From: Rhodospirillaceae bacterium BRH_c57
GTDB taxonomy: Bacteria; Pseudomonadota; Alphaproteobacteria; Rhodospirillales; Rhodospirillaceae
Direction of reading: 5' to 3'
DNA: 46,663 nucleotides
Assembly: GCA_000961745.1 (NCBI GenBank)
Contig: LAEA01000261.1
Span: 1 to 46,663 of the forward strand
Both the position numbers and the translations under genes were made by a program. Positions 1 through 46,663 of the stretch are shown piece by piece. Under the pieces are notes generated by a model that ran no database searches, had not been told where the DNA came from, and worked only from the letters and a program-made list of their open reading frames with translations. The stretch's first letter is position 1. Each line of letters starts with the position of its first letter.

Positions 1-1
1 C

Positions 2-418
2 GAACTGCGCCGCGAGGGCCGCACCGTGCTGATGGTCGGCGACGGCCTCAACGACGCGCCGGCCCTGGCGGCGGCCGATGTCTCGGTGTCGCCCTCGACC
101 GCCGTGGACGTCAGCCAGACGGCGGCCGACGTGGTGTTCCAGGGCCACAAGCTGGGGCCCGTGCTGGAGGTCCTGACCGTGGCGCGACGGGCCGACCAAT
201 TGGTGCGCCAGAACTTCGTGATGTCGTTCGCCTACAACGCCGTGACCGTGCCGCTGGCGGTGCTGGGCTTCGTCACCCCGCTGATCGCCGCCGTGGCCAT
301 GAGCACGTCGTCGGTGGTGGTGATCGCCAATGCCCTGCGGCTGGCCGGGCGGCGTGGCCCCGACCCGAAGAGCCTCCCCCAGCCCGCCCAAAATCCTGCA
401 CCGGAGCCCCTGGCATGA
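2..418 (+). CDS. ccoI: Copper-type P1B ATPase CcoI, C-terminal fragment
   Basis: The gene runs in from beyond the left edge; only its last 138 residues are here. The hinge motif [12 protein letters not shown], which ligates Mg2+ in the P-domain of P-type ATPases, lies at about residues 9-20 of the fragment. Two hydrophobic stretches follow (near [19 protein letters not shown] and [19 protein letters not shown]), matching the last two membrane helices of P1B copper pumps, then a short Pro-rich tail. In the cbb3 oxidase maturation locus CcoI supplies copper for the binuclear centre. The next gene, ccoS, overlaps by four bases (ATGA), which supports CcoI rather than a general copper exporter. 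The ATPase family is certain; the CcoI assignment rests on the ccoS neighbour. Confidence 0.9.
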
Positions 419-627
419 ACGCGTTGCTAATGCTGATCCCGGTCGCCCTGGTGCTTGGCCTGCTCGGCCTGGGGGCTTTTTTGTGGGCGCTGCGGTCGGG
501 GCAGTTCGACGACCTGGACGGCGCCGCCCATCGCATCCTGTTCGATGAGGACGACATGCCCGGCACTCCGCCGGCGCCGCCGGCTGTGGATGAGAAGACC
601 GACCCTGGCAAGGATCCCAAACCGTGA
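415..627 (+). CDS. ccoS: Cytochrome oxidase maturation protein CcoS
   Basis: A 70-residue protein with one N-terminal membrane helix (residues about 4-25) followed by the CcoS hallmark: a short segment with [19 protein letters not shown], then a charged Pro-rich tail. CcoS is needed to assemble cofactor-complete cbb3-type cytochrome c oxidase; its exact role is unclear. The start overlaps the ccoI stop (ATGA) and its own stop overlaps the next start (GTGA), so ccoI, ccoS and the regulator are translationally coupled. Length and motif are typical of the family. Confidence 0.93.
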
Positions 628-1361
628 GGGCTGCCGATCCCCTGCACGCCCTGTCTGGCGATCCCGGCCCGGTCTGCCGCTGTTGTGAGGCCGATGACCA
701 TTCCGTCTGCGCCAGCCTGACCCCCGAAGGGCTGCGTGGCCTGCGGGTCATTCGCGGCAACGCCCGCATCGGCGCCCAGGACGCCGTGTTCCACGAGGGC
801 GAGGCGGCCGAGGCCGTCTATTCCCTGACCAGCGGGACGGTCAAGCTATCCAAGCTGTTGGGCGACGGGCGGCGGCAGATCGTCGGGTTCGTGTTTCCCG
901 GCGATTTTTTCGGGTTCGATGCCGAGGGCACCTACCCCTACACCGCCGAGGCCATCACTCCGGTCGGCGTGTGCCGGTTCTCGACCAGCCGGCTGGCCCA
1001 GTTGCGCAGCCAGACGCCGGAACTGGAACGTCTGCTGTTCGGGCGGCTGGTCGCTGACCTTGCCCTGGCCCAGGAACAGATGCTGCTGCTTGGCCGCATG
1101 ACGGCACGGGAGAAGGTGGCCCATTTTCTGCTCACCCTGTCCCGGCGGGCGGTGCGCCGCAACGACCCGGCCTCGCCGGTGGCCCTGACCATGAGCCGCC
1201 AGGATCTGGCCGACTACCTGGGCCTGACCATCGAGACGGTCAGCCGCACCATCACCCAACTCAAGCGCGACGGCCTGATCGCCCTGGTCCGCCCGGAACT
1301 GGTCGACCTGACCGATGCCGATGCCTTGCGCCGTGTCGCCGAGGGTGGCGGCAGCGATTGA
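624..1361 (+). CDS. fnrN: FNR-type oxygen-sensing regulator (FnrN group)
   Basis: A 245-residue Crp/Fnr-family activator starting at GTG inside the ccoS stop. The N-terminus has C18-x2-C21-x7-C29 and a central C117 (in VGVCRF), the four-cysteine set that holds the oxygen-labile 4Fe-4S cluster. The Cx2Cx7C spacing is that of the rhizobial FnrN group rather than of E. coli FNR. A cyclic-nucleotide-binding-like beta roll follows, then a dimerisation helix and a helix-turn-helix whose recognition helix has E204-x2-S207-R208, the residues that read TTGAT half-sites. Such regulators commonly activate cbb3 oxidase genes at low oxygen, so coupling to ccoIS makes sense. I did not see a clear TTGAT-N4-ATCAA box within the visible part of this operon. 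Confidence 0.92.
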
Positions 1362-1446
1362 TTGCTTTTGCCTGAACGCCAAACGCGCTAAAAACTCGTG
1401 CACCCATGCCGTTGTCCGCCAGGACAGCCAGGACCGGAGACGACCT

Positions 1447-2271
1447 TTGAGCGCGCAAACCCCCACACGGCGCACCACCATCACCGATATTGCCGCCCGC
1501 AAGGGAGCCGAGCCGGTCGTCTGTCTGACCTGCTATTCGGCACCCATGGCCCAGTTCCTGGATCCTCATGTGGATCTGCTGTTGGTCGGCGATAGCCTGG
1601 GCATGGTGGTTTATGGCCTGGACACCACGCTCGGTGTCACCCTGGACATGATGATCAACCACGGCGCGGCCACCATGCGCGGCTCGTCCAAGGCTTGCGT
1701 GATCGTTGACATGCCGTTCGGATCCTACCAGGAAAGCCGGGAGCAGGCGTTCCGCAACGCCGCCCGCGTGATGGCCGAAACCGGCTGCTCGGGCATCAAG
1801 GTCGAGGGCGGGGCGGAGTTGGCCGACACCATCGCCTTCCTCACCCAGCGCGGCATTCCGGTGATGGGCCACGTTGGCCTGATGCCGCAGTCGGTGCATG
1901 CGGCCGGCGGCTTCCGCACCCACGGCCGCAGCGAGGCCGAGGCGTCCAAGGTGCTGAACGACGCCCGCGCGGTGTCCGAGGCCGGGGCTTTCTCCATCGT
2001 CCTCGAAGGCACTGTCGAGCCGCTGGCCCAGCGCATCGCGGCCGAGGTCCCCACCGTCATCATCGGCATCGGCGCCTCGCCGGCCTGTGACGGTCAGGTT
2101 CTGGTGACCGAGGACGTGCTCGGCCTGTTCACCGACTTCAAACCCAAGTTCGTCAAGCGTTACGCCGAACTGTCGGTGCAGGTGGGCGACGTCGCCCGCG
2201 CCTATGCCGACGACGTCCGTGCCCGCCGCTTCCCTGGCCCGGAGCACTGCTTCGGCGTCAAGAAGTCCTGA
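1447..2271 (+). CDS. panB: 3-methyl-2-oxobutanoate hydroxymethyltransferase PanB
   Basis: The first committed step of pantothenate synthesis: transfers a hydroxymethyl group from methylene-tetrahydrofolate to 2-oxoisovalerate, giving ketopantoate. The 274-residue product has the PanB signatures [13 protein letters not shown] (Mg-binding Asp), HVGLMPQSV and the catalytic LEGTVE segment. I chose the TTG at 1447 because GGAGA lies about 8 bases upstream and the resulting length agrees with the usual 260-275 residues; an in-frame ATG at 1315 lies inside the fnrN coding region. panC follows 16 bases downstream, so the two form an operon. Cytoplasmic. Confidence 0.95.
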
Positions 2272-2287
2272 ACAGGAAACGCTCCTC

Positions 2288-3160
2288 ATGGCCATGAACG
2301 CCGCCCGCTCCCTGGACACCGTGTCCTCAGTCGTCGATCTGCGCAGCCGTGTGCAGGCGTGGCGGGCCGATGGCTTGCGCATCGCCCTGGTGCCCACCAT
2401 GGGCGCCCTGCATGAAGGCCACCTGTCGCTGATCCGGCGGGCCAAGACGTTTGCCGACAAGGTGGTGGTGTCGATCTTCGTCAATCCGACCCAGTTCGGC
2501 CCGACCGAGGACTTCGCCAAGTACCCGCGCCAGCTTGACGAGGACCGGTTCCGCGTCGCCATGGCCGGCGCCGCCCTGGTTTTCGCGCCCACAGTCGAGG
2601 ATATGTATCCGCCCGGCTTCTGCACCACCATCACCGTCGAGGGCCCGTCGCACGGCCTGTGCGGTGCGGTGCGGCCCGGCCATTTCCAGGGCGTGGCGAC
2701 GGTGGTGACCAAGCTGTTGCTGCAATGCCTGCCGGACGTGGCGATCTTTGGCGAAAAGGATTACCAGCAGCTTCAGGTGATCCGCCGCATGGTCCGCGAC
2801 CTCGATATTCCGGTGGAGATCGACGGCGCGCCCATCGTCCGCGAGGTCGATGGCCTCGCCATGTCGTCGCGCAATGCCTACCTGTCGGACAAGGAACGCT
2901 CGGTCGCCAACCTGATGTACAAGGCCCTGCACCGCGCCACCCTGGCCCTGCACGACGGTACCCCCGTCGCCCAGGCCCTGGACACCGCGCGGGCCGAGAT
3001 TACGGCGGCGGGGTTTGGCAAGATCGACTACCTGGACCTCCGCGATGCCGACGGATTAGCCCCCCTGGAGGCGTTCGACCGCCCGGCCCGCCTGTTCTGC
3101 GCCGCCTTCCTGGGCAAGACCCGCCTGATCGACAACATCCCGGTCGAACCGCGCGAGTAG
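2288..3160 (+). CDS. panC: Pantothenate synthetase PanC
   Basis: The ATP-dependent ligase that joins pantoate to beta-alanine. The 290-residue protein has the nucleotidyl-transferase signatures PTMGALHEGHLSLI (HxGH), GEKDYQQLQVIRRM and SSRNAYLS in the expected order. The start is ATG 2288 with AGGAAA about 8 bases upstream; an ATG two codons later (2294) is an alternative. It lies just behind panB. CoaBC, which acts later in the same route to coenzyme A, is encoded about 13 kb away on the opposite strand. Confidence 0.96.
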   Translation: MAMNAARSLDTVSSVVDLRSRVQAWRADGLRIALVPTMGALHEGHLSLIRRAKTFADKVVVSIFVNPTQFGPTEDFAKYPRQLDEDRFRVAMAGAALVFAPTVEDMYPPGFCTTITVEGPSHGLCGAVRPGHFQGVATVVTKLLLQCLPDVAIFGEKDYQQLQVIRRMVRDLDIPVEIDGAPIVREVDGLAMSSRNAYLSDKERSVANLMYKALHRATLALHDGTPVAQALDTARAEITAAGFGKIDYLDLRDADGLAPLEAFDRPARLFCAAFLGKTRLIDNIPVEPRE

Positions 3161-3165
3161 TTTTC

Positions 3166-3834
3166 CTACCCCACCACCCGATACACCCCGGCCAGCCGCG
3201 TGTCGCAGCCCTCCAGGTCCTGGGTGGTCGGCACGGTGTAGGAGGCCAGCTTTTCCATGCCTTCGGCATTGAAGTAGTTGCGGCCCGGATCGGCCAGATA
3301 GACCGTCCGGCCGTCGGCGACCAGGGCGCGCAGCCAGGCCATGACGCGCTCGGCCATAGGGCGTTCGTAGCAGACGTCTCCGGCGATCACGATGTCCCAG
3401 TCGGCATTCAGGCTCCCGATGATGTCGTCGGGCAGCGCCGTCAACGCAACGTCGTTGAGGGCGGCGTTGAGGTCCAGCGCGGTCAGGGCAAAGGCGTCGA
3501 TCTCGTTGGCCCATACCGTAGCGGCGCCGGACCGTGCGCAGGCGATGGCGTCCACCCCGCAGCCAGCGGCGAAGGCCAGCACGCGCTTTCCGGCCACCGC
3601 CTCGGGGTTGTCCAGGATCCAGCGGGCCAGCGCCTGCCCGCCCGCCCAGGCGAAGGCCCAGTAGGGTGGCGGCACGCCGTTGCGCTCCAGGAACTCCTCG
3701 GTGGCCTCCCACAGCGGGGTGACCTCGGTCGACAGGTATAGCCGCAGTTCGGGCAGCAACGGCGTGCTGTCGACGGCGGTGTGGGTGGTGATGAAGGTGG
3801 CCCGGCTTTCGGGCGTGTGCAGGACCTCAACCAT
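3166..3834 (-). CDS. METTL20-like ETF-beta lysine methyltransferase
   Basis: A class I SAM-dependent methyltransferase of 222 residues. The segment PPYWAFAWAGGQALARWILD, just before the SAM-binding loop AFAAGCGVDAIA, and the post-II motif AGDVCYE are characteristic of the METTL20/ETFBKMT group. Human METTL20 and its Agrobacterium homologue trimethylate lysines beside the recognition loop of the electron-transfer flavoprotein beta subunit. ATG 3834 is preferred: GGAG lies upstream and it overlaps the ubiA stop by 8 bases; a TTG at 3855 is possible. It is co-transcribed with ubiA, fitting a role in electron flow to ubiquinone. Methyltransferase class is certain; the ETF substrate is inferred from motifs. 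Confidence 0.8.
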   Translation of the reverse strand: MVEVLHTPESRATFITTHTAVDSTPLLPELRLYLSTEVTPLWEATEEFLERNGVPPPYWAFAWAGGQALARWILDNPEAVAGKRVLAFAAGCGVDAIACARSGAATVWANEIDAFALTALDLNAALNDVALTALPDDIIGSLNADWDIVIAGDVCYERPMAERVMAWLRALVADGRTVYLADPGRNYFNAEGMEKLASYTVPTTQDLEGCDTRLAGVYRVVG

Positions 3835-4753
3835 GTCCGAACGCTCCACCGGCAATGATGGCGGCCAGCAGCAGCCACCCGAAGTGCCGGTTGGAGCGGA
3901 ACTTGGTCAGGCAGTCGGCCCCGTCGTCGATATCGGAGTCGGCGGCCTGCCACACCAGATGCAGCCCGGCCACCGCCAGCAGCGGCCAGAACACCCACGA
4001 CAGCCCGGCCAGCAGTCCGGCCACGGCGACCAATCCGATGGTCAGGGCATAGGTGATGAACAGGAACGGCCGCGTCCGTTCGCCCAGCGCCAGGGCCGAG
4101 GACTTCACCCCAATCACCACGTCGTCGTCCTTGTCCTGGTGGGCATAGATGGTGTCGTACCCCAGGGTCCAAAAGAACCCAGCGGCGTACAAGGCGACCG
4201 GCGCCCAATCCAGTTCACCGCGCACCGCCGCCCAGCCGAGCAGCGCCCCCCAATTGAAGGTCAGGCCCAGCCACGCCTGCGGCCAATAGGTGATGCGCTT
4301 CATCAGCGGATAGACGAAAACCAGCAGCAGGGACGCCACGCCGAGCAGGATGCTGAACAGGTTGAGCTGTACCAGCACCATCAGCCCGATCAGCAGCTCC
4401 AGGCCGAGGAAGGCCAGCGCGCCGCGCAAGGTGATGGCGCCCGAGGCCAGAGGGCGGGCCGCCGTGCGGGCCACCTTGCCGTCGATGTCGCGGTCGAGGA
4501 TGTCGTTGACCGTGCAGCCGGCCCCGCGCATGACCACGGCGCCGATGCCGAACAGCGCCATCAGCCACAGGTCCGGCCAGGGACCTTGAGAAGCCAAGGC
4601 AATCGACCACCAGCACGGAAACAACAGCAACCATGTGCCGATGGGCCGGTCCAGCCGCATCAGTTTCAGGTAGGGTCGCGCCGCGGCCGGGGCGATCTTG
4701 TCCACCCATCCGTCGGCCGGCATGTCGCCGATCATTGGCCTCACGTCGCTCAT
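3827..4753 (-). CDS. ubiA: 4-hydroxybenzoate polyprenyltransferase UbiA
   Basis: The integral membrane prenyltransferase that attaches the polyprenyl chain to 4-hydroxybenzoate in ubiquinone synthesis. Both Asp-rich, Mg-diphosphate-binding motifs are present: NDILDRDIDGKVART and DTIYAHQDKDDD. Eight or so hydrophobic helices lie between and around them. ATG 4753 gives 308 residues, close to the family norm; the reading frame stays open 38 codons further upstream, but that would run past the divergent rsmE start at 4812. The methyltransferase gene overlaps its 3' end. Inner membrane. Confidence 0.95.
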   Translation of the reverse strand: MSDVRPMIGDMPADGWVDKIAPAAARPYLKLMRLDRPIGTWLLLFPCWWSIALASQGPWPDLWLMALFGIGAVVMRGAGCTVNDILDRDIDGKVARTAARPLASGAITLRGALAFLGLELLIGLMVLVQLNLFSILLGVASLLLVFVYPLMKRITYWPQAWLGLTFNWGALLGWAAVRGELDWAPVALYAAGFFWTLGYDTIYAHQDKDDDVVIGVKSSALALGERTRPFLFITYALTIGLVAVAGLLAGLSWVFWPLLAVAGLHLVWQAADSDIDDGADCLTKFRSNRHFGWLLLAAIIAGGAFGHG

Positions 4754-4811
4754 GGCGTTATAGATACGCTTCTCCCTTTCCCGACTCAAGCCAGCACCGG
4801 ACACCCTCTTC

Positions 4812-5570
4812 ATGCAACGCCCTCGCATACGCCTTTTCGTCGATGCCGCCTTGCACGCCGGGGCCAACGTCGAACTTGCCGCGCCCCAGGTGCACTATCT
4901 GAACACCGTGATGCGGGCCCGGCCGGGCGAATCGGTCGCCCTGTTCAACGGCCGCGATGGGGAGTGGCTGGCCGACCTGCTGCTGGTCACCCGCAAGGAG
5001 GCCGCCCTGCGGGTCGGGGCACGGCGCCGCCCGCAAGGGTCCGACCCCGACGTGTGGCTGTTGTTCGCCCCGCTCAAGAAACAGACCACCGACTTCGTGG
5101 TCGAAAAGGCCACCGAACTGGGCGCCCGCGTGCTGTGGCCGGTGCTGACCCGCCACACCAACGCGGCGCGGGTCAACACCGAACGCCTGACCGCCACGGC
5201 CATCGAGGCGGCCGAGCAGTGCGAGCGCCTGACCATCCCCGAGGTACGGGACGCCGCCCCCACCCTGGACGCCGCCCTGGCCGGGTGGGACCCGTCGCGG
5301 CGCCTTTTCGTGATGGATGAAACCGGGCGGGGGGCACCCATTCACAAGGTCCTGGGGGCCGACTGCGTGGGGGCTCCGGCGGCCATTCTGTGCGGTCCCG
5401 AAGGCGGCTTCGCCAAATCTGAACTTGACCTGCTGTCGCAAACGACCTTTGTTACCGCAGTAGGCCTTGGCCCACGCATCCTGCGCGCGGAAACAGCGGC
5501 CCTGGCGGCCCTGACCTGCTGGCAGGCGCTGTGTGGCGACTGGAACGCCGCTCCTGGCTTCCGGTCCTAG
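4812..5570 (+). CDS. rsmE: 16S rRNA m3U1498 methyltransferase RsmE
   Basis: A SPOUT-fold RNA methyltransferase of 252 residues that methylates N3 of U1498 in 16S rRNA. The N-terminal PUA-like region (RLFVDAAL) is followed by the knotted C-terminal domain with KATELGA, CGPEGGF and LGPRILRAETAALAAL, the SAM-binding trefoil-knot loops. It is divergent from ubiA across a 58-base gap that must hold both promoters. gshA starts 58 bases downstream on the same strand. Confidence 0.94.
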   Translation: MQRPRIRLFVDAALHAGANVELAAPQVHYLNTVMRARPGESVALFNGRDGEWLADLLLVTRKEAALRVGARRRPQGSDPDVWLLFAPLKKQTTDFVVEKATELGARVLWPVLTRHTNAARVNTERLTATAIEAAEQCERLTIPEVRDAAPTLDAALAGWDPSRRLFVMDETGRGAPIHKVLGADCVGAPAAILCGPEGGFAKSELDLLSQTTFVTAVGLGPRILRAETAALAALTCWQALCGDWNAAPGFRS

Positions 5571-5628
5571 CCCCAGGTCGGTGTCGGCCCCCCCAGGTCG
5601 CGTGTCATCCCTCGGAGTTATTCATCCC

Positions 5629-6993
5629 ATGTCCGCCTTCTCCAAGCCCGATGCGGCGCCCATCACCGGCCGCGATTCCCTGGTGGCCTATCTGGAGGCG
5701 GGCTGTAAGCCCCGCGATGCCTGGCGCATCGGCACCGAACACGAAAAGTTCGCCTATCGCATGGGCAGCTTTGCCACCCTGTCGTACGAGGAGCCGGGCG
5801 GCGTCCGCGACATCCTCAAAGGCATGGAGAAGTTCGGCTGGAAGCCGGTCGATGAGAACGGCAACATCATCGCCCTGACCCGCGACGGCGCCTCGATCTC
5901 GCTGGAGCCCGGCGGGCAGCTTGAACTGTCCGGCGCGCCGCTGGAAACCCTCCACCAGACCTGCGTCGAGGTCACCACCCACCGCAAGCAGATCAAGGAA
6001 GTGGCCGAGCATTTCGGCGTCGGCCTGATCGGCCTGGGCTTCCACCCGACGGCCAAGCGCGAGGACGTCCACTGGATGCCCAAGGGCCGCTACGCCATCA
6101 TGCGCGAGCACATGCCGCGCGTCGGGTCCATGGGCCTGGATATGATGCTGCGCACCTGCACCGTGCAGGTGAACCTCGATTTCTCGACCGAGGTGGACAT
6201 GGTGCGCAAGATGCGCGCCTCCACTGCGTTGCAGCCCGTCGCCACGGCCCTGTGGGCCAACAGCCCGTTTACCGAGGGCAAGCCCAACGGTTACCAGAGC
6301 TATCGCGGCCACATCTGGACCGATACCGACAACCAGCGGTCGGGTCTGCCGGAGTTCGCCTTCGAGGACGGATTCGGGTTCGAGCGCTGGGTGGACTACA
6401 TCCTCGATGTGCCGATGTATTTTGTTTATCGCGAGGGCCGCTACATCAACGCCGCCGGCCAGTCGTTCCGCGACTTCATGGACGGCCGCCTGCCCGCCCT
6501 GCCCGGCGAGCGCCCGACCATTGGCGACTGGGCCGACCACCTGACCACCGCGTTCCCGGACGTGCGGGTCAAGCAGTTCATGGAAATGCGCGGTGCCGAT
6601 GGCGGGCCGTGGGGCCGGCTGTGTGGCCTGCCCGCGTTCTGGGTCGGGCTACTGTATGACGACGTGGCGCTGGATGCCGCGCTCGATCTGGTCAAGGACT
6701 GGACGCCCGAGGACCGCGCCAAACTGCGCGCCGACGTACCGGAAAAGGCCCTTCAGGCGACTGTGGCCGGACGCAGCGTGCGCGATGTGGCGCTTGATGC
6801 GCTGTCCATTGCCCGCGCCGGGTTGGTCCGCCGCGCCCGCATGTCGGCGGCCGGCGACACCGAAAGCGGCTTCCTCGCCCCCTTGCAGGAAATCGCCGAA
6901 ACCGGCCGCACCCCGGCCCAGGACCTGCTGGAAGCCTGGCACGGCCGCTGGAACGGCGACATCACCAAGGTGTTCGAGGAATACGGGTACTAG
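5629..6993 (+). CDS. gshA: Glutamate-cysteine ligase (plant-type GshA)
   Basis: The first step of glutathione synthesis, joining glutamate and cysteine with ATP. The 454-residue protein resembles the alphaproteobacterial and plant class of gamma-glutamylcysteine synthetases: RIGTEHEKFAY near residue 26, EPGGQLELSGAPLETLHQTC near residue 95 and RGADGGPWGRLCGLPAFWVG near residue 320. ATG 5629 is chosen because the family begins shortly before the substrate-binding GTEHEKF motif; the frame is open upstream into the end of rsmE. gshB is not in the window. Confidence 0.93.
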   Translation: MSAFSKPDAAPITGRDSLVAYLEAGCKPRDAWRIGTEHEKFAYRMGSFATLSYEEPGGVRDILKGMEKFGWKPVDENGNIIALTRDGASISLEPGGQLELSGAPLETLHQTCVEVTTHRKQIKEVAEHFGVGLIGLGFHPTAKREDVHWMPKGRYAIMREHMPRVGSMGLDMMLRTCTVQVNLDFSTEVDMVRKMRASTALQPVATALWANSPFTEGKPNGYQSYRGHIWTDTDNQRSGLPEFAFEDGFGFERWVDYILDVPMYFVYREGRYINAAGQSFRDFMDGRLPALPGERPTIGDWADHLTTAFPDVRVKQFMEMRGADGGPWGRLCGLPAFWVGLLYDDVALDAALDLVKDWTPEDRAKLRADVPEKALQATVAGRSVRDVALDALSIARAGLVRRARMSAAGDTESGFLAPLQEIAETGRTPAQDLLEAWHGRWNGDITKVFEEYGY

Positions 6994-7068
6994 GGCAGTT
7001 CGGAGAACCGGAACCTCCGGCCGCATCCGGCGTTAATCCCTCAGAAGCGCACTGACGCGCTCCCGCAG

Positions 7069-7237
7069 GGAAGTGAAGGGATATAACCACAGAGGACACA
7101 GAGAGCACAGAGAAGTGAAGGAGAAGAGGTTTCTGGACAGCGCGTAGCGCAGTAAAAACTCCGTTATTATCTGCCTGCGGCGCCGTCCTGCTCCGCTCTC
7201 TCTGTGTCCTCTGTGGTTAAACCTCTTCACTTCCCTT
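7069..7237. repeat. CACAGAG-family inverted repeat, copy 1
   Basis: A long imperfect inverted repeat filling most of the gap between gshA and the next gene. The arms carry AACCACAGAGGACACAGAG and its complement CTCTGTGTCCTCTGTGGTT, with an outer GGGAAGTGAA/TTCACTTCCC pair. The roughly 90-base core contains a GCGTAGCGC-type stretch and CTGCCTGCGGCGCCGTC. The core matches the reverse complement of copy 4 (28174-28356), so the element has an orientation. An RNA copy would fold into a long hairpin. Confidence 0.9.
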
Positions 7238-7265
7238 TCTTGAGTCGGGAGGGGGGCACCGCCAC

Positions 7266-8993
7266 ATGCTGGCCGATATCATCATCGTTGCCGCCGTCCT
7301 GGTGCCTGCTGCGCTGGCGGTGCTGGCCATGGTGCCGGGACAGCGGCGTCGGGTCAGCCGGCTTGCCGTCGCCGCACCTCTGCCCGCCCTGCTCGCCGCC
7401 GGGCTGCCGCAGGCGGCGGATGTTCCGGCCGATGTGGTCCATCTCGGCCTGTTCCTCGGCCTCGATTCCCACGGCCCGGTGTTTCTGCTCGCCATTGCTT
7501 TGGTGTGGATGGCGGCGGCGTGGCAGGCGGCGCTGGACCGGGCGTTGATCGACGGGCCGGGCGGGCGGTTGTTCCTGGGCTCGCTGATGGGGGCGCTGTG
7601 CGGTGCGGCGGGGGCGGCGGTGGCCCTGGAGCCGACCGGGTTCTATCTGTTCTTCACCATTATGACGCTGTCGGCCTATGGCCTGATCGTCAGCGCCGGG
7701 GCCAAGGCGCTGTGGGCCGGGCGGCTGTTCATCCTCCTTGCGCTGTGTGGCGAGATGGCGATGCTGGCCGGCTTCATGCTGGCCGCTGCGCCGCCTGTGC
7801 CAGGGGTGGCGGTAGCCCTGCTGTTCTACTTCGGCATGGGCACCAAGCACGCCGTTCTGCCCCTGCACGCGTGGTTGCCACCCGCCCACGGCGCGGCCCC
7901 GCCGCAGGCCAGCGCCCTGCTGTCCGGCCCGATCCTCAGCACCGGAGTCCTGGCATGGTTGCGCTTCATGCCGTTGGCTGGAGACGCCGGCATGGCCGCC
8001 CTGCTGCCGCTGATGGCTGGCGGCGGGCTGCTCGCCGCGTTCCTGGGCGCGGTGGCCGGCGTGGTGCAGTACAAGCCCAAGGTTGTGTTGGCCTACTCCA
8101 GCGTCAGCCAGATGGGCATCCTGACGGCGGCTGCGGCCTATGCCGTTGTAGTGGTGCCCGAGTCGTGGGGGATGGTCGTGCCGGTCCTCGGCCTGTTCGC
8201 CTTCCACCACGCGGTGACCAAGGGCGCCCTGTTTCTGAGCGTCCAGGCCCGCCGCGACGGCCGGGCGGGGCGCTGGGTATTCCCGGTCCAGGTCCTGCTG
8301 GGGCTGTCGATCAGCGGCTTTGCCCTGAGCAGCGGCGCCCTGGTCAAGCTGTGGCTGGGCTACGCCGCCCCCCACGACACCGGCAACCCGTGGCTGGCCC
8401 TGGTGACCGCCCTGCTGCCCTTTGCCGCGGTGGGCAGCACCCTGCTGGTGGCCCGCTTCCTGTGGTTGGTCCGTCCGGGGACGCCACCCGCCGTCGATCA
8501 CCTGACCACGCCGACTCCGGTCCTGGCGCTGGCCGGCGCGGCGTTGATCGGCAGTTGGGCGGTGGCCTATGTCATCGGCGCTCCGGTGGCCGACGCGCTC
8601 GCCCCCGGCGCGATGGTCAAGGCCGCTTGGCCGGTGCTTGTGGGCCTGGGACTGGCCGCTGGTGCGGTGCTGATCGGGCGCAGCCCTGCTTGGTGCCCTG
8701 CTTGGTGCCCTGCTTGGTGTATGGGGGGGTGGCGTCTGCGGCAGGTGATTCCAAATGGCGACATCGCTGTATGGCTGCCGCGTCTGGCCGGCTTCGTGGC
8801 CCGCCGGGTGCCGGTCCCTGACGTTCGGGCACCGGGCGACTCCGCGGTCCGTTCAGGCTTTGCGACGGTCTGGAGTTGGTGGCTTGACCGCCTGGAGCGC
8901 AACGATGCGGCCTTGACCTCCATGGCTGTGCTGGGGACTGGCGCAGTGCTGGTTGCGCTGGCCTTGGGGCTGGCCTTCAGCGTCCCTGCATAA
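7266..8993 (+). CDS. Isolated NuoL/M-like proton-translocating membrane protein
   Basis: A 575-residue polytopic protein of the complex I/Mrp antiporter family. It has the conserved TM7-8 block GTKHAVLPLHAWLPPAHG (with the channel Lys), QYKPKVVLAYSSVSQMG and FHHAVTKGALFLS. It is closest by eye to the hydrogenase-type members (HycC/HyfB). In those proteins TM5 reads WEIMSLSSY; here it reads FTIMTLSAYGL, so the conserved Glu is replaced. No other nuo, mrp, hyf or hydrogenase gene is nearby, and no DabA-like partner was seen. A (PAWC)3 repeat lies near residue 475, before a long C-terminal stretch ending in one more helix. The function cannot be assigned; ion translocation is inferred from family only. 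Confidence 0.8.
   Translation: MLADIIIVAAVLVPAALAVLAMVPGQRRRVSRLAVAAPLPALLAAGLPQAADVPADVVHLGLFLGLDSHGPVFLLAIALVWMAAAWQAALDRALIDGPGGRLFLGSLMGALCGAAGAAVALEPTGFYLFFTIMTLSAYGLIVSAGAKALWAGRLFILLALCGEMAMLAGFMLAAAPPVPGVAVALLFYFGMGTKHAVLPLHAWLPPAHGAAPPQASALLSGPILSTGVLAWLRFMPLAGDAGMAALLPLMAGGGLLAAFLGAVAGVVQYKPKVVLAYSSVSQMGILTAAAAYAVVVVPESWGMVVPVLGLFAFHHAVTKGALFLSVQARRDGRAGRWVFPVQVLLGLSISGFALSSGALVKLWLGYAAPHDTGNPWLALVTALLPFAAVGSTLLVARFLWLVRPGTPPAVDHLTTPTPVLALAGAALIGSWAVAYVIGAPVADALAPGAMVKAAWPVLVGLGLAAGAVLIGRSPAWCPAWCPAWCMGGWRLRQVIPNGDIAVWLPRLAGFVARRVPVPDVRAPGDSAVRSGFATVWSWWLDRLERNDAALTSMAVLGTGAVLVALALGLAFSVPA
8684..8719 (+). repeat. 12-bp tandem repeat, three copies, inside the NuoL/M-like gene
   Basis: Three perfect head-to-tail copies of CCCTGCTTGGTG. 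Because 12 is a multiple of three, the array adds in-frame Pro-Ala-Trp-Cys units and could change in number by slippage without breaking the gene. Confidence 0.95.
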
Positions 8994-9106
8994 GACCTTG
9001 CATTTCTTGCGTCTACCCAGCCATAGGGTCTAAACTCCGTGAAACTTTTTCGTCCCGGCTATATCATATGGCTGGGTCCTCCTACGCTCCGACGGTGAGG
9101 GAAGCC

Positions 9107-11095
9107 ATGCTCTCCAACTTGCGTATCAAGACTCGGTTGTATGCGGGCTTCCTGGTCATTCTTTTGCTGCTGTTCGGGTTGGCCGGCGCGGCATTTTTGG
9201 TCTTTGGGAACACCGCGACCGGCTTCCGCAGCTTTTCCGACACAGCCCATGTCGCGATGATCTCGGTCCAGTTCGACCGTCAGGTGCAGGACCTGGACCG
9301 CAAGGTAGCCGACTACCTGCGCACCCCGAGTGACGAGGGACTCGCCGCTGTTCGTGCCCAGCGCACCGCCCTGGAAACCCAGTTGGCCGACCTGCGGGCG
9401 CGCACCACCGGCCAGCCCATCGCCGAACATGTCGAGACCATCACCATCGCTGTGAAGGCCTATGGCGCGGCCCTGGATCCGGCCCTGCGGCTGGCCGCCG
9501 AGCGGGTGACCATGATTACCGCCACCCTCAACCCCACGGCGGCCGAACTGGTCGCCGCCGCCGCCGAGGTGCGCGATGACGCCGGGGCCATGGGCAACGC
9601 GACCATCGCGCAGGCCGCTGGCGAACTGGCCCAGCACATGTTGCAGGCCGAAGGGGCGGTCAACGACTACCTCCTGACCCGCTCGGACGAGAGCTTCGCC
9701 CGCGCCTGGGAGGAACTGTTCAAGGTCGATGAGGCCCTGGCCCGCCTGGACGGCGCGGCCGAGGTGGCGGCGGATTACTACCAGATGTACCAGGACGGCC
9801 TGAACGCCCTGTCCGGCATCATCGGTGAGGTGTGGAACCAGGAAGGCGAGTTGGCCAAGCAGGGCGCCATCATCGCGGCGGCCAGCCAGCAGGCCAAGGA
9901 CATGGCCGTGGCCGATGAACGGCGCATCCAGGCCGGGACAGAGGACCAGTTGTCCTCCGCCCGCACCCTGGTCGTCGTCCTGGCCTCGATCAGCCTTGTC
10001 ATCGGCGCTGTGGCCGCCTTCGTCATCGGGCACAGCATCGTCAATCCGGTCTCGGCCATGACCGACGCCATGCGCCGTCTTGCCGATGGCGACAAGACCG
10101 TCGCCATCCCGGCCACCGAACGCCACGATGAAATCGGCGAAATGGCCGCCGCCGTGCAGGTGTTCAAGGACAACGCCCTGGAAATGGACCGCCTGGAAAG
10201 CGAGCGCGCCGCCGCCGAGGCCGCCGCCCAGAAGGCCCGCCGCAACGCCATCCTCGACCTCGCCAACGAACTGGAACAGAGCGTGGCCGGCGTGGTCAGC
10301 GCCATTTCCGGCTCGGCCACCGACGTGCAGACGGCGGCGGAAGCCATGAGCGCCACCGCGCAGGATACCGCCCGTCAGGCCACCACCGTCGCCTCGGCCA
10401 CCCAGCAGGCCAACACCAACGTCGAAATTGCCGCCGCCGCGACCGAGGAACTGTCCGCCTCGACTCGGGAAATCGCCAGCCAGGTGGCCCAGTCGGCCGA
10501 CATCGCCCGCAGCGCCGTGGACCGTGCCCACGCCGCCAACGGTCAGGTGACCGGCCTGCTCGAAGCCACCAACCGCATCGGCGAGGTGGTGCAACTCATC
10601 ACCGCCGTGGCCGAACAGACCAACCTGCTGGCCCTGAACGCCACCATCGAGGCGGCCCGCGCCGGCGACGCCGGCAAGGGATTTGCCGTGGTGGCGTCCG
10701 AGGTCAAGAACCTCGCCAACCAGACCTCGCGCGCCACCGACGAGATCGGCCAGCAGATTTCCAATGTGCAAAGTGCCACCCAGGAAGCCGTTGACGCCAT
10801 CCGGGGCATCGTCGATGTGATCGACCGCATGAGCGAAATCTCGGCCGCCATTTCCGCCGCCGTCGAACAGCAGGGCGCCGCCACCGAGGAAATCGCCCGC
10901 AACGCCCAACAGGCCGCGCTCGGCACCCACGAGGTTACCCAGACCATCGGCAACGTCAGCACCGCCGCCGACGAAACCGGCGACGCCGCCCAAAAGGTCC
11001 TCGCCGAAGCCAACGGCCTGCTCAGCCAAGCCGGCGACCTGTCCAGCGCCGTGGACCGCTTCCTCAACCGTGTCCGTAAGGAAAGCGCGGCGTAG
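9107..11095 (+). CDS. Transmembrane methyl-accepting chemotaxis protein
   Basis: A 662-residue chemoreceptor. TM1 is at about residues 11-33, a helical periplasmic sensing region of about 250 residues follows, and TM2 is near 287-311. A HAMP domain (NPVSAMTDAMRRLADGDKTV) comes next, then the signalling domain with the conserved hairpin tip [20 protein letters not shown] near residue 500. The large helical periplasmic domain suggests a bimodular four-helix-bundle (HBM-like) sensor; the ligand is unknown. The C-terminus (RKESAA) lacks a CheR/CheB-tethering pentapeptide. ATG 9107 is preferred over 9068 because GAGGGA lies just upstream and the protein then begins right before TM1. Confidence 0.93.
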   Translation: MLSNLRIKTRLYAGFLVILLLLFGLAGAAFLVFGNTATGFRSFSDTAHVAMISVQFDRQVQDLDRKVADYLRTPSDEGLAAVRAQRTALETQLADLRARTTGQPIAEHVETITIAVKAYGAALDPALRLAAERVTMITATLNPTAAELVAAAAEVRDDAGAMGNATIAQAAGELAQHMLQAEGAVNDYLLTRSDESFARAWEELFKVDEALARLDGAAEVAADYYQMYQDGLNALSGIIGEVWNQEGELAKQGAIIAAASQQAKDMAVADERRIQAGTEDQLSSARTLVVVLASISLVIGAVAAFVIGHSIVNPVSAMTDAMRRLADGDKTVAIPATERHDEIGEMAAAVQVFKDNALEMDRLESERAAAEAAAQKARRNAILDLANELEQSVAGVVSAISGSATDVQTAAEAMSATAQDTARQATTVASATQQANTNVEIAAAATEELSASTREIASQVAQSADIARSAVDRAHAANGQVTGLLEATNRIGEVVQLITAVAEQTNLLALNATIEAARAGDAGKGFAVVASEVKNLANQTSRATDEIGQQISNVQSATQEAVDAIRGIVDVIDRMSEISAAISAAVEQQGAATEEIARNAQQAALGTHEVTQTIGNVSTAADETGDAAQKVLAEANGLLSQAGDLSSAVDRFLNRVRKESAA

Positions 11096-11193
11096 GGCCC
11101 TGACGCGGTGCTTTTTGGCGCAACACCACCTGCTACTTGCCCGCGCAAGGATACATGCGATACCCTTTCCGCCTCACAGGGGGAGGGGAGGTC

Positions 11194-11622
11194 ATGTCAT
11201 CAACACCCGTTACCGAAACCCCGCCAGCGTCATCGGAAGAGGCGCTTGCGCACTTCAGCCGGCGGTTGTCCTTTGAGGCCGACTGCTGGGACGTCCACGC
11301 TTCCATGGCCTCGGGCGACGCGGATTTTGTGCTGCTGGACGTCCGCTCCTCCGACGCCTATAGCGCAGGCCATGTGCCCGGAGCGGTCAATATTCCTCAC
11401 CGGACCATTGTCGAAGAACGCATGGCGGAGTATCCCGCGAAGACCGTGTTCGTCGTCTACTGTGCCGGCCCTCACTGCAACGGCGCCAACAAGGCAGCGG
11501 TTCGCCTTGCCCGGCTCGGGCGCCCGGTAAAGGAAATGATCGGAGGCATCACCGGGTGGACGGACGAAGGCTTTGCCCTGGAAAGCCTCGACGGCGCAAC
11601 GGCTGGATGCGGTTGCGACTGA
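11194..11622 (+). CDS. Single-domain rhodanese-like protein
   Basis: A 142-residue sulfurtransferase-fold protein. LLDVRSSDAYSAGHVPGAVNIPH and VVYCAGPHCNGANKAA are rhodanese signatures; the Cys after VVY is the catalytic, persulfide-forming residue, and the loop CAGPHCNG is intact. A short Cys-rich end (GCGCD) might bind metal. ATG 11194 has GGGGAGG directly upstream and is preferred over an in-frame ATG at 11137. It probably acts in cytoplasmic sulfur transfer; the substrate is unknown. Confidence 0.87.
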   Translation: MSSTPVTETPPASSEEALAHFSRRLSFEADCWDVHASMASGDADFVLLDVRSSDAYSAGHVPGAVNIPHRTIVEERMAEYPAKTVFVVYCAGPHCNGANKAAVRLARLGRPVKEMIGGITGWTDEGFALESLDGATAGCGCD

Positions 11623-11724
11623 CCCGACCTGGCACGTTGAAGCGATTTGTTTTTGATTGGAGGCAGACTCTTCTGCTGACGCGGAGGGGCTATCGCTCAT
11701 AGGCGCTAACTTTGGTGAAAGAAA

Positions 11725-11775
11725 GCGGGCTCTGCCCGCGCCCGCAAGGGGCCGAGCGGCCCCTTGACCCCTTGA
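11725..11775 (+). repeat. REP-like palindromic unit (plus orientation)
   Basis: Two adjacent hairpins: GCGGGC-TCT-GCCCGC (11725-11739) and AAGGGGCC-GAGC-GGCCCCTT (11746-11765), followed by GACCCCTT. The layout GGGCTCTGCCCG...CCGC then a second palindrome matches, in reverse complement, the unit at 11881-11921. Confidence 0.75.
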
Positions 11776-11880
11776 ATTTGGGACAAACATGGGCGTTCCC
11801 GCGTGCTTTGCGCCGCAGGCAGAGATTCCCTAAACATTTGATGCGCTGCGCGGCCTTCTACTGAGGCCAACACCTGAGGT

Positions 11881-11921
11881 CCAGGAGACTGAGTCTCCTG
11901 GCGGGTCCGGGCAGAGCCCGG
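11881..11921 (-). repeat. REP-like palindromic unit (minus orientation)
   Basis: Two adjacent hairpins: CCAGGAGAC-TGA-GTCTCCTGG (11881-11901) and CCGGGC-AGA-GCCCGG (11907-11921), separated by CGGGT. Read on the minus strand it has the same hairpin order as 11725-11775. Elements of this style are common between genes in GC-rich alphaproteobacteria. Confidence 0.75.
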
Positions 11922-11997
11922 CGTTATGGTGGCGCCTATGGGGGGCACCTCGTCCGCATAAGCGGACTATGACGGTCAGTTCAAGCGCCGGTTGGTT

Positions 11998-12987
11998 TTA
12001 GAACTTCAACCTTAGCCCCGCTCGCGCGTCAAAGGTCGGCTCTTCCGCGCCGAGGCCGCTGGCGCCGCCTTGGACGGACAGGGCCGGGCCGCCCTTAGGG
12101 GTGACATCGAGGCCCAGGCGCAGGCGGCCGCGCACGGGGTCCGGGTCGTCCAGGACGTTGGCGGCACCTTGGCCCGTGAGCAGGGCGTCGGCGGCGGCCC
12201 ATGGCCGGAACGAGCCTTCAAGGCGCGGCGACAGCGCTGACAGGTCGCCGCCGTAGGTCAGGCGGCCGCTCAGGGTAAATTGCCTTGACTCGGTGGGGAC
12301 GGCGGGATTTCCCTGGCCGGCGCTGTTGGTGAAGGCGTTGCGGGTCTGGGTGAACCAGATGGCCTGCGCGCTGCCGCCGTACTGCCAGCGGCCTTCGGTG
12401 ACGCCGTAGCTGAGGCCGCCGGCGGCGCCCAGGCGGTTGCCGGTGAACGCCCCCTGGCCATGGCCGTACCAGGAGTCCCCGTCGCTGCTCAGGCGACTGG
12501 CGGTGCCGAGCGCGTGGACCGACAGGCCGTTATCGAGGTCCAGGCTGAGGAACGGTCCGGCCGTCACGCCGCTGCCGGCGGCGCCCGGAGCCTCCCAGGT
12601 CGAGGCCATGCCGAAGGTCACCCGCTCGTTCAACGGCACCGCGCCGATCATGTTGAACGTTCCCGTGTCGCCGCCGTAGCCGACCTCGGACCCGTCACTG
12701 TCCTGCCACTCTCCGCCTGCCCCCAGGGACAGCGTCAGGCCGCCCAGGATGTCGGCCTCGGGCAGGGCGTCGTTCATGATGCCGTTGGCGGTCTCGGCCA
12801 CCGCCTGGGCCAATTGGACGGGGTCCTGGGAATGGTCGCTGTAGCCTGGTTCGCCCAGCGGCGCCCAGGTGGCGGGTCCCGTGTTTGCCACGCCAAGGGA
12901 TGGTCTTCCCGTCAGCGCGGCAAGGCCCAATGCGGCGGCCAGCGCCGTTGCCTTGAGCAAGGTTAGGCGCGGGGGATGCGGTGTCAT
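11998..12987 (-). CDS. Secreted outer-membrane beta-barrel-like protein, unknown
   Basis: A 329-residue protein with a signal peptide (KATALAAALGLAALTG, cleavage probably within residues 25-35). After a short linker come many alternating hydrophobic/polar segments rich in Gly and aromatic residues. It ends ARAGLRLKF, a C-terminal Phe as used by BAM-inserted outer-membrane barrels. It resembles the barrel part of autotransporters or porin-like proteins, but no passenger domain is present and I do not recognise the family. ATG 12987 has GAGGGA upstream and starts directly at the signal peptide. It is convergent with the rhodanese gene. Confidence 0.65.
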   Translation of the reverse strand: MTPHPPRLTLLKATALAAALGLAALTGRPSLGVANTGPATWAPLGEPGYSDHSQDPVQLAQAVAETANGIMNDALPEADILGGLTLSLGAGGEWQDSDGSEVGYGGDTGTFNMIGAVPLNERVTFGMASTWEAPGAAGSGVTAGPFLSLDLDNGLSVHALGTASRLSSDGDSWYGHGQGAFTGNRLGAAGGLSYGVTEGRWQYGGSAQAIWFTQTRNAFTNSAGQGNPAVPTESRQFTLSGRLTYGGDLSALSPRLEGSFRPWAAADALLTGQGAANVLDDPDPVRGRLRLGLDVTPKGGPALSVQGGASGLGAEEPTFDARAGLRLKF

Positions 12988-13129
12988 GCCCGTCCCTCGA
13001 ATCGGTTTTTCCGGCGTCTGTCGATGCCGAACTATACAATCCAACGGGTGAACAGGGTGTGATCGCGGTCAGTGCAGACGTATGAGTACAAAAGGGAGTT
13101 TAACGGTCTCCGAGCCCCCTAAAAGACCA

Positions 13130-13936
13130 CTAACCGGCGCAAACGTTGGGGGCGTAGGGTGCCTCCAAGGTGGTAATGGTCGGCGCCGGGCCGCACAACG
13201 GGCAGCCGGGGTCGGGCTTGACCCGCACCGTGCGGAAGGTGGTTTCCAGGGCGTCGTAGATCAACAACTGGCCACTCATGCCGGTGCCGATGCCGAGCAG
13301 TTCCTTGACCACCTCGGTGGCCTGGAGGGTGCCGAGCGTGCCGGCCACGGCGCCCAACACCCCGGCCTCGGCGCAGGACGGGATCTGGCCGGGCGGTGGC
13401 GGTTCGCGGAAAATGCAGCGGTAGCACGGCCCGCCGGCATGGGTCTTGTAGGTCGAAAGCTGCCCGTCAAACCGCAGGATTGCCGCGCTGACCAGGGTCT
13501 TGCGGGCGAAATGGCAGGCATCGTTGAGCAGGAACCGGGTGGCAAAGTTGTCGCTGCCGTCGGCCACGATGTCGTAGCCGTCCAGCAGGCCCAGGACGTT
13601 GTCGATGTCCAGGCGGGTGCGGTGGCGGATGATGCGCACATCGGGATTGATCTGGGCCACCGCCTCGGCCGCGCTGTCCACCTTGGCCATGCCCAGGCGG
13701 GCCGTGGTGTGGGCGATCTGGCGTTGCAGGTTGGACAGGTCCACCGTGTCGTCATCGACCAGCCCGATGGTCCCCACCCCGGCGGCGGCCAGATACAGCA
13801 CCAGCGGCGAGCCCAGCCCGCCGGCCCCGACCACCAGCACCCGGCTGCCGAGCAGCGTGGCCTGGCCGGTGCCGCCAACCTCGGGCAACAGGATGTGCCG
13901 GGCGTAGCGGCGGATCTGGTCCTCGGTAAAGTCCAT
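13130..13936 (-). CDS. moeB: MoeB/ThiF-family adenylyltransferase
   Basis: A 268-residue E1-like enzyme that adenylates the C-terminal Gly-Gly of a small sulfur-carrier protein (MoaD or ThiS type). It has the nucleotide-binding loop VVGAGGLGSP, DDDTVDLSNLQRQ, ADGSDNFATR and the zinc-binding pairs CYRC and CPLC. There is no C-terminal rhodanese domain, so sulfur must come from another protein. It is the last gene of the minus-strand cluster that includes cysK. Whether it serves molybdopterin or thiamine cannot be decided from sequence alone. Confidence 0.88.
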   Translation of the reverse strand: MDFTEDQIRRYARHILLPEVGGTGQATLLGSRVLVVGAGGLGSPLVLYLAAAGVGTIGLVDDDTVDLSNLQRQIAHTTARLGMAKVDSAAEAVAQINPDVRIIRHRTRLDIDNVLGLLDGYDIVADGSDNFATRFLLNDACHFARKTLVSAAILRFDGQLSTYKTHAGGPCYRCIFREPPPPGQIPSCAEAGVLGAVAGTLGTLQATEVVKELLGIGTGMSGQLLIYDALETTFRTVRVKPDPGCPLCGPAPTITTLEAPYAPNVCAG

Positions 13937-13970
13937 GGTGGATGTCCTGAAGGGAAGTGTAAAAATATTT

Positions 13971-14062
13971 AACCACAGAGGACGCAGAGAACACAGAGGA
14001 GGAAAGTTGCGCTGCGCGCTTCTCTTTTTGTTCTCTGTGACCTCTGTGTCCTCTGTGGTTAA
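13971..14062. repeat. CACAGAG-family inverted repeat, copy 2
   Basis: It lies between cysK and the MoeB/ThiF gene. The arms are AACCACAGAGGACGCAGAG and CTCTGTGTCCTCTGTGGTT, around a short core containing GCGCTGCGCGC. The core is shorter than in copies 1 and 4. Transcripts from cysK into the next gene would contain this hairpin. Confidence 0.9.
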
Positions 14063-14073
14063 TTTACTTATAT

Positions 14074-15027
<954 letters not shown>

Positions 15028-15082
15028 GGACAAATCCCCTTTGTGCTGTGTGAAATCTGAAACGGTTGTGTCTCGCATGGTG

Positions 15083-15112
15083 TATATAAGAACGCCTGAC
15101 CCGGCGGGTAAA
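15083..15112 (-). promoter_or_regulatory. Candidate sigma70-type promoter of cysK
   Basis: On the minus strand, TTTACC (15112-15107) and TATATA (15088-15083) are 18 bases apart, about 55 bases before the cysK start. It lies in the gap just after the Rrf2-family regulator gene and would allow cysK to be expressed apart from the upstream operon. Based on sequence resemblance only. Confidence 0.45.
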
Positions 15113-15139
15113 GTGTTAGATGGTCCAGCGTGGAACGCG

Positions 15140-15595
15140 CTAGATAGCGAAGTCCATCTTGTCCTGGGCCTCGCTCTTGAGGCCATCGCGCCACGCGCGC
15201 ATGCACAGGTCGTCGATGGAGATGTTGTCCAGGCGCTCCATGATCTCGCCCTGCAATTCCTCCCACATGGGCCGCACGACGCCCAGGCCGAGCGGCGAGC
15301 CGGGAAGGTCCTTGTAGACGTCCTCCTGGGTTTCCATGCTCTGGACCACGCGCACGATCTCGCCAACCGTGATGCGGCGGCGCTCGCGGGCGAGGCGATA
15401 GCCGCCGCGCGGGCCGCGCACGCCGACCAGGATGCCCGACCGCACCAAGTGCTGGAGGGTCTGTTCCAGGTAACGGCGCGGGATTTCCTGGCGGCGGGTG
15501 ATCTCGCGGCTCTGCACGGGTTCGCCGCCGGCGTGGTAGGCGATGTCGAGCACCGCCTCGATGGCGAACAGCAGCTTCTTGGACGGTCTGAGCAT
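15140..15595 (-). CDS. Rrf2-family regulator, no cluster cysteines
   Basis: A 151-residue winged-helix regulator. It starts [21 protein letters not shown] and carries the Rrf2 signature [19 protein letters not shown] followed by [12 protein letters not shown]. IscR and RirA ligate an Fe-S cluster with three cysteines after the winged helix; here only one Cys is present (in DDLCMRAW), so an IscR-type cluster is unlikely. CymR, an Rrf2 protein without a cluster, controls cysteine metabolism together with CysK in Firmicutes. The place just upstream of cysK makes a cysteine or sulfur role plausible. ATG 15595 has GGAGAG upstream. Confidence 0.85.
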
Positions 15596-15614
15596 TGGGG
15601 CTCTCCGTAATAAA

Positions 15615-16076
15615 TCAGCGGGCCGCGACGCCGGTGGAGCCGAATCCACCAACCCCGCGTGCCGTTTCCGGCAGGGTGTCGGCCTCGGCCCACTGGATGC
15701 GGGTGTAGGGCGCGACGATGACCTGGGCGATGCGCATGCCGCGCTCGACGGTAAAGGCTGTATCGCCCAGGTTGATGAGGATGACTTTTACTTCGCCGCG
15801 ATAGTCGGCGTCGATGGTGCCCGGCGTGTTGAGCACCGTGACCCCGTGCTTGGCGGCCAGCCCGGACCGCGGTCGCACCTGGGCTTCATAGCCCTCGGGC
15901 AGGGCGATGGCGAGGCCGGTCGGGACCATCGCACGTTGGCCGGGCGCCAGGACCACATCGGCCTCCACGGCGGCGTGCAGGTCCATGCCGGCGGCGTGCG
16001 CGGTGGCGTACTCGGGCAGGGCCAGGCCTTCGGCGTGGGGCAGGCGGGTGATGGCGACGGAAACCGGATGGGTCAT
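15615..16076 (-). CDS. dut: dUTP diphosphatase
   Basis: A trimeric-type dUTPase of 153 residues that hydrolyses dUTP to dUMP. All five motifs are visible: [29 protein letters not shown] (catalytic Asp and stacking Tyr), GMRIAQVIV and the C-terminal lid [10 protein letters not shown]. Its start overlaps the coaBC stop by four bases and the Rrf2 gene starts 19 bases after its stop. The coaBC-dut pairing is common in bacteria. Confidence 0.96.
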
Positions 16077-17296
16077 TCTGCGGGGGTCCTTTGGGGAGCG
16101 GTAGCAAATGCCTCGGCAATGCGGGCGGCAAGGCGGCGGGCGGCCTCGGTCTTGGACAGGGCGGGCCAGTCCTCGACGCCGGACGCGCTGATAATGTGCA
16201 GGGTGTTGGAGTCGCCGCCGAAGGTGCCGGTGGCGGGCGACACGTCATTGGCGCAGATCCAGTCGCAGCCCTTGCGGGCGAGCTTCGCCTGGGCGTGGGC
16301 GATCACCGATTCGGTCTCGGCGGCAAAGCCGACCACCAGGGTCGGGCGCTGTGGGCCAGCAGCGGACAGGGTCGCCAGGATGTCGGGATTTTCGGCCAGG
16401 GTCAGGACAGGGGGCGCGCCGCCGACCTGCTTTTTAATCTTCTGCCCGGCCGCCTCGACCCGCCAGTCGGCGACGGCAGCGGCACAGACGGCAATGTCCA
16501 CCGGCAACGCGGCGCGGCAGGCATTGAGCATGTCGCGGGCGCTTTCCACCCGCACGGTGCGCACGCCGGGCGGATCGGTCAGCGTCACCGGGCCGCTGAC
16601 CAGGGTCACGTCGGCCCCCAGGGCGGCCAGCGCGGCGGCCACGGCATGGCCCTGTTTGCCGGACGAGCGGTTGGCGATGAAGCGCACCGGGTCGATGGGC
16701 TCGTGGGTCGGGCCGCTGGTCACCAGGGCGCGGCGGCCCTTCAGCGGAAGATCGGTCGCAAAGAAGGTTTCGACGGCGGCGATGATCTCGGGCACCTCGG
16801 CCATGCGGCCGGAGCCAACCTCCCCACAGGCGAGGTCGCCGGAGTTCGGCCCGACGCTGCGCACGCCGCGTGCCTCCAGGGTCCGCAGGTTGGCCTGGGT
16901 GGCGGGGTGGGTCCACATCATGGAGTTCATGGCCGGGGCGATCAGCACCGGCTTGTCGGTCGCCAGCAACACCGTGGCGGCCAGATCGTCGGCCATTCCG
17001 GCCGCCATGCGGGCCATCAGGTCGGCGGTGCACGGCGCGACCACCACAAGGTCGGCTTCGCGCGACAGGCGGATGTGGCCCATCTCGGCCTCGTCGGTCA
17101 GGGAAAAGATATCCTGATAGACCTTGTTCTCCGACAGCGCGGCCACCGACAGCGGCGTGACGAACTGCGCCCCGCCCTTGGTCAGCACGCACCGCACCGA
17201 AACGCCACGATCCCGCAGGCGCCGGATCAGCTCCAGGCTCTTGTAGGCGGCAATGCCGCCGGAAACAATTAAAAGAACACTGCGCCCGGACAACAC
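16073..17296 (-). CDS. coaBC: Bifunctional CoaBC (phosphopantothenoylcysteine synthase/decarboxylase)
   Basis: Two steps of coenzyme A synthesis in one 407-residue protein. The N-terminal flavoprotein half (CoaC) has SGGIAAYKS, the catalytic His in [19 protein letters not shown] and the active-site Cys in [10 protein letters not shown]. The C-terminal half (CoaB) has [21 protein letters not shown] and the KIKK motif. Translation appears to start at GTG 17296; TTG 17293 is the next codon. A GGGA lies about 10 bases upstream. The upstream gap holds repeat copy 3. Confidence 0.95.
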
Positions 17297-17632
17297 GGTG
17301 AGGGTTTCCCATGTAAATTACGTATTGGTAATGTACATAGGCGAAAGTAGCCTATCGCGCAAGAGGGTTTTTCACCTTTGCGGGGGGAAAAGGGACGTGT
17401 GGACACCGAGTCCACCGAGAGGGCGGAGTCTGTAGCACAGGCGGTTAAAACTCCGGCGCGCCGGCCTGCGCTTCCCGATCAAGAAAAGAAAAGTATGAAC
17501 CACAGAGGACACAGAGGGCACAGAGAAGTGGAGTAAAATTCCTCCTCTTTAACTCTGTGCGCTCTGTGGTTAACCCACTTATTTTCTTGAAAATCTGGCC
17601 GCCAACTCGGGCATGCGGTTCAGTGTAGAACC
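17297..17632. other. Gene-free stretch between the thioesterase gene and coaBC
   Basis: This 336-base gap lies between two minus-strand genes. It contains the CACAGAG-type inverted repeat (17479-17590), a CCGGCGCGCCGG palindrome at about 17454-17465 and a more AT-rich stretch beside coaBC (17315-17375) that probably holds its promoter. No credible ORF was seen. Confidence 0.6.
17479..17590. repeat. CACAGAG-family inverted repeat, copy 3
   Basis: The arms are TCAAGAAAA...GAACCACAGAGGACACAGAG and CTCTGTGGTTAACC...TTTTCTTGA, so the palindrome extends beyond the CACAGAG part. The core is short and AT-rich. It lies between the thioesterase gene and coaBC and could end the transcript of the ubiE-ubiB group. 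Confidence 0.9.
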
Positions 17633-18061
17633 TTAACCTTTTACGGGCAGAATCGCGTAAGTGGAGGTCACATGCACCGCCGGGCGGTCGTCGCCTTCGG
17701 CGTAGAGGGTGATCTCGGCGAAGGCCATGGTCTTGCCGATGCGCAGCAGGCGGGCTTTGGCAAGCACGGCGGTTCCCGAGATCGCCCGCATGAAGCTGGT
17801 CGATTGGGTGACCGTTGTCATCGGGCGGAATTCCCCGAACGCCCCGGACAGCGCGAACACCACCGACGTGTCGGCCAGCGCCATCAGGGCTTGGCCGCAA
17901 ATGGTGCCGCCGACGCGGGTCAGACGGTCGGAGAACGGCATCCGCAGCACCGCGCCCTCGGCATCGACCGACTCGACGGTGAAATCAAGGTCCTGGACCC
18001 ACGGCGCGAACAGTTCGGCCTTGAACTCGTGGACGCGGGAAATCGGCAGGGTGTCCGTCAT
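17633..18061 (-). CDS. PaaI-type hotdog thioesterase
   Basis: A 142-residue single-hotdog protein. The GGTICGQALMALADTSVVFAL region matches the helix of PaaI/YbgC-like acyl-CoA thioesterases with the catalytic Asp (ALADT). The C-terminal strand has HVTSTYAILPV. ATG 18061 with an upstream GGAG is preferred over 18088, which would overlap ubiB. It follows ubiB by 19 bases. The substrate is unknown; PaaI proteins hydrolyse aryl or acyl-CoA esters. Confidence 0.82.
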   Translation of the reverse strand: MTDTLPISRVHEFKAELFAPWVQDLDFTVESVDAEGAVLRMPFSDRLTRVGGTICGQALMALADTSVVFALSGAFGEFRPMTTVTQSTSFMRAISGTAVLAKARLLRIGKTMAFAEITLYAEGDDRPAVHVTSTYAILPVKG

Positions 18062-18080
18062 CGGGAAGACTCCAGCGGGG

Positions 18081-19631
18081 CTAGTCACTCAGCCACAGGA
18101 CGGCCAGCACGGCGGCCAGCGCCCACGGCAGCCAAGTCGGCAGGCCACCGATCCGGCGGCCATTGGCGCCGCGCCGGGTGATCGCCTTCACGGTGTCGGG
18201 GTGCAGCTTGACCCCGCCCGACGAGATCATCGCCATGGCCTTGTCGGCGTGCTCCAGGATGGCGGGCAGGCGCTCGGCGCTCTGGCTGAGGCTCAACGCC
18301 GCGCGCCGCACGCGGGCCTGCGGCCCCAGGGTGCCGCGCATCCACTCCTCGACCAGCGGTTGGCTGAGTTCCCACATGTTGATTTGCGGGGCCAGGGTGC
18401 GGCCGATGCCCTCGGCCAGCAGCATGGATTTTTGCAGCAACAGAAGCTGCGTCTGGGTTTCCATGGCGAACTGTTCGGTCACCTGGAACAACTGGCCGAG
18501 CAGGCGGGCGATGGAAATGTCCTGGATGGGCTTGCCGAAGATCGGTTCGGCGATGGAGCGGGCGGCCTGGGTGAAGGCGTCCACCGACTTGTCGGCCGGC
18601 ACCCATCCGGCCTCGAAATGGATCTCGGAAACGCGGCGGTAATCGCCCGTGAGAAAGCCGACCAGCATCTCGCCCAGAAAACGCCGGTTGTCCTCGTCCA
18701 CCCGGCCCATGATGCCGAAATCGACGGCGACGATGGTGCCGTTTTCCTCGACGAACAGGTTTCCGGGGTGCAGGTCGGCATGAAAGAAGCCGTCGCGGAA
18801 GACCATGTTGAAGAACGCGTTGGCGGCGTTGGTGATGATCTCCAATGGGTCCAGGCCGAGTGCGATGATGCGGTCGCGCTCGTCGATGGGGATGCCGGTC
18901 ACGCGTTCCTGGGTCATCACCTTCTGGCCGGTGCGCTGCCAGTCGATGCCGGGCACGCGGAAGGTCTCGTCGTCGGCGAAGTTCTCGCCCATCTCGGCGG
19001 CGGCGGCGCCCTCGAACCGCAGATCCATTTCGAGGTTCACGGATTCCTCGAAGGTCGCCACGGTATCGACCGGGCGCAGGCGGCGGAACATCGGCTGGGT
19101 GCGTTCGACCACCTCGGCCATCCAGTAGAACAGGTCGATGTCGCGGCGGATCTGCTCCTCGACGCCGGGGCGCAGCACCTTGACGGCGACCGGCGCCCCT
19201 TCGATCGTGACGGCGAAGTGGACCTGGGCGATGGAGGCGGCGGCGATGGGCTTTTCATCGAAGCTGGAGTACAGCGACTCCAGCGGCTCGTCGAATTCCG
19301 CCTCGATGATCGCCTTGGCCTCGGCGAAGGGGAAGGGCTCCAGGCGGTCCTGAAGGTCGGTCAGGTCGGCGGTGACGTCCTCGCCCAGCAGGTCGGGGCG
19401 AGTGGACAGGGCTTGGCCCAGCTTGATGAAGGTCGGGCCAAGCTCGACCAGGGCGCGGGCCAGCCGCTGGCCGGGGCGGCCCTCGACGTTCTTGGGCGTG
19501 ATGAGGCGCATGGCCGGGGCCAGCGTCTCGGCAATCGCCAGATGCTCGACCGGGAACAGGGCGTCGTGGCGGGCCAGCACGCGAACAATGCGGATGAGCC
19601 GGCCGAGATTGCGGACACTGCGCAGGATCAT
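18081..19631 (-). CDS. ubiB: UbiB/ADCK-family ubiquinone synthesis kinase-like protein
   Basis: A 516-residue atypical kinase needed for ubiquinone synthesis. It has the family KxGQ motif (TFIKLGQALSTRPDLL), the Ala-rich loop AAASIAQVH, the catalytic FHADLHPGN and VDFGIMGR, and two C-terminal hydrophobic segments ending in PWALAAVLAVLWLS that anchor it to the membrane. Family members have ATPase activity and support the Ubi enzyme complex. ATG 19631 sits 13 bases after the ubiE stop; the upstream AGGG is weak, so coupling to ubiE is likely. The adjacent ubiE supports the assignment. Confidence 0.94.
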   Translation of the reverse strand: MILRSVRNLGRLIRIVRVLARHDALFPVEHLAIAETLAPAMRLITPKNVEGRPGQRLARALVELGPTFIKLGQALSTRPDLLGEDVTADLTDLQDRLEPFPFAEAKAIIEAEFDEPLESLYSSFDEKPIAAASIAQVHFAVTIEGAPVAVKVLRPGVEEQIRRDIDLFYWMAEVVERTQPMFRRLRPVDTVATFEESVNLEMDLRFEGAAAAEMGENFADDETFRVPGIDWQRTGQKVMTQERVTGIPIDERDRIIALGLDPLEIITNAANAFFNMVFRDGFFHADLHPGNLFVEENGTIVAVDFGIMGRVDEDNRRFLGEMLVGFLTGDYRRVSEIHFEAGWVPADKSVDAFTQAARSIAEPIFGKPIQDISIARLLGQLFQVTEQFAMETQTQLLLLQKSMLLAEGIGRTLAPQINMWELSQPLVEEWMRGTLGPQARVRRAALSLSQSAERLPAILEHADKAMAMISSGGVKLHPDTVKAITRRGANGRRIGGLPTWLPWALAAVLAVLWLSD

Positions 19632-19644
19632 GGAGACGAGAGCC

Positions 19645-20436
19645 CTAGATACGCCAGGCGGAATGGATGGCGGCAATGCCGCCGGAGAGGTTGCGTACCT
19701 TGCCCTGATGCAGGCCGGCGTCCGCCATGCGGTCAATCAGGTCCTGCTGCTTGGGGAAGCGGCGGATGCTTTCGACCAGATACTGATAGGCGTCGCGGTT
19801 GCGGGCCACCACCTGACCCAGGCGCGGCAGCACCTGGAAGGAATAGACGTCGTAGACGGCGTCCAGCCCCGGCACCACCACATGGCTGAATTCCAGGCAC
19901 ATGAACCGGCCGCCGGGCTTGAGCACGCGGCGGGCCTCGCGCAGGGCCTGATCAATGTCCGTCACGTTGCGCAGGCCGAAGGCGATGGTGTAGGCGTCGA
20001 ACGAGTTGTCCTCGAACGGCAGGGCCTCGGCGTCGCCGCGCACCCATTCGATGCCGCCCAGGATGCCCTTGTCCACCGCGCGGTTGCGGCCGACCTTGAG
20101 CATTTCCTCGTTGATATCGCACACCGTGACATGCGTTTCGGGATCAGCGCCGCGTTTGCCCGCAGCGTCGAGGAAGCGGAAGGCGATGTCGCCCGTCCCG
20201 CCGGCCACGTCGAGCAGCCTCATCCCCGGTCGGGGGGCCAGCCATTCGATGAAGCGGGCTTTCCATACGCGGTGGACGCCGGCGCTCATGAGGTCGTTCA
20301 TGAGGTCGTAGCGTTCAGCCACGGAGTCGAAGACCTCCCGCACCATGCCTTTTTTGTCGGCGGCGCGGACGGTGCGGAAGCCAAAGTGGGTGGTGTCCCC
20401 GCCGGCTTCGGGTTCTGGCGTGTCATGGTCGGTCAT
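19645..20436 (-). CDS. ubiE: Ubiquinone/menaquinone C-methyltransferase UbiE
   Basis: A SAM-dependent C-methyltransferase of 263 residues acting on the quinone ring. It has the family start FGFRTVRAADKKGMVREVFD, the SAM loop LLDVAGGTGDIAFRF and the FGLRNVTD and EFSH motifs. ATG 20436 is taken as the start; an upstream in-frame ATG (20454) is possible. It heads the ubiE-ubiB operon and diverges from mutM with 80 bases between the starts. That is the usual ubiE/mutM arrangement in alphaproteobacteria. Confidence 0.95.
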   Translation of the reverse strand: MTDHDTPEPEAGGDTTHFGFRTVRAADKKGMVREVFDSVAERYDLMNDLMSAGVHRVWKARFIEWLAPRPGMRLLDVAGGTGDIAFRFLDAAGKRGADPETHVTVCDINEEMLKVGRNRAVDKGILGGIEWVRGDAEALPFEDNSFDAYTIAFGLRNVTDIDQALREARRVLKPGGRFMCLEFSHVVVPGLDAVYDVYSFQVLPRLGQVVARNRDAYQYLVESIRRFPKQQDLIDRMADAGLHQGKVRNLSGGIAAIHSAWRI

Positions 20437-20516
20437 GGCGGCACGATAGCCCAAGCCGAAAGCGAACGCTATAACCGTTCAGACGATCTGTTCCCCCGAG
20501 GAAAGCAACACGCCCC

Positions 20517-21356
20517 ATGCCTGAACTCCCCGAAGTCGAAACCGTGTGCAAGGGCCTGTCAGGTGTGCTGGAGGGCCGTCGGCTGGTCCATGTGGCGCTC
20601 CACCGGCCGGATCTGCGGGTGCCGTTTCCGGCCGGGTTTGCCGACCGCCTGACCGGGCGCATGGTCACGGCTGTGCGGCGGCGGGCCAAGTATTACCAGT
20701 GGTTGCTGGACGACGGCTGGGCGGTGGTCGGGCATCTGGGCATGTCGGGCACCTTCGAGGTGTCCCCGCCCGGATCGAATCGGCCGCCGCCGGGCAAGCA
20801 CGACCATGTGGTGATCGAGACCGATGCTGGGGCCATCGTCACGTTCCGCGACCCGCGCCGCTTCGGGCTGATGACCCTCATCCCCCAGGCCGAGCTGGAA
20901 ACCCACCCCATGTTGGCCGACATCGGGCCGGAGCCGCTCGACGACGTGTTCGACGGCGCCATGCTGGTTGCCGGGCTGGCCGGGCGGCGGGGGCCGATCA
21001 AGCCGGCCCTGCTGGACCAGAAGGTGGTTGCGGGCATCGGCAACATCTACGCCTGCGAGGCGCTGTTCCGGGCCGGGATCAGTCCGCGCCGGGGCTGCGA
21101 CTCGATCACCGGCAAGCGCGCCGCCCGGCTGGTCGCGGCCCTCAAGGCGGTGCTGTGCGAGGCGATCGCCAGCGGCGGGTCATCGTTGCGCGATCACCGC
21201 ACGGTCAATGGCGAACTCGGCTACTTCCAGCACAGTTTCGCCGTCTATGGGCGGGAAGGTGACCCCTGTCCCGGCTGCGATTGCCCCGGTGGAACCGTGC
21301 AGCGCATCGTACAGGCCGGGCGATCCACATTTTTCTGTGCCAAACGCCAGCGGTGA
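20517..21356 (+). CDS. mutM: Formamidopyrimidine-DNA glycosylase with altered zinc finger
   Basis: A 279-residue bifunctional base-excision enzyme removing 8-oxoguanine. MPELPEVETV supplies the catalytic N-terminal Pro and Glu, and the RRRAKYY stretch supplies the beta-hairpin Lys. The helix-two-turn-helix region and the VVAGIGNIYACEALF motif are intact. The C-terminal zinc finger normally has four Cys; here C251, C254 and C274 are present but the fourth position is R277 (codon CGC at 21345-21347). C256 lies nearby and might substitute. The gene otherwise looks intact. Confidence 0.94.
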   Translation: MPELPEVETVCKGLSGVLEGRRLVHVALHRPDLRVPFPAGFADRLTGRMVTAVRRRAKYYQWLLDDGWAVVGHLGMSGTFEVSPPGSNRPPPGKHDHVVIETDAGAIVTFRDPRRFGLMTLIPQAELETHPMLADIGPEPLDDVFDGAMLVAGLAGRRGPIKPALLDQKVVAGIGNIYACEALFRAGISPRRGCDSITGKRAARLVAALKAVLCEAIASGGSSLRDHRTVNGELGYFQHSFAVYGREGDPCPGCDCPGGTVQRIVQAGRSTFFCAKRQR

Positions 21357-21375
21357 TGGTGTACCGTCCGTGTCT

Positions 21376-21747
21376 ATGCGTGTGGTGTCCTCCATAGCCC
21401 TGGCGGGCATACTGGCGTTTTGTGTCGTTCCTCCGGCGGTGGCCGGGGGCGCGCCGGCTCAATTTTTGGCCGGTTTTGACGATCTGCCGCTGATGCCCGC
21501 CCTGACGCAGGACGTGGACAGGGTCACCGTGTTCGAAAGCCCCTATGGCCGCATTGCCGAGTCCACCGCGTCCGGCCGGACCACGCGCGCCGCTGTTCTT
21601 GCCTTTTACGGTGCCACCCTGCCGCAACTCGGCTGGGTCCGCGCCAGCGATACCCTGTTCCGTCGGGAAGGGGAGGAACTGACCCTGGACATCACCGACT
21701 CCGGTGGTGCTGTCACGGTCCGCTTCCTCGTCTCGCCTGACGGCTGA
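21376..21747 (+). CDS. Small secreted protein, unknown function
   Basis: A 123-residue protein with a signal peptide ([25 protein letters not shown], cleavage near residue 23). The mature part has a [11 protein letters not shown] strand and then [17 protein letters not shown], a helix pattern seen in several small periplasmic proteins. The rest is beta-rich. The start codon could be ATG 21376 or GTG 21370. It lies 19 bases after mutM and 37 before the enoyl-CoA hydratase gene, so it is probably co-transcribed. No function is assigned. Confidence 0.7.
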
Positions 21748-21784
21748 TCCTGTCCCCCATAAATCCATAAGGGAGCGTTCTTCC

Positions 21785-22561
21785 ATGCCCTACGAGCATA
21801 TTCTCGTGGAAACCCGCGGCAACGTTGGCCTCGTCACCCTGCACCGTCCCAAGGCCCTGAATGCCCTGTGCACGCCGCTCATCCGCGAGCTGGGGACGGC
21901 GCTGGACGCCTTCGAGGCCGACGACGACATCGGCGCCATCGTGCTCACCGGGTCGGAGAAGGCCTTCGCGGCCGGCGCCGACATCAAGGAAATGTCGGGC
22001 AAGTCCTACATGGACGTGTACCTCCAGGATTTCATCACCGACGGCTGGGAACGCGTCACCACCTGCCGCAAGCCGGTGATCGCGGCCGTGGCCGGCTACG
22101 CCCTGGGCGGCGGGTGCGAAATGTCGATGATGTGCGACTTCATCATCGCCGCCGACAACGCCCGATTCGGCCAGCCCGAGATTACCATCGGCACCATGCC
22201 GGGCGCCGGTGGCACCCAGCGCCTGACCCGCTATGTCGGCAAGTCCAAGGCCATGGAAATGTGCCTGACCGGCCGCCAGATGGATGCCGCCGAAGCCGAA
22301 CGGTCTGGTCTGGTCAGCCGCGTCGTGCCGTTGAGTGATCTGGTCGAGGACGCCGTCAAGACCGCCCAGCGCATCGCCAGCATGTCGCGCCCGGTGGTCA
22401 TGATGACCAAGGAATCGGTCAACCGCTCCTATGAAACCACCCTGACCGAGGGCATCCGTTTCGAACGCCGCGTGTTCCACTCCACATTCGCGACCGAGGA
22501 CCAGAAGGAAGGCATGGCGGCCTTCGTCGAGAAGCGTCAGCCCAACTTCAAGCACCGCTGA
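21785..22561 (+). CDS. Enoyl-CoA hydratase
   Basis: A 258-residue crotonase-fold protein. The oxyanion-hole segments are [10 protein letters not shown] and [17 protein letters not shown]; the two catalytic glutamates of hydratases are present (GGGCE and [19 protein letters not shown]). It probably hydrates short-chain 2-enoyl-CoA in beta-oxidation or amino-acid breakdown. AAGGGAG lies upstream of ATG 21785. The exact substrate is not readable from sequence. Confidence 0.92.
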
Positions 22562-22571
22562 GGCGGTCCCG

Positions 22572-22616
22572 GTCTTCTCCCGTGCCCGCCTTAGCAGTTC
22601 GCGCACGGGGGAAGAC
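22572..22616 (+). terminator. Hairpin after the enoyl-CoA hydratase gene
   Basis: GTCTTCTCCCGTGC (22572-22585) pairs with GCACGGGGGAAGAC (22603-22616) over 14 positions with one G-U pair. It lies just after the stop and before the rpsT promoter. It lacks a clear T-tract, so a terminator role is likely but not certain. Confidence 0.6.
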
Positions 22617-22627
22617 GCAAGAGTCGG

Positions 22628-22656
22628 TTGACGGCGGCAAGGTGTTTCCCTATAAG
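22628..22656 (+). promoter_or_regulatory. Sigma70-type promoter of rpsT
   Basis: TTGACG (22628-22633) and TATAAG (22651-22656) are separated by exactly 17 bases. They lie about 50 bases before the rpsT start. This is a near-consensus housekeeping promoter. Confidence 0.75.
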
Positions 22657-22707
22657 ACGCGCTTCGCCACGCGACCTTGATTTCAGTTTTTAACGGAACG
22701 AACAAAC

Positions 22708-22986
22708 ATGGCTCATCACAAGTCGGCCCAGACGCGCATCCGCCGCAATGCCCGCCGCTTCGCGATCAACCACGCGCGCAAGGGGCGTGTCCGCTCCTTC
22801 ATCAAGCGGGTCGAGGTGGCGATTTCTGCTGGCGATCAGTCCCTGGCGACGGACGCCTTCAAGGCGGCTCAGCCCGAGATGATGCGCGGCGTCCAGAAGG
22901 GCGTGTTCCACAAGAACACCATGTCCCGCAAGGTCTCTCGCCTGAATGCCCGCATCAAGGCGCTGGTCACTCAGGCCGCTGCCTAA
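22708..22986 (+). CDS. rpsT: 30S ribosomal protein S20
   Basis: A 92-residue, Lys/Arg-rich primary 16S rRNA-binding protein. [21 protein letters not shown] and [19 protein letters not shown] match S20. The gene lies directly upstream of dnaA, an arrangement seen in Caulobacter and other alphaproteobacteria. It has its own promoter and a hairpin terminator. Confidence 0.97.
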
Positions 22987-23673
22987 GGCACCATCGGAGA
23001 GCCGTCCGGCTCCCGAAACTGCCAGCACGTTCCCAGAAGGTCGCTGCCGCATCGGCGGCGGCCTTTGTGCTGCCTATGTTGATATCAAATCTTAAAGTGT
23101 ACCGTTCCCCATTCGGTCTTGTTGCCATGCCCCGGCATTAAGGTTAAATTCTTTGCTTGCTGCCGCTGGTGTGGTTGCGCCGGAATTGGAGCGCTCTAGG
23201 GCTTAATTGTACGGATGGTTCCTGATCGGATATTCCGTTTATTATTCCCGCGATTTGAATCGTTTTATTTGTTTTTGACTAATAATGCGGGGCTGCAAAG
23301 TTCCCGACTTCTTGATGCCATCTGCCCGCTTCCGGGCGATCGTCGATCGGGGCGGGCCAGTCTTGTTCCGGTTGGTGGCTGGTTTCGGTTGGGGCCTGTT
23401 CCGTTTGATGGCCCGTTCTGTTTGGTGGATCGGGTCGTACCGGCCAGGGCCGGATTATCGACAAAGTGCCTCTGGGCGGGGGCGGCGTCATGCGCCGCCT
23501 CGCAAGGGGATGTTTGCGTCCGGGATCCGGTTTTGCCGGGGCTTTGGGACGCCGCGGCCGGGTGGGACTCGGACGCGGACGGAAACTACGGCGACCCCGT
23601 TCCCGGGGCGCCAGTCTTGATGCGGTGGCGGGGCGTTGAACGCTCCGGGTCGGCGAGGGTGCGGAGCGTGGGT
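22987..23673. other. rpsT-dnaA intergenic region
   Basis: These 687 bases hold the rpsT terminator hairpin, an AT-rich stretch (about 23195-23290) that probably carries the dnaA promoter, and one near-match to a DnaA box (TTATCGACA, 23455-23463, one mismatch to TTATCCACA). The dnaA frame stays open through much of it, but the encoded sequence shows no resemblance to DnaA. A single weak box does not support calling this oriC. Confidence 0.5.
23037..23066 (+). terminator. Rho-independent terminator of rpsT
   Basis: AAGGTCGCTGCCG (23037-23049) pairs with CGGCGGCGGCCTT (23053-23065) over 13 positions, including two G-U pairs, around the loop CAT; TTT follows the stem with little further T-tract. 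A smaller hairpin, GAGCCG-TC-CGGCTC (22999-23012), precedes it. Confidence 0.65.
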
Positions 23674-25131
23674 ATGCACAACAGCAGGCGGTCGGACGAC
23701 CACTCCGTGGCGCAGTGGGAGCGGGTCCAAGGGCGACTCCGCGAAGAGTTCGGCGATGCCGCGTACTCAAGCTGGCTCAAGCCCATGACCCTGGGTGGGG
23801 TGGCCGACGGTCATGTCCGTCTGGCGGTGCCCACCCGATTCATGCGCGATTGGGTCCTGACCCACTACGCCGAGCGCATCCGCACCCTGTGGGCCGGTGA
23901 AGATCCGGCCGTGCGCGGCGTGGATGTGGTGGTCGACACGGCCAACGGCCGGGCCGCCCGTGCCGAGGCCGCCGAGGTGGCTGCCGAGGTGGCCGATGGA
24001 GTCGGTGGGGGCGCAGTCCACATTGGCCCCGAGTCGCACTACACCGGGGCCAGTGCCCCCATGGCGGCCTCCGTTGCTGCGGCCTCGGTCACGGCGGTCA
24101 CGGATGCCCTGTCGGCGCCGCTCGACCCGCGTTACACCTTTGAGAACTTCGTCACCGGCAAGCCCAACGAATTCGCTTATGCGGCCGCCCAGCGCGTTGC
24201 CGAATCCGAGCGCGTGGCGTTCAATCCGCTGTTCCTGTACGGCGGCGTGGGTCTGGGCAAGACCCACCTGATGCACGCCATCGCCGACTCGATCCGCAAG
24301 CGCCAGCCAGACCGCAAGGTGGTCTACCTGTCGGCCGAAAAGTTCATGTACAGCTTCGTCCGCGCCCTGCGCTACAAGGACACCATGGCCTTCAAGGAGC
24401 AGTTCCGCTCCGTTGACGTCCTGATGATCGACGACGTGCAGTTCATTTCGGGCAAGGACTCGACCCAGGAAGAGTTCTTCCACACCTTCAATGCGCTGGT
24501 TGACCAGGGCCGCCAGATCGTCATTTCGGCCGACAAAAGCCCGGCCGACCTCGAAGACATCGGCGACCGTCTGCGCTCGCGGCTGGCGTCGGGTCTGGTG
24601 GCCGATATCCATCCGACCACCTACGAACTGCGCCTCAGCATCCTGCAATCCAAGGCCGACCAGATGGGCCAGCAGGTGCCGGAAAAGGTGCTGGAGTTTC
24701 TGGCCCACAAGATCGCCACCAACGTCCGTGAACTCGAAGGCGCCCTGACGCGTCTGGTGGCCCACGCGCAACTGGTCGGCCGCGACCTGTCGCTGGAAAC
24801 CGCCCAGGACGTGCTGCGCGACGTGCTGCGCGCCCACGACCGCCGCGTCACCATCGAGGAAATCCAGAAGAAGGTGGCCGAGCATTTCCAGATCCGCGTC
24901 TCGGACATGCACTCGGCCCGCCGGTCGCGTTCCGTGGCCCGCCCGCGTCAGGTGGCCATGTACCTGTCCAAGCAGTTGACCTCGCGGTCGCTGCCCGAAA
25001 TCGGTCGCAAGTTTGGCGGCCGCGACCACACCACGGTCATGCACGCGGTCAAGAAGATCGAGGAGCTGATGGGCGAAGATCCGGCCTTCGGCGAGGACGT
25101 CGAACTGCTGCGCCGTATGCTCGAAAGCTGA
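23674..25131 (+). CDS. dnaA: Chromosomal replication initiator DnaA
   Basis: A 485-residue AAA+ initiator that binds DnaA boxes and opens oriC. Domain I starts WERVQGRLREEFGDAAYSSW. A variable Ala-rich linker spans about residues 90-150. Domain III has Walker A GGVGLGKTHLMHA (near 190), Walker B LMIDDVQFISGK (near 250) and the sensor regions. Domain IV carries the signature GGRDHTTVMHAVKKIE near 448. ATG 23674 has GGAG 7 bases upstream and gives a family-typical N-terminus; the frame is open 153 codons further but without homology. Confidence 0.96.
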   Translation: MHNSRRSDDHSVAQWERVQGRLREEFGDAAYSSWLKPMTLGGVADGHVRLAVPTRFMRDWVLTHYAERIRTLWAGEDPAVRGVDVVVDTANGRAARAEAAEVAAEVADGVGGGAVHIGPESHYTGASAPMAASVAAASVTAVTDALSAPLDPRYTFENFVTGKPNEFAYAAAQRVAESERVAFNPLFLYGGVGLGKTHLMHAIADSIRKRQPDRKVVYLSAEKFMYSFVRALRYKDTMAFKEQFRSVDVLMIDDVQFISGKDSTQEEFFHTFNALVDQGRQIVISADKSPADLEDIGDRLRSRLASGLVADIHPTTYELRLSILQSKADQMGQQVPEKVLEFLAHKIATNVRELEGALTRLVAHAQLVGRDLSLETAQDVLRDVLRAHDRRVTIEEIQKKVAEHFQIRVSDMHSARRSRSVARPRQVAMYLSKQLTSRSLPEIGRKFGGRDHTTVMHAVKKIEELMGEDPAFGEDVELLRRMLES

Positions 25132-25141
25132 GAAAGACCTT

Positions 25142-25474
25142 ATGAACGACAACGATTCCCAGCGCGGCGACCCCCTCGTCGCCTTCATCCTGGCCATGAT
25201 CCATGACGGCTCGGCCGTGCTGCCGCAAGAGGTCGCCAAGGCCTACTTCGCCCAGCGCCGCAAGCCCAAGGAACCCGATGACGGCTGGCGCCGCTACATG
25301 GTCCCGGTCAAGCAGCAGATGGGCCACATGGCCCGCCAGGGCTTGATCGAGATCGTCCGCAAGCGCGGCGAAGTGGTCGATCCGTCCGACTTCCGTGGCG
25401 TCGTGCGCATGCGCCTGCCGGGCGGCATCGCGGCTGAACCCGACGACGACGACGACTTCGACGACGAGGAATAG
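25142..25474 (+). CDS. DUF3253-like small protein
   Basis: A 110-residue protein. The pattern PQEVAKAYF ... WRRYMVPVKQQMGHMARQGLIEIVRKRGEVVDPSDFRGVVRMRLP matches DUF3253, a family with a winged-helix-like appearance. It ends in an acidic tail (DDDDDFDDEE). It starts 10 bases after dnaA and is probably co-transcribed with it. The role is unknown; a nucleic-acid-binding fold is an inference from the pattern. Confidence 0.7.
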   Translation: MNDNDSQRGDPLVAFILAMIHDGSAVLPQEVAKAYFAQRRKPKEPDDGWRRYMVPVKQQMGHMARQGLIEIVRKRGEVVDPSDFRGVVRMRLPGGIAAEPDDDDDFDDEE

Positions 25475-25550
25475 GCCCTAAGGTCTGGTTGGGCCCGGCG
25501 GCATGGTCCGCTTGCACGGACGTGCTCCCGCCATTGACTTCTGACCCGCC

Positions 25551-25598
25551 AACCTTCGGCCTGCCTGCCCCGTTTGGAGCAGGCAGGCCGAAGGTTTT
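25551..25598. terminator. Strong hairpin terminator, probably bidirectional
   Basis: A perfect 18-bp stem, AACCTTCGGCCTGCCTGC (25551-25568) with GCAGGCAGGCCGAAGGTT (25579-25596), around a 10-base loop and followed by TT. It separates the dnaA operon from the convergent AT-rich orphan gene. Confidence 0.85.
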
Positions 25599-25637
25599 GC
25601 CGTGGCCAAGGATGACGTCATCGACACCCTGCGTCTG

Positions 25638-26189
25638 CTAGCTCCGCATGTAGTATGCAATAGCATCAATTCTATTATTTACATCAATAAGAATATCATC
25701 GAGCCCAGATGTCAGCATGCTGGCAGCGACGGTTTTTCCAACCATTCTTTTGTATGCTTGGCGTGGGAGCGCTTTTGATTTTTTGCATTGAATTCCATAT
25801 GATCTATCGAGGCTTTTTACTTCCATGTATTGTTTTTTGACAAAGGCCACGGCTTTGTTCGTATCCGTCTTGGCCTTTCCGAGCTTCTTTATGTAAGGCT
25901 TCCACGCCTTTTCGTTGCGGGCGCTTACCTTTTTCTTGATCATTTTCTCCATTTCAGGAATTATTTTTTCGTATACGCGCAGGACAGGTGTTACGCCTGT
26001 TTTTTTCTTTTTCACGTGAACGATTAACGAGAGTTCGTATTCCAGGTCCTCAATTTCCTCAAGGTCTGGGCTTCCTTTCTTCTGAAATTTCTGAAGCTGA
26101 TTTTTTACGGTCAGAAGTTCTTTTTTCGCCACTTTGTTCGACTCTGCAAACGTGGCCTTGAGCTTCGTCCAGTCCTTGACGTATCCCAT
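25638..26189 (-). CDS. AT-rich orphan gene, Lys-rich helical protein
   Basis: A 183-residue protein with no recognised family. The base composition is far more AT-rich than every neighbour, and rare-for-this-genome codons (AAA, ATA, TTT) are frequent, which suggests acquisition by transfer. The protein is Lys/Glu-rich and probably mostly helical (e.g. NKVAKKELLTVKNQLQKFQK, IIPEMEKMIKKKV), with likely coiled-coil in the first third. There is no signal peptide or membrane segment. AGGGAG lies 8 bases before ATG 26189. A strong terminator hairpin flanks the 3' side. The function is unknown. Confidence 0.75.
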   Translation of the reverse strand: MGYVKDWTKLKATFAESNKVAKKELLTVKNQLQKFQKKGSPDLEEIEDLEYELSLIVHVKKKKTGVTPVLRVYEKIIPEMEKMIKKKVSARNEKAWKPYIKKLGKAKTDTNKAVAFVKKQYMEVKSLDRSYGIQCKKSKALPRQAYKRMVGKTVAASMLTSGLDDILIDVNNRIDAIAYYMRS

Positions 26190-26384
26190 CTGCTGGCTCC
26201 CTAAGTGCCATCCCCATTAAGTGCATGTCCCCGCACCACCACGCGGCGTAATTAGACCATGCAGGGGATTACATCGCACCCACCACAGCGCAGGCTTGTC
26301 TCAGCAGAATACTTTTTCAGCCCAAAGAGCCGCCGGCCCGACAGGCTTTCGCCCCCCGCAGACCATGGTCCTTTGGAACGCATT

Positions 26385-26409
26385 CATATTAGCTGCGCTT
26401 TATATTATG
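26385..26409. promoter_or_regulatory. Palindromic AT-rich site before the YeeE/YedE gene
   Basis: CATATTA (26385-26391) and TATTATG (26403-26409) form an inverted repeat with one mismatch, set in an AT-rich patch about 30 bases before the transporter start. It could be an operator or simply the promoter region. No regulator gene is adjacent. Confidence 0.35.
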
Positions 26410-26438
26410 GTGTCGGCATATGAACGCGGGAGTTCCGA

Positions 26439-27551
26439 ATGGACGTGGCCCGGTTGGACTTGGCGTGGCTGATTGACTGGCTGGGCGACGGCGGTGCCGG
26501 CGCCCTTGGCGGCGTGGTGCTGGGGATGCTGTTCGGGGCTTCCGCCCAGCGCAGCGGGTTTTGCCTGCGGGCCGCCGTGGTCGAGGTGGCGCGCGGCTCC
26601 CTCGGGCCAAAGATGGCGATCTGGCTGCTGGCCTTTTCCGCCGCCGTGGCGCTGACCCAGGGCCTGATCGCCGCCGACCTCCTGGACGTGTCCGAGGCCC
26701 GTCAGCTTGCCACCACCGGCAGCCTGTCCGGCGCCATCCTGGGCGGGCTGTTGTTCGGGGCTGGCATGGTGCTGGCGCGCGGCTGTTCAAGCCGGATGTT
26801 GGTGTTGTCGGCCACTGGCAACCTGCGCACCCTGCTGTCGGGCCTGATTTTCGCCGTGGTGGCCCAGGCGTCGCTGCGCGGTCATCTCGCACCCCTGCGT
26901 GACAGTCTGGCCGGGATGTGGACGGTATCGGCCCGTGACACCCTGGACGGCTTGGCGCTGGTCGGCCTTGGCCGCCATTCCGGCGTGGTGCTGGGCGGGC
27001 TGTTCATGGTCGGGGCGGTGGTGGTCGCGGCGCGCAATCGGCTGGCCCTGAGGGCATGGGTCGGCGCGTTGGGCGTCGGTGCCACGGTGGCGGCCGGCTG
27101 GGCCTTCACCCATGCCCTGTCGGCCCAGACTTTCACGGTCACGCGGGTCGAGAGTATGACGTTCACCGGGCCGTCCGCCAACACCCTGATGCTGGTCCTC
27201 AGCCCGCCGGGCACGCCGCTGGACTTTGCCATCGGGCTGGTGCCGGGGGTGTTCCTGGGCTCGTTCCTGTCGGCGGCAGCGGCCGGTGAACTCAAGCTTC
27301 AGGGCTTCGAGGGGGGCCACAGCATGCGCCGCTACATCATCGGCGCCGCCCTTATGGGGTTCGGCGGGATGCTGGCCGGGGGCTGCGCGGTCGGGGCCGG
27401 GGTGACTGGCGGCGCGGTGTTCGCCCTGACCGCGTGGACTGCGCTGCCCGCCATGTGGGTGGGGGCGGCGCTGACCGATCTGGTGGTTGATCGGGGTTGG
27501 CCGCTGGGTGTGCAGGGTGAAACGCCCGGAACTGTTGCTCCCGCGCCATAG
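26439..27551 (+). CDS. YeeE/YedE-family sulfur-compound transporter
   Basis: A 370-residue membrane protein with about nine hydrophobic helices. Family Cys motifs are present: QRSGFCLR, LARGCSSR and GGCAVGAG. In TsuA-type YeeE proteins such cysteines line the channel and relay thiosulfate. The periplasmic protein gene 77 bases downstream probably belongs to the same operon. No TusA-like gene is beside it. The exact substrate is not known; thiosulfate or another sulfur/selenium species is the family expectation. Confidence 0.87.
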   Translation: MDVARLDLAWLIDWLGDGGAGALGGVVLGMLFGASAQRSGFCLRAAVVEVARGSLGPKMAIWLLAFSAAVALTQGLIAADLLDVSEARQLATTGSLSGAILGGLLFGAGMVLARGCSSRMLVLSATGNLRTLLSGLIFAVVAQASLRGHLAPLRDSLAGMWTVSARDTLDGLALVGLGRHSGVVLGGLFMVGAVVVAARNRLALRAWVGALGVGATVAAGWAFTHALSAQTFTVTRVESMTFTGPSANTLMLVLSPPGTPLDFAIGLVPGVFLGSFLSAAAAGELKLQGFEGGHSMRRYIIGAALMGFGGMLAGGCAVGAGVTGGAVFALTAWTALPAMWVGAALTDLVVDRGWPLGVQGETPGTVAPAP

Positions 27552-27628
27552 TTTGTATGAAGGACTTGCGTCGCAAACGCGTTGCCGGTCAGCCTGCACA
27601 GGGGTGGGCATGACTTGGGGAGGCCGAA

Positions 27629-28183
27629 ATGCGACAGCTTTGGGTGTTGATAGTGGTGGGCGCGCTGAGTTTCGGCTTCGTGCCACAGGCGTGGGCGGAA
27701 CCCGTTCTGGTCACCGTGACCGGTGCGGTGGGCAAGCCCAATCGCGGAGCGCGGGATGACTTCGCCGACGCCCTGTTCGTCGTTCACGGCATCGCCTTTG
27801 AGGCGGCCCGCGCCTTCACCCGCGTCGATCTGGCAGCCCTGGGACAGCGCGAAACGACCGTGGTCTATGACGTGTGGCCGCGTCCGGCGTCGGTGCGGGG
27901 GCCGCGTCTGGCCGACGTTCTGGCCGCTGCCGGGGCGCCGCGCGACGGGACGGTAACCGTGCAGGCGCTCGACGGATACTCGTTCACCCTGCCGATGGAA
28001 ATGGTCGAATCCACGCCGGACATGATCCTCGGCATCGAGGCCGACGGTAAATCGCTGTCCATCGGTGGACGCGGCCCGGCATGGCTGGTCTTCCCGCCCG
28101 GCCTGGTGCCGGGCCAGGAGGAGGACCATGGCTTGGTGTGGGCGGTGTTCCACCTCCGGGTATCTCCCCCTGAGGAGAAGTGA
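27629..28183 (+). CDS. Periplasmic molybdopterin-oxidoreductase-fold protein
   Basis: A 184-residue protein with a signal peptide (cleavage near QAWAEP). The pattern YDVWPRPASVRGPRLADVLAAAGAP then VTVQALDGYSFTLPM resembles the small sulfite-oxidase/YedY-like molybdopterin-binding fold. The catalytic Cys that ligates Mo in that superfamily is absent, so it is probably not a molybdoenzyme; it may bind another ligand. GGGGAGG lies upstream of ATG 27629. It follows the sulfur transporter gene. Confidence 0.72.
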   Translation: MRQLWVLIVVGALSFGFVPQAWAEPVLVTVTGAVGKPNRGARDDFADALFVVHGIAFEAARAFTRVDLAALGQRETTVVYDVWPRPASVRGPRLADVLAAAGAPRDGTVTVQALDGYSFTLPMEMVESTPDMILGIEADGKSLSIGGRGPAWLVFPPGLVPGQEEDHGLVWAVFHLRVSPPEEK

Positions 28184-28356
28184 AGGAAATTTACCACAGA
28201 GGACACAGAGGACACAGAGAGTAAGGAGAGAGACGGCGCCGCAGGCAGACAATAACGGATATTGCACTGCGCTGCGCGCTTTCAAAAACCCTTTCTCTTC
28301 TCCTTCACTTCTCTGTGCTCTCTGTGTCCTCTGTGGTTCAACCCCTTCACTTTCTC
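28174..28356. repeat. CACAGAG-family inverted repeat, copy 4
   Basis: It fills the gap between two convergent genes. Outer arms GAGAAGTGAAGG/CCTTCACTTTCTC flank CCACAGAGGACACAGAG and CTCTGTGTCCTCTGTGG. The core (with GCGCCGCAGGCAGAC and GCGCTGCGCGC) is the reverse complement of that in copy 1. It probably serves as a terminator for both convergent transcripts. Confidence 0.9.
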
Positions 28357-28363
28357 CGCTGAA

Positions 28364-29074
28364 CTACAACCCGATGTGGGTCTGCAACACCCCTGGATCG
28401 GCCTTCAACTCGGCGCTGGGGCCGTCGTAGACGACGCGGCCCTTGACCATGATGACGCTGCGGTCGGTCAGGTCGAGGAGGACCTTGACGTTCTTGTCCA
28501 CGATCACGGTGGCGATGCCGGTCGCCTTGATGGCGCGGATGACGTTCCAGATGTCGCGCCGGATGAGCGGGGCCAGCCCCTCGGTCGCCTCGTCGAGGAC
28601 CAGGACGTCGGGGTTGGTCAGTAGGGCGCGGCCGATGGACAGCATCTGCTGCTCGCCGCCCGACAGGTTGGTGCCCTGGTTGTCCAGGCGTTCGGCCAGA
28701 CGGGGGAAATAGTCCAGCACCCGTTCGGCGGTCCATTCGCGGCGGCCATCCGGGCCGGGGCGTTCGGCCATGATGAGGTGTTCGCGCACGCTCAGCCCGG
28801 CGAAGATGCCGCGTCCCTCGGGCACATAGGCGATGCCCTGGCGGGCGATGGCCGAGGGGTCGGCCCTGGTCATGTCGCGGCCACGCACCGTCACCGTGCC
28901 GCGCCTGGCCCGCGTCAGGCCCAGCAGGCTGCGCAGGGTGGTCGTCTTGCCCATGCCGTTGCGGCCCATCAGGCACACGGTTTCCCCGCGTCCGACGCGG
29001 AAATCCACGCCGTGCAGGATGTGGCTGGCGCCGTAGTAGGTGTGCAGGCCTACAGCATCAATAAGGGCTTCCAT
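28364..29074 (-). CDS. livF: Branched-chain amino-acid-type ABC transporter ATPase LivF
   Basis: A 236-residue ATP-binding subunit. It has Walker A MGRNGMGKTT, the signature LSGGEQQML, Walker B VLVLDEATEGLAP and the family THIGL end. ATG 29074 is chosen; it begins two bases after the livG stop with GAGG inside livG as ribosome site. It is the last gene of livKHMGF. Two ATPases (LivF, LivG) drive transport through LivH-LivM. Confidence 0.93.
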   Translation of the reverse strand: MEALIDAVGLHTYYGASHILHGVDFRVGRGETVCLMGRNGMGKTTTLRSLLGLTRARRGTVTVRGRDMTRADPSAIARQGIAYVPEGRGIFAGLSVREHLIMAERPGPDGRREWTAERVLDYFPRLAERLDNQGTNLSGGEQQMLSIGRALLTNPDVLVLDEATEGLAPLIRRDIWNVIRAIKATGIATVIVDKNVKVLLDLTDRSVIMVKGRVVYDGPSAELKADPGVLQTHIGL

Positions 29075-29076
29075 GT

Positions 29077-29898
29077 TCAATAGTCCTCGTCCCCGTCGCC
29101 GAGATAGGCGTCCTGCACGGCCTTGCTTTCGCGCACCTGCTCGACCGGGCCGCTTTCCAGCACCCGCCCGTTGACCATCACGGTCAGGGTGTGGGCGATG
29201 GAGAACACGGCATCCATGTCGTGCTCGACCAGCAGCACCGGATAGGTCTTGCGCAGTTCCAGCAGCAGGTCGACCACCTTTTCCGATTCCTCCGGCCCCA
29301 TGCCGGCCATCGGCTCGTCGAGCGCCAGGAACCGCGGCTTGGTGGCCAGCACCATGGCCAGTTCAAGCTGGCGTTGCTCGCCGTGGCTCATGGCGGCGGC
29401 CGGGGTGTGGGCACGGTCGGTCAGGCCGACCAGTTCGAGGGCCTCCTCGACCCGCTCGCGCACGGCCTTGTGGGTGTGGGCCGGGCGCAGGAACCGCATG
29501 GCGTGGGGCAGGGCGGTCTGCCCGGTCAGCCACACGTTTTCCCACACGGTCAGGGGCGCGAATACGTTGGTTTTCTGATAGCTGCGGCCGATGCCCAGGC
29601 GAGCCACCTTGTGGGCCGGCAGCCCGGCGATGTCGCGCCCGCCGAACAGGATGCGCCCGGCCGAGGGCTTGAGGTGGCCGGTCAGCAGGTTGACCAAAGT
29701 GGACTTGCCCGCCCCGTTGGGGCCGATCACCGCATGGGCCTCGCCAGCGTTGACGATCAGGTCCACGCGGGCGACGGCGGTCAGGCCGCCAAAGCTTTTG
29801 GTCAGGCCCTCGACGCGCATGACGGGTTCGGCGGCCGGGGGAGTGGCTTTGCTGGCGTGTTGCATCCGCCGGATATCAGCTTTCGCCACGGTCTTCAT
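29077..29898 (-). CDS. livG: Branched-chain amino-acid-type ABC transporter ATPase LivG
   Basis: A 273-residue ATP-binding subunit with Walker A GPNGAGKSTLVNLLTG, the variant signature MSHGEQRQLELA, Walker B FLALDEPMAGM and the switch His in EHDM. The GRSYQKTNVF stretch is typical of LivG. It has an N-terminal extension of about 30 residues before VEGLTKSFGG. ATG 29898 overlaps the livM end by 23 bases and has GAGGA upstream. Confidence 0.93.
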   Translation of the reverse strand: MKTVAKADIRRMQHASKATPPAAEPVMRVEGLTKSFGGLTAVARVDLIVNAGEAHAVIGPNGAGKSTLVNLLTGHLKPSAGRILFGGRDIAGLPAHKVARLGIGRSYQKTNVFAPLTVWENVWLTGQTALPHAMRFLRPAHTHKAVRERVEEALELVGLTDRAHTPAAAMSHGEQRQLELAMVLATKPRFLALDEPMAGMGPEESEKVVDLLLELRKTYPVLLVEHDMDAVFSIAHTLTVMVNGRVLESGPVEQVRESKAVQDAYLGDGDEDY

Positions 29899-30925
29899 GT
29901 CCAGTCCTCGCACGGTTCGCTCGCGGTGACGTCAGGCGCTCCAGCAGTCCGGCGATGCCCTTGGGCAGGGTCAGCACCATCACGATGATCAGGCCGCCCA
30001 GGACCAGCAGCCAATGCTCGGTCCGGGCCTCGATGACGGCGTGCAGGATCTCCAGGGCGAAGGCGCCCAGGATGGCGCCGTGCAGGGTGCCCAGGCCCCC
30101 CAGGATGACCATGACCAGCACGGTGCCCGAGTGGTGCCACGACATCATCGACGGGTTCACGAATCCGAACTGGGCGGCCGACAGGTATCCTGCAAGCCCG
30201 GCCAGCATGGCGCCGATGACAAAGGCCACCAGCTTGTAGGCGTCCGGGTTGTAGCCGACCCCGCGTACGCGCTGCGGATTGATGCCGATGCCGCGCAGCA
30301 CCTTGCCGAAGGGCGAGGCCAGCAGCACGCGCAGGAACACATAGGTTCCCATCATGGCGGCGAACACGACGTAGAAGAACGTCACCGCGTCACCCAGATC
30401 GACCAGTTTGAGCCCGAACACCTCGACCGCCGGGCGGACGTAGATGTAGGTGCCGTCCGACCCGCCGGCAAAGTCGGCGTCGTTGAACACGTAGTAGAAC
30501 ATCTGCCCGAAGGCCAAGGTGATCATGATGAAGTAGATGCCCCCGGTGCGGATGCTCAACGCCCCGATGACCAGGGCGGCGAGGCCGACCGCGCCCAGGG
30601 TCATGGGGAGGGTGGTCCACAGATTGGCGGCCTCGTACTCCGGGCCGAACAAAGCCAAAGCGTACCCGCCCAGACCAAAGAACGCGGCGTGCCCCAGGCT
30701 GACCATGCCGCCGATGCCGACCAGCAGGTCGAGGCTCATGGCCAGCATGGCGAGGATCATGATGGCGGTCAGCTTTTGCAGGAAATAGTCGTGCTGGCCG
30801 GGGAACAGCGCCTCGCCGTATAGCGGATAGAACGCCAGCACGGCGGCCAGGGCCAGCAACAGCAGGGCGAACCGGCTGGGCGCCTGCCACGCGGTGGAGG
30901 CGGTAAGGGGGGCGGCGGGTGTCAT
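29876..30925 (-). CDS. livM: ABC transporter permease LivM
   Basis: A 349-residue inner-membrane permease with about ten helices and the BPD_transp_2 core (GGMVSLGHAAFFGLGGYALAL, ALSIRTGGIYFIMITLAFGQM, GGLGTLHGAILGA). Two starts are possible: ATG 30925, with GGGAG about 12 bases before it, or ATG 30937, where the same site abuts the codon; I prefer 30925. It pairs with LivH to form the channel. Confidence 0.9.
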   Translation of the reverse strand: MTPAAPLTASTAWQAPSRFALLLLALAAVLAFYPLYGEALFPGQHDYFLQKLTAIMILAMLAMSLDLLVGIGGMVSLGHAAFFGLGGYALALFGPEYEAANLWTTLPMTLGAVGLAALVIGALSIRTGGIYFIMITLAFGQMFYYVFNDADFAGGSDGTYIYVRPAVEVFGLKLVDLGDAVTFFYVVFAAMMGTYVFLRVLLASPFGKVLRGIGINPQRVRGVGYNPDAYKLVAFVIGAMLAGLAGYLSAAQFGFVNPSMMSWHHSGTVLVMVILGGLGTLHGAILGAFALEILHAVIEARTEHWLLVLGGLIIVMVLTLPKGIAGLLERLTSPRANRARTGHEDRGES

Positions 30926-30942
30926 GTCTCTCGGCATCTCCC

Positions 30943-31809
30943 TTACGCCCGCGCGAACAGGCCGTTGGGCTTCCACAGCAGGACGGCGGCCATCAGGGCA
31001 TAGACCATCACGCTCGACATCTCGGGCAGCAGCACGCGGCCGAAGGTGTCGGTCAGGCCGATCGCCAGAGCACCCAGGAACGCGCCCTTGACCGATCCGA
31101 TGCCGCCGATCACCACCACCACGAAGCTGATGATGATGACGTTGTCGCCCATGCCCGGATAGACCGACGACAAGGGCGCCGCGATCATCCCGGCAAAGGC
31201 CGCCAACGCGGTTCCGGCCGCGAACACCAGGGCGTTGAGGCGGCGGATGTCGATGCCGAGACTCGCCGTCATCTCGCGGTTGGCGGCCCCGGCGCGGATC
31301 CACATACCCAGGCGGGTGCGCTGGATGATCCAGTACATGGCAAAGGCCAGGGCCAGACAGACGCCGGCCAGAACGAGGCGATAGACCGGATAGGACAGTG
31401 TGTCGGTCAGGGGGATCGACGCCGCCACCATCGACGGCACGGCCACGCCATGCACGTCGGACCCGAACATCATGCGTTGCACCTCGTTCAGCACCAGGAT
31501 CAGGCCGTAGGTCAGCAGCACTTGGTCGAGGTGGTCGCGGTTGTACAGGTGGATGACCAGGAACCGCTCGATCACCCAACCCAACGCGGCGGCGCACACG
31601 ATGCCGGCCAGGATGGCGACCACGAAGCTGTCGAACACGCCGGTCAGCGACCACACCAGATAGGCCCCAACCATATAGAACGCGCCGTGCGCCAGATTGA
31701 TGACGTGCATGATGCCAAAGATCAGCGTCAGCCCGCTGGCGATCAGGAACAGCAGCAGGCCGTACTGGACCCCGTTAAGGGCCTGGATCAGGAAGAAGGT
31801 GAAATCCAT
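30943..31809 (-). CDS. livH: ABC transporter permease LivH
   Basis: A 288-residue inner-membrane permease with seven to eight helices. IFGIMHVINLAHGAFYMVGAY near the N-terminus and VVVIGGIGSVKGAFLGALAIG near the C-terminus are LivH family signatures. It follows livK and precedes livM in the operon. Confidence 0.93.
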   Translation of the reverse strand: MDFTFFLIQALNGVQYGLLLFLIASGLTLIFGIMHVINLAHGAFYMVGAYLVWSLTGVFDSFVVAILAGIVCAAALGWVIERFLVIHLYNRDHLDQVLLTYGLILVLNEVQRMMFGSDVHGVAVPSMVAASIPLTDTLSYPVYRLVLAGVCLALAFAMYWIIQRTRLGMWIRAGAANREMTASLGIDIRRLNALVFAAGTALAAFAGMIAAPLSSVYPGMGDNVIIISFVVVVIGGIGSVKGAFLGALAIGLTDTFGRVLLPEMSSVMVYALMAAVLLWKPNGLFARA

Positions 31810-31881
31810 GGGCCTTTTCCGGCAGAAGGCTGAAAGAAAGGGCCCCGGCCCAGGGTGGCCGGGGCGCCTGCCTCGGAGGCC

Positions 31882-33078
31882 TTAGTTGCCGGCCATCTTG
31901 CAGCCGGTGGCGGGATCATTCAATGCCTTGGCGGCGATGCCGACCACCACGTTCTGGCCGTCGCGGACCTCGCGCAGGTAGATGTCCTGCACCGGGTTGT
32001 GGGCGGCCGAGATGGTGAAGTCGCCGCGCGGGCTGTCGATGGTGGCGCCTTCCATGGCCTTTATCAGGTCGTCCTTGCGCGTCAGGTCGCCGCCCACGGC
32101 GTCCAGGCCGGCGCGGAACAACTGGGCGGTGTCATAGCCCTGAACGGCGTAGATGTCGGCCTCCTTACCGAACTTCGCCTTGTAGGCCGCGCGGAAGGCC
32201 TTGTCCTTGGGGTCGTCCAGGCCATCGGCGTAGTGCAGGGTGGTCAGGATGCCTTCGGCGTCGGCGCCCTGGGCCTGCAAGGTACCATCGGTCAAAAAGC
32301 CCGAACCGAGCAGCGGAACGGAGTCCTTGAGACCGGCCGCCGCGTAATCCTTGACGAACTTCACGGCTCCGCCCCCGGCAAAGAACACGAACACGGCGTC
32401 GGGCTTGAGGGAGGCGATCTCGGTCAGGTTGGCCTGGAACTCGACGTTGGGGAACGGCACATAGATTTCCTGCACGATCTTGCCGCCGCGCTTGGTGAAG
32501 CCCTCCTTGAACCCGGCCACGGCCTCTTCGCCGGCGCCATACTTCCAGGTCATGGTGACGACGTTGCGATACCCCTTGTCATAGGCCACGTCGCCCATGG
32601 GATAGGCCGGCTGCCAGTTGGTGAAGGACGTGCGGAAGACGTTCTCCGAACACAGTTGCCCGGTCGCCGGACCGGCCCCGGCGTTGGGGATGATCATCAG
32701 GGTGCCGCTGTCCTTGACCGCCCGTACCATGCCCATGGCCACGCCGGAATGGACCGTGCCGACCAGCAGATCGACGTTCTCGCCCTTGATCATCTTGTTG
32801 GCGTTCTGCACGGCCTTGCCGGGATCCGACTCATCGTCCAGCTTCACGGTGGCGATGTCGCGCCCGCCAAGCTTGCCGCCGGACTCCTCGACGGCCAGGT
32901 TGAAGCCGTTGGTGATGGCCTCGCCCAGCGCCGCGTAGGTGCCGGAATAGGGCAGCATCAGCCCGACCTTGACGGGGTCGGCGGCGGTCGCGGGGCTCAT
33001 CAGGCCCAGCCCGACGCCAAAGGCCATAGCGGCCTTGATCGCCGCGTGGCGGCTGAACGAAGTCTTGAACGTGGTCAT
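31882..33078 (-). CDS. livK: Periplasmic substrate-binding protein (LivK-type)
   Basis: A 398-residue type I periplasmic binding protein. The signal peptide (MAFGVGLGLMSPATAADP) is cut near residue 33, and the mature part begins VKVGLMLPYSGTYAALG. DAVFVFFAGGGAVKFVKDY and GILTTLHYADGLDD are typical of the subgroup that often binds aromatic acids rather than leucine, but this is a loose impression. GGAGGAG lies 5 bases before ATG 33078. TGCA-type palindromes upstream hint at an aromatic-acid-responsive repressor. Gene type is certain, ligand uncertain. Confidence 0.9.
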   Translation of the reverse strand: MTTFKTSFSRHAAIKAAMAFGVGLGLMSPATAADPVKVGLMLPYSGTYAALGEAITNGFNLAVEESGGKLGGRDIATVKLDDESDPGKAVQNANKMIKGENVDLLVGTVHSGVAMGMVRAVKDSGTLMIIPNAGAGPATGQLCSENVFRTSFTNWQPAYPMGDVAYDKGYRNVVTMTWKYGAGEEAVAGFKEGFTKRGGKIVQEIYVPFPNVEFQANLTEIASLKPDAVFVFFAGGGAVKFVKDYAAAGLKDSVPLLGSGFLTDGTLQAQGADAEGILTTLHYADGLDDPKDKAFRAAYKAKFGKEADIYAVQGYDTAQLFRAGLDAVGGDLTRKDDLIKAMEGATIDSPRGDFTISAAHNPVQDIYLREVRDGQNVVVGIAAKALNDPATGCKMAGN

Positions 33079-33127
33079 GGATGCTCCTCCCAGTGCATTA
33101 TCAGGTCCGTGTTCGGCTTTTATCTTT

Positions 33128-33141
33128 TGCACTATAGTGCA
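33128..33141. promoter_or_regulatory. Perfect palindrome TGCACTATAGTGCA before livK
   Basis: A 14-base perfect palindrome of the form TGCA-N6-TGCA, centred about 56 bases before the livK start. On the minus strand a TTGTAA/TATGCT promoter candidate with 18-base spacing lies just upstream of it, so a bound protein would block transcription. Direct TGCA repeats inside palindromes are described for BzdR/BoxR benzoyl-CoA-responsive repressors. Confidence 0.6.
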
Positions 33142-33213
33142 TGTTGGTCGAGCATACGCCACTCGGCACTCCCCTTACAACACGCTAAAACCCCCTCAAT
33201 TCTTAGGGTATAA

Positions 33214-33227
33214 GGCACTATATTGCA
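33214..33227. promoter_or_regulatory. Second copy of the palindromic site (GGCACTATATTGCA)
   Basis: It differs from the 33128-33141 site at two of fourteen positions and keeps the CACTATA centre. The centres of the two sites are 86 bases apart. It lies 154 bases before accA and 136 before livK. A lone TGCA at 33094-33097 may be a third half-site. Confidence 0.5.
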
Positions 33228-33381
33228 TGTCGTGGTGCCCTAAAGCGCACAATGGGAAACCCGCACGGGGCTCGTTCGTTCAATCCGTCCATCCGGGGGC
33301 CTCGCGCTGTCACGTTCCTGTCGCGCCGCGCCGGGGGGTGTGTTAGACCTTGGTTCTCCTTTGACTACTGCCACGGATCCC

Positions 33382-34335
33382 ATGAACTTTCTGGATTTCG
33401 AAAAGCCGATCGCCGAGCTTGAAGGCAAGATCGAAGACCTCCGCCACATGGGCGACGGCGATGGCCTGAACATCGCCGAGGAGGTTGCGCGCCTTCAGAC
33501 CAAGGTCGAGAAGCGCCTGCGCGAGATCTACTCCAAGCTCACCCCCTGGCAGAAGACCCAGGTGGCGCGCCATCCTGATCGCCCGCACTGCCTGGGCTAC
33601 GTCGCGGCGCTGGTGGAGGATTTCCAGCCGCTGGCCGGCGACCGTGGCTTTGCCGAGGACGCCGCCGTCATCGGCGGCATCGGGCGGTTCCGGGGCCGCT
33701 CGGTCATGGTGATCGGCCAGGAAAAGGGCCACGACACCGAAAGCCGGGTGAAGCACAACTTCGGCATGGCCAAGCCCGAGGGCTACCGCAAGGCCCGCCG
33801 GCTGATGGAAATGGCCGACCGCTTCGGCCTGCCCATCGTCACGCTGGTTGACACGGCCGGCGCCTATCCCGGTGTCGGGGCCGAGGAACGCGGTCAGGCC
33901 GAGGCCATCGCGCGGTCCATCGAAACCTGCCTGAACGTCCGGGTGCCGCTGGTTTCCGTGATTATCGGCGAAGGCGGATCGGGCGGCGCCATCGCGCTGG
34001 CCACCGGCAACGTCGTGATGATGCTGGAACACAGCGTGTATTCCGTGATCTCGCCGGAAGGCTGCGCCTCCATCCTGTGGCGCTCGGGCGAGCAGGCCCA
34101 GGCGGCGGCCGAGGCCCTCAAGCTGACCGCCCAGGACCTCAAGCGTCTCGCGGTCATCGACGAAATCATCGCCGAACCCCTGGGCGGCGCCCACCGCGCT
34201 CCCGACGTCGCCATGAAGGACGTTGCCGACGCCATCGACCGCCACTTGCACGACTTGGTCCGCCTGGACCCCGGCGTGCTGCGCGCCCGGCGCCGCGACA
34301 AGTTCCTGGCCATGGGGCGGCAGGGCATCGAGTAG
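33382..34335 (+). CDS. accA: Acetyl-CoA carboxylase carboxyltransferase alpha subunit
   Basis: A 317-residue subunit that with AccD transfers the carboxyl group to acetyl-CoA, the first step of fatty-acid synthesis. It has [17 protein letters not shown] at the start, [30 protein letters not shown] and the oxyanion-forming [12 protein letters not shown]. It is divergent from livK across a 303-base gap with the palindromic sites. accD is not in the window. Confidence 0.96.
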
Positions 34336-34353
34336 GGGCTCGCGTTCCTCTGC

Positions 34354-34728
34354 TTACGTTCCGGCCAGCACCTGACGCAGGGCGTCCTCCAGTTGGTTCG
34401 GCAGGATTGGCTTGATGAGCAGGGCGCTGGCGTGGTCCTGGGAAATGCGCTCGCGCATCTCCGGCTCGTTGGACCCCGTGATGAAAATGATCAGTGGCGC
34501 GCCCTCGCCGTGCATGGTGAGGGCGGCATCGACGCCGTCACCGCGCCCGCGCAAGCGAACATCCATCAGAACCACTTTCGGCCGTTCGCGGCGCGCGATC
34601 TCCACGGCCAGCGTGGCGTTGTCCGCCACGCCGCAGACGACATAGCCGAGATCCTCGACCGTCAGTTTCAGGGACTGCGCGATCAGCGCGTCATCCTCGA
34701 CGATCAGGATGGTGCAATCATCAGGCAT
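34354..34728 (-). CDS. Single-domain response regulator
   Basis: A 124-residue receiver domain with no output domain. The acidic pocket is E11-D12-D13, the phospho-acceptor is D56 in VLMDVRL, the switch Thr is in FITGS and the Lys is in LLIKP. Its start overlaps the end of the histidine kinase gene by 8 bases, so the pair is translationally coupled. In HWE/HisKA_2 systems such lone receivers often act as partner or phosphate sink. Confidence 0.9.
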   Translation of the reverse strand: MPDDCTILIVEDDALIAQSLKLTVEDLGYVVCGVADNATLAVEIARRERPKVVLMDVRLRGRGDGVDAALTMHGEGAPLIIFITGSNEPEMRERISQDHASALLIKPILPNQLEDALRQVLAGT

Positions 34729-36427
34729 CGAGCATTTCCTTTTCCAACGGTATCGACAGTTCGCACCGGGTGCCGTGGTCGGAACGCACCGTCATTGTGG
34801 CGCGAAGCTGTTGAGCCAGGGCCTCGATGATGCGGCTGCCAACGGAGCCTGTCGTTGCCACGCCCGCATCATAGCCCACGCCATTATCGGTTACGCTGAC
34901 TATCATGTGTAGATCCTCGCGCCGGGCCTGCACGAGGATCGTCCCCCGCTGGCCGTTTGGGAAGGCGTGGCGGAAGGCGTTGGCGATCAGTTCATTGATC
35001 AGCAACCCAAGTGGAATGACGCTGCCGAGGTCCACGGTCATTGGCTCGGCCTCGACGCGCAACTCAATACCGCGCGCGGTGGCCCCAACGGAACAGGCGA
35101 TCGCCGCGCACAGGTCCTTCAGGAATGATTGCAGGCTGAAGGACTCCAGGTCGGCCGCCTGAATGAGTTGCTGGTGGACCATGCCCAGGGCGTTGATGCG
35201 AAGCCGCATATCGGCCAGGGCGCGGCGGGCCTCTTCGGTCGCCATGCCACGGATTTGTAGGGCGATCAGGGCATCGACCTGTTGCAGGTTGTTTTTCACC
35301 CGGTGATAGACCTCGCGCAGCAGCAGGTTGCGCTCCACGACCGTCCGTTCGAGGCTGATGTTGGCGGCGGTGAGGCTTGCCGTGCGCTCCCGGACGCGGT
35401 CTTCCAGGGTGGTGCGGGCCTCGCGCAGTTGGACCTCCATGGCGCGCTGGCGGCGCAAGGCCCGCAGGCCGATCACGGCCAGCAACATGCCCGCTGCGGT
35501 CACGGCGGCGCCGGCCAGCCCGCTCTGTATGGCGCGGGCACGCCAGCCAGCCATGGCGGCCGTGGTGGTGCGGCTGGCCAGAACGACCAGCGGGTATCCG
35601 GGAACCAGCCGCCGTGCCACGATCCTCTTGTTCCCATCGACAGGCGACAGGGTGACCGTGACGACAACGGGTGTATGGGGGCCAAGACCTTCCTCCGGCG
35701 GCGGTGCGCGCGTGCCGATGATGTTGTCAGGCAGGGGTTCGCGGACCAGAAGGGCGCCGTCGCGGCGCAGGATGGCAATCGACCCGCCGCTGCCCAATCC
35801 CAGACCCTGGTAGAACGACTGGAAATAATCGGTGTGGATGGATGCCACGACAATCCCCCGGAACGTCCCGTCCGGCCCACGCAGTACTCGTGAAATGCTG
35901 AAAAATCTCCGCCCCGTGTGGCGGTCGTTCATGAGTTCGCCGATAAACGGGCCGTTGCCTGTCTGGCTGGCGGCATGGGCGTGGAAATAGTCGCGGTCGG
36001 CAAAGGTGCCGCCGACCGACTCGCGCTGGAGGGACGAGGCGACCACGGTGCCGGTGGCATCCATCACCCTCAGCGAGCCAAGCTGGGGCAGTCCCTCTCC
36101 CAGCTCCTGAAGGTCGCGGTACAGGGCCTTTGAGCCGTGCAGAGCCTGGAGATCCCGCTCCCCGAGATGGTCGATGAGGCGCTGCAGGACGAGATCGCTG
36201 TTCTCGATGGTACGGTGCGCGTGTTCTCGCAACAGGCCGGTCAGACGGCTGAGTTCCGCCTGTGTGTCGCGGATGGTGCGCGCATTGTCGGCGGCGATGA
36301 AAGCCACCCAGCCACCGACCGCCGCCGTAATCAACAGGCCCGCCAGTATCAGAAGAACGGCCGTAGGGGCTTTGCTGGGCGGTGCAAGGCGCGCACCGAC
36401 GTTTTCCGACGGTTCGATGGGCGTCAT
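34721..36427 (-). CDS. Membrane sensor histidine kinase (HisKA_2 type)
   Basis: A 568-residue kinase. TM1 is at residues 22-43; an extracytoplasmic double-Cache-like sensor of about 250 residues follows (VGGTFADRDYFHAHAA, RRFFSISRVLRG); TM2 is near 299-320. A coiled region leads to the HisKA_2 phospho-acceptor H375 (EVYHRVKNNLQQV) and an ATPase domain with NELIANAFRHAF and DNGVGYD. The type is common in alphaproteobacteria. ATG 36427 with GGAG upstream is preferred. The ligand is unknown. Confidence 0.9.
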   Translation of the reverse strand: MTPIEPSENVGARLAPPSKAPTAVLLILAGLLITAAVGGWVAFIAADNARTIRDTQAELSRLTGLLREHAHRTIENSDLVLQRLIDHLGERDLQALHGSKALYRDLQELGEGLPQLGSLRVMDATGTVVASSLQRESVGGTFADRDYFHAHAASQTGNGPFIGELMNDRHTGRRFFSISRVLRGPDGTFRGIVVASIHTDYFQSFYQGLGLGSGGSIAILRRDGALLVREPLPDNIIGTRAPPPEEGLGPHTPVVVTVTLSPVDGNKRIVARRLVPGYPLVVLASRTTTAAMAGWRARAIQSGLAGAAVTAAGMLLAVIGLRALRRQRAMEVQLREARTTLEDRVRERTASLTAANISLERTVVERNLLLREVYHRVKNNLQQVDALIALQIRGMATEEARRALADMRLRINALGMVHQQLIQAADLESFSLQSFLKDLCAAIACSVGATARGIELRVEAEPMTVDLGSVIPLGLLINELIANAFRHAFPNGQRGTILVQARREDLHMIVSVTDNGVGYDAGVATTGSVGSRIIEALAQQLRATMTVRSDHGTRCELSIPLEKEMLDA

Positions 36428-36526
36428 GGGAGACTCCGGGGGGCACGCGTTAAACACCAACGCCCGCCAGCAGGGGGAGGATGCTCCCACCTGCCTATCC
36501 CGGCCCCCCCCTTGGGGGGCTTGGCC

Positions 36527-37210
36527 TTATGCGCCCGGTTGGGTCAACGGATTGATCTGGATTTCAACCCGACGGTTGCGGGCGCGGCCCTGTTCGGTCG
36601 CGTTGGTGGCGATGGGCTGGGTGGCGCCCCGGCCGTCGGTCAGGATGCGGTCGCCGCGCACGCCCTGGCTGATGAGGAACGTCGCCACCGATTGGGCGCG
36701 GCGCTGGGACAGGCGTACGTTGTACTCGGGCTGGCCGACGCTGTCGGTGTGGCCGATCACGTCGATGGTGGTGCTCGGGTTGTTGACCAAGACCCCGGCC
36801 ACCTGACGCAGGGCGTCGCGGCCTTCGGGGCGCAGGTCGGACGAATCGAAGTCGAACGACACCTGCTGCGGCACGTCGATGATGAGGGTGTCACCGCTGC
36901 GGCGAACCTCGACCTCGCTGCCGGCAAGCTGGTCGCGCAACTGGCGTTCCTGGTTGTCCATGTAGGCGCCGATGGCGCCACCGGCCAGGGCGCCCGCGCC
37001 GGCCCCGACCAGAGCGCGCTGACGGCGGTCGTTGGCGTCGTCACCGCCGCTCAGGACGCCGATGGCCGCCCCGCCAAGCGCGCCGATCATGGCGCCGGTG
37101 CCGAGGCGGTTGACGTCCTGCCGGCCGGTCTGCGGGTCGGTCTGCGTACAGGCGCCAAGGGTCAGGCCGCCGACGGCGAGCAGGGCGATGAAACTGTTGG
37201 ACGGGCGCAT
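36527..37210 (-). CDS. OmpA-family peptidoglycan-associated lipoprotein
   Basis: A 227-residue lipoprotein: signal peptide with lipobox LTLGAC (Cys21), then a glycine-zipper segment (GAMIGALGGAAIGVLSGG, GAGAGALAGGAIGAYMDN) and a C-terminal OmpA domain (IDVIGHTDSVGQPEYNVRLS, GRGATQPIATN). The OmpA domain binds diaminopimelate in peptidoglycan; the glycine zipper may associate with membrane. YiaD-like architecture. Single gene with no clear operon. Confidence 0.93.
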   Translation of the reverse strand: MRPSNSFIALLAVGGLTLGACTQTDPQTGRQDVNRLGTGAMIGALGGAAIGVLSGGDDANDRRQRALVGAGAGALAGGAIGAYMDNQERQLRDQLAGSEVEVRRSGDTLIIDVPQQVSFDFDSSDLRPEGRDALRQVAGVLVNNPSTTIDVIGHTDSVGQPEYNVRLSQRRAQSVATFLISQGVRGDRILTDGRGATQPIATNATEQGRARNRRVEIQINPLTQPGA

Positions 37211-37315
37211 ATGATGGACTCCGGTGGGGAAACTTGGGGTGCGTGGGTGAATTCAGGTGGAACGTCCCACGGCATACTGAGGTTCCTATGCGGCAGTTTT
37301 AGGGCGGGGGGTTCG

Positions 37316-37339
37316 CTTCCCAGTGGCCTTCCCAGTGGC
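37316..37339. repeat. 12-bp tandem duplication upstream of the Crp/Fnr gene
   Basis: CTTCCCAGTGGC occurs twice head to tail, 32 bases before the regulator start. It may be a binding site or a chance duplication. Confidence 0.8.
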
Positions 37340-37370
37340 GTTTGGGATGGCAGCGGGGCACACTGGCGCC

Positions 37371-38039
37371 ATGAAAAACGATCTGACCACCATCTTTCCA
37401 GCCCTTGCGGCCCTCGAACCGGCCGCGCGGCGGGTCCTTGACGAGGGGGTGCGGCCGGTTACCGTGCCGCCGGGCACCACTGTCTTTGCCGATGGCAGCG
37501 CCTGCGAGGCGTTCCTGTTGGTGCTTGATGGCAGCGTGCGGGTCCAGAAAGTGGCCGAGAACGGGCGCGAGATCGTGCTGTACCGCGTGGAGCCCGGCCA
37601 GACCTGTGTGCTGACCACCACCTGCCTGCTCAGCCAGGGCATCTATGGGGCCGAGGGGGTGACGGAAACGCCGGTGCGTGGCCTCGCCCTCGCCCCGCGC
37701 GCCTTTCAATCGCTGATGGCGACATCGGACGTGTTCCGTCGATTTGTCTTCGGGGCCTATGCGACACGGGTGTCGGACCTGTTGATGCTGATCGAGGAAG
37801 TGGCGTTCGGCCGCATCGACCAGCGCCTCGCCGCACTGCTGCTGGAAAAGGCGGGGGCGGGTGACGCGGTTGCCGCCACCCACCAGGATTTGGCCGTGGA
37901 ACTGGGCTCGGCCCGCGAGGTGATCTCCCGCCAGCTCAAGGATTTCGAGCGCCGGGGGCTGGTCGTGCTGGGCCGGGGGCGGGTGTCGCTGACCGCGCGC
38001 GGAGGGCTGGAAAAGCTGGCGCGGCCTTTGGTGATCTAG
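37371..38039 (+). CDS. Crp/Fnr-family regulator without FNR cluster
   Basis: A 222-residue regulator: a cyclic-nucleotide-binding-like domain (SVRVQKVAENGREIVLYRVEPGQ) followed by a helix-turn-helix (HQDLAVELGSAREVISRQLKDFERRG) with recognition residues REVISR. The N-terminal FNR cysteine set is missing, but two Cys lie in GQTCVLTTTCLL, a pattern seen in Crp/Fnr regulators next to DUF2892 or rhodanese genes. ATG 37371 is preferred over the in-frame ATGs at 37335 and 37347, which overlap the tandem repeat region. It probably controls the DUF2892 gene downstream. Confidence 0.87.
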   Translation: MKNDLTTIFPALAALEPAARRVLDEGVRPVTVPPGTTVFADGSACEAFLLVLDGSVRVQKVAENGREIVLYRVEPGQTCVLTTTCLLSQGIYGAEGVTETPVRGLALAPRAFQSLMATSDVFRRFVFGAYATRVSDLLMLIEEVAFGRIDQRLAALLLEKAGAGDAVAATHQDLAVELGSAREVISRQLKDFERRGLVVLGRGRVSLTARGGLEKLARPLVI

Positions 38040-38052
38040 TTCCCAGCCTTTG

Positions 38053-38065
38053 GTGACCTAGTCAC
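38053..38065. promoter_or_regulatory. Perfect palindrome GTGACCTAGTCAC
   Basis: A 13-base palindrome (GTGAC-CTA-GTCAC) 14 bases after the Crp/Fnr regulator stop and 66 bases before the DUF2892 start. TGAC/GTCA half-sites resemble Crp/Fnr-family operators. The upstream gene end (CCTTTGGTGATCTAGT, about 38025-38040) is a near-copy of the same stretch. Confidence 0.55.
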
Positions 38066-38131
38066 AGACGGAGGGGCGCGGAGGGTCCAGGATAGGGGCC
38101 TGAACCGAATTCCTCTGAAAGGGACAAAGCC

Positions 38132-38323
38132 ATGTTTTCCCAGAATGTCGGCGGTATTGACCGTATCCTGCGCATTGTTGTCGGTCTGGCCCTGGTCGCG
38201 CTGGCGGCCACCGGGACGGTCGGCCTGTGGGGCTACATCGGCGTTGTGCCGCTGGTCACCGGGCTGGTCGGATGGTGCCCGGTGTACCTTCCCTTCGGCC
38301 TCAAGACCTGCCGCGCGAAGTAG
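38132..38323 (+). CDS. DUF2892 small inner-membrane protein
   Basis: A 63-residue protein with two membrane helices and the DUF2892 pattern NVGGIDRILRIVVGLALVA ... GWCPVYLPFGLKTC. The two Cys near the end recur in this family, which is often fused or linked to rhodanese domains. AAAGGGA is upstream of the start. It is probably under control of the adjacent Crp/Fnr regulator. Confidence 0.92.
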   Translation: MFSQNVGGIDRILRIVVGLALVALAATGTVGLWGYIGVVPLVTGLVGWCPVYLPFGLKTCRAK

Positions 38324-38370
38324 GCCGGTTATACGACCGCAAACAAAATATGCTACAATACATGCTCTTA

Positions 38371-38407
38371 AACGTGCCGGGGCGAATGCAGCCCCGGCAC
38401 GTTCTTT
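38371..38407 (+). terminator. Terminator after the DUF2892 gene
   Basis: A perfect 13-bp stem, AACGTGCCGGGGC (38371-38383) and GCCCCGGCACGTT (38391-38403), with a 7-base loop, followed by CTTT. Confidence 0.8.
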
Positions 38408-38562
38408 ATAGGTTGTCGGTTATCGTCTTCATCGTCCCTTGCTGTCGGAACTCCCTTGAATGTCCTGTATTTGAGGCGCTTTGAGCGGTATAACGGGAGC
38501 CCCCCTTTCCGGCCTGCGGGGGGATGTTCCTGTTGCGGCCCCGATGAAGGATGTGAGCGCGG

Positions 38563-39366
38563 ATGCAGCCGTTGCCGTTCGATGCTGATTTTGATCCGGG
38601 TGCCAGCGAATTTCGGCTCGATCGCTGCTATGACTTTGCAGTGGCGGCGGCCCAGGCGCCTTCGAACGACGCTTTGAGCGCGGTGGTGGACGCGTTCGTC
38701 CGCACCCTTGGAACGCCGCAGTACGCCTTTATGGCAGCTAATATCGCCGGCCATCAGATGCGCGATCCGGTGATCCTGACAAACTATCCGCTGGCTTGGC
38801 GCACGGCCTATATCGCCGGAAACTACACCGTGCGCGACCCCGTCGTGCGCGGGATGCAGAACCGCCAGGTTCCCCTGGTCTGGGGCACCCAGGCCGAGCG
38901 CGACCAGCTGCCGCCTGAAGGCCGGCGTCACTACGAGGAAGCGGCCGAATACGGCCTGCGCATCGGCGTGATCGTGCCGATGTATTTCACCGGCCAGGAA
39001 TTCGCCACCTTCGCCGTCGCCACCGACGAAGACGAGGCCTCCTTCCTGCCACGCGCTTTCGCCTGCGCCGCAGCCTTGCAAATTGTCGGTCCGCACCTGC
39101 ACGCGGCGGTGCGCCGCCTGCACGGCTCCCCCCAGGTTGATAGCGAACCGCTGACCCGGCGCGAGGCCGAATGCCTGGGATGGGCCGCCCAGGGAAAGAA
39201 CATGGCCGACATCGGTGTCATCCTGGGCGTGTCGCGCAACACCGTGATCTTCCACATCGGCAACGCCAAACGGAAGCTGGGCGTGGACACCCTCCAGGGG
39301 GGAGTCGCCCGCGCCATGAGCCTGGGCTATGTCTGCATCGACGACCAGCATAAGGGCGGGAAGTAA
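38563..39366 (+). CDS. LuxR-type acyl-homoserine-lactone receptor, solo
   Basis: A 267-residue quorum-sensing regulator. The N-terminal autoinducer-binding domain keeps the ligand-contact residues in the canonical spacing: W79, Y83, D92, P93 and W107 (WRTAYIAGNY, RDPVV, PLVWG). The C-terminal LuxR helix-turn-helix spans about 193-250 (LTRREAECLGWAAQGKNMAD, VSRNTVIFHIGNAKRKLGV). No luxI synthase gene is in the window, so it is a 'solo' as far as seen. Conserved ligand residues suggest it does bind an acyl-homoserine lactone or analogue. Confidence 0.9.
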   Translation: MQPLPFDADFDPGASEFRLDRCYDFAVAAAQAPSNDALSAVVDAFVRTLGTPQYAFMAANIAGHQMRDPVILTNYPLAWRTAYIAGNYTVRDPVVRGMQNRQVPLVWGTQAERDQLPPEGRRHYEEAAEYGLRIGVIVPMYFTGQEFATFAVATDEDEASFLPRAFACAAALQIVGPHLHAAVRRLHGSPQVDSEPLTRREAECLGWAAQGKNMADIGVILGVSRNTVIFHIGNAKRKLGVDTLQGGVARAMSLGYVCIDDQHKGGK

Positions 39367-39393
39367 CACCAGCGGTCCTATGGATTGACCGCC

Positions 39394-39500
39394 AGAGTCC
39401 GCTGACGCGGGCGGGCTATCGCCCGACCCCATCTGGAGCGATGCTCCAGACCTCCTTGTTTTTTTGAAGAAATAAAAGGGGTTCGGGGTCCATCCCGAGC
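39394..39500. repeat. Degenerate REP-like region
   Basis: CTGACGCGGGCGGGCTATCGC (about 39401-39421) resembles the stretch near 11677, and CTGGAGC-GAT-GCTCCAG (39433-39449) forms a perfect hairpin followed by a T-rich stretch. It probably serves as a terminator between luxR and the convergent unknown gene. Confidence 0.6.
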
Positions 39501-39555
39501 GGGCGTGGGCGGCAGACCACCTTCTCCCCAGGCGCGCACCAGTTGGCGGCCGCCG

Positions 39556-40083
39556 TCAGAACCCCATGAGCGCGTCGATGGCGTCCTGGTCCATGGCACG
39601 GTCGCTGCCGTGGATGATGGCGCTGGCGACGTCCATCAGGCGCTGGAGGGCGTGGGAGGCGGCCTGGGCACGCAGTTGCACCTGTTCGGGGTCGTCCAGG
39701 CTCAGGGCGTCCTCGATACGGTCGATGGACTGGGCCACCAGATCGTTCATGTGGGCGACGGTTTCCTCGAACGGCTGGCGGAAGCGGTCGGGGACATGGT
39801 CATAGGCCTCGACGGCCAGGTCCTTGTCGCGGAAGGTGCTGTCGCGGAAGTGATCCTGGTAGGACTTGGGCGCCCATTCCTTGCAGTCGTCGAGGATGTC
39901 GGGCATGTCGGCCACCATCCCCAGCAACATGACAATCTCGTTGAAGTGGTTCAGGTAGTCGGTCGCCAGCAGGGTCTGCTGGTTGATGTTGGCGCCGGCC
40001 ACACGGTCCTGCCACGCGGCCAGATCATCGGCCGCTTGGTCGTCCCCCGCCGCGCGTGCGACTGCCACTGTGCTATCGCTCAT
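39556..40083 (-). CDS. Conserved-looking cytoplasmic protein, unknown
   Basis: A 175-residue, acidic, mostly helical protein without signal peptide or membrane helix. Segments include LLATDYLNHFNEIVMLLGMV and VAHMNDLVAQSIDRIEDAL. I do not recognise a family. Codon use matches the neighbours, and ATG 40083 starts a full-length acidic product, so it is likely real. It is convergent with luxR and lies downstream of pgk. Confidence 0.72.
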   Translation of the reverse strand: MSDSTVAVARAAGDDQAADDLAAWQDRVAGANINQQTLLATDYLNHFNEIVMLLGMVADMPDILDDCKEWAPKSYQDHFRDSTFRDKDLAVEAYDHVPDRFRQPFEETVAHMNDLVAQSIDRIEDALSLDDPEQVQLRAQAASHALQRLMDVASAIIHGSDRAMDQDAIDALMGF

Positions 40084-40197
40084 GGTCCCCTGAAGTCGTC
40101 CGGGTAGCCTGTTGGTCTACGATCACCAAGAGTATCGGCCTCGGCCGCCGCCTTGTCCATCCTGCCGAAGCGCATAGGTTCTCCGGGGCGGATCGGA

Positions 40198-40227
40198 AAA
40201 GCCCTCCCGCCGGAGCGGAAGGGCTTT
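40198..40227 (-). terminator. Terminator of gap-pgk
   Basis: AAAGCCCTCCCGC (40198-40210) pairs with GCGGAAGGGCTTT (40215-40227) with one mismatch. Read on the minus strand the stem ends GGGCTTTT, a short T-tract, 24 bases after the pgk stop. Confidence 0.8.
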
Positions 40228-40250
40228 GGTTCAGACCGGTCCTGACGGAC

Positions 40251-41450
40251 TCAGACGCTGTCGTGCAAGGCCAGGACGCCGGGCAGGGTCTTGCCCTCCA
40301 GCCATTCCAGGAAGGCACCGCCCGCCGTGGACACATACGAGAAATCATCCACCACACCGGCGTTGGCCAGCGCGCCCACGGTGTCGCCACCCCCGGCCAC
40401 GGTCAGCAGGCGGCCTTCCTTGGTCAGGGCCGCGGCGGTCTGGGCGACGGCGTTGGTGGCGCTGTCGAACGGCTTGATCTCGAACGCGCCGAGCGGGCCG
40501 TTCCACACCAAGGTCTTGCAGGTGGCCAGGCGGTCCTGGATGAGCTTCACGCCTTCGGGGCCGGCATCAAGGATCATCTTGTCGGCCGGAACGGCGTTGA
40601 CCGAGACCACTTCGTTGGCGGCGTTCTCGGCGAACTCGCCGGCCACCACGGCGTCCTGCGGCAGGATGATCTCGCAGCCGGCGGCCTTGGCCTTTTCGAT
40701 GATCTCCAGGGCGGTGTCGGACATATCCTTTTCACACAGCGACTTGCCGACGTTCTTGCCCTGGGCGTAGAGGAAGGTGTTGGCCATGCCGCCGCCGATG
40801 ACCAGCACATCGACGCGGGCCACCAGATTGCCGAGCAGGTCCAGCTTGGTCGAGACCTTGGCCCCACCGACGATGGCGGCGACCGGCTTTTCCGGCTTTT
40901 CCAGGGCCTTGCCCAGGGCTTCCAGCTCGGCCTGCATCAGGCGGCCGGCGGCGGACGGCAGCAGCTTGGCGACCGCTTCGGTCGAGGCGTGGGCGCGGTG
41001 GGCGGTCGAAAAGGCGTCGTTGACGTAGATGTCGCCAAGCGCGGCCAGTTCCCGCGCGAATTCGGGGTCGTTCTTTTCCTCCTCCTTGTGGTAGCGGAGG
41101 TTTTCCAGCATGGCGACTTCGCCCGAGGCGAGGCCGTTCACGATGGTCTTGGCCGCCGGGCCGATGCAATCATCGGCAAAGGCGACGGTCACGCCCAAGG
41201 TCTTGCCGAGCGCCTCGGCGACCGGGGCGAGGGACATTTCGGGGACGCGTTCGCCCTTGGGACGGCCGAAGTGGGTCATCACGACCACCTTGGCGCCCTT
41301 CTTCATCAGTTCCGCGATGGTTTCCGCGGATCGTTCGATGCGCGTGGCGTCGGTGATCTTGCCGTCCTTCATGGGGACGTTCAGGTCGGACCGCACCAGC
41401 ACCCGCTTGCCGTTGACGTCGATGTCGTCCAGCGTCTTGAACTGAGCCAT
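40251..41450 (-). CDS. pgk: Phosphoglycerate kinase
   Basis: A 399-residue glycolytic/gluconeogenic enzyme that interconverts 1,3-bisphosphoglycerate and ATP. It has [18 protein letters not shown] (substrate-binding), HFGRPKG, the GGAKVSTKL hinge and the nucleotide loop [12 protein letters not shown] 41450 with GAGAGGGA upstream is preferred over an extension to 41495. It follows gap, separated by a 79-base stretch with a hairpin. Confidence 0.97.
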
Positions 41451-41480
41451 GTTCCCTCTCCGTAATGTTGGCTCGCGGGC

Positions 41481-41508
41481 CGCCCCGTCGGCCAAGGCCG
41501 ACGGGGCG
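41481..41508. other. Intercistronic hairpin between gap and pgk
   Basis: A perfect 13-bp stem, CGCCCCGTCGGCC (41481-41493) and GGCCGACGGGGCG (41496-41508), with a 2-base gap as loop. In the gap-to-pgk direction no T-tract follows, so it more likely attenuates, processes or stabilises the mRNA than ends it. Confidence 0.7.
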
Positions 41509-41529
41509 GGCGCAGAGTGTTTGGTTTTT

Positions 41530-42537
<1,008 letters not shown>

Positions 42538-42965
42538 AATTTCCTCCGCTATGTATGACCGGGGCACAGCCAGCCAAAGAGTGTCTCTGCCACAAGGCGT
42601 GCCACCGAACGTCGTTCTTCTCGTTGTGCCCGGCCCCGTCGGCGGTCGCCCGGTATGGGGGCGGCGACCATCGTGGCGCGGAAGAACGGCGCGCTGGCGG
42701 CGAGGTATCCTATCTCATGGAAAACCCCACAAATCCAGCCCGTTCCCCTTTTGTCGAGCAGCCCGGACAGTAGCAGAGCCGCGCCAAAAACACCCACCCC
42801 CGAAAGCGTCGGCTGAGACTCCCCACAGGTGGCGGGGTTTTCCCACCCCTGCGGGCGGGGGGAGGCAGGGCAGGCGGGTTGCATGAATCTTTCAAGGCGT
42901 TAGTCTTCACCAACCGGCGGCGCGGGGGAAGGTGCCGCGTGCCGCTATGAACGGGGGAAGACTGC
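42538..42965. other. Divergent promoter region between gap and the polyphosphate kinase gene
   Basis: These 428 bases have no credible ORF. A structured element lies at 42610-42691: CGTCGTTCTTC pairs with GAAGAACGGCG over 11 positions (one G-U), with GGTCGCC/GGCGACC (42644-42650, 42663-42669) inside. It would be in the gap leader if transcription starts beyond it. A GC-rich block at about 42815-42875 precedes the polyphosphate kinase gene. No clear promoter hexamers were recognised. Confidence 0.5.
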
Positions 42966-44606
42966 ATGATGTTCCGTACTGCCGAGTTGGGCCGCAAGGT
43001 CTCCAAGGACGATTTTGCCGAACTGGCGCCAGCCTTGCGCATCGAGATGCTGGAGTTGCAGTACCGCCTGCGCAACTGCCCGTTCCCGGTGATCGTGGTG
43101 TTCGCCGGGGTTGATGGCGCCGGCAAGAGCGAGAGCGTCAACCTGCTCAACGAGTGGATGGACCCCCGCTGGATCGAAAGCCACGCCTATGGCGAGCCGT
43201 CTGACGAGGAACGCGAGCGCCCGGAGTTCTGGCGTTACTGGCGCGACCTGCCGGGCAAGGGGCGCATCGGCCTGTTCCTGTCGTCGTGGTATTCGGCCCC
43301 GGTGCTGGACCGCGCCCACGGCCGCATTGGCGATTCCGACCTGGACGAGCGGCTGCGCGAGGTTGCCGCGTTTGAAAAGATGCTGGCCGACGACGGCGCC
43401 CTCATCCTCAAGTTCTGGATGCACCTCGGCAAGGACGCCCAGAAGCAACGCCTCAAGAAGCTGGAGAAGGACCCGCTCGAAGCGTGGCGGGTGACCGAGA
43501 CGGACTGGCAGCACTGGCAGATGTATGACGCCTTCATCGGTGCCGCCGAACGGACCATCCGCGTAACCAGCGCCGGCCACGCGCCGTGGGCCATCGTCGA
43601 AGGGGCCGACGCGCGCTACCGCTCGCTGACCGTGTTGACCAGCCTGCGCGACGCCCTCAACCGCCACATGGAGGCCTGGGAACTGCGCCGCCGCGTGGCC
43701 GAGGACCTCAAGGGCCGCGAAGCCGCGAATGTCACGGCCGAGGCCAAGGTGGACGGCAGTGCCCAAACGAAGGCCGCCACCGGCCATCAAGGGACCGGGA
43801 TGCTGTCGGTTAACCTGCCGCACCAGCCGACTATTCTTCAGGCCCTGGACATGACCCAGTCCCTGGACAAGGACACCTACAACGACCGTCTACAGGAGGG
43901 GCGGGCGCGTCTGCACCGCCTGTACCGCGAGGCCAAGGACCACGGCGTGTCCACCGTACTGATGTTCGAGGGCTGGGACGCCGCCGGTAAGGGCGGGGCC
44001 ATCCGCCGCATGACCAACGCCCTGGACGCCCGCCATTACAAGGTCATCCCGGTCGCCGCGCCGACCGACGAGGAACGCTCGCATCACTATCTGTGGCGGT
44101 TCTGGCGGCATATCGCGCGGGCCGGGCGCTTCACCATCTTTGACCGCAGTTGGTACGGCCGCGTCCTGGTCGAGCGGGTCGAGGGGTTCGCAACCACCGA
44201 GGAATGGATGCGTGCCTACAACGAGATCAACACCTTCGAGGAACAGTTGGTTGATAACGGCGTGGTGCTGGGCAAGTTCTGGCTGCACATCACCGCCGAG
44301 GAACAGCTCAAGCGGTTTGAACTGCGCAAGGATACGCCGTGGAAGCAGTGGAAGCTGACCGACGAGGATTGGCGCAACCGTGAGAAGTGGGCTGACTACG
44401 AAACGGCGGTCAATGACATGGTCGAACGGACCTCGACCAGCAAGGCGCCGTGGACCCTGGTCGAGGCGAATTGCAAGCGTCACGCCCGCGTCAAGATCAT
44501 CGAGACGGTCGCCGACAAGCTTGAAGCGGCGTTGAACCGGGTGCGCGCCCTGCCAGCGTGCGACGAAAGCAGCAATGACAAGGGTTCAAAAAAGAAGAAA
44601 AGTTGA
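42966..44606 (+). CDS. Two-domain polyphosphate kinase 2 (polyphosphate:AMP phosphotransferase type)
   Basis: A 546-residue protein with two fused PPK2 domains. Each has a Walker-type loop: FAGVDGAGKSESVN near residue 47 and FEGWDAAGKGGAIRRM near 333. The lid and Walker B-like parts of the C-terminal half (FDRSWYGRVLVERVEGF, LWRFWRHI) are complete; in the N-terminal half the matching part reads FLSSWYSAPVLDRAHG, lacking the Arg of DRSWYGR. Two-domain class II PPK2 enzymes usually make ADP from AMP with polyphosphate. The C-terminus is Lys-rich. It diverges from gap. Confidence 0.9.
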   Translation: MMFRTAELGRKVSKDDFAELAPALRIEMLELQYRLRNCPFPVIVVFAGVDGAGKSESVNLLNEWMDPRWIESHAYGEPSDEERERPEFWRYWRDLPGKGRIGLFLSSWYSAPVLDRAHGRIGDSDLDERLREVAAFEKMLADDGALILKFWMHLGKDAQKQRLKKLEKDPLEAWRVTETDWQHWQMYDAFIGAAERTIRVTSAGHAPWAIVEGADARYRSLTVLTSLRDALNRHMEAWELRRRVAEDLKGREAANVTAEAKVDGSAQTKAATGHQGTGMLSVNLPHQPTILQALDMTQSLDKDTYNDRLQEGRARLHRLYREAKDHGVSTVLMFEGWDAAGKGGAIRRMTNALDARHYKVIPVAAPTDEERSHHYLWRFWRHIARAGRFTIFDRSWYGRVLVERVEGFATTEEWMRAYNEINTFEEQLVDNGVVLGKFWLHITAEEQLKRFELRKDTPWKQWKLTDEDWRNREKWADYETAVNDMVERTSTSKAPWTLVEANCKRHARVKIIETVADKLEAALNRVRALPACDESSNDKGSKKKKS

Positions 44607-44673
44607 GTCGTGTACACTGAATAAAGGCATTTGCGCCAACACGCGTTGGATGGGACAATGACACGGCGTCAAT

Positions 44674-44801
44674 GCCCGGCTTCAAGCCGGGCGACGCGAT
44701 ACATCATATAGACCCGGCTTCAAGCTGGGCGTGTGCGACTTATCAAGACCCGGCTTCAAGCCGGGCTAGCGTGACACAATAGACCCGGCACAAAGCCGGG
44801 C
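44674..44801. repeat. Tandem array of four 19-base palindromes
   Basis: Units of (A/G)CCCGGCTTCAAGCCGGGC at 44674-44692, 44712-44730, 44748-44766 and 44783-44801, with starts 38, 36 and 35 bases apart. The second has one mismatch and the fourth has CACAAAG in the centre. The 16-19 base spacers are themselves related (GCGTGACACAATAG-like). It lies between the polyphosphate kinase gene and the soluble chemoreceptor gene. Too short and too palindromic for a CRISPR. Confidence 0.9.
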
Positions 44802-44841
44802 GTGGCGGACAGAGGCTTGGCCAGCACGTTTGGGAGGAGCC

Positions 44842-46278
44842 GTGAATAATATCACTCCGAATGGAGGCGTGTCGGGAAACCTTGACGCCACCGACGGTAA
44901 GGACGCCGAGTTTGTGCGCCGCATCGGCAGCATGTTGGGCGATCTTTGGGAAAGCTTGGCTGATGTGGCCTCGGACATCACCACGGTGGCCGGGCGGATC
45001 GAGGACCACGCCGACGAGTTCGCAACCTTGCGGGCCGCCGCCGAAACCATGACCGGAACAAATTCCGAGATCCGCGAGTCGGCCCAGGTTGCCAACCAAG
45101 TCAGCAACATGGTGCGCGAGCAGACGCGCGATGCCCAGACCGCCATGAATACGGCGACCGATCAGATCCGCGCCTTGGTGCAGTCGGTGCAGAAGGTCGA
45201 AGATCGGTTGGTGCGGCTGGAAAAGTCCCTGGCCCGCGTGTCCCAGGTGTCGGCCGAAATCGACAGTATCGCCAAGCAAACCCGGATGCTGGCCCTGAAT
45301 GCGACCATCGAGGCGGCCCGCGCCGGAGAGGCGGGCAGGGGCTTCGGCGTGGTCGCCGGCGAGGTCAAGGCCCTCGCCCAGCAGACCAGCAACGCCACTG
45401 CCCACATCGAGGAAACCGTCCGCGAACTGGGCGAACTCATCACCGATATCGGCCAGGAAAGCTCGACCAGCCGCGACACCGCCTTGACGGCCGAAAAGTC
45501 TACCACCGAACTGGCCGATGTGCTCGACGACCTGATTACCCAGTACGATCTGGTGGGCGAGCACATCAGCACCATTGCCAGCGAATCGAACCGCAACCTC
45601 GACGAATGCAACAGCGTGACCATGTCGGTGAGCGCCCTGTCCGATGACGTGGAGCGGGAAAGCCGCGACCTGTCCCACGCCAGCGACCGCACCGCCGAGG
45701 TCATGGCGCTGTCGCAAAAGCTGATCGGGGCGATCATCGAGGCCGGCTACGAAATGGCCGACAGCCCCTATGTGCGCATCGCCACCGAGGGGGCGGCGCG
45801 GGTCGCCAAGCTGTTCGAGACGTGCGTCGACGAGGGCAAGATCAGCCTCGCGGACCTGTTCGACGAAAATTACCGGCCCATCCCCAACACCAACCCGCAG
45901 CAACTTATGGCCCGCTTCACGGCGTTCACCGACCAGGTTCTGCCGGCCGTCCAGGAGGATATCCTGGCGAAGAACCCCAAGGTTGCCTTTTGCGCGACCT
46001 TTGACCGCAACGCCTATTTGCCGACCCACAACAAGAAGTACTCCCACCCGCAGCGGCCGAACGACCCGGTATGGAACGCCGCCAATGCCCGCAACCGCCG
46101 CATCTTCAGCGACCCCACGGGCATAGGCGCGGCCAAGAGCACCGACCCCTTTGTGCTCAAGACCTATAAGCGCGACATGGGCGGCGGCGAGTTCGAACTC
46201 ATGAAGGACGTCGCCGTCCCAGTGTACGTCAAGGGCCGCCACTGGGGCTGCTTCAGGATGGGGTACAAGCTGGGGTAG
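44842..46278 (+). CDS. Soluble methyl-accepting chemotaxis protein with C-terminal sensor-like domain
   Basis: A 478-residue cytoplasmic chemoreceptor; no membrane helix is visible. The signalling domain comes first, with the tip [20 protein letters not shown] near residues 142-165. The C-terminal part (about 300-478) has [36 protein letters not shown] and [16 protein letters not shown], which resembles Cache/PAS-like ligand domains of other receptors but inside the cell. Start GTG 44842 has GGGAGGAG upstream; a TTG at 44830 is less likely. Confidence 0.9.
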
Positions 46279-46302
46279 GGTAATGTTTTAGGTGAAGTGG
46301 GG

Positions 46303-46395
46303 AACCACAGAGACACAGAGAGTGCGGTGATGCTGCGCCGGAGCTATTTGCACCGAAACCTCTGTGACTTCCTCTGTGTCTCTGTGGTGAATTCC
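46303..46395. repeat. CACAGAG-family inverted repeat, copy 5
   Basis: The arms are AACCACAGAGACACAGAGAG and CCTCTGTGTCTCTGTGGTG, with a core of about 50 bases that differs from the other copies apart from a CTGCGCCG stretch. It is located between convergent genes. Confidence 0.88.
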
Positions 46396-46409
46396 TTCCC
46401 TTTCCGTAC

Positions 46410-46663
46410 TCAGTAGTTCCGGCCGGGCCGAGGCCTGCGCCGCGTCATCAGCGCGCCGGGCGCCTTGATAAGTTCCCACACCACCAGGGCCAGGATTACT
46501 CCAAGTCCGGTGTACAGCAGCGACGCGCCGTCCAGGGGCACCGCCGGGGTGAATGCGTCCAGGGTGCGGCGGGCGATGGTCGGGTCGGCGTGGCGCAGCA
46601 GCGCCAGCGGGCGGAGCCACGGGTCGGCGTCGGTGAGGGCGGCGCGGGTGGCCTGGAGGTCGG
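46410..46663 (-). CDS. C-terminal part of a membrane-anchored protein, DUF2937-like
   Basis: The gene enters from the right edge; the last 84 residues are visible. LRPLALLRHADPTIARRTLD leads to FTPAVPLDGASLLYTGLGVI, a hydrophobic helix (LLYTGLGVILALVVWELI) and an Arg-rich tail ending RPGRNY. The 'FTPAVPL...Y..LG' pattern before a terminal helix resembles DUF2937 proteins. The rest is outside the window, so the family call is tentative. Confidence 0.55.
   Translation of the reverse strand, partial: DLQATRAALTDADPWLRPLALLRHADPTIARRTLDAFTPAVPLDGASLLYTGLGVILALVVWELIKAPGALMTRRRPRPGRNY

Follow-up and report, generated by a model that had tools for sequence, protein, structure and literature searches.

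The livKHMGF operon of a Rhodospirillaceae bacterium as a probable BoxR-controlled benzoate importer located away from the box genes

The analysed stretch of DNA (the window) comprises the 46,663 nucleotides of contig LAEA01000261.1 of Rhodospirillaceae bacterium BRH_c57 and contains on its minus strand the ABC importer operon livKHMGF. The first gene of the operon, livK (31882..33078), encodes a 398 aa periplasmic binding protein of the RPA0668/HbaE type with predicted benzoate binding and is followed by the genes for the permease subunits, livH (30943..31809) and livM (29876..30925; 349 aa from the ATG at 30925), and for the ATP-binding subunits, livG (29077..29913; start codon uncertain) and livF (28364..29080). 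The divergent neighbour of livK on the plus strand is accA (33382..34335), which presumably does not belong to the regulon described below. Near accA a PhyK-type dCache histidine kinase (34721-36490) and a CRP/FNR-family regulator (37323-38039) are encoded, and the genes fpg and dnaA together with an enoyl-CoA hydratase gene are situated a few kb from the liv operon (20517-25131), in what is possibly a replication-origin-side region.

The gap between livK and accA carries two palindromes, which are located about 50–150 bp from the livK start. The proximal putative BoxR operator, TGCACTATAGTGCA, is a perfect 14-bp palindrome at positions 33128-33141, while the distal one, GGCACTATATTGCA, occupies positions 33214-33227 and is identical to the former at 12 of 14 positions; neither is assigned to a strand, and their starts are separated by 86 bp, or about 8 helical turns. 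Thus the perfect palindrome and the diverged second copy 86 bases apart that were described in the original prediction are both confirmed by the sequence. The prediction also assigned the TGCA palindromes to the operator type of BzdR/BoxR, for which the motif ATGCACTATAGTGCAT was derived from 32 Betaproteobacteria with sites that are almost always multiple (PMC6449761). Both properties agree with the published ones, since the proximal site matches 15 of the 16 consensus positions (over 33127-33142), the distal site matches 14 of 16 (over 33213-33228), and two sites are present at livK. The bare TGCA-N6-TGCA pattern by itself proves nothing, because it is expected about once per window by chance (0.84 expected, 1 found). 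The lone TGCA noticed nearer to livK does exist at position 33094, but is indistinguishable from chance, and it was left out of the operator count along with a 3-mismatch match at 33236. The reading of GGCACTATATTGCA as a sigma-54 promoter was dropped because the spacing is one base short.

A candidate sigma-70 promoter of livK can be tentatively drawn on the minus strand as TTGTAA (33180-33175), a spacer of 18 and TATGCT (33156-33151). The proposal that one of the sites is situated just downstream of such a promoter holds with respect to position; the promoter itself, however, is weak, with 8 of 12 matches, and no livK promoter was found by a stricter consensus promoter scan. If this weak promoter is right, transcription would start at the proximal palindrome, and the distal palindrome would lie near −76.

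The genome to which the window belongs (G000; 3.9 Mb in 274 contigs, a draft that is 82% complete) was scanned by pattern searches with the 14-mer and the 16-mer ATGCACTATAGTGCAT. Nine places were found at ≤3 mismatches to the 16-mer, and six of them form three pairs, which are located only at livK (spacing of 86 bp), at boxC on contig C149 (85 bp), and in the gap between boxR and bcl (158 bp). In this way the search finds the operator at box promoters, where a site was expected if aromatic catabolism is involved. In 20 genomes simulated with the size and first-order composition of G000 the 16-mer gave a mean of 2.8 places at ≤3 mismatches and 0.2 at ≤2, none of these genomes contained a pair of sites within 200 bp, and the letter-reversed ATGCACTATAGTGCAT used as a control was found at 1 place in G000. 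A single TGCA-N6-TGCA in the window is at chance level, while the specific sequence and the pairing at livK are not due to chance. The three unpaired places, C28:35300 at a start codon, C87:1476 at a gene end, and C239:2930 downstream of a gene, were not taken as operators, because their count fits the chance value of 2.8 and an aromatic context is absent. A promoter duplication as the origin of the livK and boxC arrangement is unsupported, since alignment of both promoters shows likeness at the operators only.

As originally noted, the window carries no BoxR/BzdR gene; the genome search revealed a single-copy boxR on another contig, C149. Its product combines an N-terminal XRE helix-turn-helix (HTH_3) with a C-terminal shikimate-kinase-like (SKI) domain and is 39–51% identical to BoxR from other box clusters, with conservation of the helix-turn-helix and of the GLRGAGK P-loop. 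On C149 boxR adjoins the box/bcl genes, whose products, benzoate-CoA ligase (TIGR02262), BoxC (TIGR03222), BoxB (TIGR03225), and BoxA (TIGR03224), each score above the curated NCBIfam cut-off. In the G000 draft BoxD was not confidently found, with only distant aldehyde dehydrogenases below cut-off, and no match to the anaerobic benzoyl-CoA reductase was obtained. The third pair of sites (C149:8904-8919 and C149:9062-9077, or L008:4905 and 5063) is more degenerate and is located between boxR and the operon of a DUF4863-like gene and benzoate-CoA ligase, which suggests boxR autoregulation. The tetranucleotide signatures of C149 and the window agree at 0.935, and with this common composition a binning error is unlikely. 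Judging by the distances to the contig ends, some 14 kb or more separate livKHMGF from the box cluster.

The best structural match of LivK is 4evq/4evr with 411 bits, as compared with 39 bits for the E. coli Leu/Ile/Val-binding protein; the bit scores of E. coli leucine-type proteins are roughly tenfold smaller. These structures are presumably those of RPA0668 (HbaE) of Rhodopseudomonas palustris with benzoate-type ligands, and LivK is 54% identical to this protein. For RPA0668, benzoate binding was accompanied by a thermal shift of 17 degrees (PMC3223731). In a quick tree, which was read for grouping only, LivK falls among alphaproteobacterial relatives and RPA0668, and a set of 7 rows with RPA0668 has 98% support. 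The proposed comparison of LivK with binding proteins of aromatic ligands consequently places it with benzoate-binding and not with leucine-binding proteins.

The surroundings of livK were further surveyed in the loci of its 80 closest named homologues, where box genes adjoin livK in 49. The motif was present at 46 of these 49 box-linked loci versus 3 of the 31 others (Fisher p 6e-15 with kinship ignored; some of the 31 non-box loci are short contigs). The three exceptions, L062:6036, L077:7612, and L098:6555, all belong to Burkholderiales, have the site upstream of livK and BoxR elsewhere in the genome, and the sites of L062 and L077 merge into a hexamer, TTGACA, that precedes livK. In a sample of the order a close LivK was found in 22 of 27 genomes with BoxR versus 32 of 270 without it, many of them being from one genus.

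In the genome of the same family with the closest LivK (G001), livKHMGF lies inside the box cluster after boxCBA, and immediately before livK there is again a separate pair of divergent sites (L115:13663 and 13727). These two and the sites L115:8643 and 8726 of the same genome appear to follow a variant, TGCACTATACTTCCA, which perhaps matches the 51%-identical BoxR of this organism. The sequence ATGCACTATACTTCAT at C28:35300-35315 (L104:1501) in G000, which overlaps the initiation codon of a gene for a protein of 158 aa whose N-terminus resembles a signal peptide, is similar to these divergent sites, and such a single match could be due to chance.

In the related genus g63 LivK and BoxR are on different contigs or >1 Mb apart in 12 of 12 sampled genomes with both genes, and no BoxR site was detected at ≤5 mismatches within 700 bp upstream of livK in these 12 genomes, while near-perfect sites occur near boxR in many of the BoxR-bearing genomes of this genus. 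Hence an importer that is unlinked from boxR is not always under BoxR control. A comparison of the gene order around accA in four relatives did not date the move of the importer. The importer of the window has either kept or gained its clean operator pair. The chances are about even that BoxR acts here in trans on an importer whose operators were kept after it left the box cluster and that, with the seemingly independent cases in L062, L077, and L098, this represents a repeated route of regulon evolution.

According to these data livKHMGF is very probably a BoxR-controlled importer of benzoate or of a closely related compound such as 4-hydroxybenzoate, derepressed by benzoyl-CoA and located away from the box genes. 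On sequence grounds the original proposal that this “branched-chain amino acid” transporter imports benzoate or a related aromatic acid is thus supported by the BoxR gene, the sites at box promoters, and the homology of LivK. BoxR encoded on C149 would bind the two livK palindromes as dimers and repress the operon, and the distance of 86 bp would suit cooperative binding with looping; by analogy with BzdR the start region would be covered by the proximal dimer, with the other dimer about eight helical turns upstream. Benzoyl-CoA is the effector of both BoxR and BzdR (PMC4424350). Incoming benzoate, once converted by the ligase to benzoyl-CoA, would release BoxR, so that expression of the importer and of the box pathway may rise together in a positive feedback on uptake.

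It is less likely, though it deserves some weight, that the BoxR operators are real and the main substrate is another aromatic acid, for example, 4-hydroxybenzoate or a benzaldehyde-type compound, given that 4-hydroxybenzoate, salicylate, and benzaldehyde are further ligands of RPA0668 (PMC3223731) and that BoxR senses the CoA thioester rather than the imported acid. Against this, only benzoate-CoA ligase and boxCBA were found as an aromatic pathway beside BoxR, and most relatives have the same importer within box clusters. Much less probable is an unrelated regulator of, for example, the NtrC type, with which the BoxR likeness would be coincidental and the importer would serve for amino acids or urea: the half-sites of NtrC, GCAC and GTGC, do resemble those at livK, and generic family models label the subunits as urea or branched-chain amino-acid transporters, but NtrC sites have a longer spacer than that found here, the same pairs otherwise occur only at box promoters, all scores of the operon proteins against the Liv and Urt (urea) models are below the curated cut-offs, and LivK is nearest to a benzoate-binding protein. 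That the sites mainly serve the divergent accA and tie benzoate to fatty-acid synthesis, with livK as a bystander, is highly improbable, since despite their position in the shared gap about 155–250 bp before accA they are closer to livK, the proximal one extends into the probable livK start region, and the pair of G001 precedes livK where accA is absent.

As a benzoate importer under BoxR control, this stand-alone operon with clean operators would make uptake testable without disturbing the catabolic pathway. It also indicates that the operator sequence together with the genome context can correct “branched-chain amino acid transporter” labels.

In comparison with known systems, the locus is most similar to the betaproteobacterial BoxR/BzdR regulon of Suvorova and Gelfand (2019; PMC6449761) in its operator sequence, multiple sites several helical turns apart, BoxR architecture, and box/bcl targets, as well as in a putative benzoate ABC transporter, which is included in most BoxR regulons. 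In that study, however, the BoxR-regulated genes are all in divergent clusters and the regulon is betaproteobacterial, whereas here the importer stands apart next to accA and possesses an operator pair of its own, and its LivK clusters with those of Rhodospirillaceae (Alphaproteobacteria). For importers of this kind, control by BoxR has already been predicted in Betaproteobacteria, and the unlinked position is the distinctive feature of the present case. The PN promoter of Azoarcus sp. CIB under BzdR (PMC6678401) also has TGCA-N6-TGCA palindromes, with several operators located both around the start site and further upstream, and the looping by several BzdR dimers reported there can be likened to the arrangement proposed for livK, whose proximal and distal sites would tentatively be comparable to OR1 and OR2 if the weak promoter is right; it differs in that an FNR-type activator site accompanies three operator regions there, while at livK two sites are recognised and the target is an importer. 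Finally, HbaEFGHI/RPA0668 of R. palustris (PMC3223731) provides the closest solved binding protein, which binds benzoate and belongs to the same kind of ABC importer operon, but it is located between the anaerobic bad and hba operons, whereas the operon described here, with 54% identity in its binding protein, is associated with BoxR-type sites and the aerobic box pathway.
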